Shown here: positions 1 through 64,000 of the stretch, in pieces
Layout of the letters: the number at the start of each line of letters is the position of its first letter
How positions within the stretch are numbered: position 1 is the stretch's first letter
From: Agaricicola taiwanensis
GTDB lineage: Bacteria > Pseudomonadota > Alphaproteobacteria > Rhizobiales > Methylopilaceae
Reading direction: 5' to 3'
Length of the DNA: 64,000 bases
Assembly: GCF_014635245.1 (NCBI RefSeq)
Contig: NZ_BMCP01000002.1
Span: 682,001 to 746,000 of the forward strand
Made by a program: the position numbers and the translations under genes
Notes under the pieces: model-generated
What the model saw: only the letters and a program-made list of their open reading frames with translations
The model's database searches: none
Told to the model about the DNA's origin: nothing

Positions 1-503
1 GTTTCGACCGGGATGGCTTCACCGCCGCCGCGGGCGAAGTCGACGAGGAGGCACTGGCGCGACTGTTGCGCCACCCCTTCTTTGATCAGCCGCCGCCGAA
101 ATCCCTGGACCGGAATGATTTTCGGGCCTGGACGGACGAGCAGGGCGGACTTTCCGAAGTCACGCTGGAGACCGGGGCGGCAACGTTGACCGCGTTGACC
201 GCAGCCGGCGTTGCCGTCTCACGACGGTTCATGTCCTCTGCGCCCCGGCTCTGGGTCGTCGCTGGCGGGGGTACACGCAATCCAACGCTGATGGCCATGC
301 TGTCGGAGCGCCTCGCGCCAGCCGAGGTCACTGCCGCCGATGCCCTCGGATTTCCGGCTGACTATGTGGAAGCGCAGGCTTTCGCCTATCTGGCGGTGCG
401 GGCCCTGCGCGGGCTGCCTCTGACATATCCTTCAACGACCGGCGTGCCGTCGCCACTGACAGGCGGCGTCATCTTCAAGGCGGATACGCTTGTGCGCATT
501 TAG
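1..503 (+). CDS. anmK: Anhydro-N-acetylmuramic acid kinase, C-terminal part
   Basis: This is the last 166 residues or so of AnmK; the reading frame is already open at base 3 and the start lies outside the window. AnmK phosphorylates and opens 1,6-anhydro-MurNAc recovered from the cell wall, giving MurNAc-6-phosphate in the cytoplasm. The visible part carries the family's C-terminal signatures: the motif [13 protein letters not shown] near the middle, and the end region with [20 protein letters not shown], where the glutamate of the VEAQAFA stretch is conserved. The protein ends with the usual TGGVIFKAD-like tail. It converges on the hydrolase gene at 536-1192, with a shared hairpin terminator between. 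Frame and family are secure; the N-terminal ATPase half cannot be judged. Confidence 0.93.
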
Positions 504-508
504 AAAAA

Positions 509-531
509 GGCCGGGGATTATCCCGGCCTCT
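509..531. terminator. Bidirectional hairpin terminator between anmK and the hydrolase
   Basis: A perfect 7-bp stem, GGCCGGG (509-515) and CCCGGCC (522-528), with a 6-base loop. It is preceded by an A-run and followed by TCTTA, so it could end transcripts from both sides. It lies exactly in the gap between two converging genes. Confidence 0.75.
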
Positions 532-535
532 TAGC

Positions 536-1192
536 TCAGACCATGGTTTCGCCGATGGCGGCGAGGCGCTTGTCGACATAGCGACCCACCGATTCGACAA
601 GTTCATCGGTCTTGTTCTCGAAGAAGTGGTTCGCGCCGGGAATGACGTCCTGGTCGATGACGATCCCCTTTTGGGTCTTCAGCTTGTCGATCAGGTTCTG
701 GACATCCTTTGGCGTGGCCACCCGATCTTCATCGCCATGGACGAAGAGGCCGGACGAGGGGCAGGGCGCAAGGAACGAGAAATCGAAGCGGCCTGCCGGC
801 GGCGCAACGGAGATGAAGCCCTCGACCTCCGGCCGACGCATCAGAAGCTGCATGCCGATCCAGGCTCCAAAGGAGACACCGGCGACCCAGCAGGCACGCG
901 ATTCGGGATTGATGGTCTGCACCCAGTCCAGCGCGGAGGCGGCATCGGACAGCTCATCCTGACCATGATAGATGCCCTGGCTGCGTCCAACGCCGCGGAA
1001 GTTGAAGCGCAGCACCGCAAATCCACGTTCGGCGAACATGTAGTAGAGTTGATAGACGATGGGATTGTTCATCGTGCCGCCGAATTGAGAATGCGGGTGC
1101 AGGATGATTGCGATGGGCGCCGTCTTCTTCTTGGCAGGATGATAGCGGCCTTCGAGCCGTCCGGCGGGGCCGTTAAAAATCACTTCGGGCAT
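536..1192 (-). CDS. Alpha/beta hydrolase family protein
   Basis: A 218-residue single-domain alpha/beta hydrolase, cytoplasmic (no signal peptide). The nucleophile elbow GVSFG places the catalytic Ser at 107. An acidic residue in HGDEDRV (about 154-156) and His 189 in GANHFF complete a plausible triad. The early HPHSQFGGTM stretch fits the oxyanion region. The ATG at 1192 is preferred over an in-frame start 39 bases upstream, because PEVIFNGPAGRLEGRY is the usual beginning of this family and GAGAC lies just before it. The gene is divergent from the suf operon, and the palindrome at 1272-1286 lies between them. The substrate is unknown; dienelactone hydrolase-like esterases are the closest type I recognise. 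Confidence 0.85.
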   Translation of the reverse strand: MPEVIFNGPAGRLEGRYHPAKKKTAPIAIILHPHSQFGGTMNNPIVYQLYYMFAERGFAVLRFNFRGVGRSQGIYHGQDELSDAASALDWVQTINPESRACWVAGVSFGAWIGMQLLMRRPEVEGFISVAPPAGRFDFSFLAPCPSSGLFVHGDEDRVATPKDVQNLIDKLKTQKGIVIDQDVIPGANHFFENKTDELVESVGRYVDKRLAAIGETMV

Positions 1193-1271
1193 AGTGTCTC
1201 TACTCGTCTTGCCGGATGCCGGCGCTCTCAAACGTGGGCGAATTTGGGCTTTCGCCCACGGGCAACAGGTG

Positions 1272-1286
1272 TTAGAACTGTTCTAA
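1272..1286. promoter_or_regulatory. Palindrome resembling an Irr/ICE iron-control box upstream of suf
   Basis: A perfect inverted repeat, TTAGAA-CTG-TTCTAA, about 115 bases before the chosen start of the desulfurase gene. From memory, the iron control element bound by Irr in rhizobia has the form TTnAGAA-n3-TTCTnAA, and suf operons are known Irr or RirA/IscR targets there. The assignment to Irr is inference; the palindrome itself is directly visible. Confidence 0.55.
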
Positions 1287-1399
1287 GCAATTCACGCACT
1301 CAAGCCTGTAGAATTCAGGCGCGAGGCGCGGAACGTCGCGTTCTAGCATAGATGGCAAGGCTACTGACAAGCGCCAGTGGCCAAAAACAGATTTTGATC

Positions 1400-2575
1400 A
1401 TGGCAAGCCCAAGAATTTATTTCGACCATAACGCTACGGCGCTTCTGCGCCCGGAGGCGCGTGTGGCCATGATCGCGGCTTTGGATATGCCCGGAAATGC
1501 TTCGGCCATTCATGCCGAGGGCCGGATTGCGCGCGGTGCGGCCGAACGCGCACGCGAGGCAGTGGCGAGCTTGTGCGGCGCCGAAGCCAAGAATGTGACC
1601 TTTACCAGCGGCGCTACCGAAGCGCTGAGCCTGGCGCTGTCGCCCCATTGGCAGGATGGCGCCGAGAAGCCGCCGCTTGACGCGCTTCTGATCTCCGCGA
1701 CCGAGCATTCCGCCGCCCTCCAGGGCCACCGTTTCCCGGCAGAGGCCGTCGAGGTTCTGCCGGTCGCCCGGGACGGCCGCATCGAACTCGATGCACTGGA
1801 CGAGGCATTGGCACGCCGTCCTGGTCAGCGGATCATGGTGGCCCTGCAAACGGCAAACAATGAAACCGGGGTGCTTCAGCCAATAGGTGACGTGGCGGCC
1901 CGCGTGCACGCGGTGGGTGGCCTCATGGCCGTCGATGCTGTCCAGTCCGCCGGCAAGATGACCCTTGATATCAGGGCGATGGGTGCCGATCTCCTTATAG
2001 TGTCTGCGCATAAGATCGGCGGTCCGTCGGGTGTGGGTGCGCTGATCCGTATCCGGGAAGCCCTGCATCTCACCGAGCCGATGTTGCGTGGCGGTGGTCA
2101 GGAAAAGGGACTGCGTGCCGGCACGGCCAATGTGACCGGCATCGTCGGCTTCGGCGCGGCGGCAGAGGCTGCAGCACAGCAGATCGAATATGAAGCGGCC
2201 CAACTCGCATCCTTTTGCGACCGGCTTGAGATAGGGCTCAAGGATATCGCGCCCGATTTCGTGGTCTTTGGAGAAGGCGCGCCGCGGTTGCCCAATACCG
2301 TTGCCTTCGCAGTGCCGGGAATTTCATCGGAAACGGCGCTGATGGCGCTGGATCTTGCCGGGCTTGCGGTCTCAGCGGGATCGGCCTGTTCATCAGGCAA
2401 GGTGCAGATCAGCCATGTGCTTGATGCCATGGGCGTCGATCCGCAACTGGCCCGAGGGCTTATCCGCATCAGTCTGGGCTGGTCCACGACCGAAGAAGAG
2501 GTTAGGCACGCTCTGGCGATCTTGGATCGAGAGCTTTCGATACTACGTGTAAGGGCACAGGGGCGTGCCGCCTGA
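1400..2575 (+). CDS. Cysteine desulfurase, class I (NifS/IscS type)
   Basis: A 391-residue PLP enzyme that takes sulfur from cysteine as a persulfide for Fe-S cluster assembly. It begins IYFDHNATA, the usual class I opening. The PLP lysine is K205 in VSAHKIGGPSG and the active-site cysteine is C330 in SAGSACSSGKVQ, a mobile-loop arrangement typical of class I rather than SufS. It is the first gene of the suf operon, 107 bp before sufB; sufS appears later in the same operon, so two desulfurases are encoded together. The ATG at 1400 matches family length. An in-frame ATG at 1352 would add 16 residues; neither start has a clear ribosome site. Confidence 0.9.
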   Translation: MASPRIYFDHNATALLRPEARVAMIAALDMPGNASAIHAEGRIARGAAERAREAVASLCGAEAKNVTFTSGATEALSLALSPHWQDGAEKPPLDALLISATEHSAALQGHRFPAEAVEVLPVARDGRIELDALDEALARRPGQRIMVALQTANNETGVLQPIGDVAARVHAVGGLMAVDAVQSAGKMTLDIRAMGADLLIVSAHKIGGPSGVGALIRIREALHLTEPMLRGGGQEKGLRAGTANVTGIVGFGAAAEAAAQQIEYEAAQLASFCDRLEIGLKDIAPDFVVFGEGAPRLPNTVAFAVPGISSETALMALDLAGLAVSAGSACSSGKVQISHVLDAMGVDPQLARGLIRISLGWSTTEEEVRHALAILDRELSILRVRAQGRAA

Positions 2576-2682
2576 GCGCGCATCACGCGCCAGCGATGAG
2601 ATGAATGCGGCGGCCCCATCAGGGACTGCCAGAGTTTTACACGCGGGCCTTCAACCCGCGACGTGAAGGAGAAGGCGAAGAC

Positions 2683-4158
2683 ATGCCTGCGGTACAGGAA
2701 ACGGTTGAACGCGTCCGCCAGATCGACGTCGACCAATATAAATACGGCTTTGTCACGGACATCGAAACCGAGAAGGCGCCTCAGGGCCTATCGGAAGAGA
2801 TCGTGCGCTTCATCTCGGCCCGCAAGGAAGAGCCGGAATGGATGCTGGAGTGGAGGCTCGACGCCTATCGCCGCTGGCTCACCATGCGCGAGCCGACCTG
2901 GGCGAAGGTCGATTACCCCAAGATCAACTACGACGAGCTCTATTATTACGCCGCGCCGAAGAACTTCGTCGCGCCCAAGAGCCTTGACGATGTCGATCCG
3001 GAGCTGCTGCGCACCTATGAAAAGCTCGGCATTCCGCTGCGTGAGCAGGAAATGCTGGCTGGCGTGGAAGGCGCAGGATCGCGCGTGGCCGTCGATGCGG
3101 TCTTCGACAGCGTTTCCGTCGCCACCACCTTCAAGAAGGAACTGGCGGCCGCCGGCGTGATCTTCATGCCGATCTCGGAGGCGATCCGTGAGTATCCCGA
3201 GCTGGTGCGGAAGTATCTCGGCTCCGTGGTGCCGGTGACCGACAATTTCTTTGCCACGCTCAACTCCGCCGTCTTTTCGGACGGCTCCTTCGTCTATGTG
3301 CCAAAGGGCGTCCGCTGCCCGATGGAGCTGTCGACCTATTTCCGCATCAACGAGCGCAACACCGGCCAGTTCGAGCGTACGCTGATCATTGCCGACGAGG
3401 GCTCCTATGTGAGCTATCTGGAAGGCTGCACGGCGCCGCAGCGTGACGAAAACCAGCTGCATGCCGCCGTCGTCGAACTGATCGCGCTGGACAACGCCGA
3501 AATCAAATATTCAACTGTCCAGAATTGGTATCCCGGTGACGTCGAGGGCAAGGGCGGCATCTATAATTTCGTCACCAAGCGTGGCGACTGCCGCGGCCGC
3601 AAGGCCAAGATTTCCTGGACACAGGTCGAGACCGGATCTGCCATCACCTGGAAATATCCAAGCTGCATCCTGCGCGGTGACGAGAGCCAGGGCGAGTTCT
3701 ATTCGATCGCCATTTCCAACGGCCGCCAGCAGGTTGACAGCGGCACGAAGATGATCCACCTGGGCAAGAACACCACCTCCAAGATCATCTCGAAGGGTAT
3801 CGCGGCGGGCAAGTCGGAGAACACCTATCGCGGTCTTGTCTCCGCGCATCGCAAAGCCACCAACGCGCGCAACTTCACCAACTGCGACAGCCTTCTGATC
3901 GGCGATCAGTGCGGCGCGCACACGGTGCCTTACATCGAGGCGAAGACCTCCACGGCCATCTTCGAGCATGAGGCGACGACCTCCAAAATCGCTGAGGACC
4001 AGCTGTTCTATTGCCAGCAGCGCGGCCTGTCCGAGGAGGAGGCGATCGCCCTGATCGTCAACGGCTTCGTCAAGGAGGTGCTCCAGCACCTGCCGATGGA
4101 GTTCGCGGTGGAGGCCCAGAAGCTGATTTCGATCAGCCTGGAAGGATCGGTGGGCTGA
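2683..4158 (+). CDS. sufB: Fe-S cluster assembly scaffold SufB
   Basis: SufB, 491 residues, the usual length. With SufC and SufD it forms the cytoplasmic SufBCD scaffold on which Fe-S clusters are built. The conserved core is visible: [48 protein letters not shown], and the C-terminal beta-helix stretch [16 protein letters not shown] followed by [15 protein letters not shown]. The ATG at 2683 follows GAAGGAG at a proper distance, so the 26-residue upstream extension is not used. A small hairpin (CGCGGG/CCCGCG, about 2643-2661) lies just before the ribosome site. Downstream, sufC starts after 63 bp. Confidence 0.97.
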
Positions 4159-4221
4159 GGCCCTTTCACTTTGGAAATGACACGCGATCCGGAACGGAGC
4201 GCGACAGAACGGAAGATGACA

Positions 4222-4971
<750 letters not shown>

Positions 4972-4981
4972 GGAGAGGGCA

Positions 4982-6280
4982 ATGACCGCCGATATCCAAC
5001 CGATCCGCACCGCCGCTGAAACGGCACTTGCGGAGGCTTTTGCCAGATTCAAGCAGCCGCTGCCTGCCGGTGAGATCGCTCGCCGCGACGCAGCTTTCGC
5101 CGAGTTCCACAAAGCCGGCTTGCCGCACCGCCGCGTCGAGGAGTGGAAGTACACCGATCTGCGCGCCGCCATGCGCGAGGCCAAGCCCCTTGCGGAGCCG
5201 AACAGCGCTGCCGTCGTTGCTATGGCAAAGACCGCGATCGCACAGTTTGGCAGCCTCGGGGCCGCTAGGGCCGTCATCGTGAATGGCCAATACGTGCAGG
5301 ATTTGGCGCAGGCAGCTGATGGTGTCGAAATCACGCCGCTGGCCGCAGCCCTCACCGAGAGCAGCGATCTTCTCGCAAGCCTCGGACAAAGCGGCGCTCC
5401 GGCTTCAAATACGGCCGTGGCCCTCAACAATGCCTTCGCATCCGACGGCGTTCTGGTTCGGATGTCTTCAAGGACGAAGACGACGCTGCACCTCGCACTG
5501 CATCAGGAAGGCGACCATGCGTCCTATACCCGCATCGTTGTTGCGGTGGATGCAGGCGCTGAGGTGGAGCTCATTGAGACGCACACCGGCAGTGGCGCTC
5601 ACCAGACCAACACCATGGTTGAAATCCTGGTCGGCGAGGGCGCCAGGGTGGCTCACTACAAGCTGCAGGACGAAAGCCGGGAAACGCTGCATCTGGCAAC
5701 ACTTGCCGCCAAGCTCGAGGGGGGTGTGAACTTCAGCTCCACCGCGCTGACCAAAGGCGCAAATCTGGCCCGGCAGCAGATTTTCCTGACCTTTGCCGGG
5801 GAGCATTCGGAAGCCGTTCTCGGCGGCGTCAGCCTTGCCGGTGCGCGCCGTCATCTCGACACGACGCTCTTCGTCGATCATGCCGTGCCGAACTGCGCCA
5901 GCCGCGAGCGCTACAAGACCGTGCTGACGGATGATGCGAGAGGAGTGTTCCAGGGCAAGATCCTGGTGCGGCGTGACGCTCAGAAGACTGACGGCCAGAT
6001 GAAGTCCGACGCGTTGCTCCTCAGCGAAAGCGCTGAGATGGACCTCAAGCCGGAGCTGGAGATCTACGCTGACGACGTCGTCTGCGCTCACGGTGCGACG
6101 GCGGGCGCTATCGACGACGAGCTTCTGTTCTATCTCATGGCACGCGGCATTCCGCGGGCCGAAGCGGAGACCCTGATGATCACGGCTTTTGCCGGTGAGG
6201 TCTTCGAGGGCATCGAGAACGATGCTGTCCGGGACATCTTCGTCGCCTCCGCGCAGAATTGGCTGTCGAACCGCGGCTAA
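4982..6280 (+). CDS. sufD: Fe-S cluster assembly protein SufD
   Basis: SufD, 432 residues, the SufB paralogue that completes the SufBCD scaffold and is linked to iron entry. Recognisable parts are the N-terminal helix with RRVEEWKYTDLR and the C-terminal SufBD domain with VFQGKILVRRDAQKTDGQM, NLLLS-like DALLLSESAEMDLKPELEI, and YADDVVCAHGATAG followed by LFYLMARGI. The ATG at 4982 sits behind AAGGAGAGGGCA. The gap from sufC is 10 bp, which argues for co-translation. After the stop a strong hairpin (6290-6317) separates it from sufS. Confidence 0.96.
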   Translation: MTADIQPIRTAAETALAEAFARFKQPLPAGEIARRDAAFAEFHKAGLPHRRVEEWKYTDLRAAMREAKPLAEPNSAAVVAMAKTAIAQFGSLGAARAVIVNGQYVQDLAQAADGVEITPLAAALTESSDLLASLGQSGAPASNTAVALNNAFASDGVLVRMSSRTKTTLHLALHQEGDHASYTRIVVAVDAGAEVELIETHTGSGAHQTNTMVEILVGEGARVAHYKLQDESRETLHLATLAAKLEGGVNFSSTALTKGANLARQQIFLTFAGEHSEAVLGGVSLAGARRHLDTTLFVDHAVPNCASRERYKTVLTDDARGVFQGKILVRRDAQKTDGQMKSDALLLSESAEMDLKPELEIYADDVVCAHGATAGAIDDELLFYLMARGIPRAEAETLMITAFAGEVFEGIENDAVRDIFVASAQNWLSNRG

Positions 6281-6289
6281 AACCAATTC

Positions 6290-6317
6290 ATGGCCGGGCG
6301 GCTAAATGCCCGGCCAT
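6290..6317 (+). terminator. Strong hairpin inside the suf operon, between sufD and sufS
   Basis: A perfect 10-bp stem, ATGGCCGGGC (6290-6299) and GCCCGGCCAT (6308-6317), with an 8-base loop. It is followed only by TCTTC, not a good U-run. It may be a partial terminator, or a processing or stability element dividing the operon into sufBCD and sufS-sufT-sufA. Confidence 0.5.
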
Positions 6318-6377
6318 TCTTCAAGCATACCGCCGGCGGAGCCATTTGGATCGTCGGCGCGAGAGGGATAAGCGGCG

Positions 6378-7622
6378 ATGAACGCACCTGTCTCTGGCCT
6401 TCACAGCTATGACATCGATACGATCCGGCAGGATTTCCCGATCCTGTCGCTCGAAATTTATGGCAAGCCGCTGGTTTACCTCGACAACGGAGCGTCCGCG
6501 CAGAAGCCGCAGCAGGTGCTGGACGCCATGCGCGAGGTTTATGAGACGAAGTATGCCAATGTGCATCGCGGGCTTCACTACCTCGCCAATGCCGCGACCG
6601 AGGCCTATGAGGGCGCACGCGAGAAGGTGAGGGGCTTCCTCAACGCCGGCTCGGCCGATGAGATCGTCTTTACCCGTTCCGCGACGGGAGCAATCAATGC
6701 CATCGCATCCTCATTTGGCCAGCACCACCTGGGTGAGGGTGGCGAGATCGTCCTCTCGATCATGGAGCATCATTCCAACATCGTGCCCTGGCACTATCAT
6801 CGCGAGCGCAAAGGCGCGGTGATCAAATGGGCACCCGTGCGCGATGACGGATCCTTCGATATCGACGCTTTTGCCGATCTCCTGACGGAGCGCACCAAGA
6901 TCGTCGCCATCACGCATATGTCGAATGTCCTCGGCACCGTGACGCCGGTGAAAGAGATCATCCGCCTTTCGCATGAACGGGGCATTCCCGTGTTGATCGA
7001 CGGCAGTCAGGGGGCGGTTCACCTGCCGGTGGATGTGCAGGAGCTGGATGCCGACTTCTATATCATGACGGGCCACAAGCTTTACGGACCGACCGGCATC
7101 GGCGTGCTCTATGCCAAGCGTGAGTGGCTGGAGAAGCTGCCACCCTTTGAAGGCGGCGGGGAAATGATCCGCGACGTCACGGAAGACTGGGTCACCTATG
7201 GCGATCCACCGCACAAGTTCGAGGCCGGCACACCGGCCATCGTGGAAGCCGTTGGGCTTGGCGCCGCCATCGATTATGTGTCGGGCATTGGCCGCGAAGC
7301 GATCCACGCTCATGAAAACGACCTGCGCGACTATGCCCACGAGCGCCTGGCGGCGATCAACTCCATTCGGATCTTCGGCACGACCAAGGAGAAGGGCGCC
7401 ATTCTTTCCTTCGAGATGAAAGGCGCTCATGCCCATGACGTCGCCACGATCATTGATCGCGCTGGCATCGCGGTAAGGGCGGGCACTCATTGCGCGCAGC
7501 CGCTGCTGGCACGGTACGGAGTGACGTCAACCTGCCGCGCATCGTTCGGCCTCTATAACACCCGGGCGGAAATTGATAAACTGTCCGAAGCTCTTGAAAA
7601 GGCACGCGAGCTGTTCGCGTGA
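6378..7622 (+). CDS. sufS: Cysteine desulfurase SufS (class II)
   Basis: SufS, 414 residues, supplies persulfide sulfur to the SufBCD scaffold. Near the N-terminus is VYLDNGASAQKP. The PLP lysine is K234 in MTGHKLYGPTGIGVLY, and the catalytic cysteine is C372 in RAGTHCAQPL, both typical class II positions. No sufE is visible in this window; the sulfur acceptor could be encoded elsewhere. The ATG at 6378 has GAGAGG about 10 bases upstream. Its TGA overlaps the GTG start of sufT. Confidence 0.96.
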   Translation: MNAPVSGLHSYDIDTIRQDFPILSLEIYGKPLVYLDNGASAQKPQQVLDAMREVYETKYANVHRGLHYLANAATEAYEGAREKVRGFLNAGSADEIVFTRSATGAINAIASSFGQHHLGEGGEIVLSIMEHHSNIVPWHYHRERKGAVIKWAPVRDDGSFDIDAFADLLTERTKIVAITHMSNVLGTVTPVKEIIRLSHERGIPVLIDGSQGAVHLPVDVQELDADFYIMTGHKLYGPTGIGVLYAKREWLEKLPPFEGGGEMIRDVTEDWVTYGDPPHKFEAGTPAIVEAVGLGAAIDYVSGIGREAIHAHENDLRDYAHERLAAINSIRIFGTTKEKGAILSFEMKGAHAHDVATIIDRAGIAVRAGTHCAQPLLARYGVTSTCRASFGLYNTRAEIDKLSEALEKARELFA

Positions 7623-7993
7623 ATGAGATCGACATGAACGACGTTGCACCTGCAACCGAAAACGCCTCCGCAATCCCACCGGAGGAGCTTGAGCGCCTGA
7701 CCGGCGACATCGTCGCGGCCCTCAAGACCGTCTACGATCCGGAGATACCGGTCGACATCTACGAGCTCGGCCTGATCTACAAACTCGAGATCGAGGACAA
7801 CCGGGATGTCACCGTCGACATGACCCTGACTGCGCCGGGCTGCCCCGTGGCCGGGGAAATGCCGGGCTGGGTGGAGAATGCCGTGGGGTCCGTTCCCGGT
7901 GTCGGCAAGGTCAAGGTGACCATGACTTTCGATCCGCCATGGGACCAAAGCCGCATGTCCGATGAGGCCAGGGTCGCGCTGGATATGTGGTGA
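7619..7993 (+). CDS. sufT: SufT family Fe-S assembly protein (DUF59/MIP18)
   Basis: A 124-residue DUF59 protein; members of this family act as accessory factors in Fe-S protein maturation. The core is clear: LKTVYDPEIPVDIYELGLIY (about 36-55), then TLTAPGCPVAGEMP with the conserved cysteine, and the end TFDPPWDQSRMSDEAR. The GTG at 7619 overlaps the sufS stop (GTGA), which suggests translational coupling. An ATG five codons later (7634) is an alternative and would give 119 residues. The neighbour sufA follows after 60 bp. Confidence 0.9.
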   Translation: MNEIDMNDVAPATENASAIPPEELERLTGDIVAALKTVYDPEIPVDIYELGLIYKLEIEDNRDVTVDMTLTAPGCPVAGEMPGWVENAVGSVPGVGKVKVTMTFDPPWDQSRMSDEARVALDMW

Positions 7994-8053
7994 GGCGATT
8001 GCGCTATTGCGCATCCCGACCCATATCTCAGTGAGCTTCAGGAAGGTGTTTCA

Positions 8054-8452
8054 ATGACCACTGCCACAGCTCCGCGTCCCCGGCCGAAGATCATCACGCT
8101 CACTCCCGCGGCGTCCGCGCGAGTACGGGAACTGATGGCGCGCACCGACAAGAAGACGGTCGGGCTGCGCATCGGCGTGAAGAAGGGCGGCTGCGCCGGC
8201 ATGGAATACACCATGCAGGAAGCCGAGGAGATCCGCCCGACCGATGAGGCCGTTGAGGTGGACGGGGCACTGGTGCTGATCGATCCGCAGGCCATTCTGT
8301 TCCTGCTCGGCAGCGAGATGGATTATGTGATCGAAAAGCTGTCGGCCCGCTTCGTCTTCAAGAACCCCAACCAGACCGGTGCCTGCGGCTGTGGCGAATC
8401 CGTTTCGCTGGTCGCCGCCAAGCCGGACGCGATGGCACCGGCTGCTCCCTAA
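8054..8452 (+). CDS. sufA: A-type Fe-S carrier protein SufA (HesB/IscA family)
   Basis: A 132-residue A-type carrier that binds and passes on Fe-S clusters. The three conserved cysteines are present: C47 in KKGGCAGMEY, and C111 and C113 in ACGCGESV. The N-terminal ten or so residues and the last fifteen (Ala/Pro-rich) lie outside the usual domain. It is the last gene of the suf operon; the stop is only 3 bp from the end of the convergent diguanylate cyclase gene, with no obvious terminator between them. ErpA is the other member it could be, but operon context favours SufA. Confidence 0.92.
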   Translation: MTTATAPRPRPKIITLTPAASARVRELMARTDKKTVGLRIGVKKGGCAGMEYTMQEAEEIRPTDEAVEVDGALVLIDPQAILFLLGSEMDYVIEKLSARFVFKNPNQTGACGCGESVSLVAAKPDAMAPAAP

Positions 8453-8455
8453 CCT

Positions 8456-9532
8456 CTAAAGCAATTCCTGATCCGATATGTGCATGACGGCCTCAGGATC
8501 GGTTTCGCTGATGACCCGGTTGCGGCCGCTCCGCTTGGCCGCATAGAGGCAGTGGTCTCCGCGCTCCAGCAGCGCTTGCGCGGTATCGTCATCGTGATAG
8601 GTAGCGACACCGACGGAGATCGTAAGCCGACCGAGACGCTCGCCGGTGGTCTGCCGCAGGAGTTCTTTTGCGGAGATCGTGCGGCGGATGTTGTCGGCGA
8701 GCGTAACCGCCGATCGCAGCGGCGTGTCCGGCAGGAGAATTGCAAACTCCTCGCCGCCATAACGGGCAGCGACGTCCTGACCTTTCGTGTTGTTTTGAAG
8801 CCCCGTGGCGACGGCGCGCAACACCTGGTCACCGACGAGATGGCCATAGGTATCGTTGAAGCTCTTGAAATGGTCGATGTCGATCATGAGCATGGAAAAA
8901 CCGCGCTCGCCGCGCCGTGCTTCCGCGAGCATCTTTTCCAGGGCGGCGTCGAAGTACTTTCGGTTTGAGATCTGCGTAAGGGGATCTGTCATGGCCTCCG
9001 CGCGGATGGCCTCCAGATTGAGCTGCAACGCCAGGATCTCCTGACGTGTCTCCACCATGCGCTGCTCCAGCTCGTCATTTGCATGCTGTATTTCTCGCGT
9101 GGCCTGAATGAGCGCTCCGATGATGAGTCGGACCTGATCGCGGTCCTGGTCGATTCTGCCGAGTGATTCTTCCAGGCCGTTGAGAGACTGGTCGTAGGCG
9201 CTTGCCGAGCCTCGCGCCGCATCGATCATCGCCATGACCTGGCTGATCTCGTCCACGATCATGGCGCCCATCTTGTCCACCTTCTGCGACAGATGGGAGG
9301 GAGCGATGTGGATCTGGTAGAGGGTGTCCGCTTCTTCAGGCGTGACGGCGCGCCCGGCCGAAATGATCTTATTCACGGCGTCGTTCAGGCCGGCGTTGAA
9401 GCCCGTTGCATAGGTGAACCAGAATTCGTAGTTCGTGGGGTGCGCAGGATGCCGGAAGGCCCGGATCCGCTGCAACGCAGCCTCACCGAAGCTGATCGTA
9501 CGGTCGAATTCGCTAATGTTCGACGCCATCAT
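8456..9532 (-). CDS. Diguanylate cyclase (GGDEF domain)
   Basis: A 358-residue soluble protein. The N-terminal 175 residues are helical, with a HPTNYEFWFTYATG motif near the start seen in a group of alphaproteobacterial cyclases and a coiled-coil stretch around 115-175. The C-terminal GGDEF domain begins at AMTDPLTQISNRKYFD and has the active-site motif RYGGEEF, so it should make cyclic di-GMP. The inhibitory-site motif RxxD is altered to KGQD just before it. Two adjacent ATGs exist at the start (9532 and 9529); a GGAGGCAGG ribosome site precedes them. It lies downstream of the helicase gene on the same strand, 100 bp away. Confidence 0.9.
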   Translation of the reverse strand: MMASNISEFDRTISFGEAALQRIRAFRHPAHPTNYEFWFTYATGFNAGLNDAVNKIISAGRAVTPEEADTLYQIHIAPSHLSQKVDKMGAMIVDEISQVMAMIDAARGSASAYDQSLNGLEESLGRIDQDRDQVRLIIGALIQATREIQHANDELEQRMVETRQEILALQLNLEAIRAEAMTDPLTQISNRKYFDAALEKMLAEARRGERGFSMLMIDIDHFKSFNDTYGHLVGDQVLRAVATGLQNNTKGQDVAARYGGEEFAILLPDTPLRSAVTLADNIRRTISAKELLRQTTGERLGRLTISVGVATYHDDDTAQALLERGDHCLYAAKRSGRNRVISETDPEAVMHISDQELL

Positions 9533-9631
9533 CCTGCCTCCGGCAATGCTCGCGAGAATCGGTCAGACCGATCGCAGCATTGTCGAAGAGCCTAGGCAGA
9601 GTGGGCCTAACTGGCCGTTAAAGATGATACG

Positions 9632-11029
9632 TCAGGCCTTGGCCAGCCGGACAGGGCGTAGAAGAAACGCCGGCACCTGATCGCTTTGGCCGAAAGGCAC
9701 CCCACCGGCATCATGTTCGGCAGGTTTGGCGGGCACCGCCCTTGGCGCGGCAGCTTCCTGCCGGGCCGGGGCTTCCTGCCGAGCGGGGGCTTCTGGCTTT
9801 TCAGAAGGCTTCGCCTTTCCTGCGCGCCCGCCACCGCTTTTGCGCCGGCTGCTGGAACGGGCCGGCTTGGTGTCATCCTCTTCCGCTGCGGCGGAAAGGT
9901 TTTCAAGACCGCCGTCCTGCCATTCCAGCGCGTTGCCGATGACCTTTTCGATCGCACCCAGTGCTTTCCGGTCGGCCGACGACACCAGGGTGAAGGCCGT
10001 CCCTGTCTTTCCGGCACGGCCGGTCCGGCCAATGCGGTGAACATAGTCTTCCGGATGGATCGGCACATCGAAGTTCAGGACATGGCTGACGTCGGGAATA
10101 TCGAGGCCACGCGCTGCCACATCGCTTGCGACAAGAAGGGACGCTTCCCCGGTCTTGAAGGCATCCAGAGCCGCCATACGTGCCCGCTGATCCAGGTCGC
10201 CGTGAATGGTGACGGCATTGAAGCCATGGCGCTGGAGCGAGCGATGGACGATTGTCACATCACGCTTGCGGTTGCAGAAGATGATCGCGTTCTTGAAGTC
10301 GGCAGCATTGCGGATCAGTTCGCGAAGGGTGTCGCGCTTGGCGGCGGCTTCGCTTCGTGTCGGCACCAGCTTCTGCTTAATGCTGGCATTGGTGGTCGAG
10401 GCTCGAGCCACCTCAATCTTCACCGGATCCCGCAGGAACTGCGATACCAGGCGCTGGATCTCCGGCGGCATGGTTGCGGAAAAGAACAGAGTCTGCCGCG
10501 ACGGCGGGATCAGCTTGCAGATCCGTTCGATGTCCGGAATGAAACCCATGTCCAGCATGCGATCGGCCTCGTCGATGACGAGAACCTCAATGCCGGTAAG
10601 AAGCAGCCGGCCACGCTCGAAGTGATCGAGCAGGCGCCCCGGTGTTGCGATCAGAACGTCGACACCCTTGGTAAGCTTGGCATCCTGATCACCAAAGGAG
10701 AGTCCGCCGATCAGCAGCGCGACCGAAAGCTTGTGGTTTTTGCCGTATTTGTCGAAGCTTTCCTCGACCTGGGCCGCCAGCTCGCGGGTCGGCTCAAGAA
10801 TGAGGGTGCGTGGCATGCGGGCTCTGGCACGGCCACGCTCCAGGCGGGTGATCATGGGCAGGGTGAAGGACGCGGTCTTACCCGTCCCGGTCTGGGCAAT
10901 CCCCAGCACATCCTTGCCCGCCATCACGTGAGGAATCGCTTGTTCCTGAATGGGCGTAGGGGTCGTGTAACCTGCCGCATCAACGGCTTCGAGGACTTTG
11001 GGGCTTAGTCCGAGATCGGAAAAAGGCAT
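9632..11029 (-). CDS. DEAD-box RNA helicase, RhlE type
   Basis: A 465-residue ATP-dependent RNA helicase. In order: Q motif region TPTPIQEQAI, Walker A AQTGTGKT, PTRELA, DEAD in VIDEADRMLDMGF, SAT in FSATMPPEI, and the C-terminal HRIGRTGRAG. The last 80 residues are a basic, disordered tail with the repeated hexamer APARQE. The overall form matches RhlE helicases, which act in ribosome assembly and RNA decay, often in the cold. The ATG at 11029 (MPFSDLGLSPKVLE) is the family start; an open extension of 41 codons upstream does not look coding. It is divergent from the gene at 11309, with 279 bp between. Confidence 0.94.
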   Translation of the reverse strand: MPFSDLGLSPKVLEAVDAAGYTTPTPIQEQAIPHVMAGKDVLGIAQTGTGKTASFTLPMITRLERGRARARMPRTLILEPTRELAAQVEESFDKYGKNHKLSVALLIGGLSFGDQDAKLTKGVDVLIATPGRLLDHFERGRLLLTGIEVLVIDEADRMLDMGFIPDIERICKLIPPSRQTLFFSATMPPEIQRLVSQFLRDPVKIEVARASTTNASIKQKLVPTRSEAAAKRDTLRELIRNAADFKNAIIFCNRKRDVTIVHRSLQRHGFNAVTIHGDLDQRARMAALDAFKTGEASLLVASDVAARGLDIPDVSHVLNFDVPIHPEDYVHRIGRTGRAGKTGTAFTLVSSADRKALGAIEKVIGNALEWQDGGLENLSAAAEEDDTKPARSSSRRKSGGGRAGKAKPSEKPEAPARQEAPARQEAAAPRAVPAKPAEHDAGGVPFGQSDQVPAFLLRPVRLAKA

Positions 11030-11308
11030 ATCGTGTTCGGTCCGGAAACGGCGCAAAAGCGATCGTGATGGTCGGAGCTCTAAAGTGCGCGCGCTTGCTA
11101 TCGTACGTGCGATCGAGGCAGCCGTGTGCTGTTCGTGGCAGAAACTAGGCATTGAGCCCTAAAAGTCAAGTAAATTCAGGGTTTACGAAGAGACTGACTG
11201 CGTTAAGCATCACGCAGCCGTATGCGTCGCAATTGGGCCGTCTTTTCCCGACATGTGAAAACGCATAAGATGAGCAGGCAACGCCTGCGTTTCCTTGGAG
11301 TGACGTGC

Positions 11309-12475
11309 ATGGCCCCGAGGCGGAGAAAAAGTCAGACCAGCGACCTTGCCCATGATGCTGAAATGCGTCTGGACGCGACCAAGGGCGCTCACGATCCTGA
11401 GGCGAGGGCGGATGTGCCCGCGGCGGATGCCGCGGCAGAGCCGGAAACCGAGGCGCTTGTCCCGGACGGAAAAGCAGCCCCCGATGAACCCGCTCCGGAA
11501 CCCGTTGCGGTTGGTCCAGAGCCGAAGGTAGCGGAGCCAGGGGCCTCGGATGCGGCTCCGGAAGTGAAGACGGTTGAAACGGCATCTCTGGCTTCAAAGG
11601 AGGCGCCGCCTATCGAGGTCGCTCGGCCTCTCGCCGGTGATCGGCCGCGTCCTACCAAACGCCCCAAGCGGCGCAGCAGGGCACTTTTGCTACTTGTCGC
11701 TGCCGCAGCGGGCGCCGGTATCGTCTGGTCCGGCATTCTCACACCCTTTTTAGCCTCCGGCGGACGTTCCGGCGAAGGCTACAATCCTCCGCCGAAGCTC
11801 GCGGATGCGTCGACGGCGGAGACGCCGACGAATGTCACCGAGCCACGGCAGGTCACACGGCCAGAGGGAGAAGCCGCCGTCGCCGACGAACTTCGCGCTC
11901 TCAAGGATAATGTGGCACGCGCGGAGACCGAAACTGACGAGCGGGTGGTGGCCCTGACCAAGCGCATTGACGCGTTGGAGAAGCAACACGCCGACACTGT
12001 TGCTGAACTAAAGAAGCGGCTGGCGAGTGCTGAAGAGCAGCTTGCCTCCGTCGGCGCGGCCGCAACGCCTTCCAACACCGCTACGGCCGCTGCTAGGCCG
12101 CAGCCGCTGCCGGACGGAGAGGAGGGCAGAGAGCCTGCAGCGGAAGCGCCGCCGGCCGATCCGGTGATTGCCTCGACCGAGCAGACCGCGTCCAATCCCC
12201 TCCCGCAGCCGCGGCCGTCCGATCTCGGCTCAATCTCTGTGGTACGCCCGCCAGCAAGTCAGCAGACCGCCTCGGTGCCTTCAAGCCCGGTCCTGCGCAG
12301 TTGGGTGCTGCGGGACGTCTATGGGGGCGTCGCCCTCATCGAGGGCCGATATGGCATGATCGAAGTGGTGGAGGGCTCGGTTTTGCCCGGTGGCGGCGTG
12401 GTGCAGGATATCCGCCGCGCCGGTGGCCGGTGGGTGGTGACCACCAATCGTGGCATCATCGCCTCCGGCCGCTGA
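11309..12475 (+). CDS. Hypothetical single-pass membrane protein with coiled coil
   Basis: A 388-residue protein of unknown function. It has an acidic, Ala/Pro/Glu-rich N-terminal region (1-105), a basic patch KRPKRRSR, and then one membrane segment (about 128-150). A heptad-rich coiled coil runs from about 190 to 250, followed by a second low-complexity stretch. A short conserved C-terminal domain (about 330-388) begins SWVLRDVYGGVALIEG and ends in a TNRGIIASGR motif. I have seen this C-terminal domain in hypothetical proteins of rhizobial relatives, without a function. The start at 11309 has GGAG upstream; a longer frame from 11222 does not look coding. An envelope role is only inferred. 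Confidence 0.75.
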   Translation: MAPRRRKSQTSDLAHDAEMRLDATKGAHDPEARADVPAADAAAEPETEALVPDGKAAPDEPAPEPVAVGPEPKVAEPGASDAAPEVKTVETASLASKEAPPIEVARPLAGDRPRPTKRPKRRSRALLLLVAAAAGAGIVWSGILTPFLASGGRSGEGYNPPPKLADASTAETPTNVTEPRQVTRPEGEAAVADELRALKDNVARAETETDERVVALTKRIDALEKQHADTVAELKKRLASAEEQLASVGAAATPSNTATAAARPQPLPDGEEGREPAAEAPPADPVIASTEQTASNPLPQPRPSDLGSISVVRPPASQQTASVPSSPVLRSWVLRDVYGGVALIEGRYGMIEVVEGSVLPGGGVVQDIRRAGGRWVVTTNRGIIASGR

Positions 12476-12491
12476 AGCCGAACAGGCACGA

Positions 12492-13055
12492 TCAGTTGGT
12501 GGCGGGCCCGAATTGCGCCCGTCCCGGTGCGCCCACGTTCAGAACATAGGTCTCGCGGAAGCCCTGGACATCCACACGCGTGTCGAGGAACACGGAGGCA
12601 TCATTCTGCGAGGCTTCCACGCGAATATCGCCGAAGACCAGCTTTTCCTCGGCGACCTGTGCGATCTCGATGGTGGCGATGATGTTGGGTTCACCCTCAG
12701 AAGGCTGCTCCACCCATTGCACGTAAAGTTTCGGCGTATCGCCTTCGGCCACGAGAACCACGCGGCTGAACCCCTGAAGGTCACCCTCGCTCCAGGGCCC
12801 CACCACCCGCACGGCAAAGACCGTGGGATCGATCACCTCGAGCACGGGTGGGATCGTGTCTAGCGACTCGATCTTTGGCAGTGCATCGCCGCTCGTGCTG
12901 TCCTCCGCCGGTTTGTCAGGTGTCTTTTTGGGCTCGGCGACAGGCGCCGGCTCGCCTTGCGCATTGTTCGGCACAGGTGATGTTTGTGCGAACGCCATTG
13001 TCGCGGACAAAACGGCCAGGCTTGCGGCGGCGAGCAGGGTGCTTGTGCGGGTCAT
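12492..13055 (-). CDS. Hypothetical exported protein
   Basis: A 187-residue protein with a clear signal peptide (residues 1-23, cleavage after AFAQ or ATMAFA), a Pro/Ala-rich linker to about residue 60, and a compact beta-rich domain of about 120 residues. No catalytic motif is recognisable. The domain resembles conserved hypothetical periplasmic proteins of Hyphomicrobiales that sit beside parE. It lies 18 bp downstream of parE on the same strand and may be co-transcribed with it; it converges with the gene ending at 12475. Confidence 0.75.
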   Translation of the reverse strand: MTRTSTLLAAASLAVLSATMAFAQTSPVPNNAQGEPAPVAEPKKTPDKPAEDSTSGDALPKIESLDTIPPVLEVIDPTVFAVRVVGPWSEGDLQGFSRVVLVAEGDTPKLYVQWVEQPSEGEPNIIATIEIAQVAEEKLVFGDIRVEASQNDASVFLDTRVDVQGFRETYVLNVGAPGRAQFGPATN

Positions 13056-13073
13056 AGCGTCGGTTCCGATTTT

Positions 13074-15119
13074 TCAGACATCCAGCTCTTCGACAAAGGC
13101 GGCACGCTCCTGGATGAAGCGGAAGCGTGTTTCCGGCTTCGTTCCCATCAATTCCTCAACCGTGGTCTTCGTTTCACCACGGAGTTCCTCGTCAACCACC
13201 ACCCGCAGCAGAATCCGCTTCTTCGGGTCCATGGTTGTCTCGCGCAGCTGTTGCGGCATCATCTCGCCAAGGCCTTTGAAGCGGCCGATCTCCACGTTCT
13301 TCCCCTTGAAGGCAGTTGCCAGCAACTCATTCTTCTCCGCGTCGTCACGCGCGTAAACCGTCTTGCCGCCGTGGGTGAGTCGGTAGAGAGGAGGCACCGC
13401 CAGGAAAAGATGCCCTCCACGAATGAGTTCCGGCATTTCCCTAAAGAAGAAGGTGAGCAGGAGCGAGGCGATGTGGGCGCCATCCACATCGGCGTCGGTC
13501 ATGATGATGATCCGCTCGTAACGCAGGTCGTCCTCGCGATAGGCGGATCGCGTGCCGCAGCCCAGCGCCAGGATGAGATCGGCAAGCTGCTGGTTCTGGG
13601 CGAGCTTGCCGTCAGCGGCGCTGGCAACGTTCAGAATCTTGCCGCGCAGTGGCAGAATGGCCTGGTTCTGCCGCTGCCGCGCCTGCTTGGCGGATCCGCC
13701 GGCGGAATCACCTTCCACGATGAAGAGTTCCGCACCCGCGGCCGTGTCCTGGCTGCAGTCGGCGAGCTTGCCGGGAAGGCGCAGCTTACGGGTTGCGGTC
13801 TTGCGCAGCGTCTCCTTCTCGGCGCGGCGGCGCAGGCGCTCATCGGCCCGCTCCAGCGCCTTGTCCAGAAGCCGCTTGGCGGTTTGTGGCTGTCCGGCAA
13901 GCCAGTGATCGAAGGGATCGCGCATGGCCTGATCAACGATGCGGGCTGCCTCGCTCGTCGCCAGCCGTTCCTTGGTCTGGCCCTGGAATTCCGGCTCACG
14001 CACGAAGACGGAAAGCATGGCGCAGCAGACGCCCATGACGTCGTCGGAGCTCAGGTCCTTGACCTTTTTGTTGCCGATCAGCTCGCCATAGGCGCGCAAC
14101 CCACGCAGGAGCGCCGCCCGCAGGCCCTGCTCATGGGTGCCGCCTTCTGGCGTGGGAATGGTGTTGCAGTAGGAGCGGACAAAGCTGTCGCCCTCATCCA
14201 GCCAGCCGATGGCCCATTCGACGGCTTCAGGGCCGCCGTTGACCTGAACCTTGCCCGAGAAAAGCCCGTCGGCAAGCAGACTGTCGCCTTCAAGCTGGGC
14301 ACCGAGATAGTCCTTCAGGCCTCCCGGGAAATGAAAGGTCGCCTTTTCCGGGATCGTGCTGTCGCCGCCGAGGAGTTCCGGCGCGCAGGTCCAGCGGATC
14401 TCGACACCCCCGAAAAGATAGGCTTTGGAACGGGCCATGGCGAAAAGCCGTGCCGGCTTGAAGCGGGCACTGGCGCCGAAAATCGTCTGATCCGGATGAA
14501 AGCGGATTTTCGTGCCACGCCTGTTGTTTATAGCGCCCACTTCAACGAGCGGCGACTGGGCATGGCCACGTGAATAGCTCTGCCGATAGAGGCGCTGATT
14601 ACGCGCCACCTCCACCTCAAGCCGGTCGGACAGTGCGTTGACAACCGATATGCCGACACCATGAAGGCCGCCCGAGGTTTCGTACGCCTTGCTGGAAAAT
14701 TTGCCGCCGGAATGCAGCGTCGTGAAGATCACCTCGAGTGCCGACTTCCCGGGGAACTTGGGATGGGGGTCGACAGGTATGCCGCGTCCATTGTCGATGA
14801 CGGTGACGGCACCCTCCGCATCGAGATCCACCGCGATGAAGGTTGCGTGACCCGCGACGGCCTCGTCCATGGAATTGTCGATCACCTCCGCGAAGAGGTG
14901 GTGCAGGGCCTTCTCGTCAGTACCGCCGACATACATACCGGGGCGGCGGCGCACCGGTTCCAGCCCCTCGAGAACCTCGATATCGGCTGCCGTATAGCTC
15001 GATGGATCGCGCACAACCTCGGCCTGAACCGCCGCCTCAGCCGGCCGCGGGTTCGTGTGCCGCGCCGCCACCTCGGCCAATGAGCCAAAAAGATCCTTGC
15101 CGTCGTCCATACCGCTCAT
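13074..15119 (-). CDS. parE: DNA topoisomerase IV subunit B
   Basis: ParE, 681 residues, is the ATPase subunit of topoisomerase IV, which separates linked chromosomes after replication. The GHKL ATPase motifs are present: EVIDNSMDEAVAGHA, VIDNGRGIPVD and SGGLHGVGISVVNALS. The toprim region follows with LFIVEGDSAGGSAKQARQR and MTDADVDGAHI, then IGRFKGLGEMMPQQL. It is ParE rather than GyrB because it lacks the long GyrB insert and has the RNQAILPLRGK-type core with NQAILPLRG. The frame stays open far upstream, but MSGMDDGKDLFG at 15119 is the family start; a second ATG three codons later is possible. Confidence 0.94.
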   Translation of the reverse strand: MSGMDDGKDLFGSLAEVAARHTNPRPAEAAVQAEVVRDPSSYTAADIEVLEGLEPVRRRPGMYVGGTDEKALHHLFAEVIDNSMDEAVAGHATFIAVDLDAEGAVTVIDNGRGIPVDPHPKFPGKSALEVIFTTLHSGGKFSSKAYETSGGLHGVGISVVNALSDRLEVEVARNQRLYRQSYSRGHAQSPLVEVGAINNRRGTKIRFHPDQTIFGASARFKPARLFAMARSKAYLFGGVEIRWTCAPELLGGDSTIPEKATFHFPGGLKDYLGAQLEGDSLLADGLFSGKVQVNGGPEAVEWAIGWLDEGDSFVRSYCNTIPTPEGGTHEQGLRAALLRGLRAYGELIGNKKVKDLSSDDVMGVCCAMLSVFVREPEFQGQTKERLATSEAARIVDQAMRDPFDHWLAGQPQTAKRLLDKALERADERLRRRAEKETLRKTATRKLRLPGKLADCSQDTAAGAELFIVEGDSAGGSAKQARQRQNQAILPLRGKILNVASAADGKLAQNQQLADLILALGCGTRSAYREDDLRYERIIIMTDADVDGAHIASLLLTFFFREMPELIRGGHLFLAVPPLYRLTHGGKTVYARDDAEKNELLATAFKGKNVEIGRFKGLGEMMPQQLRETTMDPKKRILLRVVVDEELRGETKTTVEELMGTKPETRFRFIQERAAFVEELDV

Positions 15120-15248
15120 TCTGATTCGCTCGACTTTTGAACTATCGCACGCCGGGCCATTGGAAGCGATGACCATTAAGGTGGTGCGATCAGTCCCATA
15201 ACATGGCATGACTGTGCCCGTCCTGCCTGTCTGCAACGAGTTTTCCCC

Positions 15249-15932
15249 ATGACATCCATCTTCACGATCGCGCCGTCGGTTATGCCTGTCGCAGGAACCG
15301 ATCAGACCTTTCCCGTTCGCCGGATCTATTGCGTCGGCCAGAACTATGCCGACCATGCGCGCGAGATGGGCGGAGATCCCGACCGTAACCCGCCGTTCTT
15401 CTTCACCAAGCCGGCCGATGCCATTGTGCCTTCCGGTTCCGCGGTGCCTTATCCGCCGCAGACCGACAACCTTCATCACGAGATCGAGCTTGTGGTCGCA
15501 ATCGGCAAGGCCGGGGCGGATATCCCGGTCGATCGTGCTCTGGAGCACGTCTACGGCTATACCGTCGGGATCGATTTGACACGGCGCGATCTTCAGGCCG
15601 AGGCGAAGAAAGCCGGTCGGCCGTGGGACATGGCCAAAGGGTTCGACAAGTCCGCGCCCATGGCAGCCCTGCATCCCGCCGAAAAGATCGGCCATCCGTC
15701 TTCCGGCCGGATCTGGCTCAAGGTCAATGACGGCATCCGTCAGGACAGCGACCTTGCCAAACAAATCTGGGCGGTGCCGGAAGCGATCGCCTATCTGTCG
15801 ACCCTGGTACGCCTGGAGCCGGGCGATCTTCTGATGACGGGAACACCTGATGGCGTCGGTGCGATCGTTCGCGGCGACCGTGTCAGCGGCGGCATCGACG
15901 GGCTCGACGAAATCAGCATCACCATCGCTTGA
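15249..15932 (+). CDS. Fumarylacetoacetate hydrolase family protein (fumarylpyruvate hydrolase-like)
   Basis: A 227-residue FAH-fold enzyme. Members cleave C-C bonds of acylpyruvates or isomerise them during aromatic degradation. The metal-site motif is HHEIELVVAIGK (His-Glu-x-Glu, about 76-80) with D105-like VGIDLTRRDLQ, and the catalytic lysine region is AKGFDKSAP. The end has LEPGDLLMTGTPDGVG. The beginning, RIYCVGQNYADHAREMGGDPDRNPPFFF without an N-terminal extra domain, is close to fumarylpyruvate hydrolase of the gentisate pathway. No gentisate genes are nearby, so the true substrate is unknown. It is divergent from parE with 129 bp between. Confidence 0.87.
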   Translation: MTSIFTIAPSVMPVAGTDQTFPVRRIYCVGQNYADHAREMGGDPDRNPPFFFTKPADAIVPSGSAVPYPPQTDNLHHEIELVVAIGKAGADIPVDRALEHVYGYTVGIDLTRRDLQAEAKKAGRPWDMAKGFDKSAPMAALHPAEKIGHPSSGRIWLKVNDGIRQDSDLAKQIWAVPEAIAYLSTLVRLEPGDLLMTGTPDGVGAIVRGDRVSGGIDGLDEISITIA

Positions 15933-16299
15933 TGCCCACATGGCAACGCCCCGTCGTGACCTTGTCAGGACGGGGCGATCTATCCGTGGCGTTGCTTTGG
16001 GTGAGGGGCGCGCCTCAGAGGGCCGGCCCGAGATGCAAGCCTGATCGGATCGTTTTCCGGTTTTACGACGTCTTAATTCCGCACGATCTTCTTCATAGAC
16101 GCATTCGCGAACGTCAGCCGAAAGGTTTCGATTGGAAATCGCCAGTCGTCAAAGTTTTTAAATTGTCGGCTCTTGTTGCCGCTCACGTGAGACGTTGCGC
16201 CCCACTCTTGTGGCGACAATTACTTACTCTCCGGTGGCGTCATTTTCTTAGACCTCCACTTTCTGAATATGTGCAGTCTGCGCCCGGCGATTCGACAAG
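15933..16299. other. 367-bp intergenic region between converging genes
   Basis: It holds the hairpin at 15947-15977 and then about 320 bp with lower GC than the flanking genes. There is a long-range inverted pair, TTGTCG near 16164 and CGACAA near 16215, enclosing smaller stems. I see no convincing gene or promoter. A small RNA or remnant DNA is possible but unsupported. Confidence 0.4.
15947..15977 (+). terminator. Hairpin terminator after the FAH-family gene
   Basis: A perfect 9-bp stem, CGCCCCGTC (15947-15955) and GACGGGGCG (15969-15977), 14 bp after the stop codon. The following sequence, ATCTATC, is only mildly U-rich. Confidence 0.6.
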
Positions 16300-17403
16300 T
16301 CAAGGTCGTGCGACGCGCCAACGCGCAATCGAGCTGGTGGCGTAAAGCAAAGCTTTATCCCCCAGGCGCATCAGGAAGCTGCGAAGGGCAGGGATGGCCG
16401 GACGCTCGATAAAGCGCCAGATCACAAAAGAAAGTGCAACAAGAGCCGCGATAGCGATTGTGAGCAGGAGCCAGGTGTCGATGGTGTCAGCCAGATGCTG
16501 GAATACGAGATAGCCGATGTGTTGATGGAGCAGATAGAGCGGATAGCTGATCCCGCCGAGAGCGGCTGACAGGCTCGCCGGCAGGATTGGCCAGGGCATC
16601 CGCACGGCCGTCACAACGGCCGCTATGGCAACCGCCAACACCAGGAGCGTCAGGCCGATGCTTCCTTCGAAGCCGAAGTGGTCTTCCATGGTGCGCATGC
16701 TGTTGTATTCGCCCAGACCTAGGAGCGCAGCAGCGGCCAACGCAACGGTCGCATCGGCGGCTGAAACCGTCCAGTTTCTCCGAAACAGGCGATAGAGCAG
16801 GATGCCAATGGAGAAGTGGCCTGCGTATTGCGTGACAAGCAGGATGCGCAGCACGCCCGATTGCAGAAAGACCTCATTGAGAAGGCCGATCGCAAGCCAG
16901 CCTGTGACGAGGATGAGCATGCGCCGCTGGAACAGCCCTAGCGCTATGAAGAGGGCGACCCAGCCATAGAACATGATTTCGAGGACGATCGACCAGTAGG
17001 CGCCATCCATGAAGGGTTGACCAAACGCCGGCGCCAGCATGGTCAGATTGGCGATGTAGCTCGGCAAAGACGGCGCAAACCTGCTGCCCGGCTGGGCGAG
17101 AACAAGGCCCGCGAGAGCGGTGATGGTCATGCAGACGAGAAACGCGGGATAAAGGCGGCTCGCACGTGCGGCGGCGAAAGCAACAAGCCCGCGGCCTTCA
17201 GCTGAATAGGCGATCACAAAGCCCGACATCACAAAGAAGCACGAGACGCCCAAAAAGCCATAGCGGGCAACATCCGCCCCCGCGAAGATGAGCGGACTAT
17301 AGCCATCCGCAGCGGCACCGCGAAACATCAGATGGTAGAATACGACGGCGAGGGCCGCGCAAAACCGGAGCAGGTCGAGATTGCCGATGCGGGCCTGGGC
17401 CAT
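16300..17403 (-). CDS. Acyltransferase family 3 membrane protein (OafA/YrhL type)
   Basis: A 367-residue integral membrane protein with about ten predicted membrane segments. It begins IGNLDLLRFCAALAVVFYHL, the family hallmark, with the conserved Arg and His. A second motif is RASRLYPAFLV in the loop after segment 3. Family members move acyl groups, often acetyl, onto surface polysaccharides or other exported molecules. It stands alone, downstream of glnA on the same strand beyond a terminator, so its acceptor cannot be deduced. Length and motif set are complete. Confidence 0.87.
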   Translation of the reverse strand: MAQARIGNLDLLRFCAALAVVFYHLMFRGAAADGYSPLIFAGADVARYGFLGVSCFFVMSGFVIAYSAEGRGLVAFAAARASRLYPAFLVCMTITALAGLVLAQPGSRFAPSLPSYIANLTMLAPAFGQPFMDGAYWSIVLEIMFYGWVALFIALGLFQRRMLILVTGWLAIGLLNEVFLQSGVLRILLVTQYAGHFSIGILLYRLFRRNWTVSAADATVALAAAALLGLGEYNSMRTMEDHFGFEGSIGLTLLVLAVAIAAVVTAVRMPWPILPASLSAALGGISYPLYLLHQHIGYLVFQHLADTIDTWLLLTIAIAALVALSFVIWRFIERPAIPALRSFLMRLGDKALLYATSSIARWRVARP

Positions 17404-17467
17404 GGTTTCACGTGTCAGGAGCCGGTCACTCCCATGAGCTATGACAGGTGGGGGTTAGGCCGCCGTT

Positions 17468-17504
17468 AAAACGATCATGGCCGGAACGGGGTCCGGCCAT
17501 GATG
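17468..17504 (-). terminator. Terminator of glnBA
   Basis: A perfect 12-bp stem (ATCATGGCCGGA at 17475-17486, TCCGGCCATGAT at 17493-17504) with a 6-base loop. Read on the minus strand it is followed by CGTTTTAA. It lies 22 bp beyond the glnA stop and insulates the acyltransferase gene. Confidence 0.8.
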
Positions 17505-17525
17505 CATCTCGGGTAAAATGGCCGA

Positions 17526-18935
17526 TCAGACCGAGTAGTACATGTCGAATTCGACCGGATGCGGGGTGTGCTCGAAACGGATCACGTCCTGCATCTTCAG
17601 TTCGATATAAGCATCGATCTGATCGTCGCTGAAGACACCGCCCTTCTTGAGGAATTCGCGGTCCTTGTCGAGCGAGACCAGAGCTTCGCGCAGCGAACCG
17701 CAGACGGTCGGGATCTTTTTCAGCTCCTTGGCGGGCAGATCATAGAGATCCTTGTCCATGGCCTGGCCCGGATCGATCTTGTTGGTGATGCCATCAAGAC
17801 CTGCCATCAGCAGGGCCGCGAAGGCGAGATAGGGGTTCGCTGCCGGATCGGGGAAGCGAACCTCCACGCGCTTGGCCTTGGGCGAGTTCGTCCACGGAAT
17901 GCGGCAGGACGCGGAGCGGTTACGCGCTGAATAGGCCAGCAGAACCGGTGCTTCGAAGCCCGGCACGAGACGCTTGTAGGAGTTCGTGGTCGGGTTGGTG
18001 AAGGCATTGATGGCCTTGGCGTGCTTGATGATGCCGCCGATGTACCACAGGCACTCCTGCGAAAGGCCGGCATAGCGATCGCCAGCGAACATGGGCTTGC
18101 CGTCCTTCCAGATCGACATGTGGCAGTGCATGCCCGAGCCGTTGTCGCCGTACACCGGCTTCGGCATGAAGGTCGCCGTCTTGCCGTAGCTGTGCGCGAC
18201 GTTGTGGATGGCGTACTTGTAGATCTGAAGGTGGTCAGCCATCGGCACGATCGACTCGAACTTCAAACCGAGTTCGTGCTGAGCGGACGCGACCTCGTGG
18301 TGATGCTTCTCGACGAGGCAACCCATCGCTGCCATGGCAGCGAGCATTTCGCCGCGCATGTCCTGAGCATTATCGACCGGCGGAACGGGAAAATAACCAC
18401 CCTTGGTCGGAACGCGATGACCCATGTTTCCGGTCTCATATTCCGCGTCGGAATTGGTCGGCAGTTCGACGTTATCGAGCTTGAAGCCGGTGTTGTAGGG
18501 CGTGGCCGAGAAGCGCACGTCGTCGAAGATGAAGAATTCGGCTTCGGGACCGAAATAGACGGTATCGCCGATGCCGGTCGACTTCAGGTATGCCTCGGCC
18601 TTCTTCACGGTGCCGCGCGGATCGCGCTCATAGGGCTCCATGGTGGTGGGCTCGAGAATGTCGCAGACCACCGACAGGGTGGGCGCGGCGAAGAACGGAT
18701 CCATGCAGGCACTGGAGGGATCCGGCATCAGCAGCATGTCGGACTCGTTGATGGCCTTCCAGCCGGCGATCGAGGATCCATCGAACATCTGGCCTTCTTC
18801 GAAGAAGTCTTCGTCGACCATGGTGATGTCGAAGGTGACGTGCTGCCACTTGCCCTTGGGATCGGTGAAGCGGAGATCCACATACTTGACGTCGTTATCC
18901 TTGATAAATTTCAGGACGTCGCTGGCAGTCTTCAT
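17526..18935 (-). CDS. glnA: Glutamine synthetase, type I
   Basis: GlnA, 469 residues, the dodecameric GSI-beta enzyme that makes glutamine from glutamate, ammonia and ATP. Motifs include [30 protein letters not shown] and the C-terminal adenylylation loop LYDLPAKE with Y398, so control by GlnE/GlnB is expected. The start ATG at 18935 gives [20 protein letters not shown], the normal beginning. It is 78 bp downstream of glnB on the same strand and almost certainly in the same operon, behind the sigma-54 promoter at 19408-19424. Confidence 0.98.
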
Positions 18936-19013
18936 GAATGAGATCCTTCTTGTGCGTTGATTCTGAGTGAGTCTTTGAGGATGCGGTCCGCGCGGCGTGG
19001 AGAACGCGGCGGA

Positions 19014-21114
<2,101 letters not shown>

Positions 21115-21203
21115 AGGCCGTTGTCATTTTCTAGTGCATGCCGCAAAGGGCGTGCTATAGAGCGCCCCGAACCGGGGCGCGTAGCGCGTTCGGGGCGTCC
21201 GGC

Positions 21204-21288
21204 GCGGGCGTGGCGGAACTGGTAGACGCGCTGGATTTAGGTTCCAGTGGCGAAAGTCGTGGGGGTTCGAGTCCCTCCGCCCGCACCA
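21204..21288 (+). tRNA. tRNA-Leu (anticodon TAG)
   Basis: An 85-nt tRNA with encoded CCA. The acceptor stem GCGGGCG (21204-21210) pairs with CGCCCGC (21278-21284), the anticodon loop TTTAGGT gives TAG, and the T arm holds GGTTCGAGTC. The long variable arm (GGCGAAAGTCGT region) fits leucine. It lies between nnr and tig. Confidence 0.96.
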
Positions 21289-21354
21289 ACGCCCTACGTC
21301 CTCCCATTCGTAAGCATTGCCCGAGCGGCACAAGAGATTTCGAAAGACGACGAC

Positions 21355-22716
21355 ATGCAGGTGACCCAGACTTCTTCCGAGGGCTTGAAGCGCGAGTTCA
21401 AGATCACGATTCCCGCGACCGACCTCGATGCCAAACTGTCCGAACGTCTTGAGAGCATCAAGGATCGGGTCCGCATCAACGGTTTCCGGCCGGGCAAGGT
21501 GCCAACGCAGCACCTGCGCCGCATCTACGGCAAGCAGGTCATGGGCGAGGTGCTTCAGGAGATGATCGGCGAATCCAACCGCCGTATCGTTGAAGAGAAC
21601 GACATTAAGCTTGCCATGCAGCCCAACATCAAGCTGCCCGAGGACGAGGCCGAGATCGCGCGCGTCATGGAAGCCAAGGGCGATCTTGTGTTCGACGTCG
21701 CCCTCGAGGTGTTGCCCAAGATCGAAATCGCCGATCTGAAAGGCATCAAGGCCGAGAAGCCGGTCGCGGATGTCACTGACACGGAAATCAACGAGACGCT
21801 GGATCGCATCGCCAAGCAGAACCGTCCGTTCAGCCCGAAAGAGAAGAAGGGTGCCAAGGCCGCCGAAGGTGATCGCCTGACAGTGGACTTCAAGGGCGAA
21901 ATCGACGGCACGCCCTTCGAGGGTGGCTCCGGCGAAGACATGACCGTCGAGATCGGCGCTGGCAACTTCATCCCCGGCTTTGAAGAAAAGCTGGTCGGAG
22001 CCAAGGCGGGCGAGACGCGCGACGTCGAAATTTCCTTCCCGGCTGATTACGGCCGCGCGGATCTTGCCGGCAAGCCGGTGAAGTTCACCGTCACGGTGAA
22101 GCAGATCGAAGCCCCCGGCGAAATGGCTATCGACGACGAGCTCGCCAAAGCCGTTGGCATGGAGTCGCTGGACAAGCTGAAGGATGCCGTCAAGGAGCAG
22201 CATGAGCGTGAACTGGCCCTGGTCTCCCGCCAGCGGTTGAAGCGCGAGTTGCTCGATGCGCTCGACGAGCGCCATTCTTTCGAGCTGCCGCCCACGCTCG
22301 TCGAGCAGGAGTTTGCCGTTGTGTGGAATCAGGTCGAGCGTGATCTGGCGCAGAGCGGAAAGACCTTGGCAGACGAAGGCAAGACCGAGGACGAGGCAAA
22401 GGCCGAGTATAAAAAAATCGCGGAGCGGCGCGTCCGGCTGGGACTCGTCCTTGCGGAAATCGGCGAGAAGAACGACATCAAGGTAAGCGAAGACGAAGTG
22501 ACTCGCGCGGTCGTCGACCGTGCACGTCAATTCCCCGGCAGGGAGCAGCAGGTTTGGGAGTTCTACCGGAACAATCCGGATGCTCTCGCGGAACTGCGCG
22601 CGCCTCTGTTCGAGGAAAAAGTCATCGACTACATCGCTGGGCTCGCCGAAGTGACCGAGAAGAAGGTCACCCGTGACGAGCTGATCCAGAAAGACGACGA
22701 GGCGGACGCGGCCTAA
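21355..22716 (+). CDS. tig: Trigger factor
   Basis: Trigger factor, 453 residues, the ribosome-bound chaperone and prolyl isomerase that meets new chains at the exit tunnel. The ribosome-binding domain has GFRPGKVP (about 42-49). The FKBP domain (about 155-245) has [19 protein letters not shown] and [15 protein letters not shown], and the helical C-terminal chaperone domain follows. The ATG at 21355 ([16 protein letters not shown]) is the family start; the frame is open back through the tRNA, which is not coding. No strong ribosome site is visible. It leads the tig-clpP-clpX-lon cluster. Confidence 0.96.
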
Positions 22717-22745
22717 GCTGTCGCTCCGGGCTGCGGGAGACCAGA

Positions 22746-23390
22746 ATGATCGATATGCGTGATCCGCTTGATACCTACTTCAATACCCTGGTTCCGATGG
22801 TGGTCGAGCAGACCAACCGCGGCGAGCGGGCCTTCGATATCTATTCGCGTCTGTTGAAGGAGCGGATCGTCTTCCTGACCGGCCCGGTCGAGGACAATAT
22901 GGCCTCGGTCATCGTGGCTCAGCTTCTCTTTCTGGAGGCCGAAAACCCGAAGAAAGAGATCTCGATGTACATCAACTCGCCTGGCGGCGTCGTGACCGCC
23001 GGGCTGTCGATCTACGACACCATGCAGTACATCAAGCCGCAGGTGTCGACCCTGTGCATCGGCCAGGCGGCATCCATGGGATCGCTGCTCCTGACGGCCG
23101 GCGCGAAAGACATGCGCTTCATCACGCCGAACGCCCGCGTGATGGTGCATCAGCCGTCCGGCGGCTTCCGCGGACAGGCCTCCGACATCGAGCGGCACGC
23201 CGAAGACATCATCAAGATCAAACGCCGGCTCAATGAAATCTACGTGAAGCACACCGGTCAGGACTACGACACGGTTGAAAAGACGCTCGATCGCGACCAC
23301 TTCATGTCAGCAGAGCAGGCGCGTGATTTCGGCATTGTCGACAAGGTGCTGGAGCAACGTCCCGAGGGCGGCGAAAGCGTGACGCCCTGA
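22746..23390 (+). CDS. clpP: ATP-dependent Clp protease, proteolytic subunit
   Basis: ClpP, 214 residues, the serine protease barrel that works with ClpX and ClpA. The catalytic Ser is S110 in [11 protein letters not shown], the His is H135 in VMVHQPSGG, and the Asp lies at about 182-184 in LDRDHFMS. The MYINSPGG strand is intact. It starts 29 bp after tig behind a GGGAGACC site. A 230-bp gap separates it from clpX, so clpX may also have its own promoter. Caulobacter and its relatives need ClpXP for the cell cycle; that role here is inference. Confidence 0.97.
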
Positions 23391-23620
23391 CGCAGCGTTA
23401 AGCGCAAAGTTTAACCGTTATTTGCGATGGTTCAGTGTCATCGTTAATGTTCTGTTGATTTTGCGCGCGCTAGCGTGATGACATACGGCGGCGATCGGGG
23501 CGAATACGTTCCAGTATCGAGTCGCCGCCACCGATCTTCAGCCCGCTACGCTTCGTTAGCACAGGCAGGCTTAGAATTATGAGAGTCGCGTCGCTTGCGC
23601 GGCTCGTAAGGAGCACGGTG

Positions 23621-24889
23621 ATGAGCAAATCCGGTACCGACTCGAAGAACACGCTTTACTGCTCGTTCTGCGGGAAAAGCCAGCACGAGGTGCGCAAGCT
23701 CATCGCGGGGCCTACGGTTTTCATCTGCGACGAGTGCGTTGAGCTCTGCATGGACATCATCCGTGAGGAGAACAAGTCCTCGCTGGTGAAGTCGCGCGAT
23801 GGCGTTCCAACCCCGCGCGAGATCCGCAAGGTGCTCGACGACTACGTCATCGGCCAGGACCACGCCAAGAAGGTGCTGTCCGTGGCCGTGCACAACCACT
23901 ACAAGCGCCTCGGTCACGCGGCGAAGCACAACGACGTCGAGTTGGCGAAGTCGAACATCCTCCTGGTCGGCCCCACCGGCTCGGGCAAGACATTGCTCGC
24001 CCAGACGTTGGCGCGGATCCTCGACGTTCCCTTCACCATGGCTGATGCCACCACGCTAACCGAAGCCGGTTATGTCGGTGAGGATGTCGAGAACATCATC
24101 CTGAAGCTGCTGCAGGCCGCCGACTACAACGTCGAGCGTGCGCAGCGCGGCATTGTCTATATCGACGAGATCGACAAGATCAGCCGGAAATCGGACAACC
24201 CGTCGATCACACGCGACGTGTCAGGCGAGGGTGTCCAGCAGGCGCTGCTCAAGATCATGGAGGGCACGGTCGCCAGCGTTCCGCCCCAGGGCGGCCGCAA
24301 GCATCCGCAGCAGGAATTCCTGCAGGTGGATACGACTAATATCCTCTTCATCTGCGGTGGCGCTTTCGCCGGCCTGGAGAAGATCATCTCCGCGCGCGGC
24401 AAGGGCACCTCGATCGGCTTTAGCGCGACCGTGTCTGCCCCCGACGATCGCCGCACGGGCGAGATCTTCCGTGAGGTGGAGCCTGAGGATCTGCTTAAGT
24501 TCGGCCTCATCCCAGAGTTCGTGGGTCGTCTGCCGGTTCTGGCGACGCTGGAGGATCTGGACGAAGGAGCGTTGAAGATCATTCTGCAGGAGCCGAAGAA
24601 CGCCCTGGTCAAGCAGTACCAGCGGCTGTTCGAGATGGAAGGCGTCGGCCTGTCGTTCCAGGACGAAGCCCTTGGCGCGATCGCCCGCAAGGCCATCGAG
24701 CGCAAGACAGGCGCGCGCGGCCTGCGCTCCATCATGGAGGGCATCCTACTCGACACCATGTATGATCTCCCCAGCCTGGAAGGTGTGGAAGAGGTCGTGA
24801 TCGGCGGCGACGTCGTGGATGGCAAGTCTCGTCCACTCTACATATACACCGACAGGGCAGGTGATGCCGGTGCAGAGGCAAGCGCTTGA
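23621..24889 (+). CDS. clpX: ATP-dependent Clp protease, ATP-binding subunit ClpX
   Basis: ClpX, 422 residues, the AAA+ unfoldase that feeds ClpP. The N-terminal zinc-binding domain shows YCSFCGKS and [10 protein letters not shown] (four cysteines). Walker A is GPTGSGKT, Walker B is [10 protein letters not shown], and the pore and IGF-type loop regions ([11 protein letters not shown] area) are present. The ATG at 23621 has a perfect AAGGAG site; an in-frame ATG 14 codons earlier has none. It lies between clpP and lon, as in most alphaproteobacteria. Confidence 0.97.
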
Positions 24890-24908
24890 CGTCTTGACCT
24901 TTTTTTCA

Positions 24909-24934
24909 CCCGGCGGCTGTCGAAAGCCGCCGGG
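24909..24934 (+). terminator. GC-rich hairpin after clpX
   Basis: A 10-bp stem, CCCGGCGGCT (24909-24918) and AGCCGCCGGG (24925-24934), 19 bp after the clpX stop. The T-run lies before the stem, not after it, so it does not look like a standard intrinsic terminator; it may rather stabilise the 3' end. Confidence 0.45.
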
Positions 24935-24941
24935 GCGACAT

Positions 24942-24970
24942 CTTGAAACCTCGGTTGATCACAACCATCT
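24942..24970 (+). promoter_or_regulatory. Candidate heat-shock (sigma-32) promoter of lon
   Basis: CTTGAAA at 24942-24948, then 14 bases, then AACCATCT at 24963-24970. This resembles the RpoH consensus CTTGAAA-N13..17-CCCCATNT and lies about 150 bp before lon, a classical heat-shock gene. The -10 match is imperfect. Confidence 0.45.
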
Positions 24971-25120
24971 GAAGGCCAACACGGTCCCTCTGCAAAAGTG
25001 GCAGGGGACAGCCTCCGATGTCGCCGGTGATCCTCTTTCTCATCATTCGACTCGGCCTACACTCGCTCCTGGTGGGCGGTGCGCCATGACACGTGGCGCT
25101 GTGACATAAGGATATTTGGC

Positions 25121-27538
25121 ATGAGTAGCTCAAAGCCTCGCCATACGCTCAATCCTGGTGAAGTCGATCGCTTCCCGATTCTCGCGCTGCGCGACATCGT
25201 CGTGTTCCCGCATATGATCGTGCCGCTCTTCGTCGGCCGCGAGAAATCCATCAAGGCTTTGGAAGAGGTGATGCGGATCGAGAAGCCGATCCTGCTGGTC
25301 ACCCAGAAGGATCCCAGCAATGACGATCCGGAGCCAAAGGACATCTATGAAATCGGCACGCTGGCGACGGTGCTTCAGCTTTTGAAGCTGCCCGACGGCA
25401 CGGTGAAGGTTCTTGTCGAGGGCATTGGACGCGCGGTCGTGCGACAGTACACCGGCGAAACCGCCTTCTATGAAGCCGAGGTCGAGGCGCTGGCCGATCA
25501 GGTCGGTGGCAACATCGAAATGAAGGCGCTTGGCCGTTCCGTGCTCAGCGAGTTCGAGAACTACGTCAAGCTCAACAAGAAGGTCTCCCCCGAGGTCGTC
25601 ACGGCCATCGGGCAGATCGATGACGCCTCCAAGCTGGCTGACACGATCGCCTCGCACCTTTCCGTCAAGATCACGGAAAAGCAGGCCATTCTGGAACTGC
25701 TTGACGTCGGCGAGCGCATCGAGCGCGTCATGGGCTTGATGGAGAGCGAGATCTCTGTTCTCCAGGTCGAGAAGCGCATCCGCACGCGTGTGAAGCGCCA
25801 GATGGAGAAGACGCAGCGCGAATACTATCTCAACGAGCAGATGAAGGCGATCCAGAAGGAACTCGGCGATGACGAGGGCCGGGATGACCTTGCCGAGCTC
25901 GAAGAACGCATCGCCAAGACCAAGCTGACCAAGGAAGCCCGGGAGAAGGCTGTCGCCGAGCTGAAGAAGCTCAAGCAGATGAGCCCGATGTCGGCGGAAT
26001 CGACGGTTTCGCGCAATTATCTCGACTGGCTGCTGTCACTCCCCTGGGGCGTGAAGAGCAAGGTCAAGAAGGATCTGGCTTTTGCTCAGGAGGTCCTCGA
26101 CAGCGATCACTTCGGCCTGGAGAAGGTCAAGGAGCGCATCGTCGAATATCTCGCCGTGCAACAGCGGGTGAACAAGCTTACAGGCCCGATCCTGTGCCTG
26201 GTCGGTCCTCCCGGCGTCGGCAAGACCTCGCTCGGCAAATCGATCGCAAAGGCGACAGGCCGCGAGTTCGTGCGCATGTCGCTCGGCGGCGTGCGTGACG
26301 AATCGGAGATCCGCGGCCACCGCCGGACCTACATCGGCTCCATGCCGGGCAAGATCATCCAGTCGATGAAGAAGGCAAAGAAAGCCAATCCGCTGTTCCT
26401 GCTCGACGAGATCGACAAGATGGGCATGGACTTCCGCGGCGACCCAGCGTCGGCGCTGCTGGAGGTGCTTGATCCGCAGCAGAACAACTCGTTCAACGAC
26501 CACTATCTTGAGGTGGACTACGATCTGTCGAACGTGATGTTCATCACCACGGCCAATACGCTGAACATTCCGCCGGCGCTGCTCGACCGGATGGAAATCA
26601 TCCGGATCGCCGGCTACACCGAGGACGAGAAGGCTGAGATTGCCCGTCAGCATCTCATTCCCGAGGTGCTGGCAAAGCACGGCCTCACGCCCAAGGAATG
26701 GTCGATCGATGAGGGCGGCCTTCTTGAGCTGATCCGTCGCTACACCCGTGAGGCCGGCGTCCGCAATCTTGAGCGCGAGATCGCCAACCTGATCCGCAAG
26801 GCGGTGAAGGAACTTCTCACGTCCAAGAAGAAATCGATCAAGATCACGGCCAAGACGGTCTCCGACTATCTGGGCGTGCCGAAGTATCGGTTTGGGCAGG
26901 CGGAGCTTGAGGATCTCGTGGGCGTCGTGACAGGGCTTGCCTGGACCGAGGTCGGTGGCGAGCTTCTCACCATCGAAGGGCTCATGATGCCGGGCAAGGG
27001 TAAGATGACCGTTACGGGCAACCTGCGCGATGTCATGAAGGAGTCGATCTCTGCAGCAACCTCCTATGTCCGCTCGCGGGCGGTAGCCTTCGGTATCAAG
27101 CCTCCGCTGTTCGACCGGCGGGACATCCACGTGCACGTGCCTGAAGGTGCCACACCCAAGGACGGACCGTCGGCGGGTGTCGCGATGGCGACGGCCATTG
27201 TCTCGGTGATGACGGGCATTCCCGTGCGCAGGGACATCGCCATGACCGGCGAGATCACACTGCGCGGCCGTGTCCTGCCCATCGGCGGCTTAAAGGAGAA
27301 GCTGCTGGCGGCGCTTCGGGGCGGAATCAAGACGGTTCTGATTCCCGAGGACAACGCCAAGGACCTGGCGGATATTCCGGCCAACGTGAAGAATGGCCTC
27401 GAAATCATCCCGGTCAGCAGGATGGATGACGTGATCAAGCAAGCCTTGGTCCGTCAGCCCGAGGCCATCGAGTGGGATGAAGCGGAATATGTGCCGGTTG
27501 CTCAGGGAGATGAGTCGGCCGGCGTGACCGCCCACTGA
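25121..27538 (+). CDS. lon: ATP-dependent Lon protease
   Basis: Lon, 805 residues, the AAA+ serine protease for damaged and regulatory proteins. The N-terminal LON domain starts [20 protein letters not shown], and a long coiled coil follows around 190-300. Walker A is GPPGVGKTS and Walker B is FLLDEIDKM. The protease domain has the Ser-Lys dyad S684 in GPSAGVAM and K727 in [10 protein letters not shown]. The ATG at 25121 has AAGGATAT upstream. A possible sigma-32 promoter and a strong terminator at 27558-27590 mark it as its own transcription unit. Confidence 0.97.
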
Positions 27539-27557
27539 CGCTGAATGTCGAACGACG

Positions 27558-27590
27558 AGGCCCCGGTCGCAGGCGATCGGGGCCTTTTTT
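27558..27590 (+). terminator. Intrinsic terminator of lon
   Basis: The stem AGGCCCCG with GGTCGC/GATCGGGGCCT closes around AGGC and is followed directly by six T. It lies about 20 bp after the lon stop. A textbook rho-independent terminator. Confidence 0.9.
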
Positions 27591-27634
27591 GTTGGTGGAA
27601 AAGACCGCAGGTTGGGGGAAATTGGCCATCCAGG

Positions 27635-27710
27635 TGTTCTTTTTTCCAAGAACAGCTTGCGTTCCCGCCCATTTCGGGAAACTGTCCCCCTCGCGCAACC
27701 CATAGAGGGG
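27635..27710 (+). other. Three successive small hairpins before the HU gene
   Basis: TGTTCTT/AAGAACA (27635-27654), TTCCCG/CGGGAA (27662-27680) and CCCCTC/GAGGGG (27687-27710) follow one another in the 150 bp between lon and hup. They may shape the hup 5' leader; no known regulatory RNA class is recognised. Confidence 0.4.
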
Positions 27711-27743
27711 CGCTCAATCCTCATGTGATGCGGAGGGCACAGA

Positions 27744-28019
27744 ATGAATAAGTCTGATTTGATCGCTGCGGTTGCCGAACAGGCCAGCCTCACCAAGGCG
27801 CAGGCGAATGCCGCTGTCGAAGCTATGATCGATTCGATCGTGGCTACCTTGAAGAACGGTGGCGAAGTCCGCCTCGTCGGTTTCGGCACGTTCCAGGTTG
27901 TGAACCGCGCCGCAGGCGTTGGCCGCAATCTGCGTACGGGCCAGACGATCAAGATTCCGGCGTCCAAGACGCCGAAGTTCAAGGCCGGCCAAGTCCTCAA
28001 GGATGCCGTCAACAAGTAA
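27744..28019 (+). CDS. hup: DNA-binding protein HU
   Basis: A 91-residue HU-type histone-like protein that bends DNA and organises the nucleoid as a dimer. It begins MNKSDLIAAVAEQASLTKAQA, with the hallmark GFGTFQVVNRAAGVGRNLRTGQ and the beta-arm end IPASKTPKFKAGQVLKDAVN. Context after lon is the usual place for hupB. The start ATG at 27744 is preceded by GGAGGGCA. IHF subunits are excluded by length and context. Expression is probably strong, since it has its own 200-bp leader after the lon terminator. Confidence 0.96.
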   Translation: MNKSDLIAAVAEQASLTKAQANAAVEAMIDSIVATLKNGGEVRLVGFGTFQVVNRAAGVGRNLRTGQTIKIPASKTPKFKAGQVLKDAVNK

Positions 28020-28113
28020 TCCGACAACGAGCGATTGCGGCGTCGCGGCCTGATTGAAGGCCAAGATGCCGCGCTTGCTTCCAACCATGTCTCTCTTTTA
28101 AGAAGAGGGGGCA

Positions 28114-28189
28114 GGGCGGTTAGCTCAGCTGGTAGAGCATCTCGTTTACACCGAGAGGGTCGGCGGTTCGAGCCCGTCACCGCCCACCA
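28114..28189 (+). tRNA. tRNA-Val (anticodon TAC)
   Basis: A 76-nt tRNA with encoded CCA. The acceptor GGGCGGT (28114-28120) pairs with ACCGCCC (28179-28185). The D arm contains TAGCTCAGCTGGTAGAGC, and the anticodon stem TCTCG/CGAGA closes the loop TTTACAC, giving TAC. It lies between hup and tRNA-Asp. Confidence 0.97.
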
Positions 28190-28307
28190 CGACTTGAATG
28201 TGAATTCCGTCAAACAAACGCTGAAAGAATGCACAGCGTCAGCTTGACACCGGATGGGGCCTGCCATATCACCCATCCGCCTCGCGATGCTTTCACGGCA
28301 TCGCTTC

Positions 28308-28384
<77 letters not shown>

Positions 28385-28437
28385 CTTTACTTTGATGCCT
28401 CAACAGCTTTTCTGAAAAAGCTCGCATCGAACTTTAC

Positions 28438-28463
28438 CTCGGATTTTTGCTCCGAGCGTTTTT
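28438..28463 (+). terminator. Terminator after tRNA-Asp
   Basis: CTCGGA (28438-28443) and TCCGAG (28451-28456) form a stem followed by CG and five T. A second smaller hairpin (AGCTTTT/AAAAGCT, 28405-28422) lies just before it. Together they probably end the tRNA transcript. Confidence 0.65.
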
Positions 28464-28641
28464 ACCGACCGAAGAGTGATGCGTGGCGGACCCTATAGGG
28501 CTATCCTGCCGCTGCGGCGTTTTTGTTCAACAAACCAAACTCGAACATGTAAAAAGACGTAGCGTGCGTGGGCGATACCCGCCACCAATGCGGCGTGTCT
28601 CGGCGAGCATCTAGACCGGGCAAGAGAAGGCGGAGCTGAGA

Positions 28642-29040
28642 ATGAATGTGACGGATGGGCGTCTGCTCGTTGTCGAGGATGAGCCTCTTGTGCGGATGTT
28701 TGCGGTCGACGCGTTGATGGACCTGGGTTTCCAGGTGGACGAAGCCGGGACAGCCACGGAGGCTCTTGCCTTGCTCGCAGAGGGGCGGGACTATCTCATC
28801 GCCTTGACCGATGTCCGGCTGCCGGATCGCGGCGACGAGACCTGGCCTCTCGAACTACGGCAGCAACGGCCGATGTTGCCGCTGTTGGTTCTCAGCGGAT
28901 TGGACGAACGATCGATCCGTGAGGCTTACCAGGGCATAGAATCGGTCGGCTTTTTGCAAAAGCCGTACAATCAGAACGCGCTGATCTCTGCCCTTGAGGA
29001 GCTTGGCGTGACCGTTCCGGTTCAGGACGATTCCCAGTAA
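28642..29040 (+). CDS. Single-domain response regulator (receiver only)
   Basis: A 132-residue CheY-like receiver with no output domain. The acidic pocket is E12/D13 in VVEDEP, the phosphorylation site is D57 in LTDVRLPD, the switch Ser is in VLSG, and K is in FLQKPYN. It should be phosphorylated by a histidine kinase and act by protein contact or as a phosphate sink. No kinase gene is nearby, so its partner is unknown. It stands alone between the tRNAs and nuoA, with over 250 bp of non-coding DNA on each side. GGCGGAG before the ATG at 28642 is a fair ribosome site. Confidence 0.88.
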   Translation: MNVTDGRLLVVEDEPLVRMFAVDALMDLGFQVDEAGTATEALALLAEGRDYLIALTDVRLPDRGDETWPLELRQQRPMLPLLVLSGLDERSIREAYQGIESVGFLQKPYNQNALISALEELGVTVPVQDDSQ

Positions 29041-29472
29041 ACCTGGACGGAGTGGGTGGCGGGTCCGGTTACTGTTGGGGCGCTCTTCCAATGCTGCACC
29101 GGCCGCGTACGAAGTCCTCTGGCGACATTAGGTGTATAGCGTATATCGACTGCTCGTAACGCGATTGTGCGCTGCTGACCCGTCCAAGATCGGTGCCACG
29201 CTTCAGACCGAGTGCCCTCTTGTTCCGGCCGACCAGGAACGCAAGATTATCGTCTTCTTCCTCATGACAAAAACCTGCGGCGTCGCGTCTCGGAGCGGCG
29301 AAATCGCTGGCGGTAAGCTTGCCTCTTCCTGGGGGCTACGCTAAGCCTCCCGTGCCGAATTCAGATTGACTCCAAACTGGCTGGTAAAACGCACCAGGCG
29401 TTCTTATTTAACCGGTTGGAGCTAGGAAGGGGCGGCGGCCTCGCCGCTCTACAATCAGCCTCAGACGGTGCC
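29041..29472 (+). other. 432-bp non-coding region upstream of nuoA
   Basis: It should hold the promoter of the nuo operon. TTGACT at 29366-29371 could be a -35 element, but no good -10 follows at the right distance. A GC hairpin (GGCGGC/GCCGC) lies near 29432-29450. A 70-codon frame at 29132-29344 has no ribosome site and atypical composition, so I do not call it. Confidence 0.4.
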
Positions 29473-29838
29473 ATGAACGAGCTTCTCGCCGGATATCTTC
29501 CACTCGTCGTCTTCATTGGCGTTTCCCTCGTCATCGCGTTGGCGCTTCTCGTGTCGCCATTTCTCCTGGCCTATAAAAATCCGGACCCGGAGAAACTATC
29601 GGCCTACGAGTGCGGCTTCGACGCCTTCGACGACGCTCGCATGAAATTCGACGTGCGTTTCTATCTCGTGGCGATCCTGTTCATCATCTTCGACCTGGAA
29701 GTCGCTTTCCTGTTCCCCTGGGCAGTTGCCTTCGGTGACATCGGCCTGTTCGGCTTCTGGTCCATGGTGGTGTTCCTGGGCGTGCTCACCGTCGGCTTCG
29801 TCTATGAATGGAAGAAGGGAGCCCTTGAATGGGATTGA
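29473..29838 (+). CDS. nuoA: NADH-quinone oxidoreductase subunit A
   Basis: NuoA, 121 residues, a three-helix membrane subunit of complex I near the quinone channel. The conserved loop [20 protein letters not shown] and the following [21 protein letters not shown], which lies in helix 2, are both complete, including the Cys of YECGF. It is the first gene of the 14-gene nuo operon. The ATG at 29473 is chosen because it gives [11 protein letters not shown]; a GTG/TTG-type extension upstream is not needed. The ribosome site is weak. The last bases overlap the nuoB start. Confidence 0.96.
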
Positions 29839-30413
29839 CTGCAAACTCCCGGCAGACACTGGTGGCGCCGCGCCCGACAGGCGTGCTCGATCCTGCGACC
29901 GGAAAACCCGTTGGCGCAACCGATCCGTTTTTTGCCGAGATCAACAACGAACTGGCCGATAAGGGCTTCATCGTTACTTCGACCGATGATGTCATCAATT
30001 GGGCCCGCACCGGCTCCTTGATGTGGATGACCTTCGGACTTGCCTGCTGCGCCGTCGAAATGATCCAGATGTCGATGCCGCGCTATGATGCCGAGCGCTT
30101 CGGTTTCGCGCCGCGGGCGAGCCCGCGTCAGTCCGACCTGATGATCGTCGCCGGCACGCTGACCAACAAGATGGCGCCTGCGCTGCGCAAGGTCTACGAT
30201 CAGATGCCTGAGCCGCGCTATGTGATCTCCATGGGATCCTGCGCCAACGGCGGCGGCTACTATCATTATTCCTATTCGGTGGTGCGCGGCTGCGACCGCA
30301 TTGTGCCTGTTGACGTCTATGTGCCCGGCTGCCCGCCGACCGCAGAGGCGCTGCTCTACGGCATGCTGCTGCTGCAGAAGAAAATCCGCCGTACCGGTAC
30401 CATCGAGCGTTAA
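29829..30413 (+). CDS. nuoB: NADH-quinone oxidoreductase subunit B
   Basis: NuoB, 194 residues, carries the N2 [4Fe-4S] cluster that hands electrons to quinone. The four ligands are visible: the adjacent pair in GLACCAVEM, one in [11 protein letters not shown], and one in [11 protein letters not shown]. The first 30 residues are variable. The ATG at 29829 lies inside the end of nuoA (10-base overlap), which points to translational coupling. nuoC follows after 13 bp. Confidence 0.97.
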
Positions 30414-30426
30414 GAGGCCTTTGAAG

Positions 30427-31041
30427 ATGGCGTCACTGGACGAGAACCTGAAGGATCTCGGCGAGCACATCGTTGGCGAGCTCGGCCCGGCGGTGTCCGG
30501 CTACCGGATCGCGTTCGGCGAGCTCACGATCGATGCGCCTGCGGCAAACATCGTGCGGATCATGACGTTCCTGCGAGATGATCCGAGCTGCAAGTTCACT
30601 GCATTCGTTGATGTTTGCGGCGCTGATTATCCCTCGCGCATTCAGCGTTTCGACGTCGTCTACCACCTGTTGTCGCCGAGCCAGAACCAGCGCGTGCGGG
30701 TGACCGTGCGGACCGACGAGACAACGCCAGTTCCCAGCGTGGTTGATGTGTTTCCGGCGGCCAACTGGTTCGAGCGCGAGACATACGACCTCTATGGCAT
30801 CTTCTTCTCCGACCATCCGGACCTGCGCCGTATCCTCACCGACTACGGCTTCGAAGGCTATCCGCTGCGCAAGGACTTCCCGCTGACGGGCTATGTCGAG
30901 GTGCGGTGGGATGACCAGGAGAAGCGCGTGGTCTACGAGCCGGTACGGCTGACGCAGGAATTCCGCAACTTCGATTTCCTTTCGCCGTGGGAAGGCACCG
31001 ATTACGTGCTCCCAGGCGACGAAAAGGCAAAGGCAAACTGA
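30427..31041 (+). CDS. nuoC: NADH-quinone oxidoreductase subunit C
   Basis: NuoC, 204 residues, a peripheral-arm subunit of about 30 kDa class. The signature is [20 protein letters not shown] (about 117-136), followed by [18 protein letters not shown]. It is separate from NuoD, as in most alphaproteobacteria and mitochondria, not fused as in E. coli. The ATG at 30427 is preferred; the open frame before it overlaps the end of nuoB. nuoD begins 2 bp after the stop. Confidence 0.96.
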
Positions 31042-31043
31042 TC

Positions 31044-32234
31044 ATGGCCGAAGCCGAGATTCGCAATTTCTCGATCAATTTCGGGCCGCAGCATCCGGCG
31101 GCCCACGGCGTGCTGCGCCTGGTGCTTGATATCGATGGCGAGATCGTCGATCGCGTCGACCCGCATATCGGGCTCCTGCATCGCGGCACGGAAAAGCTGA
31201 TCGAGGCCAAGACCTATCTCCAGGCCGTGCCTTACTTCGACCGGCTTGATTACGTCGCGCCCATGAATCAGGAGCACGCGTTCGCGCTCGCGGTCGAGAA
31301 GCTGCTGGAACTGGAAGTGCCCAAGCGCGGCCAATTGATCCGGGTACTGTTCTCCGAGATTGGCCGGATCATGGGCCACATCCTCAATGTGACCACCTTC
31401 GCCATGGACGTTGGCGCACTGACGCCGCCGCTGTGGGGCATGGAAGATCGCGAAAAGCTGATGATCTTCTATGAACGTGCATCGGGCGCGCGCATGCATG
31501 CCGCGTATTTCCGGCCGGGCGGCGTCCACCAGGATATTCCGACCAAGCTCGTCGAAGATATCGGCGCCTTCTGCGGTCCGTTCCTGAAACTTCTCGACGA
31601 CCTCGACGCACTCGTGACCGGAAACCGTATCTTCAAGCAGCGGACCGCGGATATCGGCGGCATCTCGCTGGAAGATGCCTGGGCCTATGGCTTCTCGGGA
31701 CCGAACATCCGCAGTGCGGGCGCGGCCTGGGACCTGCGCCGCGCGCAGCCCTACGAGTGCTATTCCGAGCTTGATTTCGACATTCCCGTGGGCAAGACGG
31801 GCGATTGCTACGATCGGTATCTTATCCGCATGGAGGAGATGCGTCAGTCCGTTCGGATCATGCTGCAGTGTGTTGAGAAGCTTCTGTCGGCCGAAGGGCA
31901 GGGGCCGGTATCCTCCATGGACAACAAGATCGTGCCGCCCAAGCGGGCGGAGATGAAGCGGTCCATGGAAGCGCTGATCCACCACTTCAAGCTCTACACC
32001 GAGGGCTATCGCGTGCCGGAAGGCGAGGTCTATGCCGCCGTCGAGGCGCCCAAGGGCGAGTTCGGCGTCTATCTCGTCTCGGACGGCACCAACAAGCCTT
32101 ATCGCTGCAAGATCCGCGCGCCCGGTTTCCCCCATCTTGCCGCCATGGATTTCCTCTGCCGCGGGCATCAGCTCGCCGACGTCACTGCTGTGCTCGGTTC
32201 GCTCGACATCGTTTTCGGCGAGATCGACCGGTGA
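31044..32234 (+). CDS. nuoD: NADH-quinone oxidoreductase subunit D
   Basis: NuoD, 396 residues, the 49-kDa homologue that forms the quinone site with NuoB. It starts with [19 protein letters not shown], which holds the quinone-site His-Gly loop. [12 protein letters not shown] and the C-terminal [11 protein letters not shown] are also intact. The ATG at 31044 lies 2 bp after the nuoC stop. nuoE follows after 27 bp. Confidence 0.97.
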
Positions 32235-32261
32235 TGACGAAAGATATGGGACGCCTTTAAA

Positions 32262-33221
32262 ATGTCCGTACGCCGCCTCGCTGAACAGCAGCCCGAAAGC
32301 TTCGCTTTCACGCCTGACAATATCGCCTGGGCCAATACCCAGATTGCGAAATACCCCGAGGGCCGCCAAGCCTCTGCGGTGATCCCGCTGCTGTGGAAGG
32401 CCCAGGAGCAGCACGGCGGCTGGCTGCCCGAACCGGCAATCCGGGTGGTCGCCGACATGCTAGGCATGGCCTTCATCCGCGTACTGGAGGTTGCGACCTT
32501 CTACACCATGTTCAACCTGGAGCCGGTGGGGCGCCATCTGGTCCAGCTGTGTGGCACCACACCGTGCATGCTGCGCGGCGCCAATGAACTCAAAGACGTA
32601 TGCCGCAAGGTGATCGGCCCGGAAAAGACGCTTTCCGCCGACGGCACGATGTCCTGGCTGGAAGTCGAATGCCTTGGCGCTTGCGCCAATGCGCCCATGG
32701 TTCAGATCAACTACGATTATTATGAAGATCTGACGCCAGAGAGCTTCGAGGCCATGCTCAACGACCTCAGGGCAGGCAAGGACGTGACACCCGGATCGCA
32801 GACCGGCCGCGCCGCATCCTGCCCGAGCGGAGGACCAACCTCGCTCACCGATGAGACGCTTTTCGATGGTTCGGTCATCGGTGCCTGGCGCAAGCGCTTC
32901 GATGAAGCCAAAGCTCCTGAGCAGGCCCCTACAGAGGCCGCCAAGCCGGAGGCGCCCAGCCCCGGAGAGAAGCTTGCGGCCGATAATCCGGGCGAGCGTG
33001 CCGCGAAAGGCAAGCCCGCCATCAAGCCGGCGGATCAGGCGGCGGCTGAAAGGTCGGTTCCGGCCTCGGACCCGGCGACCTCTCCGGATCCCAAACGGGT
33101 AAAACCGCGTGCGGTGAAAGCAAAGACTTCCGCAAGTGCTCCCGGCAACGGTCTGAACGCTGTTGATGGCCAGGACAACGTCAAGAAAACTCGGGCGCCC
33201 AAAGCGCCGAAGGGTGAGTGA
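32262..33221 (+). CDS. nuoE: NADH-quinone oxidoreductase subunit E, with long disordered tail
   Basis: NuoE, 319 residues, against about 160-220 in many bacteria. The thioredoxin-like domain (about 20-160) binds a [2Fe-2S] cluster through C97 and C102 ([11 protein letters not shown]) and C137 and C141 ([10 protein letters not shown]). From about residue 215 to the end there is an Ala/Pro/Lys-rich, probably disordered tail with no recognisable domain. In related organisms such tails often end in a small helix-hairpin-helix; that is not seen here. The stop overlaps a possible GTG upstream of nuoF. Confidence 0.94.
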
Positions 33222-33229
33222 GGCCCGCT

Positions 33230-34534
33230 ATGCTGCAGGATCGCGACCGGATCTTCACTAATCTTTATGGACTGCACCCCTGGGGGCTTGAGGCCGCCAA
33301 GAAGCGTGGTGCCTGGGATGGCACCAAGTTCCTCCTTCAGCAGGGACGTGACTGGATCATCGAAGAGATGAAGGCGTCGGGCCTGCGCGGCCGTGGCGGC
33401 GCCGGCTTTCCGACCGGCCTGAAATGGTCGTTCATGCCCAAACAGGTGGGCGACCGACCACATTACCTCGTGGTCAACGCCGACGAGTCCGAGCCCGGAA
33501 CGTGCAAGGACCGCGAGATCATGCGCAATGATCCGCACCTCCTGATCGAAGGCTGCATGCTTGCTTCCTTCGCCATGGGCGCGCATGCCTGCTACATTTA
33601 CATTCGCGGCGAATATGTCCGCGAGAAGGAGCGCTTGCAGGCGGCCGTGGACGAGGCCTATGCAGCCCGCCTCATCGGCAAGAGCAACATCCACGACTAT
33701 CCCTTTGATCTTTATGTGCATCACGGCGCAGGCGCCTATATCTGCGGCGAAGAGACGGCGCTGATCGAAAGCCTTGAAGGCAAGAAGGGCATGCCGCGTC
33801 TGAAACCGCCGTTCCCGGCCAATATGGGCCTCTACGGCGCGCCGACGACGGTCAACAATGTCGAGAGCATCGCAGTTGCCGGCACCATCCTGCGGCGCGG
33901 CGCCTCCTGGTTCGCTGGTCTCGGCAAGCCCAACAACGTCGGCACGAAGCTCTTCTCCATTTCCGGCCATGTGGAGCGGCCGTGCAATGTGGAAGAGGAG
34001 ATGGGCATCACCCTGCGTGAGCTCGTCGAGAAGCACTGCGGCGGCATTCGCGGCGGCTGGGACAATCTCATGGCCGTCATCCCGGGCGGTTCCTCGGTGC
34101 CCTGCATCCCCGCATCGCAGTGTGACGATCTCTCCATGGATTTCGATACGCTGCGGAACCTGAAGTCGGGTCTCGGCACCGCGGCCGTCATCATCATGGA
34201 CAAGTCCACCGACATCGTCCGCGCCATCGCTCGTCTCGCCCATTTCTACAAGCACGAGAGCTGCGGCCAGTGCACCCCCTGCCGCGAAGGCACGGGCTGG
34301 ATGTGGCGCGTGCTGGAGCGCATGGCGCGTGGCGAGGCGGAGAAGCGCGAGATCGATCTCCTGCTGGATGTCAGCTATCAGGTGGAAGGTCACACCATCT
34401 GCGCGCTCGGCGACGCGGCGGCCTGGCCGGTGCAGGGACTGATCCGGCATTTCCGGCACGAAATCGAAAAGCGCATCGACGATTATTCAGCGCGTTCGCG
34501 CGGGGACACCATCATTCCCGTCGCGGCGGAGTAG
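33230..34534 (+). CDS. nuoF: NADH-quinone oxidoreductase subunit F
   Basis: NuoF, 434 residues, the NADH- and FMN-binding subunit with a [4Fe-4S] cluster. Motifs: [13 protein letters not shown] (NADH/FMN site), [17 protein letters not shown] (FMN), and [14 protein letters not shown] (cluster ligands), with the fourth Cys in HTICALGD. The ATG at 33230 gives [17 protein letters not shown], the family start; a GTG four codons earlier that overlaps the nuoE stop is the alternative. It ends in AAE-stop with the sequence GCGGCGGAGTAGGG, which recurs at the ends of the next two genes. Confidence 0.97.
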
Positions 34535-34540
34535 GGCACA

Positions 34541-36616
34541 ATGGCCAAAATCATCATCGACGGTCTCGAGATCGAGGTTCCCGCCGAAGCAACGCTTCTT
34601 CAGGCCTGCGAAGCCGGTGGCGCGGAAGTGCCGCGCTTCTGCTTCCATGAGCGACTCTCCATCGCCGGCAACTGCCGCATGTGCCTTGTGGAGGTGAAGG
34701 GCGCCCCGAAGCCGGTGGCGTCATGCGCCATGGCCGTGAAGGACCTGCGGCCCGGGCCGAACGGCGAGCCGCCAGCAGTGATCACGCGTTCCAAGACCGT
34801 GAAGAAGGCCCGCGAAGGCGTGATGGAGTTCCTGCTCATCAACCATCCGCTGGATTGCCCGATCTGCGACCAGGGCGGCGAATGCGACCTGCAGGACCAG
34901 GCCATGGCCTATGGCGTGGACAAAAACCGCTTCTCAGAAAACAAGCGCGCGGTTGAGGACAAATACATCGGCCCGCTCGTGAAGACGAGCATGAACCGCT
35001 GCATCCACTGCACCCGCTGCGTGCGTTTTGCCACCGAGGTTGCCGGCGTGTCTGAACTCGGCGCGATCGGACGCGGCGAGGACATGGAGATCACCACCTA
35101 TCTGGAAAGCGCCATGTCTTCCGAACTCCAGGGCAATGTGATCGACCTGTGCCCGGTGGGTGCGCTGACCTCGAAGCCTTACGCCTTCCAGGCGCGACCC
35201 TGGGAGCTTGCAAAGACCGAATCCATCGACGTGATGGATGCGCTCGGCAGCGCCATCCGGGTCGATTCCCGCGGCCGTGAGGTGATGCGCGTGCTGCCGC
35301 GGCTCAATGAGGAGATCAACGAGGAATGGATCTCCGATAAGACCCGCTTCATCTGGGACGGGTTGAAGAGCCAGCGGCTCGATCGCCCCTATGTGCGCGA
35401 GCGCGGCAAGCTGCGCCCGGCGACCTGGACCGAAGCCTTCGAGGTCATCGCGAAGCGGATGAAGAAGGCACAGCCGGAACGGGTTGGCGCTATCGTTGGT
35501 GATCTCGCCGCGGTGGAAGAGATCTTCGCGCTGAAGAATCTGATGGGCCGTATCGGCAGCCCCAACATCGATTGCCGCCAGGATGGAGCCAGGCTCGATC
35601 CCTCACGGGGACGGGCCAGCTATCTCTTCAATCCGACGATCGCCGGCGTGGAGCAGGCCGATGCCATTCTGATCATCGGCTCCAATCCGCGTCTGGAAGC
35701 ACCGGTGCTCAACGCCCGCCTTCGCAAGCGGTGGCGGATGGGCAATGTGCGCATCGCCGTCGTGGGTGAACACGCCGATCTGACCTATACCTATGACTAT
35801 CTCGGCGCCGGTCCCGACACGCTGTCGGAGATCGCCGAGGGCAGCCACAGCTTCAGCGAAGTCCTGAGAGGCGCGGCGCGTCCGCTGGTGATCGTGGGGC
35901 AGGGCGCTCTTGCCCGCGAAGATGGACAGGCCATCCTCAGCCTCGCGGCACGTCTTGCCGGCAATGTGACGGCGGAATGGAACGGCCTGTCGATCCTGCA
36001 CACCGCTGCCAGCCGCGTTGGCGCTCTGGATCTCGGCTTCGTGCCGGCAAAGGGCGGCAAGGATGTCGCCGCGATGCTGGCGCCCGGCGCGCTCGATGTC
36101 CTGTTCCTGCTCGGCGCCGATGAAATCGACGTCCCGGCGGGGCCGTTCGTCATCTACCAGGGCACGCATGGTGATCGCGGCGCTCACCGCGCCGACGTGA
36201 TACTGCCCGGCGCGACCTATACGGAAAAGAGCGGTCTTTACGTCAACACCGAGGGCCGTGTGCAGCAGGCCAACCGCGCCATCTTTCCCCCTGGGGAAGC
36301 GCGCGAGGATTGGGCGATCCTGCGGGCGCTGTCGGCGGTGCTCGGCCACACGCTGCCTTACGATTCGCTCGTGCAGGTTCGGCAGGCCCTCGTTGACGCC
36401 TATCCGCATTTCGCGGGCGTCGACGAAATCGCGGCCGGAGACACGGCTGGCGTCAGCAAGCTCGCTCAAGGCAGGGCGGGCAAGCTCGGCAAGGCGACCT
36501 TTGCCAATGTGATCCGCGATTTCTACCTGACCAATCCCATCGCTCGGGCTTCGAAGATCATGGCCGACTGCAGCGCGCTTGCCGCCTCTCGCGCGGGACA
36601 GCAGGCGGCGGAGTAG
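34541..36616 (+). CDS. nuoG: NADH-quinone oxidoreductase subunit G
   Basis: NuoG, 691 residues, the largest peripheral subunit. The N-terminal [2Fe-2S] domain shows [19 protein letters not shown]. Next come a Cys/His cluster region, [16 protein letters not shown], and [19 protein letters not shown]. The molybdopterin-oxidoreductase-like fold then runs to about residue 600 without a cofactor. Start ATG at 34541 is 6 bp after nuoF. The end is the repeated GCGGCGGAGTAGGG, and 8 bp later a racemase gene starts where nuoH would be expected. Confidence 0.97.
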
Positions 36617-36617
36617 G
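36605..36617 (+). repeat. Direct repeat at the left border of the racemase gene
   Basis: GCGGCGGAGTAGG covers the nuoG stop codon. The identical 13 bases lie at 37333-37345 over the racemase stop, and again at 34523-34535 over the nuoF stop. The pair at 36605 and 37333 brackets the inserted gene. Confidence 0.6.
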
Positions 36618-36624
36618 GGAGCCC

Positions 36625-37344
36625 ATGAAGACCATCGGTATCATCGGCGGAATGAGCTGCGAATCGACGGCGCTCTACTACAAGCGCCTGAATGATCGCG
36701 CCCGCGATGTGCTTGGTGGTCTCCATTCGGCGGACATCCTGCTGTGGTCGGTCGACTTCGACATCGTCGCCCGGATGCAGAACGAAGGGCGCTGGGATGA
36801 GGCGGGCGAATATCTCGCCGGCATCGCCGAACGACTGGAGCGGGCAGGGGCGGACATGATCCTGCTCGCCACCAACACCATGCACAAAGTGGCCGATGTC
36901 ATCGCGGCAACGGTGGACATTCCCTTCCTGCATATCGCCGATGCCACAGCCCACGCCATCCGCGCCACCGGCTGCGCGCGGCCGGGATTGATAGCGACCC
37001 GCTTCACCATGGAGCAGGATTTCTATACGGGCCGGCTGCGCGACTATCACAGCTTTGACGTGCTGGTGCCCGGAGAAGAGGATCGCGCCGAGATCCATCG
37101 CATCATTTATGATCAGCTTTGCCAGGGTATCGTCACCGAGGGATCCCGGTCTGCCTTCGAGACGATGGCCGCGCGTCTTGTCGCAGAGGGGGCCGATTGC
37201 CTCATCCTTGGCTGCACAGAAGTCGGACTCCTGCTAAACGCCGGGAATGTTTCGGTTCCGGTGTTCGATACGACCGAAATTCATGCCGATGCGGCGCTTG
37301 CCGCGGCGCTTGACGACAATCTCCGCCGCAGCGCGGCGGAGTAG
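36625..37344 (+). CDS. Aspartate/glutamate racemase family protein
   Basis: A 239-residue cofactor-independent racemase, inserted between nuoG and nuoH. It opens MKTIGIIGGMSCESTALYY, the family hallmark. The two catalytic positions are T83 in LATNTMHKV and C197 in LGCTEVGLL. The Thr/Cys pair at exactly these positions matches, as I recall, the L-aspartate/glutamate-specific racemase YgeA of E. coli, unlike the Cys/Cys pair of standard racemases. It is not a complex I subunit. The gene shares strand and tight spacing (8 bp and 9 bp) with its neighbours, so it is transcribed with nuo. Its product may supply D-amino acids or control their pool; this is inference. Confidence 0.9.
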   Translation: MKTIGIIGGMSCESTALYYKRLNDRARDVLGGLHSADILLWSVDFDIVARMQNEGRWDEAGEYLAGIAERLERAGADMILLATNTMHKVADVIAATVDIPFLHIADATAHAIRATGCARPGLIATRFTMEQDFYTGRLRDYHSFDVLVPGEEDRAEIHRIIYDQLCQGIVTEGSRSAFETMAARLVAEGADCLILGCTEVGLLLNAGNVSVPVFDTTEIHADAALAAALDDNLRRSAAE

Positions 37345-37345
37345 G
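37333..37345 (+). repeat. Direct repeat at the right border of the racemase gene
   Basis: GCGGCGGAGTAGG again, over the racemase stop codon and identical to 36605-36617. It also supplies a weak ribosome-binding sequence (GGAG, AGGA) for nuoH. Confidence 0.6.
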
Positions 37346-37353
37346 ACAGAACG

Positions 37354-38379
37354 ATGGATCTGGCGACCTTCAGCGACTACCTCCTTCAGCTTGCCATCAT
37401 GGCGGGACAGAGCGTTCTCCTGCTCGTCTCGCTGCTGATCTTCATCGCCTATTGCCTGCTGGCCGACCGCAAGATCTGGGCGGCGATCCAGCTGCGGCGC
37501 GGCCCCAACGTGGTTGGGCCCTTCGGCCTCTTCCAATCCTTCGCCGACCTTCTGAAGTTCGTGCTCAAAGAGCCGGTCATTCCGTCGGGCGCGAACAAGG
37601 GCGTGTTCTTGCTGGCCCCGCTCGTCACCTGCGTGCTGGGGCTCGCGGCCTGGGCGGTCGTGCCGGTGGCGGAAGGCTGGGTGATCGCCGATATCAATGT
37701 CGGCATTCTCTACATCTTCGCGATCTCGTCGCTTGGCGTCTATGGCGTCATCATGGGCGGCTGGGCCTCCAACTCGAAGTACGCCTTCCTCGGCGCGCTG
37801 CGCTCTGCGGCACAGATGGTGTCCTATGAGGTCTCCATCGGCTTCGTCATCATCACGGTGCTGCTCTGCGTAGGGTCGCTGAACCTGTCGGCGATCGTGG
37901 AAGCGCAGAACGGAGCTTACGGCCTGCTGAATTGGTACTGGCTGCCGCTGTTTCCGATGTTCGTAATCTTCTTCATCTCGGCGCTGGCAGAAACCAACCG
38001 TCCGCCGTTCGACCTCCCGGAAGCGGAATCGGAACTGGTTGCCGGCTTCATGGTGGAATACGGCTCGACCCCATACATGATGTTCATGCTTGGCGAATAT
38101 GCAGCGATCATGACCATGTGCGCGCTGACGACGATCCTGTTCCTCGGCGGCTGGCTGCCTCCATTCCCGTTCGCGCCTTTCACCTGGTTGCCGGGTATCT
38201 TCTGGTTCGTGGTCAAGGTGTTCGGGGTGTTCTTCATGTTCGCCGCCGTCAAGGGCTTCGTGCCACGCTATCGCTATGACCAGTTGATGCGCCTGGGCTG
38301 GAAGGTCTTCCTTCCGATCTCGCTCGCCATGGTCGTCATCGTCGCCGGCGTCATCCAGTTCATGGGCTGGGCGCCCTGA
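37354..38379 (+). CDS. nuoH: NADH-quinone oxidoreductase subunit H
   Basis: NuoH, 341 residues, with eight or nine membrane helices; it forms the quinone entry tunnel. Conserved loops are visible: [55 protein letters not shown] and [20 protein letters not shown] with its acidic residues, then [16 protein letters not shown]. Start ATG 37354 follows GTAGGACAG, 9 bp after the racemase. nuoI follows after 17 bp. Confidence 0.97.
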
Positions 38380-38396
38380 GGCGAGGAGTTAAGAAC

Positions 38397-38885
38397 ATGC
38401 GTCTCGATCAAGCGGCCCGTTCGCTGTTTCTGTCGGAGTTCGTAGCGGCCTTCGTTCTGGCCATGCGTTACTTCTTCAAGCCGAAGGCCACCCTCAACTA
38501 TCCCTTCGAAAAGGGTGCGATCAGCCCGCGCTTCCGCGGCGAACATGCGCTGCGCCGTTACCCCAACGGCGAAGAGCGCTGCATTGCCTGCAAGCTGTGC
38601 GAGGCCATCTGTCCCGCCCAGGCCATCACCATCGAGGCGGGCCCGCGCCGCAACGATGGCACGCGCCGCACCACCCGCTACGACATCGACATGGTGAAAT
38701 GCATCTACTGCGGCTTCTGCCAGGAAGCCTGTCCGGTGGACGCCATCGTCGAAGGTCCGAACTTCGAATTCGCCACCGAAACCCGCGAAGAGCTTCTTTA
38801 CGACAAGGAGAAGCTGCTCGCGAACGGTGATCGCTGGGAGCGCGACATCGCACGTCGCATCGCTCTCGACTCGCCTTACCGCTGA
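38397..38885 (+). CDS. nuoI: NADH-quinone oxidoreductase subunit I
   Basis: NuoI, 162 residues, with two [4Fe-4S] clusters (N6a, N6b). Both ferredoxin motifs are complete: [14 protein letters not shown] and [15 protein letters not shown]. The first 60 residues hold an amphipathic helix that touches the membrane arm, then [23 protein letters not shown]-type ribosome site (GCGAGGAGTT) precedes the ATG at 38397. A 66-bp gap separates it from nuoJ. Confidence 0.97.
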
Positions 38886-38951
38886 CGGCTAAGGCGATAT
38901 GAGCATGAGAATCACGAAAGCGGCCGGGTCCGGCCGCAACGGGGACAGGGT

Positions 38952-39566
38952 ATGAGTCTGGCGTCCGCCTTCTTCTATCTCTTTGCCGGGATCACCGTCG
39001 CGTCGGCCTTCATGGTCATCGCGGCGCGAAACCCCGTGCATTCGGTGCTGTTCCTGATCCTCGCCTTCGTCAATGCGGCTGGCCTCTTCCTGCTCATGGG
39101 CGCCGAATTCCTGGCCATGATCCTCGTGGTGGTTTATGTCGGCGCCGTGGCGGTGCTCTTCCTATTCGTCGTCATGATGCTGGACGTGGATTTCGTCGCT
39201 CTGCGCCACGGCTTCCTGCAGTATCTGCCGGTCGGTGGCCTCGTCGGCCTTATCCTCGTCGCGGAGCTGGTCCTGGTTGTGGGCGGCTGGGCCGCCTCTC
39301 CAGGGGCCGAGGCGCTCCGGGCAACGCCGGTTCCACCCGTGGCCGATGTTTCCAACACACTGGCGATCGGCCGGGTTCTTTACACGGATTATCTGTTCTA
39401 TTTCCAGGCGGCCGGGCTCATCCTGCTGGTCGCCATGATCGGCGCCATCGTCCTGACGCTCCGTCACAAGGAAGGCGTCAAGCGCCAAGACATCAGCGCG
39501 CAGGTCGCCCGCACCCCTGCCAACAGCCTCGACATCAAGAAGGTCAGTCCCGGACAAGGGGTCTGA
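38952..39566 (+). CDS. nuoJ: NADH-quinone oxidoreductase subunit J
   Basis: NuoJ, 204 residues, with five membrane helices. The conserved part is [20 protein letters not shown], then [20 protein letters not shown]-like [20 protein letters not shown] with the pi-bulge region of helix 3. The C-terminal 35 residues are soluble and variable. The start at 38952 has GGGGACAGGG upstream. nuoK begins 7 bp later. Confidence 0.95.
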
Positions 39567-39573
39567 AAGCATC

Positions 39574-39882
39574 ATGGAAGTCGGTCTCAGCCATTATCTG
39601 ACGGTCGCCGCGATCCTCTTCACGCTCGGGGTCATCGGCATCTTTCTCAATCGGAAGAACGTCATTGTCATCCTGATGTCGATCGAGTTGATCCTGCTCG
39701 CGGTCAACATCAATCTGGTCGCCTTCTCCACGTTCTCGGGGGATCTCGTTGGGCAGATCTTCGCCCTGCTGATCCTGACGGTGGCGGCCGCCGAGGCGGC
39801 CATCGGCCTTGCCATTCTCGTCGTCTTCTATCGCAACCGCGGCTCCATCGCGGTTGAAGACATCAACATGATGAAGGGCTGA
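39574..39882 (+). CDS. nuoK: NADH-quinone oxidoreductase subunit K
   Basis: NuoK, 102 residues, three membrane helices. The buried glutamates important for proton movement are visible in [20 protein letters not shown] (helix 2) and in [14 protein letters not shown] (helix 3). The length is standard. It lies between nuoJ (7 bp) and nuoL (9 bp). The ATG at 39574 gives [20 protein letters not shown], with the first helix beginning directly. Nothing is missing compared with family members. Confidence 0.96.
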
Positions 39883-39891
39883 GCAGCGGCC

Positions 39892-41991
39892 ATGTATCAC
39901 GCTATCGTCTTTCTGCCGCTGCTGGGTGCAATTATCGCGGGCGCCATTACGCTGGTGGGCGGTGCCCGCACCCGGCGGGCCGAGCTTGTTGTCGAGGGAG
40001 GCAGTCATCACGGCCACTCCCATGGCCATGCCCCGCACACCCATGACGATCACGGCCATGGCCACGGCGGTCATGATGATCATCACCACGCGCCGGAACA
40101 TCCGATCGCGCCCGGCGCCCGCCCGGCGGAGTTCATCACCACCGGATTCATGATGGTGGCCGCCGTTCTGTCCTGGGTCGCATTCTTCAGCGTCACGCAG
40201 GGTGAGGGTGCCACCCGCATCGAGGTTCTGCGCTGGATCACCTCCGGCGATCTGACCATCGACTGGGCCTTCAGGATCGACAGTTTGACGGCGGTCATGC
40301 TGATCGTGGTCAACACGGTGTCAGCGCTCGTGCATCTCTATTCCATGGGCTACATGCACGAAGATCCGCAGCGGCCCCGCTTCTTCGCCTATCTGTCGCT
40401 GTTCACCTTCGCCATGCTCATGCTGGTGACGTCCGACAACCTGGTGCAGATGTTCTTCGGTTGGGAAGGCGTGGGTCTTGCGAGTTATCTGCTGATCGGC
40501 TTCTGGTACACCAAGCCCTCGGCCAATGCCGCCGCCATCAAGGCCTTCGTCGTCAACCGTGTCGGTGACTTCGGCTTCGCGCTCGGCATCTTCGGCGTGT
40601 TCTTCCTGTTCGACAGCGTGACCTTCGACGCGATCTTCGGCGCAGTGCCGGCGCAGGCGGAAGCGAACCTCGTCTTCCTCGGGCACGAGTTCCACGCCCT
40701 GACGATCCTGTCGTTCCTTCTCTTCATCGGCGCCATGGGCAAGTCGGCCCAGTTCTTCCTGCACACCTGGCTGCCTGATGCCATGGAGGGCCCGACGCCG
40801 GTTTCCGCTCTGATCCACGCTGCGACCATGGTCACGGCCGGCGTCTTCATGGTGGCGCGCATGTCGCCGGTGTTCGAGGCCGCGCCCGACACCATGCATT
40901 TCGTCACCTTCATCGGAGCCACGACCGCCTTCTTCGCGGCAACGGTCGGCCTGGTGCAGAACGACATCAAGCGTGTCATCGCCTATTCGACCTGTTCGCA
41001 GCTCGGCTACATGTTCGTTGCGCTGGGTGTCGGCGCCTATTCGGCCGGTATTTTCCATCTCTTCACGCATGCCTTCTTCAAGGCGCTGCTGTTCCTGGGC
41101 GCTGGCTCCGTGATCCATGCCATGCACCATGAGCAGGATATGCGCCGGATGGGCGGTCTGCGCCGTCTCATCCCGCTGACCTATTGGATGATGGTGATCG
41201 GCACCCTGGCATTGACCGGTTTCGGCATTCCGCTGACGCACTTCGGCTTTGCAGGCTTCCTGTCCAAGGACGCGATCATCGAATCCGCTTTCGCGGCCGA
41301 GGGTGCGATCCCCGACTATGCCTTCTGGTTGCTGGTCGTTGCCGCCGGAATGACGTCGTTCTACTCCTGGCGCCTTATTTTCATGACCTTCCACGGCAGC
41401 CCCCGCGCGTCGCTGGAAACCATGAAGCACGTCCATGAATCGCCGCTGGTGATGACAGTGCCGCTGATGGTGCTTTCGGCCGGTGCCGTCCTGGCGGGGA
41501 TGATCTTCTATGGTGGCTTCGTCGGCGAAGGCTATGCCGAGTTCTGGAAAGGAACGCTGGCCGGTGGCGACCACCCTGAGATCATCGAGGCGATGCATCA
41601 CGTGCCGGCACTGGTGAAGGCCTCGCCCTTCATCATGATGGCCGCGGGCTTCGTGCTGTCCTGGTACTTCTACATCGCCCATCCGCGCCTGCCGGCGCAG
41701 CTCGCCCGCGAGCACGACGTCCTCTACCGCTTCCTTCTCAACAAGTGGTACTTCGACGAGCTCTATGACGCGATCTTTGTCCGCCCGGCCAAATGGCTCG
41801 GCCGCTTCCTCTGGAAGAAGGGTGACGGCTGGCTGATCGACGGTTTCGGCCCGGATGGCGTATCGGCCTGGGTCGTCGACGTCACCAACCGCGTGGTCCG
41901 TCTGCAGACCGGCTACGTCTATCACTACGCCTTCGCCATGCTCATCGGCGTGGCCGCTCTCTTCACCTGGTTCATGTTCGGAACGCACTGA
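39892..41991 (+). CDS. nuoL: NADH-quinone oxidoreductase subunit L, with His-rich insert
   Basis: NuoL, 699 residues, the distal antiporter-like proton pump subunit. The core has [39 protein letters not shown] and [16 protein letters not shown], and a long C-terminal transverse helix is expected. Between helices 1 and 2 there is an unusual insert (about 37-71) with 15 His within residues 39-70, mixed with Asp and Gly. This looks like a metal-binding loop. The reading frame is intact across it. nuoM overlaps the stop by one base (TGATG). Confidence 0.96.
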
Positions 41992-43505
41992 TGATCGACT
42001 GGCCAATCCTCTCCGTCATCACTTTCCTGCCGCTGGCAGGCGTGCTGTTCATTCTCATGATCCGCGGCGACGACACGGCCGCCGTGCGCAATGCCCGTCA
42101 TGTCGCGCTCTGGACGACGGTTGCGACCTTCCTCGTATCGCTCCTTGTGCTGGTCGAGTTTGATCCGAACGAGACCGCCTTCCAGTTCGTGGAGCGCGCC
42201 GAATGGATGGGCTCCTCGATCACCTATCACATGGGTGTCGACGGCATTTCCGTGCTCTTCGTCGTCCTCACCACCTTCATCATGCCGATCGCGATCCTGG
42301 CGAGCTGGACCTCGGTCGAGAAGCGGGTGAAGGAATATATGATCGCCTTCCTGGTGCTGGAGACGCTGATGATCGGCGTCTTCTGCGCGCTGGATCTGCT
42401 GCTGTTCTATGTGTTCTTTGAAGCAGGCCTCATCCCGATGTTCCTCATCATCGGTGTCTGGGGCGGCAAGCGGCGTGTCTACGCCAGCTTCAAGTTCTTT
42501 CTCTACACGCTGCTCGGCTCGGTGCTGATGCTGCTCGCCATCATGGCCATGTATTGGGAGGCCGGCACCACCGATATCGCGGCTCTGCTCGGCCATCAGT
42601 TCCCGGCATCCATGCAGACCTGGCTCTGGCTCGCCTTCTTCGCCTCCTTCGCGGTGAAGATGCCGATGTGGCCGGTGCATACCTGGCTTCCCGACGCGCA
42701 CGTCGAAGCCCCAACAGCCGGATCGGTCATTCTGGCGGCCATCCTTCTGAAGATGGGCGGCTACGGCTTCCTGCGCTTCTCGCTGCCGATGTTCCCGCTG
42801 GCGTCCGACTTTTTTGCGCCGCTGGTCTTCGCCATGTCCGTCATCGCCATCATCTACACCTCGCTGGTGGCGCTGATGCAGGAGGACATCAAGAAGCTGA
42901 TCGCCTATTCCTCGGTGGCGCACATGGGCTTCGTCACCATGGGCATCTTCACGATGACGCAGCAGGGCGTTCAGGGCGCGCTGTTCCAGATGATCAGCCA
43001 CGGCTTCATCTCCGGCGCATTGTTCCTGTGCGTGGGTGTCATCTATGACCGGCTTCACACCCGTGAGATCGCCGCTTTCGGCGGCCTCGTGAACCGAATG
43101 CCGGTCTATGCCACCATCTTCATGCTGTTCACCATGGCCAATGCCGGGCTTCCCGGCACCTCGGGCTTCGTCGGCGAATTCCTGACGCTGCTGGCAGCCT
43201 TCGAGGCCAACACCTGGGTTGCCTTCTTCGCCACCACGGGCGTCATTCTTTCAGCGGCCTATGCGCTCTGGCTCTATCGGCGCGTGGTCTATGGCGCGCT
43301 GGAGAAGCAGAGCCTCCGGGAGATGACGGATCTCAACGTCCGGGAGGTCGCGATCTTCGTTCCGCTTGTGGTGCTGACGATCCTCTTCGGTGTCTGGCCC
43401 GTGCCGATCCTGGATGCGACCGCCGCCTCCGTCGACAATCTTATCACCAACGCGACAGCCGCGATCCGCATGGTGGCCGAAACGGCCGCTGTGGCACCGC
43501 GCTGA
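41991..43505 (+). CDS. nuoM: NADH-quinone oxidoreductase subunit M
   Basis: NuoM, 504 residues, an antiporter-like proton-pumping subunit with about 14 helices. Conserved stretches are [20 protein letters not shown] with the helix-5 glutamate, [20 protein letters not shown] with the helix-7 lysine, and [13 protein letters not shown]. The start ATG at 41991 shares its A with the nuoL stop. nuoN follows after 15 bp. Confidence 0.97.
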
Positions 43506-43520
43506 CGAGGACCAGCCGAG

Positions 43521-44957
43521 ATGACGCCGTTTTCCTTTCCGGCCCTTCTTCCCGCCGCCCCGGAGCTTCTGCTCGCCGGAGGTGCTCTCGTCCTTGTCCT
43601 GCTCGGCGCCATCGGCGGCGACCGGCGCGGGCATGTGGTCAACGGTGTGGCACTGGCCATCTTGATCGCCGCTCTCGGACTGCTGTTCTGGCTCCCCGGC
43701 GAACGGTCCACCATCTTCAACGGGAGCTTCCTGGTCGATGGCTTCGCCGTTTTCTTCAAGATTCTGACGCTGATCGGATCGATCGCGACCCTGACCATGG
43801 GCCTGCAGTTCTTCAAGACCGAGAAGTTCGAGCGTTACGAGTTCTCGATCCTCATCGTGCTGGCGACGCTCGGCATGCTGCTGATGATCTCGGCAAATGA
43901 CCTTATCGCGCTTTATCTCGGCCTGGAGCTTCAGAGCTTGGCGGCCTATGTGATCGCTGCCATTCATCGCGACAACGTCCGATCGACCGAAGCCGGCCTC
44001 AAGTACTTCGTGCTCGGCGCACTGTCCTCGGGCATGCTGCTCTACGGCGCCTCGTTGATCTACGGCTACACCGGCACGGTGCGCTTCGAAGGCATCGCGC
44101 AGATCGCAACGGGCACGCCGTCGCTTGGCCTCGTCTTCGGGCTTGTCTTCGTCTTTGCCGGTCTTGCCTTCAAGGTCTCCGCCGTGCCGTTCCATATGTG
44201 GACGCCCGACGTTTACGAGGGCGCCCCAACTCCGGTCACGGCCTTCTTCGCCAGCGCGCCGAAGATGGCCGCCATGGCACTTTTCGTGCGGGTCGCCATC
44301 GATGCCTTCCCGAACATCCAGGACTCCTGGCAGCAGATCGTCACCTTCATCGCCATCGCCTCCATGGCGCTCGGCAGCTTCGCCGCCATCGGCCAGCGCA
44401 ACATCAAGCGCCTCATGGCCTATTCATCCATCGGCCACATCGGCTTTGCCCTAGTGGGACTTGCGGCCGGCACGGAGGAGGGCGTGAAGGGCGTCCTGAT
44501 CTATCTTGCGATCTACCTCGCCATGACGCTCGGCACCTTCGCCTGCATCATGGCCATGCGCCGCAAGGAAGGCATGGTGGAAGACATCGCCGAATTGTCC
44601 GGCCTCGCGCGCACCAAGCCGGCGATGGCGCTCTGCTTCCTGGTCCTGATGTTCTCCCTTGCCGGCATTCCGCCGCTCGCCGGCTTCTATGCGAAATATT
44701 ACGTCTTCACGGCTGCCATCCAGGCGGGCCTTTACTGGCTGGCGGTGATCGGCGTTGTGACCAGCGTCGTCGGCGCCTTCTATTATCTGCGCGTCGTGAA
44801 GATCATGTATTTCGATGATCCCAAGGGTCACTTCGAACCCATGGCTTTCGAGCTGCGGACGGTGCTCGCGCTTTCCTCCATTGCGATCGTCCTGTTCGGC
44901 ATCTATCCGCTGCCCCTGACCGAGGCTGCCGCCGCGGCGGCCAGGAGCCTGTTCTGA
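43521..44957 (+). CDS. nuoN: NADH-quinone oxidoreductase subunit N
   Basis: NuoN, 478 residues, the third antiporter-like subunit. Conserved regions: [60 protein letters not shown] and [16 protein letters not shown]. The ATG at 43521 is preceded by GACGAGGACC. It closes the nuo set; its TGA overlaps the apparent CTG start of birA by 3 bases, so birA seems translationally coupled to it. Confidence 0.97.
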
Positions 44958-45742
44958 CGCCGCCGACACTGCATCGGCTCGCCCTGGACGCGGGGCATCG
45001 CCTAGCTGTTCTGGAGACGGTCGATTCGACCAACGCCGAGGCTCTTCGCCGTGGCCGCGATGGCGAGGCCGGTCCGCTGTGGATCCTGGCTCACAGCCAG
45101 GAGGCGGGGCGGGGACGTCGGGGGAGGGCGTGGGATTCGCCTGTCGGCAATCTCTACGCAACCTGCCTTCTGTCGGAAACTCTGGCGCCGGAACGAGCGG
45201 CGCTTCTGGGCCTTGTCGCGGCGCTCGCACTTGCCGACGCCATCGAAGTCGTCGCGCCCGCCGCGCGCGGCCGGCTTGCCGTCAAATGGCCCAACGACAT
45301 CCTGATCGATGGCGCCAAGCTCGCCGGCATCCTCATTGAGGCTGAGAGCCGTCCCGGGCAGGAAACACGGCTTGTTGTTGGCCTTGGCGTGAACTGCCTC
45401 TGGCATCCGACCGATCTCCCCTATCCGGCAGTGAGCCTCCGAGGCCTTGGCGCTGAAACAGGGCCCGGCGAACTCTTTCACGCCTTGTCGGGAAGCTGGG
45501 CGCAGTGGCTTTCCGTCTGGCGCACCTCGGCGGGTTTCGCAAAAATCCGAGAGAGCTGGCTCGACAGGGCGACGGGACTTGGCGGGCCGATCACGGTAAG
45601 ACTGCCGGAGGCGACGTTGACGGGCACGTTCGAAGATCTCGACCGCCAGGGGCGGCTCATTCTCAAAGGCGCCGACGGCGCGCGTAAAGTGATCGGCTAT
45701 GGCGAGGTGTTCCTCGGCACGCCGGGCAGGATTGGTATATGA
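44954..45742 (+). CDS. birA: Biotin--[acetyl-CoA-carboxylase] ligase, apparent CTG start
   Basis: BirA without a DNA-binding domain (group I), about 262 residues. It attaches biotin to carboxylases. Motifs: [15 protein letters not shown], the biotinyl-AMP loop [30 protein letters not shown], and the C-terminal SH3-like domain ending GYGEVFLG. The frame opens at 44819 but has no ATG, GTG or TTG until 45389, which is after the catalytic core. CTG at 44954 has AGGAG at 44943-44947 six bases before it and overlaps the nuoN stop (CTGA), so it is the best start. A base error in the sequence is the alternative. rnj overlaps the stop. Confidence 0.85.
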
Positions 45743-47418
45743 CAAAGGCAGACAACGATCTGGTCTTCGTTCCGCTTGGTGGTGTTGGCGAGATCGGCAT
45801 GAACCTCGGCCTCTATGGCTATGGACGAGCGGGCAAGCGCAACTGGCTGATGGTGGATTGCGGGGTAACCTTCGGTGATCCCGCGCTGACCCCCGGCATC
45901 GATCTCATCATGCCCGACATCTCGTTCATCGAGGCGGAACGCAAGAACCTCGTCGGCATCGTTCTGACGCACGCGCATGAAGATCATTTCGGCGCATTGC
46001 TCGATCTATGGCCGCGGCTTCGGGTCCCTGTCGCCGCCACGCCCTTCGCCGCCGCCTTACTGGAGGCCAAGCGTGTTTCGGAGTCCGGTCCTCCCGCGCC
46101 GCGGCCGGAGATGCGTATCGTGCCTCCCGGCAGCCGGATCAGCTTTGGCCCATTCGATGTGGAGATGGTTTCGGTCGCGCATTCCATCCCGGAAGCCACC
46201 GCTCTGGCGATCCGGACACCCGCAGGTCTCGTGGTCCATACCGGCGACTGGAAGCTCGATGCGCATCCGGCGACGCCGCCCGGCACGGATGAGAAGCGTT
46301 TCCGGGAGCTTGGCGAGGAGGGCGTTCTCGCGGTCGTGGCCGACAGCACCAATGCCACGCGCGATGGTCGCTCGCCCTCGGAAGCCGATGTCGCCGCGTC
46401 GCTCGCGGAGATCATCCGCGAGGCAAAGGCCCGAGTGGCCGTGACAACCTTCGCCTCTCACATCGGCCGGATCCGGGCGATCGCGGAGGCGGCGCTGGCC
46501 GCCGACCGCCAGGTGGTGGTGGTGGGCCGCGCCATGGAGCGCTCCATCAATGTCGCCCGGGAAACCGGCTATCTCGACGGGATTCCGGCGTTTCTCACTC
46601 CCAAGAACTACGGCTATATCCCGCCTGATAAAGTCGTGCTGATCCTCACCGGCAGCCAGGGCGAGCCGCGCGCCGCGCTGGCCCGAATCGCCGAGGACAC
46701 CCATCCTGAAATCGCCCTGTCGTCGCGCGACAAGGTCATCTTCTCGTCCCGCACCATCCCCGGCAATGAGAAGGCCGTGGGACGCATCATCAACGGTTTG
46801 ATCGTGCGGGGGGTCGAGGTCATCACCGATGGCACCCGCCTCGTCCATGTCTCGGGGCACCCGCGCCGTGGGGAAATCGCCGAATTCTACTCCTGGCTGA
46901 AGCCGGCTGCTGTCGTACCCGTGCACGGCGAAGCCCTGCATCTGCACGAACATGCCACCTTCGCCAAACAGCTGGACATACCCACGGTGGTGGAGGGCAG
47001 CAACGGCAAGATGGTCAAGCTTGCTCCGGGCAAGCCGGAAATCATCGGCGATGCACCGTCGGGCCGTCTGCACAAGGACGGGCGGCTGCTGCTTTCGGAA
47101 AGGGACCCGGCGACGGCTGAACGGCGCAAGCTTTCCTTCGCCGGCGCGGTGAGCGTGGCGCTTGCCATGACGCCCAAAGGCGAGGTCGTCAGCGATCCTG
47201 ATGTGGCGCTGACGGGTCTTCCCGAGAAGGACGGTGAGGGCGAGAGCTTCATCGACATCGTACGCGACACGGCCCTCGATACCTTAGACAACCTGCCGCG
47301 CGCCCGGCGCCGCGATCCGGCCTTCGTCGCGGATGTCGTGGAACGTGCCATCCGCGCCGAGCTCAATCAGGTGTGGGGCAAAAAGCCCGTTTGTCATGTG
47401 CTTGTGCTGACCGTATGA
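45739..47418 (+). CDS. rnj: Ribonuclease J
   Basis: RNase J, 559 residues, a metallo-beta-lactamase/beta-CASP nuclease that processes and degrades RNA (5' exonuclease and endonuclease). The zinc motif is HAHEDH at 78-83. Further ligands are in VHTGDWKLD and VHGEALHLHEH, and the beta-CASP region has TNATRDGRSPSE-type and LTGSQGEPRAALARIA. The start ATG overlaps the birA stop (ATGA). In many relatives a methylmalonyl-CoA epimerase gene follows; here a DUF1467 gene follows directly after 59 bp. Confidence 0.95.
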   Translation: MTKADNDLVFVPLGGVGEIGMNLGLYGYGRAGKRNWLMVDCGVTFGDPALTPGIDLIMPDISFIEAERKNLVGIVLTHAHEDHFGALLDLWPRLRVPVAATPFAAALLEAKRVSESGPPAPRPEMRIVPPGSRISFGPFDVEMVSVAHSIPEATALAIRTPAGLVVHTGDWKLDAHPATPPGTDEKRFRELGEEGVLAVVADSTNATRDGRSPSEADVAASLAEIIREAKARVAVTTFASHIGRIRAIAEAALAADRQVVVVGRAMERSINVARETGYLDGIPAFLTPKNYGYIPPDKVVLILTGSQGEPRAALARIAEDTHPEIALSSRDKVIFSSRTIPGNEKAVGRIINGLIVRGVEVITDGTRLVHVSGHPRRGEIAEFYSWLKPAAVVPVHGEALHLHEHATFAKQLDIPTVVEGSNGKMVKLAPGKPEIIGDAPSGRLHKDGRLLLSERDPATAERRKLSFAGAVSVALAMTPKGEVVSDPDVALTGLPEKDGEGESFIDIVRDTALDTLDNLPRARRRDPAFVADVVERAIRAELNQVWGKKPVCHVLVLTV

Positions 47419-47477
47419 CGGGCATGCCACGGTTCTCAGACTAGTTCGGCACGCAGACGGAACTGAGAGGTCGCTCC

Positions 47478-47732
47478 ATGCCCATCATCAACGGTCTTGC
47501 CGTCTATTTCGTCATCTGGTGGGTGGTGCTTTTCGCGGTGCTTCCGTGGGGTATCCGCAGCCAGCTGGAAGAAGGCAACGTGGTCGCCGGCTCGGATCCC
47601 GGCGCACCGGCACGCCCGCCACTGCTGCGCATCGTGCTGGTGACCTCGCTTGTTTCCGGCGTGATCTTTGGCGCGCTGTGGTGGGCCTGGAGCACAGGCC
47701 TGATCGGCTATTCAAAGCCGGTCCTCGGCTGA
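47478..47732 (+). CDS. DUF1467 family membrane protein
   Basis: An 84-residue protein with two membrane helices (about 5-25 and 50-73) and a short loop containing GIRSQLEEG and PGAPARPPLL. The motif WWVVLFAVLPWGIRSQ is the DUF1467 hallmark. Function is unknown; it is conserved in this place between rnj and proS in Hyphomicrobiales. The ATG at 47478 has GAGAGG about 10 bases upstream. Confidence 0.9.
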   Translation: MPIINGLAVYFVIWWVVLFAVLPWGIRSQLEEGNVVAGSDPGAPARPPLLRIVLVTSLVSGVIFGALWWAWSTGLIGYSKPVLG

Positions 47733-48123
47733 AGCGAAGCCAAAAAAAAAGCAAGGCCGATAAGCCTCGCTTTTTCCAGTGCTCCTTTCTTGACCGCCTG
47801 GGAGTCGTCCTGTGGGGATAGACGACTTCAAACCAGACGTAGGCGCGGGTGATCGCGCCACACTTCCTCCCAAGACTTGGATCGGTTGCGCACCCGAACG
47901 GGCACTGGCCTCACTTCTTATGACTAAATGTTACGACAAGGAATCTACTCTGTCACCTTCTTGTGCAGCCCTTGCCAAAAAAAAGTGCGGTTTGGTCTAC
48001 TGTGCTGCCATCCATGCTTGCAAGCCACAGCATTCTGGCTGTGAAGACCTTGTATTTTGAACAGAATTCGGTTTTCGTCGCGCGTCCTGCGTCGCACACC
48101 GTTTGACTTCCGGAGCCTCCTTC
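47733..48123 (+). other. 391-bp region between the DUF1467 gene and proS
   Basis: It begins with a terminator (47742-47775) and continues as a low-GC stretch that must hold the proS promoter. An 82-codon frame at 47812-48060 has six Cys in its last 45 residues but no ribosome site and atypical composition, so it is not called. No riboswitch or tRNA-sensing leader was recognised. Confidence 0.4.
47742..47775. terminator. Hairpin terminator flanked by A- and T-runs
   Basis: Nine A, then GCAAGGC (47751-47757) and GCCTCGC (47764-47770) with one mismatch, then five T. The arrangement can work in both directions. It ends the nuo-birA-rnj-DUF1467 transcript. Confidence 0.75.
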
Positions 48124-49446
48124 ATGCGTCTTAGCCGTTATTTCCTTCCCATTCTCAAGGAGACGCCCAAGGAGGCGGAGGTCATCTCCCACCGCCTGAT
48201 GCTGCGCGCCGGAATGATCCGGCAGGAATCAGCGGGCATCTATGCCTGGCTGCCGCTCGGGCATCGCGTGCTGGACAAGGTCTGCGACATCATTCGGGAA
48301 GAGCAGAGTCGCGCCGGCGCCATCGAGCTTTTGATGCCGACCATCCAGTCGGCCGATCTGTGGCGCGAGAGCGGCCGCTATGACGACTACGGCAAGGAAA
48401 TGCTCCGCATCAAGGATCGCCACGAGCGCGACATGCTGTTCGGGCCGACCAACGAGGAGATGATCACGGAGATCTTCCGTGGGTCGGTGCGGTCCTACAA
48501 GCAGCTGCCACTCAATCTCTATCACATCCAGTGGAAGTTCCGGGACGAGGTGCGCCCCCGCTTCGGCGTCTACCGCTCGCGCGAGTTCCTGATGAAGGAT
48601 GCCTACTCCTTCGATCTCGATGCCGAGGGCGCCCGGCACGCCTATAACCGCATGTTCGTGGCCTATCTGCGCACCTATGCGCGGATGGGCCTCAAGGCCA
48701 TCCCCATGCAGGCCGATACGGGGCCCATCGGCGGCGATCTCAGCCATGAGTTCATCATTCTCGCCTCGACGGGCGAAAGCCAGGTGTTCTGTCACAAGGA
48801 CTACCTTGATTTCGATACGCCGGCCGAGGATGTCAACTTCGAGGATCGGGCGGAGCTTCAGGTCCTGGTGGACCGTTGGACCGATCTTTATGCCGCAACC
48901 GAAGAAAAGCACGACGAGGCTGCCTTCGGCGCTCTTCCTGAGGCCGAACAGCTTTCAGCCCGCGGGATTGAAGTGGGGCATATCTTCTACTTCGGCACCA
49001 AATATTCGGCGCCCATGCGCGCCCATGTGGCTGGCCCCAACGGGCAGGAAGTGCCGGTCCACATGGGATCCTACGGCATTGGTCCGAGTCGCCTGCTGGC
49101 TGCCATCATCGAGGCCAGCCACGACGACAAGGGCATCATCTGGCCGGAAGCCGTTGCCCCGTACAAGGTGGGCCTGATCAACCTCAAGCGCGGCGATGAG
49201 GCGACCGACACGGCCTGCGAGGCGCTCTACGAAAAGCTTTCGCGGGCCGGCGTCGAAGTGCTTTACGATGATACCGACGATCGGCCTGGCGGCAAGTTTG
49301 CCACCATGGATCTGATCGGCCTTCCCTGGCAGTTGATCGTCGGCCCGAAGGGCCTCGCCGACGGCACGGTTGAGCTCAAGCATCGCTCCTCCGGCGAGCG
49401 CGAGATCCTGTCGCCCGATGCAGCGGTGGTGAAGCTCGTTGGGTGA
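48124..49446 (+). CDS. proS: Prolyl-tRNA synthetase (short alphaproteobacterial type)
   Basis: ProRS, 440 residues. It is a class II synthetase that charges tRNA-Pro. Motif 2 ([26 protein letters not shown], given here in part as [16 protein letters not shown]) and motif 3 ([11 protein letters not shown]) are present, with the anticodon-binding domain at the C-terminus. The roughly 180-residue editing insert of the E. coli enzyme is missing, as usual in this class of bacteria, so editing of misacylated Ala-tRNA would need a free-standing factor. The ATG at 48124 has CGGAG 8 bases upstream. Confidence 0.95.
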
Positions 49447-49453
49447 GGCAAGC

Positions 49454-50746
49454 GTGAGCGGCAGCGGTACGGCGGCACAGCAACATCTCGGCGGCACCAA
49501 GCCGTTTGCGGGCTTCGAGTGGATGATCGCCGGCCGCTACTTGCGCGCCCGCCGCAAGGAAGGGTTCATCTCCGTCATCGCCGGCTTCTCCTTCCTTGGG
49601 ATCGCGCTTGGCGTGGCGACGCTCATCATCGTCATGGCGGTCATGAATGGCTTTCGCAACGAGCTCATGGGCAAGATCCTCGGGGTCAATGGCCATGTGA
49701 TCGTTCAACCGGTGGACAGCCCGCTGACGGATTTCACCGGTCTCGCCAGCCGGGTGGAGGAGGTGGACGGTGTCCGATCCGCCATTCCTCTGGTGGAGGG
49801 GCAGGCGCTTGCGTCCTCGCCCTACCAGTCCACCGGGGTCCTCGTGCGCGGCATTTCCTCAGGCGATCTGCAGCGCCTCAACATCGTTTCCGGAAATATT
49901 CGCGAAGGCACGCTGGAGAACTATGACGACGGGGGCGGGGTTGTGATCGGCCGGCGGCTGGCCCAGAACCTTGGCCTCAGAACCGGGGATACTCTGACGC
50001 TTGTTTCGCCACGCGGCGCCGTGACCCCCATGGGCACCACGCCGCGCATCAAGGGCTACCCCGTGAAGGCTGTCTTCGAAGTCGGCATGTCGGAATATGA
50101 CAGCTCCATGGTCTTTCTGCCCTTCGCCGAGGCGCAGGCCTATTTCAACCAGGGAGACAGCGCGTCCTCCATCGAGATCTATCTGGATGATCCCGACAGC
50201 GTGGGACGCCTGCGACCGGTGATCATGGAAGTTCTGGGACGGCCGGCGCTTCTGACCGACTGGCGGCAGCGCAACGCGACCTTCTTCAGCGCACTGGAGG
50301 TGGAACGGAACGTGATGTTCCTCATCCTCACACTGATCGTGCTGGTGGCCGCGCTCAACATCATTTCCGGCCTTATCATGCTGGTGAAGGACAAGGGCCC
50401 TGACATCGCGATCCTGCGCACCATGGGCGCGACCCGCGGCACGATCATGCGCGTGTTCCTCATCACCGGCGCGGCCATCGGCACTCTGGGAACACTAACC
50501 GGACTGGTGCTCGGCACCATCGTCTGCCTCAATGTCGAGGAGATCCGCCAGTTCATCAGCAGCCTGACACAGACGGAGCTGTTCTCGCCGGAGCTCTACT
50601 TCCTCAGCCGCCTGCCGGCCGATATGGAACCGCGCGAGGTGATGGCGGTGGTGCTGATGTCGCTTGTCCTGTCGTTCCTGGCGACGCTCTATCCGAGCTG
50701 GCGGGCAGCGCGGCTCGATCCCGTCGAAGCTCTCAGGTACGAATGA
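49454..50746 (+). CDS. lolC: Lipoprotein-releasing ABC transporter permease LolC/E
   Basis: A permease of about 430 residues that, with LolD, extracts lipoproteins from the inner membrane and passes them to LolA. It has the MacB-type layout: a helix at about 42-65 ([19 protein letters not shown]), a large periplasmic domain (about 66-285), and three C-terminal helices, with LLVK-like [20 protein letters not shown] in the coupling loop. One gene serves for LolC and LolE, probably as a homodimer. GTG at 49454 with GAGG five bases upstream is preferred over an upstream TTG that overlaps proS. Confidence 0.92.
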
Positions 50747-51429
50747 TGGAACATGAGCCCGCGCTGGTTGCCGTCGATGTCGCACGTGCCTTCGTGCAGG
50801 GCGAGGGGCGGCTCGACATATTGAAAGGGGCGAACCTGACGCTGAACCCGGGGGAGGCGGTCGCGCTGGTTGCCCCGTCGGGTACGGGCAAGTCGACCCT
50901 GTTGCAGATCGCCGGCCTTCTGGAGAAGCCCGATTCCGGAGAGGTCTATGTCATGGGCCGTCCGACCGTCGGGCTCGATGACGAAGCCCGGACCGCGCTG
51001 CGGCGCGGAGCCATCGGTTTCGTCTATCAGGCTCACCACCTGCTGCCGGAATTCTCCGCTCTTGAGAACGTGATGCTGCCGCAGCTCATTCGCGGGCTCA
51101 CTCGCGGCGAGGCCACGAAACGCGCCGCTGAACTTCTGGGATGGCTCGGGCTTGCCAAGCGCGTGTCGCATCGGCCGTCGGAACTGTCGGGTGGCGAACA
51201 GCAACGGGTAGCCATCGCCCGCGCCGTCGCCAACGCGCCGCGCGTCCTGCTCGCAGACGAGCCGACGGGCAATCTTGATCCGGGAACGTCCGACCATGTG
51301 TTCAAGGCCATGCTGCACCTGGTGCGCGCGTCGGGCGTGGGCGCATTGGTGGCAACCCACAACCTGGAGCTTGCGGCCCGCATGGACCGCCGCATCACCA
51401 TCCAGGACGGGAAGGTGGAGGAGATCTAA
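50743..51429 (+). CDS. lolD: Lipoprotein-releasing ABC transporter ATPase LolD
   Basis: LolD, 228 residues. Walker A is APSGTGKST, the Q-loop region is [18 protein letters not shown] (typical LolD), the signature is [14 protein letters not shown], and Walker B is [12 protein letters not shown]. It overlaps the lolC stop (ATGA), so both are translated together. The two-gene lol unit follows proS, as in many Hyphomicrobiales; dnaE, often next, lies 7 kb further on, after the ABC/ClC insertion on the opposite strand. Confidence 0.95.
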
Positions 51430-51445
51430 CCGGATCGCCTCGAGC

Positions 51446-53230
51446 TTAGCCGCGTGAATTGCCTTCGTTCGACCGCCGATCAAGCTCTTCGCTGTATCGT
51501 CGAAGAGCGTGCTGTTCTGTGAGAAGGCCCAGGACGTTCCTTTCGGACGTGTTGTCGATTACCGCGAGCGCGTCGCTTTCGGCCGACGAGAAGGCCTTCA
51601 TGGCCTCGCGCACGTTCAAGCTTGGCACCAGTGCGATGTCGGCGAAATGGACCAGATCCCCGGCCGTGGTTCCCGGCGGAAGCTCCCGGTGGATTTCCGG
51701 CACCAGGACGATCCCGGCATATCGATCCGCTTGATCCACCACGATGACGCGCTGGGTCGCTCCCAGTGGGAAATCGCGGCGAAGCTGGCTGACGTCGGTG
51801 TCTGAGCGGATCGTGCGGACGTCCTTGCGCATCATGCGTCCCACCGTGAGTTCACGGATCCAGCCGATATCAGCCGCGCTACGGATCGATTCCCCGCGCA
51901 GATGGAAGCGCCATGTCGCGAACGAATAGCCGAATATACGGCGGACGGTGATTGATGACACGACGGCGGCCACGAGCACCGCGATCGTGAGCGGAAGGCT
52001 TCCGGTGGTCTCAAGCGCCAGGAAGGCCATGGTCAGCGGTGCGCCCAGAACGGCTGTCGCCATGGCACACATGCCCACGATGGCAACGACGACGCCCGGG
52101 ATCTGGAGCCCGAAGGCCACCATCCATCCGAATGCAACCAATTTCCCGAGCATGGCACCGAGGAAGAGCGAGGCGAAGAAGAGGCCGCCTCGGAAGCCTG
52201 ACCCGATGGAGATGGCGGAGGCGAGCACCTTCAATAGGATCAGCAAGGCGAGGAATGGCGCGGTGTAATAAGCGCCGAAGCCCACATGAAGGGCGGAATG
52301 CCCGGACGACAGGACCGCAGGCGTGACAAGCGCGAGGCCGCCGACACAGATGCCTCCGATGCTCGGCCTTATCCAGATGGGAAGCCTGCTCTTATTGAAG
52401 ATGACTTCCACCAGCGTCACCGTTCTCATCATGGCGATCGCGATGAGCGCGCTCAAAATCGCCATGATGAGAACGAGGGAATAGTCCGAGGCTGAAAGCG
52501 TTCCAGCGAAACCAACCTGGAAGGACGGTTGGGGAAGCAGGAGCCGCATGACCCCGACGGCTGCGATGGATGCAATAACGACCGGCGCAAGCGTCGCGAT
52601 CGTGTAGGTGGAGATGACGAGCTCAAAAGCATAGAACGCGCCCGTCAAGGGAGCGTCGAAGGCCGCGGCGATCGCTCCCGCGGCGCCGCAGCCCACCAAT
52701 GTCCTGAGGTCGCTTCGTCGAACGTGAAAAATCTGCCCCAGCCGGGAGGCAAGGGCGGAGCTGATCTGTGTATAGCCGGCTTCCATGCCGATCGATGCGC
52801 CGAAGCCGTTTGAAACCATGGTCTGGAATACAAGCAGCAGACTGCCCGGCGTGGGGATGCGTCCGCCGTAGAGGGCATTGGCCTCAATGGGATCGATGAC
52901 GGGCAGCCGCGAGCGGCGGGCGATCAACCAGCTCACCAGCCCGAGAATGAGCCCGCCGATGGCCGGAATGAAGGCGGCGCGCCACGGCTCGATGAAGGAT
53001 GCCCCGCTGACCTCATGGCCTTCCACGGCAAAGAGCACGTGATGAAGCCACTGGATGAGGGCGAGCATTGCGGCCACACACCCACCGGCGAGGACGCCGA
53101 TGAGCGTGGCCAGCAACACGAGCCATAGTTCGTCCGCGCGAACGAATGCCCGAAACCGATGAGGCACCTTGAAGGTGAATCGTCGATCGTGCCGAGGCTT
53201 TCCACCTTCTGGTCGTTCAATCGCGGCCAT
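51446..53230 (-). CDS. ClC family chloride channel/antiporter with CBS domains
   Basis: A 594-residue protein: a ClC membrane domain (about 35-460), then a pair of CBS domains (about 475-580). The ion-path motifs are GGRIP (for GSGIP), GASIGMEAG with the gating glutamate E150, and GGLFFASLFLGAMLGK. The retained glutamate suggests a proton/chloride antiporter. The GMEAG form, in place of GREGP, places it in a divergent bacterial subgroup. It is the last gene in the minus-strand series, 16 bp after the aminotransferase gene, so perhaps part of that operon. It converges with lolD. Confidence 0.9.
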   Translation of the reverse strand: MAAIERPEGGKPRHDRRFTFKVPHRFRAFVRADELWLVLLATLIGVLAGGCVAAMLALIQWLHHVLFAVEGHEVSGASFIEPWRAAFIPAIGGLILGLVSWLIARRSRLPVIDPIEANALYGGRIPTPGSLLLVFQTMVSNGFGASIGMEAGYTQISSALASRLGQIFHVRRSDLRTLVGCGAAGAIAAAFDAPLTGAFYAFELVISTYTIATLAPVVIASIAAVGVMRLLLPQPSFQVGFAGTLSASDYSLVLIMAILSALIAIAMMRTVTLVEVIFNKSRLPIWIRPSIGGICVGGLALVTPAVLSSGHSALHVGFGAYYTAPFLALLILLKVLASAISIGSGFRGGLFFASLFLGAMLGKLVAFGWMVAFGLQIPGVVVAIVGMCAMATAVLGAPLTMAFLALETTGSLPLTIAVLVAAVVSSITVRRIFGYSFATWRFHLRGESIRSAADIGWIRELTVGRMMRKDVRTIRSDTDVSQLRRDFPLGATQRVIVVDQADRYAGIVLVPEIHRELPPGTTAGDLVHFADIALVPSLNVREAMKAFSSAESDALAVIDNTSERNVLGLLTEQHALRRYSEELDRRSNEGNSRG

Positions 53231-53246
53231 GCGCTTTAGCTTACAA

Positions 53247-54158
53247 TCAAGCTGAGAGATAATTCGAATAAAGATCAGCGATGTGCTGCGTGATCCGGCC
53301 TGGCCTGCCGTCTCCTATTTTTCTGCCGTCGATGCTCGCTACAGGCGTTATGCCGCCGAGTGTGCCGGTCACGAAGGCTTCGGAGGCGTTGTAGACTTCT
53401 GCAAGGGTGAAGTCTTTTTCCCGAACGGTACCGCCATCCTGATCGTACAGGGCAATAACCTTCTTGCGCGTGATGCCCTTGAAGTTGAACCGGCCCGTTG
53501 ATGTCCACAGCTCCCCATCGCGCACGATGAAGAAGTTCGTGGAGTTGCAGCTTGCAACGAAGCCGTAGGGATCAAGCATAAGCGCTTCATCAGCGCCGGC
53601 GTTGATGGCCTGGAGCAGGGCCTGGATAAAGTTCAGGCGACTGTGGGAATTGAGGCGCAGATCAAAGACGTCAGGTCCGCTGCATCGAATGGTCGAGGTG
53701 AGAAGACGCAGGCCATTCGTCTTGGATTCGGGCTTAGGCAGTTTGTACTCGGCCACGATGACGATCGTCGGCTGCCCCAATGCAAAACGCGGATCCTGGT
53801 TCGGCGTCTTTTTCCGGCCGCGTGTAACCATGAGGCGCATGTGCGCGCCGTCCGTCATCCCGTTCTTGTTCAATACCTCCCACAGCGTAGCGGCCATCTC
53901 ATCACGCGTCATACCGATATCGAGCTGTATCGAGTTTGCGCCTTCGTAGAGGCGGTCCAGATGCTCATCGAGCGCGATCAGCTTGCCTTTGACGAGACGG
54001 ATGCCCTCCCACACGCCATCACCGAGCGCGAAACCGGCGTCGAAAACGGACACCTTTGCTTCGTCGCGCTTGTAGAACTCTCCGTTCACGTAGATGAGCA
54101 CGTCATCGTTGCGGCTATCATCGGCATAACCCTGGGAGCTGGTGTTACTCACCGTCAT
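53247..54158 (-). CDS. Class IV aminotransferase family protein lacking the usual PLP lysine
   Basis: A 303-residue fold type IV PLP protein, related to branched-chain and D-amino-acid aminotransferases. Family stretches are VSVFDAGFALGDGVWEGIRL, then ADEALMLDPYGFVASCNSTN (about 189-208) and TGTLGGITPV near the end. The segment where the lysine normally precedes N-Y-L reads SHSRLNF (171-177): there is Arg/Ser, not Lys. If so, it cannot form a normal Schiff base. It lies 41 bp after the ABC ATPase gene, in line with use of the imported amino acid. It could also be a lyase-like or inactive member. Confidence 0.82.
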   Translation of the reverse strand: MTVSNTSSQGYADDSRNDDVLIYVNGEFYKRDEAKVSVFDAGFALGDGVWEGIRLVKGKLIALDEHLDRLYEGANSIQLDIGMTRDEMAATLWEVLNKNGMTDGAHMRLMVTRGRKKTPNQDPRFALGQPTIVIVAEYKLPKPESKTNGLRLLTSTIRCSGPDVFDLRLNSHSRLNFIQALLQAINAGADEALMLDPYGFVASCNSTNFFIVRDGELWTSTGRFNFKGITRKKVIALYDQDGGTVREKDFTLAEVYNASEAFVTGTLGGITPVASIDGRKIGDGRPGRITQHIADLYSNYLSA

Positions 54159-54199
54159 TTCCTTGGCCTTTCAGTTTTCTTCATTGATACGGTTCCGGC

Positions 54200-54979
54200 T
54201 TAGAAGGAGAACTCGCTGAATCTGTTCAGGAATGTGCGCGTTTTTTCTTGAACGGGATTTTTCAGTACCTGGTCCGGTGTGCCGACCTCATGGAAGACGC
54301 CGTCGGCCAGGAATATGACCTTGGTCGCAAAGTGATACGCGAACCCGAGCTCATGGGTCACGAGAAGCATCGTGCGTCCTTCATCGGCGAGCTGGCGGAT
54401 CACCCGCAGGACTTCGCCGACGAGTTCAGGGTCCAGCGAGGAGGTGGGTTCGTCGAACAGCATGATCTCAGGTTCCATGGCGAGAGCCCTGGCAATCGCG
54501 ACACGTTGCTGCTGTCCGCCCGACAGGCGGCTGGGATAGACCTCGACCTTTTCCTCCAGACCGACCTTTCGCAGCTCCGTCAGTGCGCGTTCGCGGGCCT
54601 GCGGCTTCTTCATCCTTTTGACGGTGACCAATCCCTCCATCACATTTTCAACGACCGTCATGTGAGGAAAGAGATTGAACTGCTGGAACACCATGCCGAC
54701 GCGCTCGCGAACCTGGCAGAGTTCCGCTTCCGGATACTGTCTCACATCCGATGTGTCCGAGATCGGCCGGCCGAGTGTCTTGCCGTCCAACTCGACCGTT
54801 CCCGAGGTCGGGATCTCCATGAAATTCAGGCACCGCAAAAAGGTACTCTTGCCTGAGCCGCTGCCGCCTATGATGGCGACACGCTCTCCCGGTTCGACGG
54901 CAAAGTCGATGCCACGGAGCACGTGCAGGCTCCCGAACTTTTTCTGGAGGTTCGAAACGCGAAGAATGGATTCTGACAT
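54200..54979 (-). CDS. Amino-acid ABC transporter ATP-binding protein
   Basis: A 259-residue ATPase of the polar amino-acid uptake family (GlnQ/ArtP/HisP type). Walker A is GGSGSGKST, the Q-loop VGMVFQQFNLFPHMTVVENV is typical for the family, the signature is [15 protein letters not shown], and Walker B is IMLFDEPTSSLDPELV. With the two permeases and binding protein upstream it forms a complete importer. It lies 26 bp after the first permease gene. Confidence 0.95.
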   Translation of the reverse strand: MSESILRVSNLQKKFGSLHVLRGIDFAVEPGERVAIIGGSGSGKSTFLRCLNFMEIPTSGTVELDGKTLGRPISDTSDVRQYPEAELCQVRERVGMVFQQFNLFPHMTVVENVMEGLVTVKRMKKPQARERALTELRKVGLEEKVEVYPSRLSGGQQQRVAIARALAMEPEIMLFDEPTSSLDPELVGEVLRVIRQLADEGRTMLLVTHELGFAYHFATKVIFLADGVFHEVGTPDQVLKNPVQEKTRTFLNRFSEFSF

Positions 54980-55005
54980 GGGGGATTGTCTCCCGTGTGT
55001 GGCAG

Positions 55006-55671
55006 TCAGCTTCTGGCTGCCATGCGGCGTCCGAGCCTCATTGAAAGATAGCTGCCGGGATAGATCAGGATGAAATATATGACAGCGACGGTGGTGAGGA
55101 TTTCCAGCGGCCTGTAGTAAGCCGAGCTGAGAAGGCGCCCTTGATACATCAGTTCATGAACGGAAATGACCGAGGCAAGCGAGGACATCTTCGCAACTTC
55201 GATCGCGCGATTTGTGAAGGCCGGAAGCATTCTCTTGAAGACTTGCGGAAGGATGATCCTTCGCAGCACGATTGTGTGCCGCATGCCGAGCGCCCTCGCG
55301 CCTTCCCACTGGCCCGATACGATGGATTGGATGCCGCCGCGAAAAATCTCGGCCGAGTAGGCAGAGGTGTTGAGGGCAAGGCCGAGCAGAGCGGCTGTGA
55401 AGGGGGAGAGCTGGACCCCGATGACGATCGGAAAGGCGTAGAAGAGCCAGATCAGCTGGATCAGCACCGGTGTGTCGCGAAACAGTTCGATGTAGCCCAG
55501 GCTCGGAATCCTCAGGAATGGGCTCCTGGCGAGCCTCGCCAGCGCCAGCAGAAACCCGAGCGAAAAACCTATTACGATGCTCGGAATCCAGAGCTGGATC
55601 GTCACCAGGAGGCCGCGAAGCAATACCGGAAGGCTGTTCAGGATGAGGGTGAAGTCGATTTGATAGTTCAT
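55006..55671 (-). CDS. Amino-acid ABC transporter permease
   Basis: A 221-residue integral membrane permease of the HisM/GlnP class with about five helices. The family motif before the EAA loop is present: IELFRDTPVLIQLIW, and EAA loop SGQWEGARALGMRHTIVLRR is followed by IILPQVFKRMLPAFTN. It is paired with a second, similar permease immediately upstream (11 bp), so the pore is probably a heterodimer. Substrate cannot be read from sequence. Confidence 0.93.
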   Translation of the reverse strand: MNYQIDFTLILNSLPVLLRGLLVTIQLWIPSIVIGFSLGFLLALARLARSPFLRIPSLGYIELFRDTPVLIQLIWLFYAFPIVIGVQLSPFTAALLGLALNTSAYSAEIFRGGIQSIVSGQWEGARALGMRHTIVLRRIILPQVFKRMLPAFTNRAIEVAKMSSLASVISVHELMYQGRLLSSAYYRPLEILTTVAVIYFILIYPGSYLSMRLGRRMAARS

Positions 55672-55681
55672 CGATCGATCC

Positions 55682-56347
55682 TCACCGATAGGCCGTCATG
55701 CGCGCTTCCGCGACGCGGGCGAGGCTGCTGGCCGCAACGAGCAACACGACATACATGAGCGCGATGGTCGTATAGACCTCGAGCGGGCGGAAGGTTTCGC
55801 TGTTCACCATCATCGCCTGGTAGAGGAGATCGGCATAAGCGAGGGTCGATGCCAGCGCCGTCGTCTTGGTGAGCTCGAAGGACCGCTCGACAAAGGGCGG
55901 GAACATGCGCGTGAAAGCCTGCGGCAAGATAATCCGGCGCATGAGCTGCGCGCGACCCATCCCGAGGGCCTTCGCTCCCTCCCATTGACCTTGCTCGACC
56001 GAGACGATTCCGCCTCTGAACACCTCGGCATAGAACGCGCCCGACTGCGTCGACAACGCCAGCACGGCGGCCACGAATGGATCGAGGCTGACATTCATCA
56101 GGACCGGCAGGGCGTAGAAAAACCAGAAGAAATGAACGATCGGCGGCGTGTTCCGGTAGAACTCGATGAAGGCCGTCGCCGGGATTGAAAGTATCCGCTT
56201 CGGCGACAGACGGAGGAACGCAAGAAGCAGCCCGATGGCCACCCCGAGCACGATGGAGATGAGCGCGATCTTCACCGTGTTCAGGAGGCCGTAGAGGAGC
56301 AGATCAAAGCGAGCCAGAACGGGCGCGAAGTCCCATTGGTAGGTCAT
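55682..56347 (-). CDS. Amino-acid ABC transporter permease
   Basis: A 221-residue permease, second of the pair. It has the motif FIEFYRNTPPIVHFFWFFYA and the EAA loop QGQWEGAKALGMGRAQLMRR, then IILPQAFTRMFPPFVE. The ATG at 56347 (TYQWDFAPVLARFD) fits the family; a start 12 codons upstream is possible but less likely. It lies 127 bp after the binding-protein gene, a gap that may hold a stabilising hairpin, and 10 bp before the next permease. Confidence 0.93.
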   Translation of the reverse strand: MTYQWDFAPVLARFDLLLYGLLNTVKIALISIVLGVAIGLLLAFLRLSPKRILSIPATAFIEFYRNTPPIVHFFWFFYALPVLMNVSLDPFVAAVLALSTQSGAFYAEVFRGGIVSVEQGQWEGAKALGMGRAQLMRRIILPQAFTRMFPPFVERSFELTKTTALASTLAYADLLYQAMMVNSETFRPLEVYTTIALMYVVLLVAASSLARVAEARMTAYR

Positions 56348-56474
56348 AGCGGAGCTATCCTCCTGCACGAGAGGAATGGGCACCCGATGGGTGCCGCCGG
56401 ACGGGATCCCTTGTCACGAGCGATCGACGGGGCAGGCGAGGGAAGGCGGAAGCCGCCTTCCATCGCCAAGCACC

Positions 56475-57311
56475 TTATTTCCAGGCTTCTTTCACCAGGC
56501 CCGGGATTCCCGTGGGATCGATGTTCTTGGACTTCAGATATTCGCCGAAGATCTGATCGGGAACGCCGGCCTTGTAGAGTTTCGCGAACTGATCGCTCAC
56601 CCAGTTCCGGAACGAGGGATTGCTTTCCTTGCGCAGGCCCGCGCTCGTGGGCACCGGATTGACGGGTTCCGGCAGGATCACCTTGCCGAGTTTCAGGCGG
56701 GAATATTGCACGACGAGTGCCGGGTGAAACTGAACGACCACATCGACGCGCTTGGCGGCGAAGGCGGCAATGGCTTCATCATTGTTCGAGAAGCGATTGA
56801 TTTCCGCCGACTTGACCATCGCCGTGACATTCTTGTCGAGCGAGGTTCCAAGGGTGACGCCGATGCGCGTTCCTGGTTTGTCGATGTCGGCCCATGCCTT
56901 TACAGTGGAATCCTCCGCAACCAGAGCGCCCATGGCATAGTAGAAGAGGGGAGCTTCGGGGAAGTCGATCGCCTTCTTTCGCTCTTCCGTCGGATCAAGC
57001 ACGAACATGAGGTCGATCTGATTGGCCTGAAGAGCTGCAACGGCATTGGCCCAGGTCGTTTCAACGGGCACCAGTGTGGCGCCGAGATCGGCCGCAAGCC
57101 GTTCCCCCATGGCGACCCCGACGCCGGTCCATTTCTCCGTCATGGGATCTTTGAAAAACCAAGGCTCGGCGGACGTAACACCGATGCGAAGTTGCTTCTT
57201 CGCCTTTATCTGATCGAGTGTTGATGCGTCCTGGGCGAAGGCGGGAACTGCGGACAGTCCCGCGACCATGAGGGCCGCCAGGGCGGCAAAGCTCCGTCTG
57301 CTGAATTTCAT
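56475..57311 (-). CDS. Amino-acid ABC transporter substrate-binding protein
   Basis: A 278-residue periplasmic binding protein (SBP family 3). The signal peptide is clear (about 1-26, ending AVPAFA before QDAST), with Arg-Arg near the start. The mature domain begins LDQIKAKKQLRIGVTSAEPWFFKD and contains VGVAMGERLAADLGA and IDLMFVLDPTEERKKAIDF, typical for polar amino acids. It leads the ABC operon, 103 bp after the regulator gene. Ligand is unknown; the aminotransferase downstream suggests an aliphatic or D-amino acid, as inference. Confidence 0.93.
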   Translation of the reverse strand: MKFSRRSFAALAALMVAGLSAVPAFAQDASTLDQIKAKKQLRIGVTSAEPWFFKDPMTEKWTGVGVAMGERLAADLGATLVPVETTWANAVAALQANQIDLMFVLDPTEERKKAIDFPEAPLFYYAMGALVAEDSTVKAWADIDKPGTRIGVTLGTSLDKNVTAMVKSAEINRFSNNDEAIAAFAAKRVDVVVQFHPALVVQYSRLKLGKVILPEPVNPVPTSAGLRKESNPSFRNWVSDQFAKLYKAGVPDQIFGEYLKSKNIDPTGIPGLVKEAWK

Positions 57312-57413
57312 CTTTGTTCTCCTCTGAAGAATTCTCTGTTCGCTGGTTGGCCTTACGGGCTTCTTTCCATTGGCTCGCGCGCGGTCGTCGGATTTGCACC
57401 GGCAACCAACTGC

Positions 57414-58163
57414 TCAGCGGCGCGCACGGGCTTTAATCTCAGTCATTTCATTGTTCTGCACCGTCGGGCGATTGGTGAGGAAGGCTTCGGTTTGACTACC
57501 ACCGCGCGCCATATGGACGGTGATCTCCCGTCTCAATGCCTCAAGGTCATCGCCCAATGCCGTCGCGACATAATCGTCGTGCCCCTCGCGCCGCGGGCCA
57601 CGGATACCATGCGCCCGGTGATGGGCGGCCCAGTAGAGCTGGAGCCGGCCACGGATGCTCTCCCAGGTCTTGATCAGGATCCTGTGGCCGGTTGCCTCAT
57701 AGACGAAGCCATGGAGCTGAAGTTCGGCGTGAATGCTGGCGGCATCGTCCTCGGCGTCGATGCAGGCCGTCAAAGCCTGATGCCGCTCAAGCAAACCTTT
57801 ATGAAAGCCGTCGTCGCGCCGCTCCCAGATCTGCTCGAACGCAAAGATTTCGAGATTGACGCGCATTGAATAGATTTCGCGAACATCGTCGACCGATAGG
57901 TCGATGACGTGGGTGCCGGTGTAGGGCACCGTGACCAGAAGGCCCTCATCGATAAGCTGACGCATCGCCTCGCGCAGCGGACCGCGGCTTACGCCGAACT
58001 GTTCCGCGAGGTTTGCTTCGATCAGCTGAGACCCGGGCTCAATGTCCCCGTTCAGAATGGCGGCACGCAAGCCATCCGCGATGTGCGCGCGGAAGGTCGC
58101 TTTCGGGACGCGCGCGAGCGGCCGGACACCGGCGGATCTTCCAGTTTCATTTGAAGGCGCCAT
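57414..58163 (-). CDS. GntR family transcriptional regulator (FadR/FCD subfamily)
   Basis: A 249-residue repressor-type protein. The winged helix (about 20-90) shows ILNGDIEPGSQLIEANLAEQFGVSRGPLREAM (given here as the core EANLAEQFGVSRGPLREAM). The FCD ligand domain follows, with metal-binding His and Asp/Arg positions in EIYSMRVNLEIFAFEQ and further helices. It probably controls the ABC/aminotransferase operon in front of which it lies, in response to an amino acid or keto acid. The ATG at 58163 is preferred over a TTG four codons earlier. A palindrome that fits GntR operators lies at 58189-58202. Confidence 0.92.
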   Translation of the reverse strand: MAPSNETGRSAGVRPLARVPKATFRAHIADGLRAAILNGDIEPGSQLIEANLAEQFGVSRGPLREAMRQLIDEGLLVTVPYTGTHVIDLSVDDVREIYSMRVNLEIFAFEQIWERRDDGFHKGLLERHQALTACIDAEDDAASIHAELQLHGFVYEATGHRILIKTWESIRGRLQLYWAAHHRAHGIRGPRREGHDDYVATALGDDLEALRREITVHMARGGSQTEAFLTNRPTVQNNEMTEIKARARR

Positions 58164-58188
58164 GTGGACTGCCAAAATGCTTCTGATC

Positions 58189-58202
58189 GATTGTCAACAA
58201 TC
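58189..58202. promoter_or_regulatory. Probable GntR operator before the regulator gene
   Basis: An inverted repeat, GATTGT-CA-ACAATC, 26 bp before the regulator ATG. FCD-type GntR proteins bind sites of the form TTGTnnACAA. It overlaps a TTGACA-like element on the minus strand, which suits autoregulation. Assignment to this regulator is inference. Confidence 0.6.
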
Positions 58203-58322
58203 AATCTGCGCGACGGCGGAGGTCCCGTCAAGGTCAGAACGCGCAGCAAGAGCATTCCGCAGGGTCACCGGCAGCTGACAGAGGCCTCCGCCAGCATCCG
58301 CTCTTGGCCTCAGGAGATATGG

Positions 58323-58358
58323 TTGACATCGGCAACAAGATGAGAACATATAGAGAAC
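58323..58358 (+). promoter_or_regulatory. SOS promoter with perfect LexA box
   Basis: TTGACA at 58323-58328 and, 17 bases later, ACATAT (58346-58351) look like -35 and -10 elements. Overlapping the -10 is GAAC-N7-GAAC (58344-58358), the exact LexA consensus of alphaproteobacteria. LexA bound there would block the promoter until DNA damage. It lies 26 bp before the 36-codon gene and 171 bp before dnaE. Confidence 0.75.
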
Positions 58359-58383
58359 ATATGTGGATAACGGGAGAGATGTC

Positions 58384-58494
58384 ATGACGGATCGCGCACT
58401 TCGAGTCATTATATCGGGTGTGGTCGAGCTGGGTTCGATCGGCTTTTTCATCGCAATGCTGCTGGTCTTCGCCGACGCCGCGCGCCCCATGTGA
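58384..58494 (+). CDS. 36-residue membrane peptide under LexA control, SidA-like
   Basis: A very short gene with its own ribosome site (GGGAGAG, then ATG at 58384). The peptide starts MTDRALR and has one hydrophobic helix (about 8-29) interrupted by a single Glu at 15; it ends ADAARPM. The N-terminal arginines suggest a cytoplasmic N-terminus. It is preceded by a perfect LexA box and followed after 34 bp by dnaE. In Caulobacter, SidA is a 29-residue single-pass SOS-induced peptide that blocks division at FtsW/FtsN; size, topology and regulation match here. Sequence homology to SidA could not be tested, so the function is inference. Confidence 0.7.
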   Translation: MTDRALRVIISGVVELGSIGFFIAMLLVFADAARPM

Positions 58495-58528
58495 GCGCCC
58501 TCGGCGGGACCGCCGGGAGGTTCCTTTC

Positions 58529-61500
58529 ATGGCGCGTGGGCCGGGTTTTGTGCATCTGCACGTGCATTCCGCTTATTCGCTGCTGGAAGGGGCGCTACCG
58601 ATCAAGAAGCTGTCGGCGCTCGCCAGCGCCGACCGGATGCCCGCTCTAGCGCTCACGGACACGAACAATCTGTTCGGCGCACTTGAGTTCTCGGAAACAC
58701 TGGCAAAGGCCGGCATCCAGCCCATCCTTGGCACCTCGCTGACGGTCGAGTTCGGAGACCGGGAAGAACGGCCGGGGCAGCGCCTTGAAGCCAGGCCACG
58801 GCTGGTGCTGCTGGCCCGCAATGAAGCTGGCTGGGTCAATCTCATGGCCCTTTCGAGTATCGCCTTTCTAGAGACGGATCCCTCCGACGGCGTGCATGTT
58901 CCGATTTCGCGGCTTGCTGACCACAGCGAAGGCCTGATCGCATTGACGGGCGGCCCCTTGGGGACGCTGGATGGCTTGCTACGGCAGAATCGATCCGAGC
59001 TTGCGTCCGCAAGGCTCGAAACGATGAGCCGGATGTTCGGGGATGCGCTCTATATCGAGATCCAGCGCCACAATGATCCTTCTGAAGTTCCGGTCGAGCA
59101 GGCGCTGCTGGACATGGCCTATCAGCGTGGCATTCCTCTCGTTGCCACCAATGAGAGCTATTTTCCCAAAAACTCGGATCACGAGGCCCATGACGCCCTG
59201 CTCGCCATTTCCGAGGGGCGTTATGTCGCCGAAGCCGACCGGCGCCAGGTCACCGCGGAGCATGCGTTCCTGTCCCGCGAGGAGATGGTTCGGAAATTTT
59301 CCGATCTTCCTGAAGCAACGGACAACACCATTGAGATCGCACAGCGCTGCGTCTATCGGCTGAAGACCCGCAAGCCGATCCTGCCGCGTTTCACAACCGC
59401 CGATGGTGTGGCCGCTGACGAGGCGGAGGAGTTGAAGCGTCAGGCGCGAGAGGGGCTGGCAATGCGGCTTGCCGCCCATGGTCTGGCCCCTGATGTGACG
59501 GAGGCGGAGTATCAGGCCCGTCTGGAGTACGAGCTCGGCATCATCGAGAAGATGCAGTTCCCCGGATATTTCCTCATCGTTGCCGACTTCATCAAATGGG
59601 CCAAGGATCAAAACATCCCCGTGGGCCCAGGGCGTGGTTCCGGCGCGGGCTCGGTGGTAGCCTGGGCCCTCACCATCACCGACCTTGATCCCATCCGCTT
59701 CGGGCTTCTCTTCGAGCGCTTCCTCAATCCCGAGCGCGTCTCCATGCCGGATTTCGACATCGATTTCTGTCAGGAGCGGCGGGAAGAGGTGATCCGCTAT
59801 GTCCAGGAGCGCTATGGCCAAGACCGTGTCGCCCAGATCATCACCTTCGGCACCCTGCAGGCACGCGGCGTGCTGCGTGACGTCGGGCGTGTGCTGGAGA
59901 TGCCCTATGGGCAGGTGGACAAACTCTGCAAGCTGGTGCCGCAGAACCCGGCCAACCCCGTCACGCTCGCACAGGCCATCAACGACGAGCCCCGGCTGAA
60001 AGAGGCGAGGGAGGAAGAGCCGGTGGTGGCCCGGCTGCTCGACATCGCTTTGAAGCTGGAGGGGCTCTACCGCCACGCCTCGACCCACGCCGCCGGAATC
60101 GTGATCGGCGATCGGCCTCTGCAGCAACTCGTGCCGCTCTACCGCGATCCGCGCTCTGACATGCCGGTCACGCAGTTCAACATGAAATGGGTAGAGCAGG
60201 CGGGGCTGGTCAAATTCGACTTCCTGGGCCTGAAGACGCTGACGACGCTGACCAAGGCGGTGGATCTCGTCAAACGGCGCGGCATCGACATCAATCTTTC
60301 CGCGCTGCCGCTCGACGACAAGCCGGCCTATGAGATCATGTCCCGGGGCGAGACGGTTGGCGTGTTCCAGGTGGAAAGCGCGGGCATGCGCCGCGCTCTC
60401 GTCGACATGAAGCCTGACCGTCTTGAAGACATCATCGCCCTGGTCGCGCTCTACCGGCCGGGGCCGATGGCGAACATCCCGACTTATTGCGCGCGCAAGC
60501 ACGGACGGGAAAGGCCGGAATATCCGCATCCGAAGATCGAACCGGCGCTGGAGGAGACGTTCGGCGTCATCATCTATCAGGAGCAGGTGATGCGGATCGC
60601 GCAGGAGCTCGCCGGCTACTCGCTGGGCGAAGCCGACCTGTTGCGCCGCGCCATGGGCAAGAAGATCAAGGCGGAAATGGCGGCACAAAGCGAGCGGTTC
60701 GTCTCCGGCGCCATGAAGAACGGAGTGGATAGGGCGCAGGCGGAAACCATCTTCGAACTTCTCGCGAAATTCGCCGACTACGGCTTCAACAAGAGCCATG
60801 CCGCGGCCTACGCACTGGTCGCCTATCAGACCGCCTATATGAAGGCCAATTATCCGGTCGAATTCCTGGCAGCCTCCATGACCCTCGATATGGGCAACAC
60901 CGACAAGCTGGCGGAATTCCGCCAGGAGGCGAACCGTCTGGGCATCCAGGTGCTGCCGCCGTCGGTCAATCATTCCGCGGTGGAGTTCGAGGTGGACAAT
61001 GGCGCCATCCGCTATGCACTCGGCGCCGTGAAAGGCGTGGGCGTGCCGGCCGCCGCGGCCATCGTGGCGGCGCGTGACGGCACATCCTTCCGCGGCCTTT
61101 CCGATTTCGCCTGCAGGATCGACGGGCGCGCCGTGGGCAAGAAGGCGCTTGAAAGCCTCGTTCAGGCGGGCGCCTTCGACGAGTTGGAACCCGACCGGGC
61201 CCGTGTGTTCAGCGGGATTGAGCAGATTACCGCCATGGCCCAACGCACCAGCCAGGCCGCCACAATCGGGCAGAATGATTTCTTCGCCTCGCAGATGGAC
61301 GGCGAGCCGATCCGTCTGGCGGCGGTGGAGCCGTGGCTGCCCTGGGACCGGCTGGCGCGGGAATATGATGCGGTCGGCTTCTTCCTGTCGGGGCACCCGC
61401 TGGACGCCTATGCCGGCGTCATGAAGCGGCTGCGCGTGCAGCGCTGGGCGGAGTTCGTCACGTCGGTGAAGGCGGGCGCCACGGCCGGCAAGCTTGCCGC

Positions 61501-61960
61501 GACGGTCGTTGGCCGCCAGGAGCGCCGCACCAAGAGCGGCACCAAGATGGGGATCGTGCGGCTGTCGGATCCGAGCGGACATTATGAAGCCGTCCTCTTC
61601 TCGGAAGGACTGAACGACTATCGTGATCTGTTGGAGCCGAACAGCGCCATCCTGGTGACACTTTCTGCGGCGCTCGACGGCGAGGATGTTCGCGCACGCA
61701 TTCAGCACATCGAACCTTTGGACAAGGCCGCGGCGGCCCAGGGGGGAGGGAACCTTCGCATCTTCCTGCGTGATCCCGTCGTCTTCGAGGGCGTCCAAAA
61801 GCACCTTTCCAAAGGCGACAGCGAGGTCAATGTGGTCATGCTGATCGACGAGGGCCAGACGGAGGTGGAGATCAAGTTGCCCGGCAAGTTCCGGGTCACT
61901 CCGCCCCTGATCGGCGCGATCAAGGCCATACCCGGCATCGTCGAAGTGACGGATGGCTGA
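58529..61960 (+). CDS. dnaE: DNA polymerase III subunit alpha
   Basis: DnaE1, 1143 residues, the replicative polymerase. The PHP domain opens FVHLHVHSAYSLLEGALPI. The polymerase core has GPGRGSGAGSVVAW, and the catalytic aspartates lie in MPDFDIDFCQERREEV; further on are ITFGTLQARGVLRDVGR and YQEQVMRIAQELAGYSLG. A tandem HhH, an OB fold (about 985-1070) and a C-terminal tau-binding region follow. It is DnaE1, not the error-prone DnaE2, since imuA and imuB are absent. The ATG at 58529 has GGGAGG upstream. With the LexA-controlled peptide 34 bp upstream, dnaE may be partly SOS-induced. Confidence 0.96.
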   Translation: MARGPGFVHLHVHSAYSLLEGALPIKKLSALASADRMPALALTDTNNLFGALEFSETLAKAGIQPILGTSLTVEFGDREERPGQRLEARPRLVLLARNEAGWVNLMALSSIAFLETDPSDGVHVPISRLADHSEGLIALTGGPLGTLDGLLRQNRSELASARLETMSRMFGDALYIEIQRHNDPSEVPVEQALLDMAYQRGIPLVATNESYFPKNSDHEAHDALLAISEGRYVAEADRRQVTAEHAFLSREEMVRKFSDLPEATDNTIEIAQRCVYRLKTRKPILPRFTTADGVAADEAEELKRQAREGLAMRLAAHGLAPDVTEAEYQARLEYELGIIEKMQFPGYFLIVADFIKWAKDQNIPVGPGRGSGAGSVVAWALTITDLDPIRFGLLFERFLNPERVSMPDFDIDFCQERREEVIRYVQERYGQDRVAQIITFGTLQARGVLRDVGRVLEMPYGQVDKLCKLVPQNPANPVTLAQAINDEPRLKEAREEEPVVARLLDIALKLEGLYRHASTHAAGIVIGDRPLQQLVPLYRDPRSDMPVTQFNMKWVEQAGLVKFDFLGLKTLTTLTKAVDLVKRRGIDINLSALPLDDKPAYEIMSRGETVGVFQVESAGMRRALVDMKPDRLEDIIALVALYRPGPMANIPTYCARKHGRERPEYPHPKIEPALEETFGVIIYQEQVMRIAQELAGYSLGEADLLRRAMGKKIKAEMAAQSERFVSGAMKNGVDRAQAETIFELLAKFADYGFNKSHAAAYALVAYQTAYMKANYPVEFLAASMTLDMGNTDKLAEFRQEANRLGIQVLPPSVNHSAVEFEVDNGAIRYALGAVKGVGVPAAAAIVAARDGTSFRGLSDFACRIDGRAVGKKALESLVQAGAFDELEPDRARVFSGIEQITAMAQRTSQAATIGQNDFFASQMDGEPIRLAAVEPWLPWDRLAREYDAVGFFLSGHPLDAYAGVMKRLRVQRWAEFVTSVKAGATAGKLAATVVGRQERRTKSGTKMGIVRLSDPSGHYEAVLFSEGLNDYRDLLEPNSAILVTLSAALDGEDVRARIQHIEPLDKAAAAQGGGNLRIFLRDPVVFEGVQKHLSKGDSEVNVVMLIDEGQTEVEIKLPGKFRVTPPLIGAIKAIPGIVEVTDG

Positions 61961-61984
61961 CCGACAGGTTTCGGTCCGGTTTTT
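61960..61984 (+). terminator. Weak terminator after dnaE
   Basis: ACCGA (61960-61964) and TCGGT (61971-61975) form a short stem followed by CCGG and five T. The stem overlaps the last base of the stop codon. Confidence 0.45.
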
Positions 61985-61987
61985 CCC

Positions 61988-62016
61988 TTGCCAATCCTCG
62001 GCGCTTCGCCTACAAG
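61988..62016 (+). promoter_or_regulatory. Candidate promoter of rpsB
   Basis: TTGCCA (61988-61993), 17 bases, then TACAAG (62011-62016), a fair match to a sigma-70 promoter. It would give a leader of about 100 bases before rpsB. No S2-binding structure was identified. Confidence 0.4.
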
Positions 62017-62120
62017 CCCGAGCATTCCACACGTGGACATGCAGTGTGAACTGCCCCGGTGCTCCTTGCCTATCCCGCAAGGCGTAAGACGTCCACGGAG
62101 GCTTTAACCGGAGAATGAGA

Positions 62121-63128
62121 ATGGCACTTCCTGACGTTTCCTTGCGTAATCTGCTCGAGTCCGGCGTCCACTTTGGCCATCAGGTCCATCGCTGGAACCC
62201 CAAGATGGGTCCGTATATTTTCGGCTCGCGCAACAACATCCACATCATCGATCTGGCCCAGACGGTTCCGCTTCTGCATCAGGCCCTTCTGGCTGTGTCC
62301 GACACCGTTGCCCGTGGCGGCCGCGTGCTTTTCGTCGGCACCAAGCGGCAGGCCCAGGAGCCGGTGGCCGCTGCTGCTCGGCGCTCGGCACAGTATTTCG
62401 TGAACTCCCGTTGGCTCGGCGGCATGCTGACCAACTGGAAGACGGTGTCCCACTCGATCGCCCGCCTCAAGAAGCTTGAGGAGATGCTCAGCGGCGAAGC
62501 CCAGGGCTTCACCAAGAAGGAGCGCCTGACGCTGTCGCGCGAGCGCGAAAAGCTTGATCGGGCCCTCGGCGGCATCCGCGATATGGGCGGCACCCCGGAT
62601 CTGATCTTCGTGATCGACACCAACAAGGAGCAGATCGCCGTCAAGGAAGCGCGCCGTCTCGGCATTCCCGTGGCAGCCATCCTCGACACCAACAGCGATC
62701 CCGACGGCATCACCTATCCGATCCCGGGCAACGACGACGCCGGTCGTGCGCTGGCGCTTTACTGCGATCTCGTGGCGCGCGCCGTTCTCGACGGTATCGC
62801 CCGTGCACAGGGCGGCGCCGGCATCGACCTCGGTGCCTCAGAGCAGCCCGTGGCTGAAGATCTGGGAGATGCCGCGGCCGAAGCCACAGAGAGCTTCGAG
62901 CTTCTGACCGCACCACGGGGCGCTCCGGACGATCTGTCGAAGCTCCCCGGCGTCGGCCCGCAGCTTGAGAAGAAGCTCAATGAGGCCGGTGTTTTCCACT
63001 ATTGGCAGCTTGCCGCACTGACCCCGGCTGATGCTGAAAAGCTCGACGGCGACCTGAAGCTGTCCGGCCGCATTGGCCGCGAGGGCTGGGTGGACCAGGC
63101 TCGCAACCTCATGGAAGGCGCGGCTTGA
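62121..63128 (+). CDS. rpsB: 30S ribosomal protein S2 with C-terminal HhH extension
   Basis: S2, 335 residues; the usual length is about 240-260. The normal domain starts [20 protein letters not shown] and includes [29 protein letters not shown] and [17 protein letters not shown]. After a linker, residues 269-335 form a small helix-hairpin-helix domain ([20 protein letters not shown]...), of the type also found on other ribosomal and respiratory proteins in Hyphomicrobiales. The ATG at 62121 has GGAG upstream; an ATG two codons earlier is less well placed. tsf follows after 59 bp. Confidence 0.96.
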
Positions 63129-63187
63129 GCCGCGCCTTCAATTAACTCCTGATTTTCTGCATAAAGACGGCATACGAGGACTTTCCC

Positions 63188-64000
63188 ATGACGAACATCT
63201 CCGCGGCCATGGTCAAGGAGCTGCGCGACAAGACTGGCGCGGGCATGATGGACTGCAAGTCGGCGCTGACCGAGACCAACGGCGATATCGAAGCCGCGGT
63301 TGACTGGCTGCGCACGAAGGGTCTTGCCAAGGCTGCCAAGAAGGCTGGCCGGATTGCCGCGGAAGGTCTTGTCGGCCTCGCGGTCGGAGAGACCGAAGCC
63401 GCCGTGGTGGAGATCAATTCCGAGACGGACTTCGTGGCCCGGAACGATCAGTTTCAGATTCTCGTGTCAGAGATTGCCAAGGTAGCGCTTGCAGCACCGG
63501 CTGACGTGGAAGCTTTGTCATCGGCGGCCTATCCGGCCGGCGGCACCGTCTCCTCGGCCATCGCTGAAGCGGTTGCCACGATCGGCGAAAACATGACCCT
63601 TCGCCGGGTGGAGAAACTGACGGTGACGCAGGGCGCCTTCGGTTTTTATGTCCACAACGCAGTCAGCGCGGACAAGGCAAATCTCGGCCGCATCGGCGTG
63701 ATTGTTGCCCTTGAATCCGCTGGCAAAAAGGACGAGCTGACAGCGCTTGGCCGCCAGATTGCCATGCATGTCGCAGCGGCCAACCCTCTCGCACTGGAAT
63801 CTTCGCAGCTGAGCGCGGACGTGATTGAGCGCGAGCGTGCGGTGCTGTTGGAGAAGGCCCGTGCCAGCGGCAAGCCGGAAGCTGTCGTCGAGAAGATCGT
63901 CGAGGGCGGCCTCAAGACCTACTACAAGGAAGTCTGCCTGGTCGACCAGGCCTTCATCCATGAGCCGTCCAAGACCGTGGCCCAGGCTGTCAAGGAAAGC
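63188..64000 (+). CDS. tsf: Elongation factor Ts, N-terminal part
   Basis: EF-Ts, the nucleotide exchange factor for EF-Tu; 271 codons are visible and the gene runs off the window. The N-terminal domain is complete: [20 protein letters not shown], then [20 protein letters not shown]. The key stretch [14 protein letters not shown], which contacts EF-Tu, follows. The core domain then runs to [20 protein letters not shown]. The ATG at 63188 is preceded by GAGGAC. The rpsB-tsf pair is universal. Confidence 0.97.

Follow-up and report, generated by a model that had tools for sequence, protein, structure and literature searches.

A probable SidA-family peptide gene with a LexA box upstream of dnaE in Agaricicola taiwanensis

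Results

A short membrane-peptide gene precedes dnaE

Directly upstream of dnaE, the window (the whole 64,000-nucleotide stretch of DNA that was analysed) holds a short gene of its own, preceded by a promoter element, a perfect LexA box and a ribosome-binding motif. The features of the locus are as follows:

57414-58175, minus strand: gene divergent from the peptide gene
58323-58328, plus strand: -35 promoter element TTGACA, 21 bp upstream of the LexA box
58344-58358, no strand assigned: LexA box GAACATATAGAGAAC (GTTCTCTATATGTTC on the other strand), a perfect GAACN7GAAC, the reverse complement of GTTCN7GTTC
58372-58378, plus strand: Shine-Dalgarno-like GGGAGAG, as read from the sequence, with the ATG 5 nt downstream
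58384-58494, plus strand: peptide gene, probably of the SidA family, for a 36-residue single-helix membrane peptide
58497-58521, plus strand: doubtful G+C-rich hairpin covering the likely dnaE ribosome site (58515-58520)
58529-61960, plus strand: dnaE, DNA polymerase III alpha subunit, used as a positional marker and named by its matches rather than by a family search
62115-63128, plus strand: frame 3′ of dnaE, 337 residues

The frame runs from an ATG at 58384 to a stop at 58494 and translates into the 36 amino acids MTDRALRVIISGVVELGSIGFFIAMLLVFADAARPM. Its one hydrophobic stretch has a best 17-residue Kyte-Doolittle mean of 2.35 (calculated for this stretch within a longer version of the frame), and membrane insertion of the peptide is predicted from it. 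With one helix predicted in 36 residues, the peptide has the size and build of the SidA family (single-pass peptides of about 29 residues). An earlier, sequence-only reading of the locus had described a good ribosome site, a single hydrophobic helix and dnaE 34 bp downstream. These descriptions are accurate: GGGAGAG is well placed, the hydrophobic stretch is the only one, and 34 bp separate the peptide stop from the dnaE ATG at 58529 on the same strand.

A comparable membrane ORF follows a random position of the window in 103 of 4000 trials. Searches of Pfam and NCBIfam with five peptides of the family gave no match up to E 10, and a whole-genome profile search returns a single match to the family profile at E≤0.01 in the window's genome. 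The hairpin between the two genes has a folding z-score of -1.22, with 20 of 200 shuffles folding as well or better; being no stronger than shuffled sequence, it was rejected as a regulator of dnaE. On the far side of dnaE, the frame at 62115-63128 is presumably ribosomal protein S2, which it resembles, and its 337-residue product seems to have a C-terminal extension.

The LexA box and the promoter

The perfect box starts 40 bp upstream of the peptide ATG. It is the only GAACN7GAAC site in the 64-kb window, where 1.56 are expected by chance, and genome-wide the pattern occurs at 100 sites against 71 for the reversed pattern, a mild enrichment. Taken by itself the window box is not significant and was rejected as evidence; the case therefore rests on its place and its conservation.

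TTGACA stands 21 bp before the box, so that the box would cover the likely -10 region of the peptide promoter. The sequence-only claim of a perfect LexA box overlapping the promoter is thus borne out for the box and the -35 element, while the overlap at the -10 region is predicted from their spacing. TTGAC is found close to the box at 59 of 88 homologous loci, whereas a control stretch 100 nt further upstream has it at 2 of the 88; its spacing to the box is 7-12 in 51 of those 59 loci and 21 bp in the window. The distance from box to start ranges from 29 to 72 nt in the 88 loci, the search having allowed 15-95.

The same type of box precedes recA, ssb, rmuC and a YifB/ComM-type gene in the window's genome, which supports it as the working LexA box of this organism. 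The box beside ssb, GAACATATACAGAAC, is nearly identical to that of the window. These assignments come from 17 of the 100 sites, chosen by eye, mostly for A+T-rich spacers. Across the ssb box begins an ABC-ATPase that we take to be UvrA (Pfam ABC_tran 23.7 bits, under the family cut-off), and the gene after one further LexA site, presumably imuA, found no match in a profile library search. Elsewhere in the genome, a perfect box GAACATATATAGAAC (L340, G000:C1:930169-930183) is close to the window's box and has no nameable downstream gene and no small membrane ORF.

On the minus strand, a promoter-like site at 58385-58356 overlaps the LexA box. LexA might also affect the minus-strand promoter of the divergent gene at 57414-58175, which from its resemblance we presume to be a GntR-type regulator.

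Conservation upstream of dnaE

Of 121 genomes from the window's order, 118 have a match to the first 184 residues of dnaE; the three without one were left out. We defined a qualifying locus as a perfect box followed within 15-95 nt by an ORF of 24-60 residues with a membrane stretch. A perfect box lies within 700 bp before dnaE in 61 of the 118 genomes, and the box together with a short membrane ORF in 54, the window's included, spanning 28 of the 51 order families sampled. Six permuted-letter box patterns applied to the same 118 genomes give 0-4 boxes and 0 qualifying ORFs, and when the boxes are kept and the downstream sequence is Markov-shuffled, a mean of 3.5 and a maximum of 7 loci qualify. 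The sequence-only reading had staked its case on conservation of the frame and helix before dnaE. Conservation is what we find, and it rules out a chance origin of the gene. The gap to dnaE, measured to its FVHL codon, varies in the order from 38 to 335 nt.

In the wider class draw, dnaE was found in at least 208 of 240 genomes among the matches listed. Genomes outside the order with dnaE among the matches listed number 205, of which 99 were examined (98 and one Caulobacteraceae genome, that of locus L155). Of 102 further rows from the matches listed, 10 were dropped by manual choice, for short flanks or as spare genomes and with no strict rule applied, and 20 regions that had been prepared among the class rows stayed outside the counts. 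Qualifying loci occur in 17 of the 98 other class genomes and in 17 of 30 Caulobacteraceae genomes, with permuted patterns yielding 0 and 0-1 and shuffles at most 3.

Applied to loci that fail on the box, a profile of all peptides adds 8 of 64 in the order at ≥18 bits in sense (antisense 1), 1 of 81 in the class and 11 of 13 in Caulobacteraceae. No accepted copy lies before dnaE in 80 of the 98 other class genomes examined. At L063, an antisense profile match looks like a true inverted peptide gene with two perfect boxes.

A contig scan with dnaE alignment yielded at least 80 loci, many of Rhodospirillales or Rhodobacteraceae groups and none titled Caulobacter. A perfect box with a membrane ORF precedes dnaE in three of 80 loci among the matches listed (L226, L235 and L275); under the definition of box plus ORF, the gene is rare among those 80. 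When all copies are counted, including inverted and relocated ones and those with one-mismatch boxes, the gene is present in 71 of 118 order genomes and 29 of 51 families. The remaining 47 genomes and 22 sampled families hold no accepted copy.

Relatives in the window's family and copies away from dnaE

With the peptide as query, 18 genomes of the window's own family yielded six hits at E≤0.1, its own included. The other five hits are all immediate upstream neighbours of dnaE in the same orientation, and a perfect box lies just upstream of each. G011-G015 and G017 gave no match in this search. A later profile search found the gene before dnaE also in G003, G005, G006 and G008, with a mismatch in the box of G006, and in total 12 of the 18 genomes hold the gene, G007 and G010 among them. 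G003 has, in addition, a second relative (L373, G003:C2:136880-136954) with neither a LexA box nor dnaE alongside.

In 55 order genomes no copy had been recognised before dnaE, and a whole-genome profile search of these found five relocated ones. Two lie away from dnaE on the genome (G100 at 1.6 kb, G059 at 2.5 kb) and three on a different contig from dnaE in draft genomes (G078, G085, G120). Each of the five matches is preceded, at 37-56 nt, by one perfect box or by two; the box therefore goes with the peptide and not only with dnaE. The relocated copies of G085 and G120 (L366 and L367, at about 1453-1478) have two overlapping perfect LexA boxes. The same search found copies still before dnaE with one-mismatch boxes in G081, G080 and G115, the matches in G080 and G115 being weak (E 0.002 and 0.01). 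Two further matches were rejected as likely false: that of G082 lies inside a long coding frame, and that of G104 has no box and a stop within the matched frame.

When 385 class genomes were searched with the profile at E≤1e-4, 15 gave a match, at one place each and always before dnaE: 14 were placed by dnaE coordinates, and G454 likewise, with a perfect box. Most of the 15 had supplied rows of the profile; G454, G272 and G410 had not. This search missed genomes known from synteny, and it thus speaks for the specificity of the profile rather than its sensitivity.

Selection on the peptide and the family consensus

The peptide ORFs of the family evolve as coding sequence. Pooled over 12 usable close groups (of 14 besides Caulobacter, two being excluded for unequal lengths), pN/pS is 0.22 and differences at codon positions 1, 2 and 3 number 55, 32 and 149. 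The ratio is 0.27 in 12 Caulobacter sequences and 0.49-0.60 in three groups (E, H and J).

In an alignment of 98 peptides, many of them closely related, the preferred residues are R/K (66), D/E (88), A (73), L/F (81), S/A (81), F (77) and W (54). The acid heading the helix after R/K, D or E in 88 of 98, is a consensus trait derived here rather than a hallmark taken from the literature. At this position the window peptide carries G, with an E three residues after it, and it retains the core L-G-S-I-G-F-F; G001 and G002, of the same family as the window, have both acids. Conservation shows no significant helical periodicity at 100 degrees (permutation p 0.10-0.11).

The corresponding gene in Caulobacter

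The genus g378 was picked as Caulobacter among 299 Caulobacteraceae genomes by the ParB of PDB entry 6t1f, which we take to be that of Caulobacter: ParB is 78-98 % identical in 42 of the 299, all of this genus. The window's genome belongs to the same class. From the family 30 genomes were chosen (16 of the 42 of g378 and 14 others), one of them without a dnaE match. In all 16 sampled g378 genomes, a peptide fitting the pattern M[IV]R[IV]ARES[LF]ALVSV..FVWMM..VA.[LM]VA is encoded 40-68 nt before the aligned start of dnaE; counted from its ATG it has 29 residues. A perfect box is present at 12 of the 16 loci and a one-mismatch box at 4. Two other Caulobacteraceae loci, L155 and L315 (G197 and G410), have two perfect LexA boxes 18 bp apart before a sidA-like gene.

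Published work describes SidA as an inner-membrane protein of 29 residues (PMC4211646) that LexA controls (PMC12700426), in agreement with the properties given for it in the sequence-only reading. CCNA_02004 is sidA (PMC10769358) and CC1926 is dnaE (PMC1839093); dnaE of C. crescentus was listed as SOS-regulated in earlier regulon work (PMC3323433), which fits a LexA site ahead of the peptide-dnaE gene pair. The 29-residue g378 peptide thus fits SidA, an identity that comes from length, place and control and not from sequence comparison. On the same three grounds, the adjacency of sidA and dnaE, which the sequence-only reading had supposed, holds in 16 of 16 g378 genomes.

Homology of the window peptide to SidA

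Of 13 distinct Caulobacteraceae peptides, 12 score 18.0-25.0 bits and the last 6.5 against a profile of the 54 order peptides from which Caulobacteraceae were excluded; decoys from the same peptides (n=273) have a mean of 1.0 and a maximum of 14.6 bits. In the reverse direction, the SidA profile separates order peptides from decoys poorly, with a best score of 12.4 bits against a decoy maximum of 15.0 and 11 of 54 peptides above the decoys' 99th percentile of 5.8.

Against the order profile built without its own family, the window peptide scores 17.4 bits, as high as which came 0 of 1000 shuffles. Six relatives score 12.7-32.6 bits against that profile, again with 0 of 1000 shuffles as high (1 of 1000 for G009); G001 and G002 reach 32.6 and 31.7 bits against the order profile. 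The SidA profile gives no score on the window peptide directly, and hhalign puts the SidA set with the order at 92 %, the window's family with the order at 88 %, and the SidA set with the window's family at 7 %. With a match through the order profile and none directly, the link between the window peptide and SidA is therefore transitive. The alignment with SidA that the sequence-only reading had proposed as a check fails at this point, the window peptide being too divergent. Its larger claim, equivalence to SidA, stands on the box, the place before dnaE and the transitive homology, and falls short in the direct match and the head-of-helix acid.

Discussion

A proposed SOS division checkpoint

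Building on the observed gene, box, promoter element, family-wide selection, synteny and transitive homology, we consider it probable that the window peptide is a divergent member of the SidA family, under SOS control and delaying division after DNA damage through FtsW/I/N. The expression, topology, target and phenotype of the peptide are what this model predicts. LexA bound to the box over the promoter would silence the gene, as the box and its place suggest. Once DNA is damaged, RecA-driven cleavage of LexA would free the promoter and allow synthesis of the 36-residue peptide. The peptide would then enter the inner membrane, its arginine-bearing N-terminus on the cytoplasmic side as the positive-inside rule predicts, and would rest against FtsW within the FtsW/FtsI/FtsN complex. 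Septal wall synthesis would be kept inactive until repair is done and LexA re-accumulates.

The target is proposed by analogy with Caulobacter. There SidA blocks division at FtsW/FtsI/FtsN, leaving Z-rings and divisome assembly undisturbed; of the FtsW variants that relieve SidA, F145L and A246T also relieve DidA, whereas A31K does not (PMC4211646). Modelling from 2026 puts the SidA helix on TM7 of FtsW with low confidence (PMC13396833). By homology, division arrest by the window peptide would act via FtsW, with FtsN as a weaker partner.

The peptide could be real and SOS-controlled yet have switched, in this lineage, to a different target protein in the divisome or envelope, for instance FtsN or FtsI. 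The displaced acid and the missing direct match to SidA in the window's family point this way, and so does the SOS-independent DidA of Caulobacter, which binds FtsN and not FtsW (PMC4211646). However, G001 and G002, of the same family, have both acids and match the order profile, and we give a changed target only a modest chance.

Peptides of this size also include toxins. TisB, an SOS toxin peptide with a single helix, is LexA-controlled, subject to antisense RNA control and depolarises the membrane; a peptide of the TisB or DinQ sort would slow growth rather than inhibit the divisome. The window peptide has size class, LexA control and a single helix in common with TisB, and one promoter-like minus-strand site is noted on the antisense side of its gene. 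DinQ, an SOS-linked toxic single-helix peptide, is a further precedent (PMC3567139). We nevertheless regard a depolarising toxin as unlikely, as homology and synteny tie the peptide to SidA, which acts on FtsW/I/N (PMC4211646).

The ORF, 34 bp before dnaE, might instead be a leader (uORF) whose translation, or the hairpin over the likely dnaE ribosome site, tunes dnaE after damage, the peptide sequence being of minor importance; sORF25 in the dnaE1 5′-UTR of Sinorhizobium meliloti has been named a possible uORF (PMC10117765). Selection is however seen at the amino-acid level, on a conserved helix with favoured residues; the gaps to dnaE in the order are highly variable, copies away from dnaE retain their LexA box and the hairpin is not distinguished from shuffles. 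A leader is thus very unlikely. A chance ORF beside a chance box has next to no probability: the box alone is expected more than once in the window, but conservation, homology, coding selection and the boxes kept by relocated copies refute it.

Comparison with known systems

SidA of C. crescentus shares with the window peptide LexA control, a length of about 30 residues, a single helix and N-terminal arginines, and lies directly before dnaE in the Caulobacter genomes examined. Its core L-V-S-V-V-G-F is similar to L-G-S-I-G-F-F of the window peptide, the two being linked via intermediate profiles. The differences lie in length (29 against 36 residues), in the absence of a direct profile match, in the R-E pair that heads the SidA helix where the window peptide has its E within the helix, and in the C-terminal tail ADAARPM of the window peptide, which is unlike SidA.

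DidA of Caulobacter is likewise a small, DNA-damage-induced membrane protein that blocks a late step of division, but it is controlled by DriD and not LexA and acts through FtsN (PMC4211646). Gram-positive bacteria have small division inhibitors of their own in the membrane, YneA, SosA, ChiZ and DivS, which are likewise induced by DNA damage. YneA acts on FtsW, where models of low confidence also place ChiZ and SosA (PMC13396833); DivS is named only in the reference lists of the sources. YneA and ChiZ have a LysM domain and SosA an extended helix (PMC13396833), whereas the window peptide has no Pfam or NCBIfam match and its 36 residues leave no room for a LysM domain.

The S. meliloti sORF25 is, like the window gene, a small ORF before dnaE, lying in the 5′-UTR of dnaE1 and translated according to ribosome profiling; the words SOS and LexA are absent from the main text of that paper (PMC10117765). 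It may be the same gene as that of the window peptide. No SidA relative or other SOS division inhibitor of Alphaproteobacteria outside Caulobacter is described in the searchable literature, which omits most subscription papers and is therefore weak evidence of novelty.

Conclusions

The SidA family in Alphaproteobacteria is best read as widespread, patchy and fast-evolving, with its usual home just before dnaE. We think it likely, if with somewhat less assurance than for the window peptide itself, that SidA is not peculiar to Caulobacter and represents an old alphaproteobacterial SOS checkpoint gene found before dnaE in many lineages of the class, whose sequence changes fast and whose LexA switch is carried along even on departure from dnaE.

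If so, the listing of dnaE in SOS regulons of Alphaproteobacteria would reflect at least partly the promoter of this peptide, and we suggest that the LexA site assigned to dnaE is, at least in part, that of the small gene. In genomes where the gap between the two genes is no more than some tens of bp, polymerase supply and the division brake may be coupled through a single transcript. One short gene in a predictable place, in more than half of the sampled order families (29 of 51), makes the proposal testable in laboratory strains. The family also supplies some 100 naturally occurring variants of a minimal peptide whose presumed target is FtsW, and covariation between peptide and FtsW could reveal how a single helix restrains the septal synthase. 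The wide spread of SidA-like genes is thus a larger point than the window gene itself.
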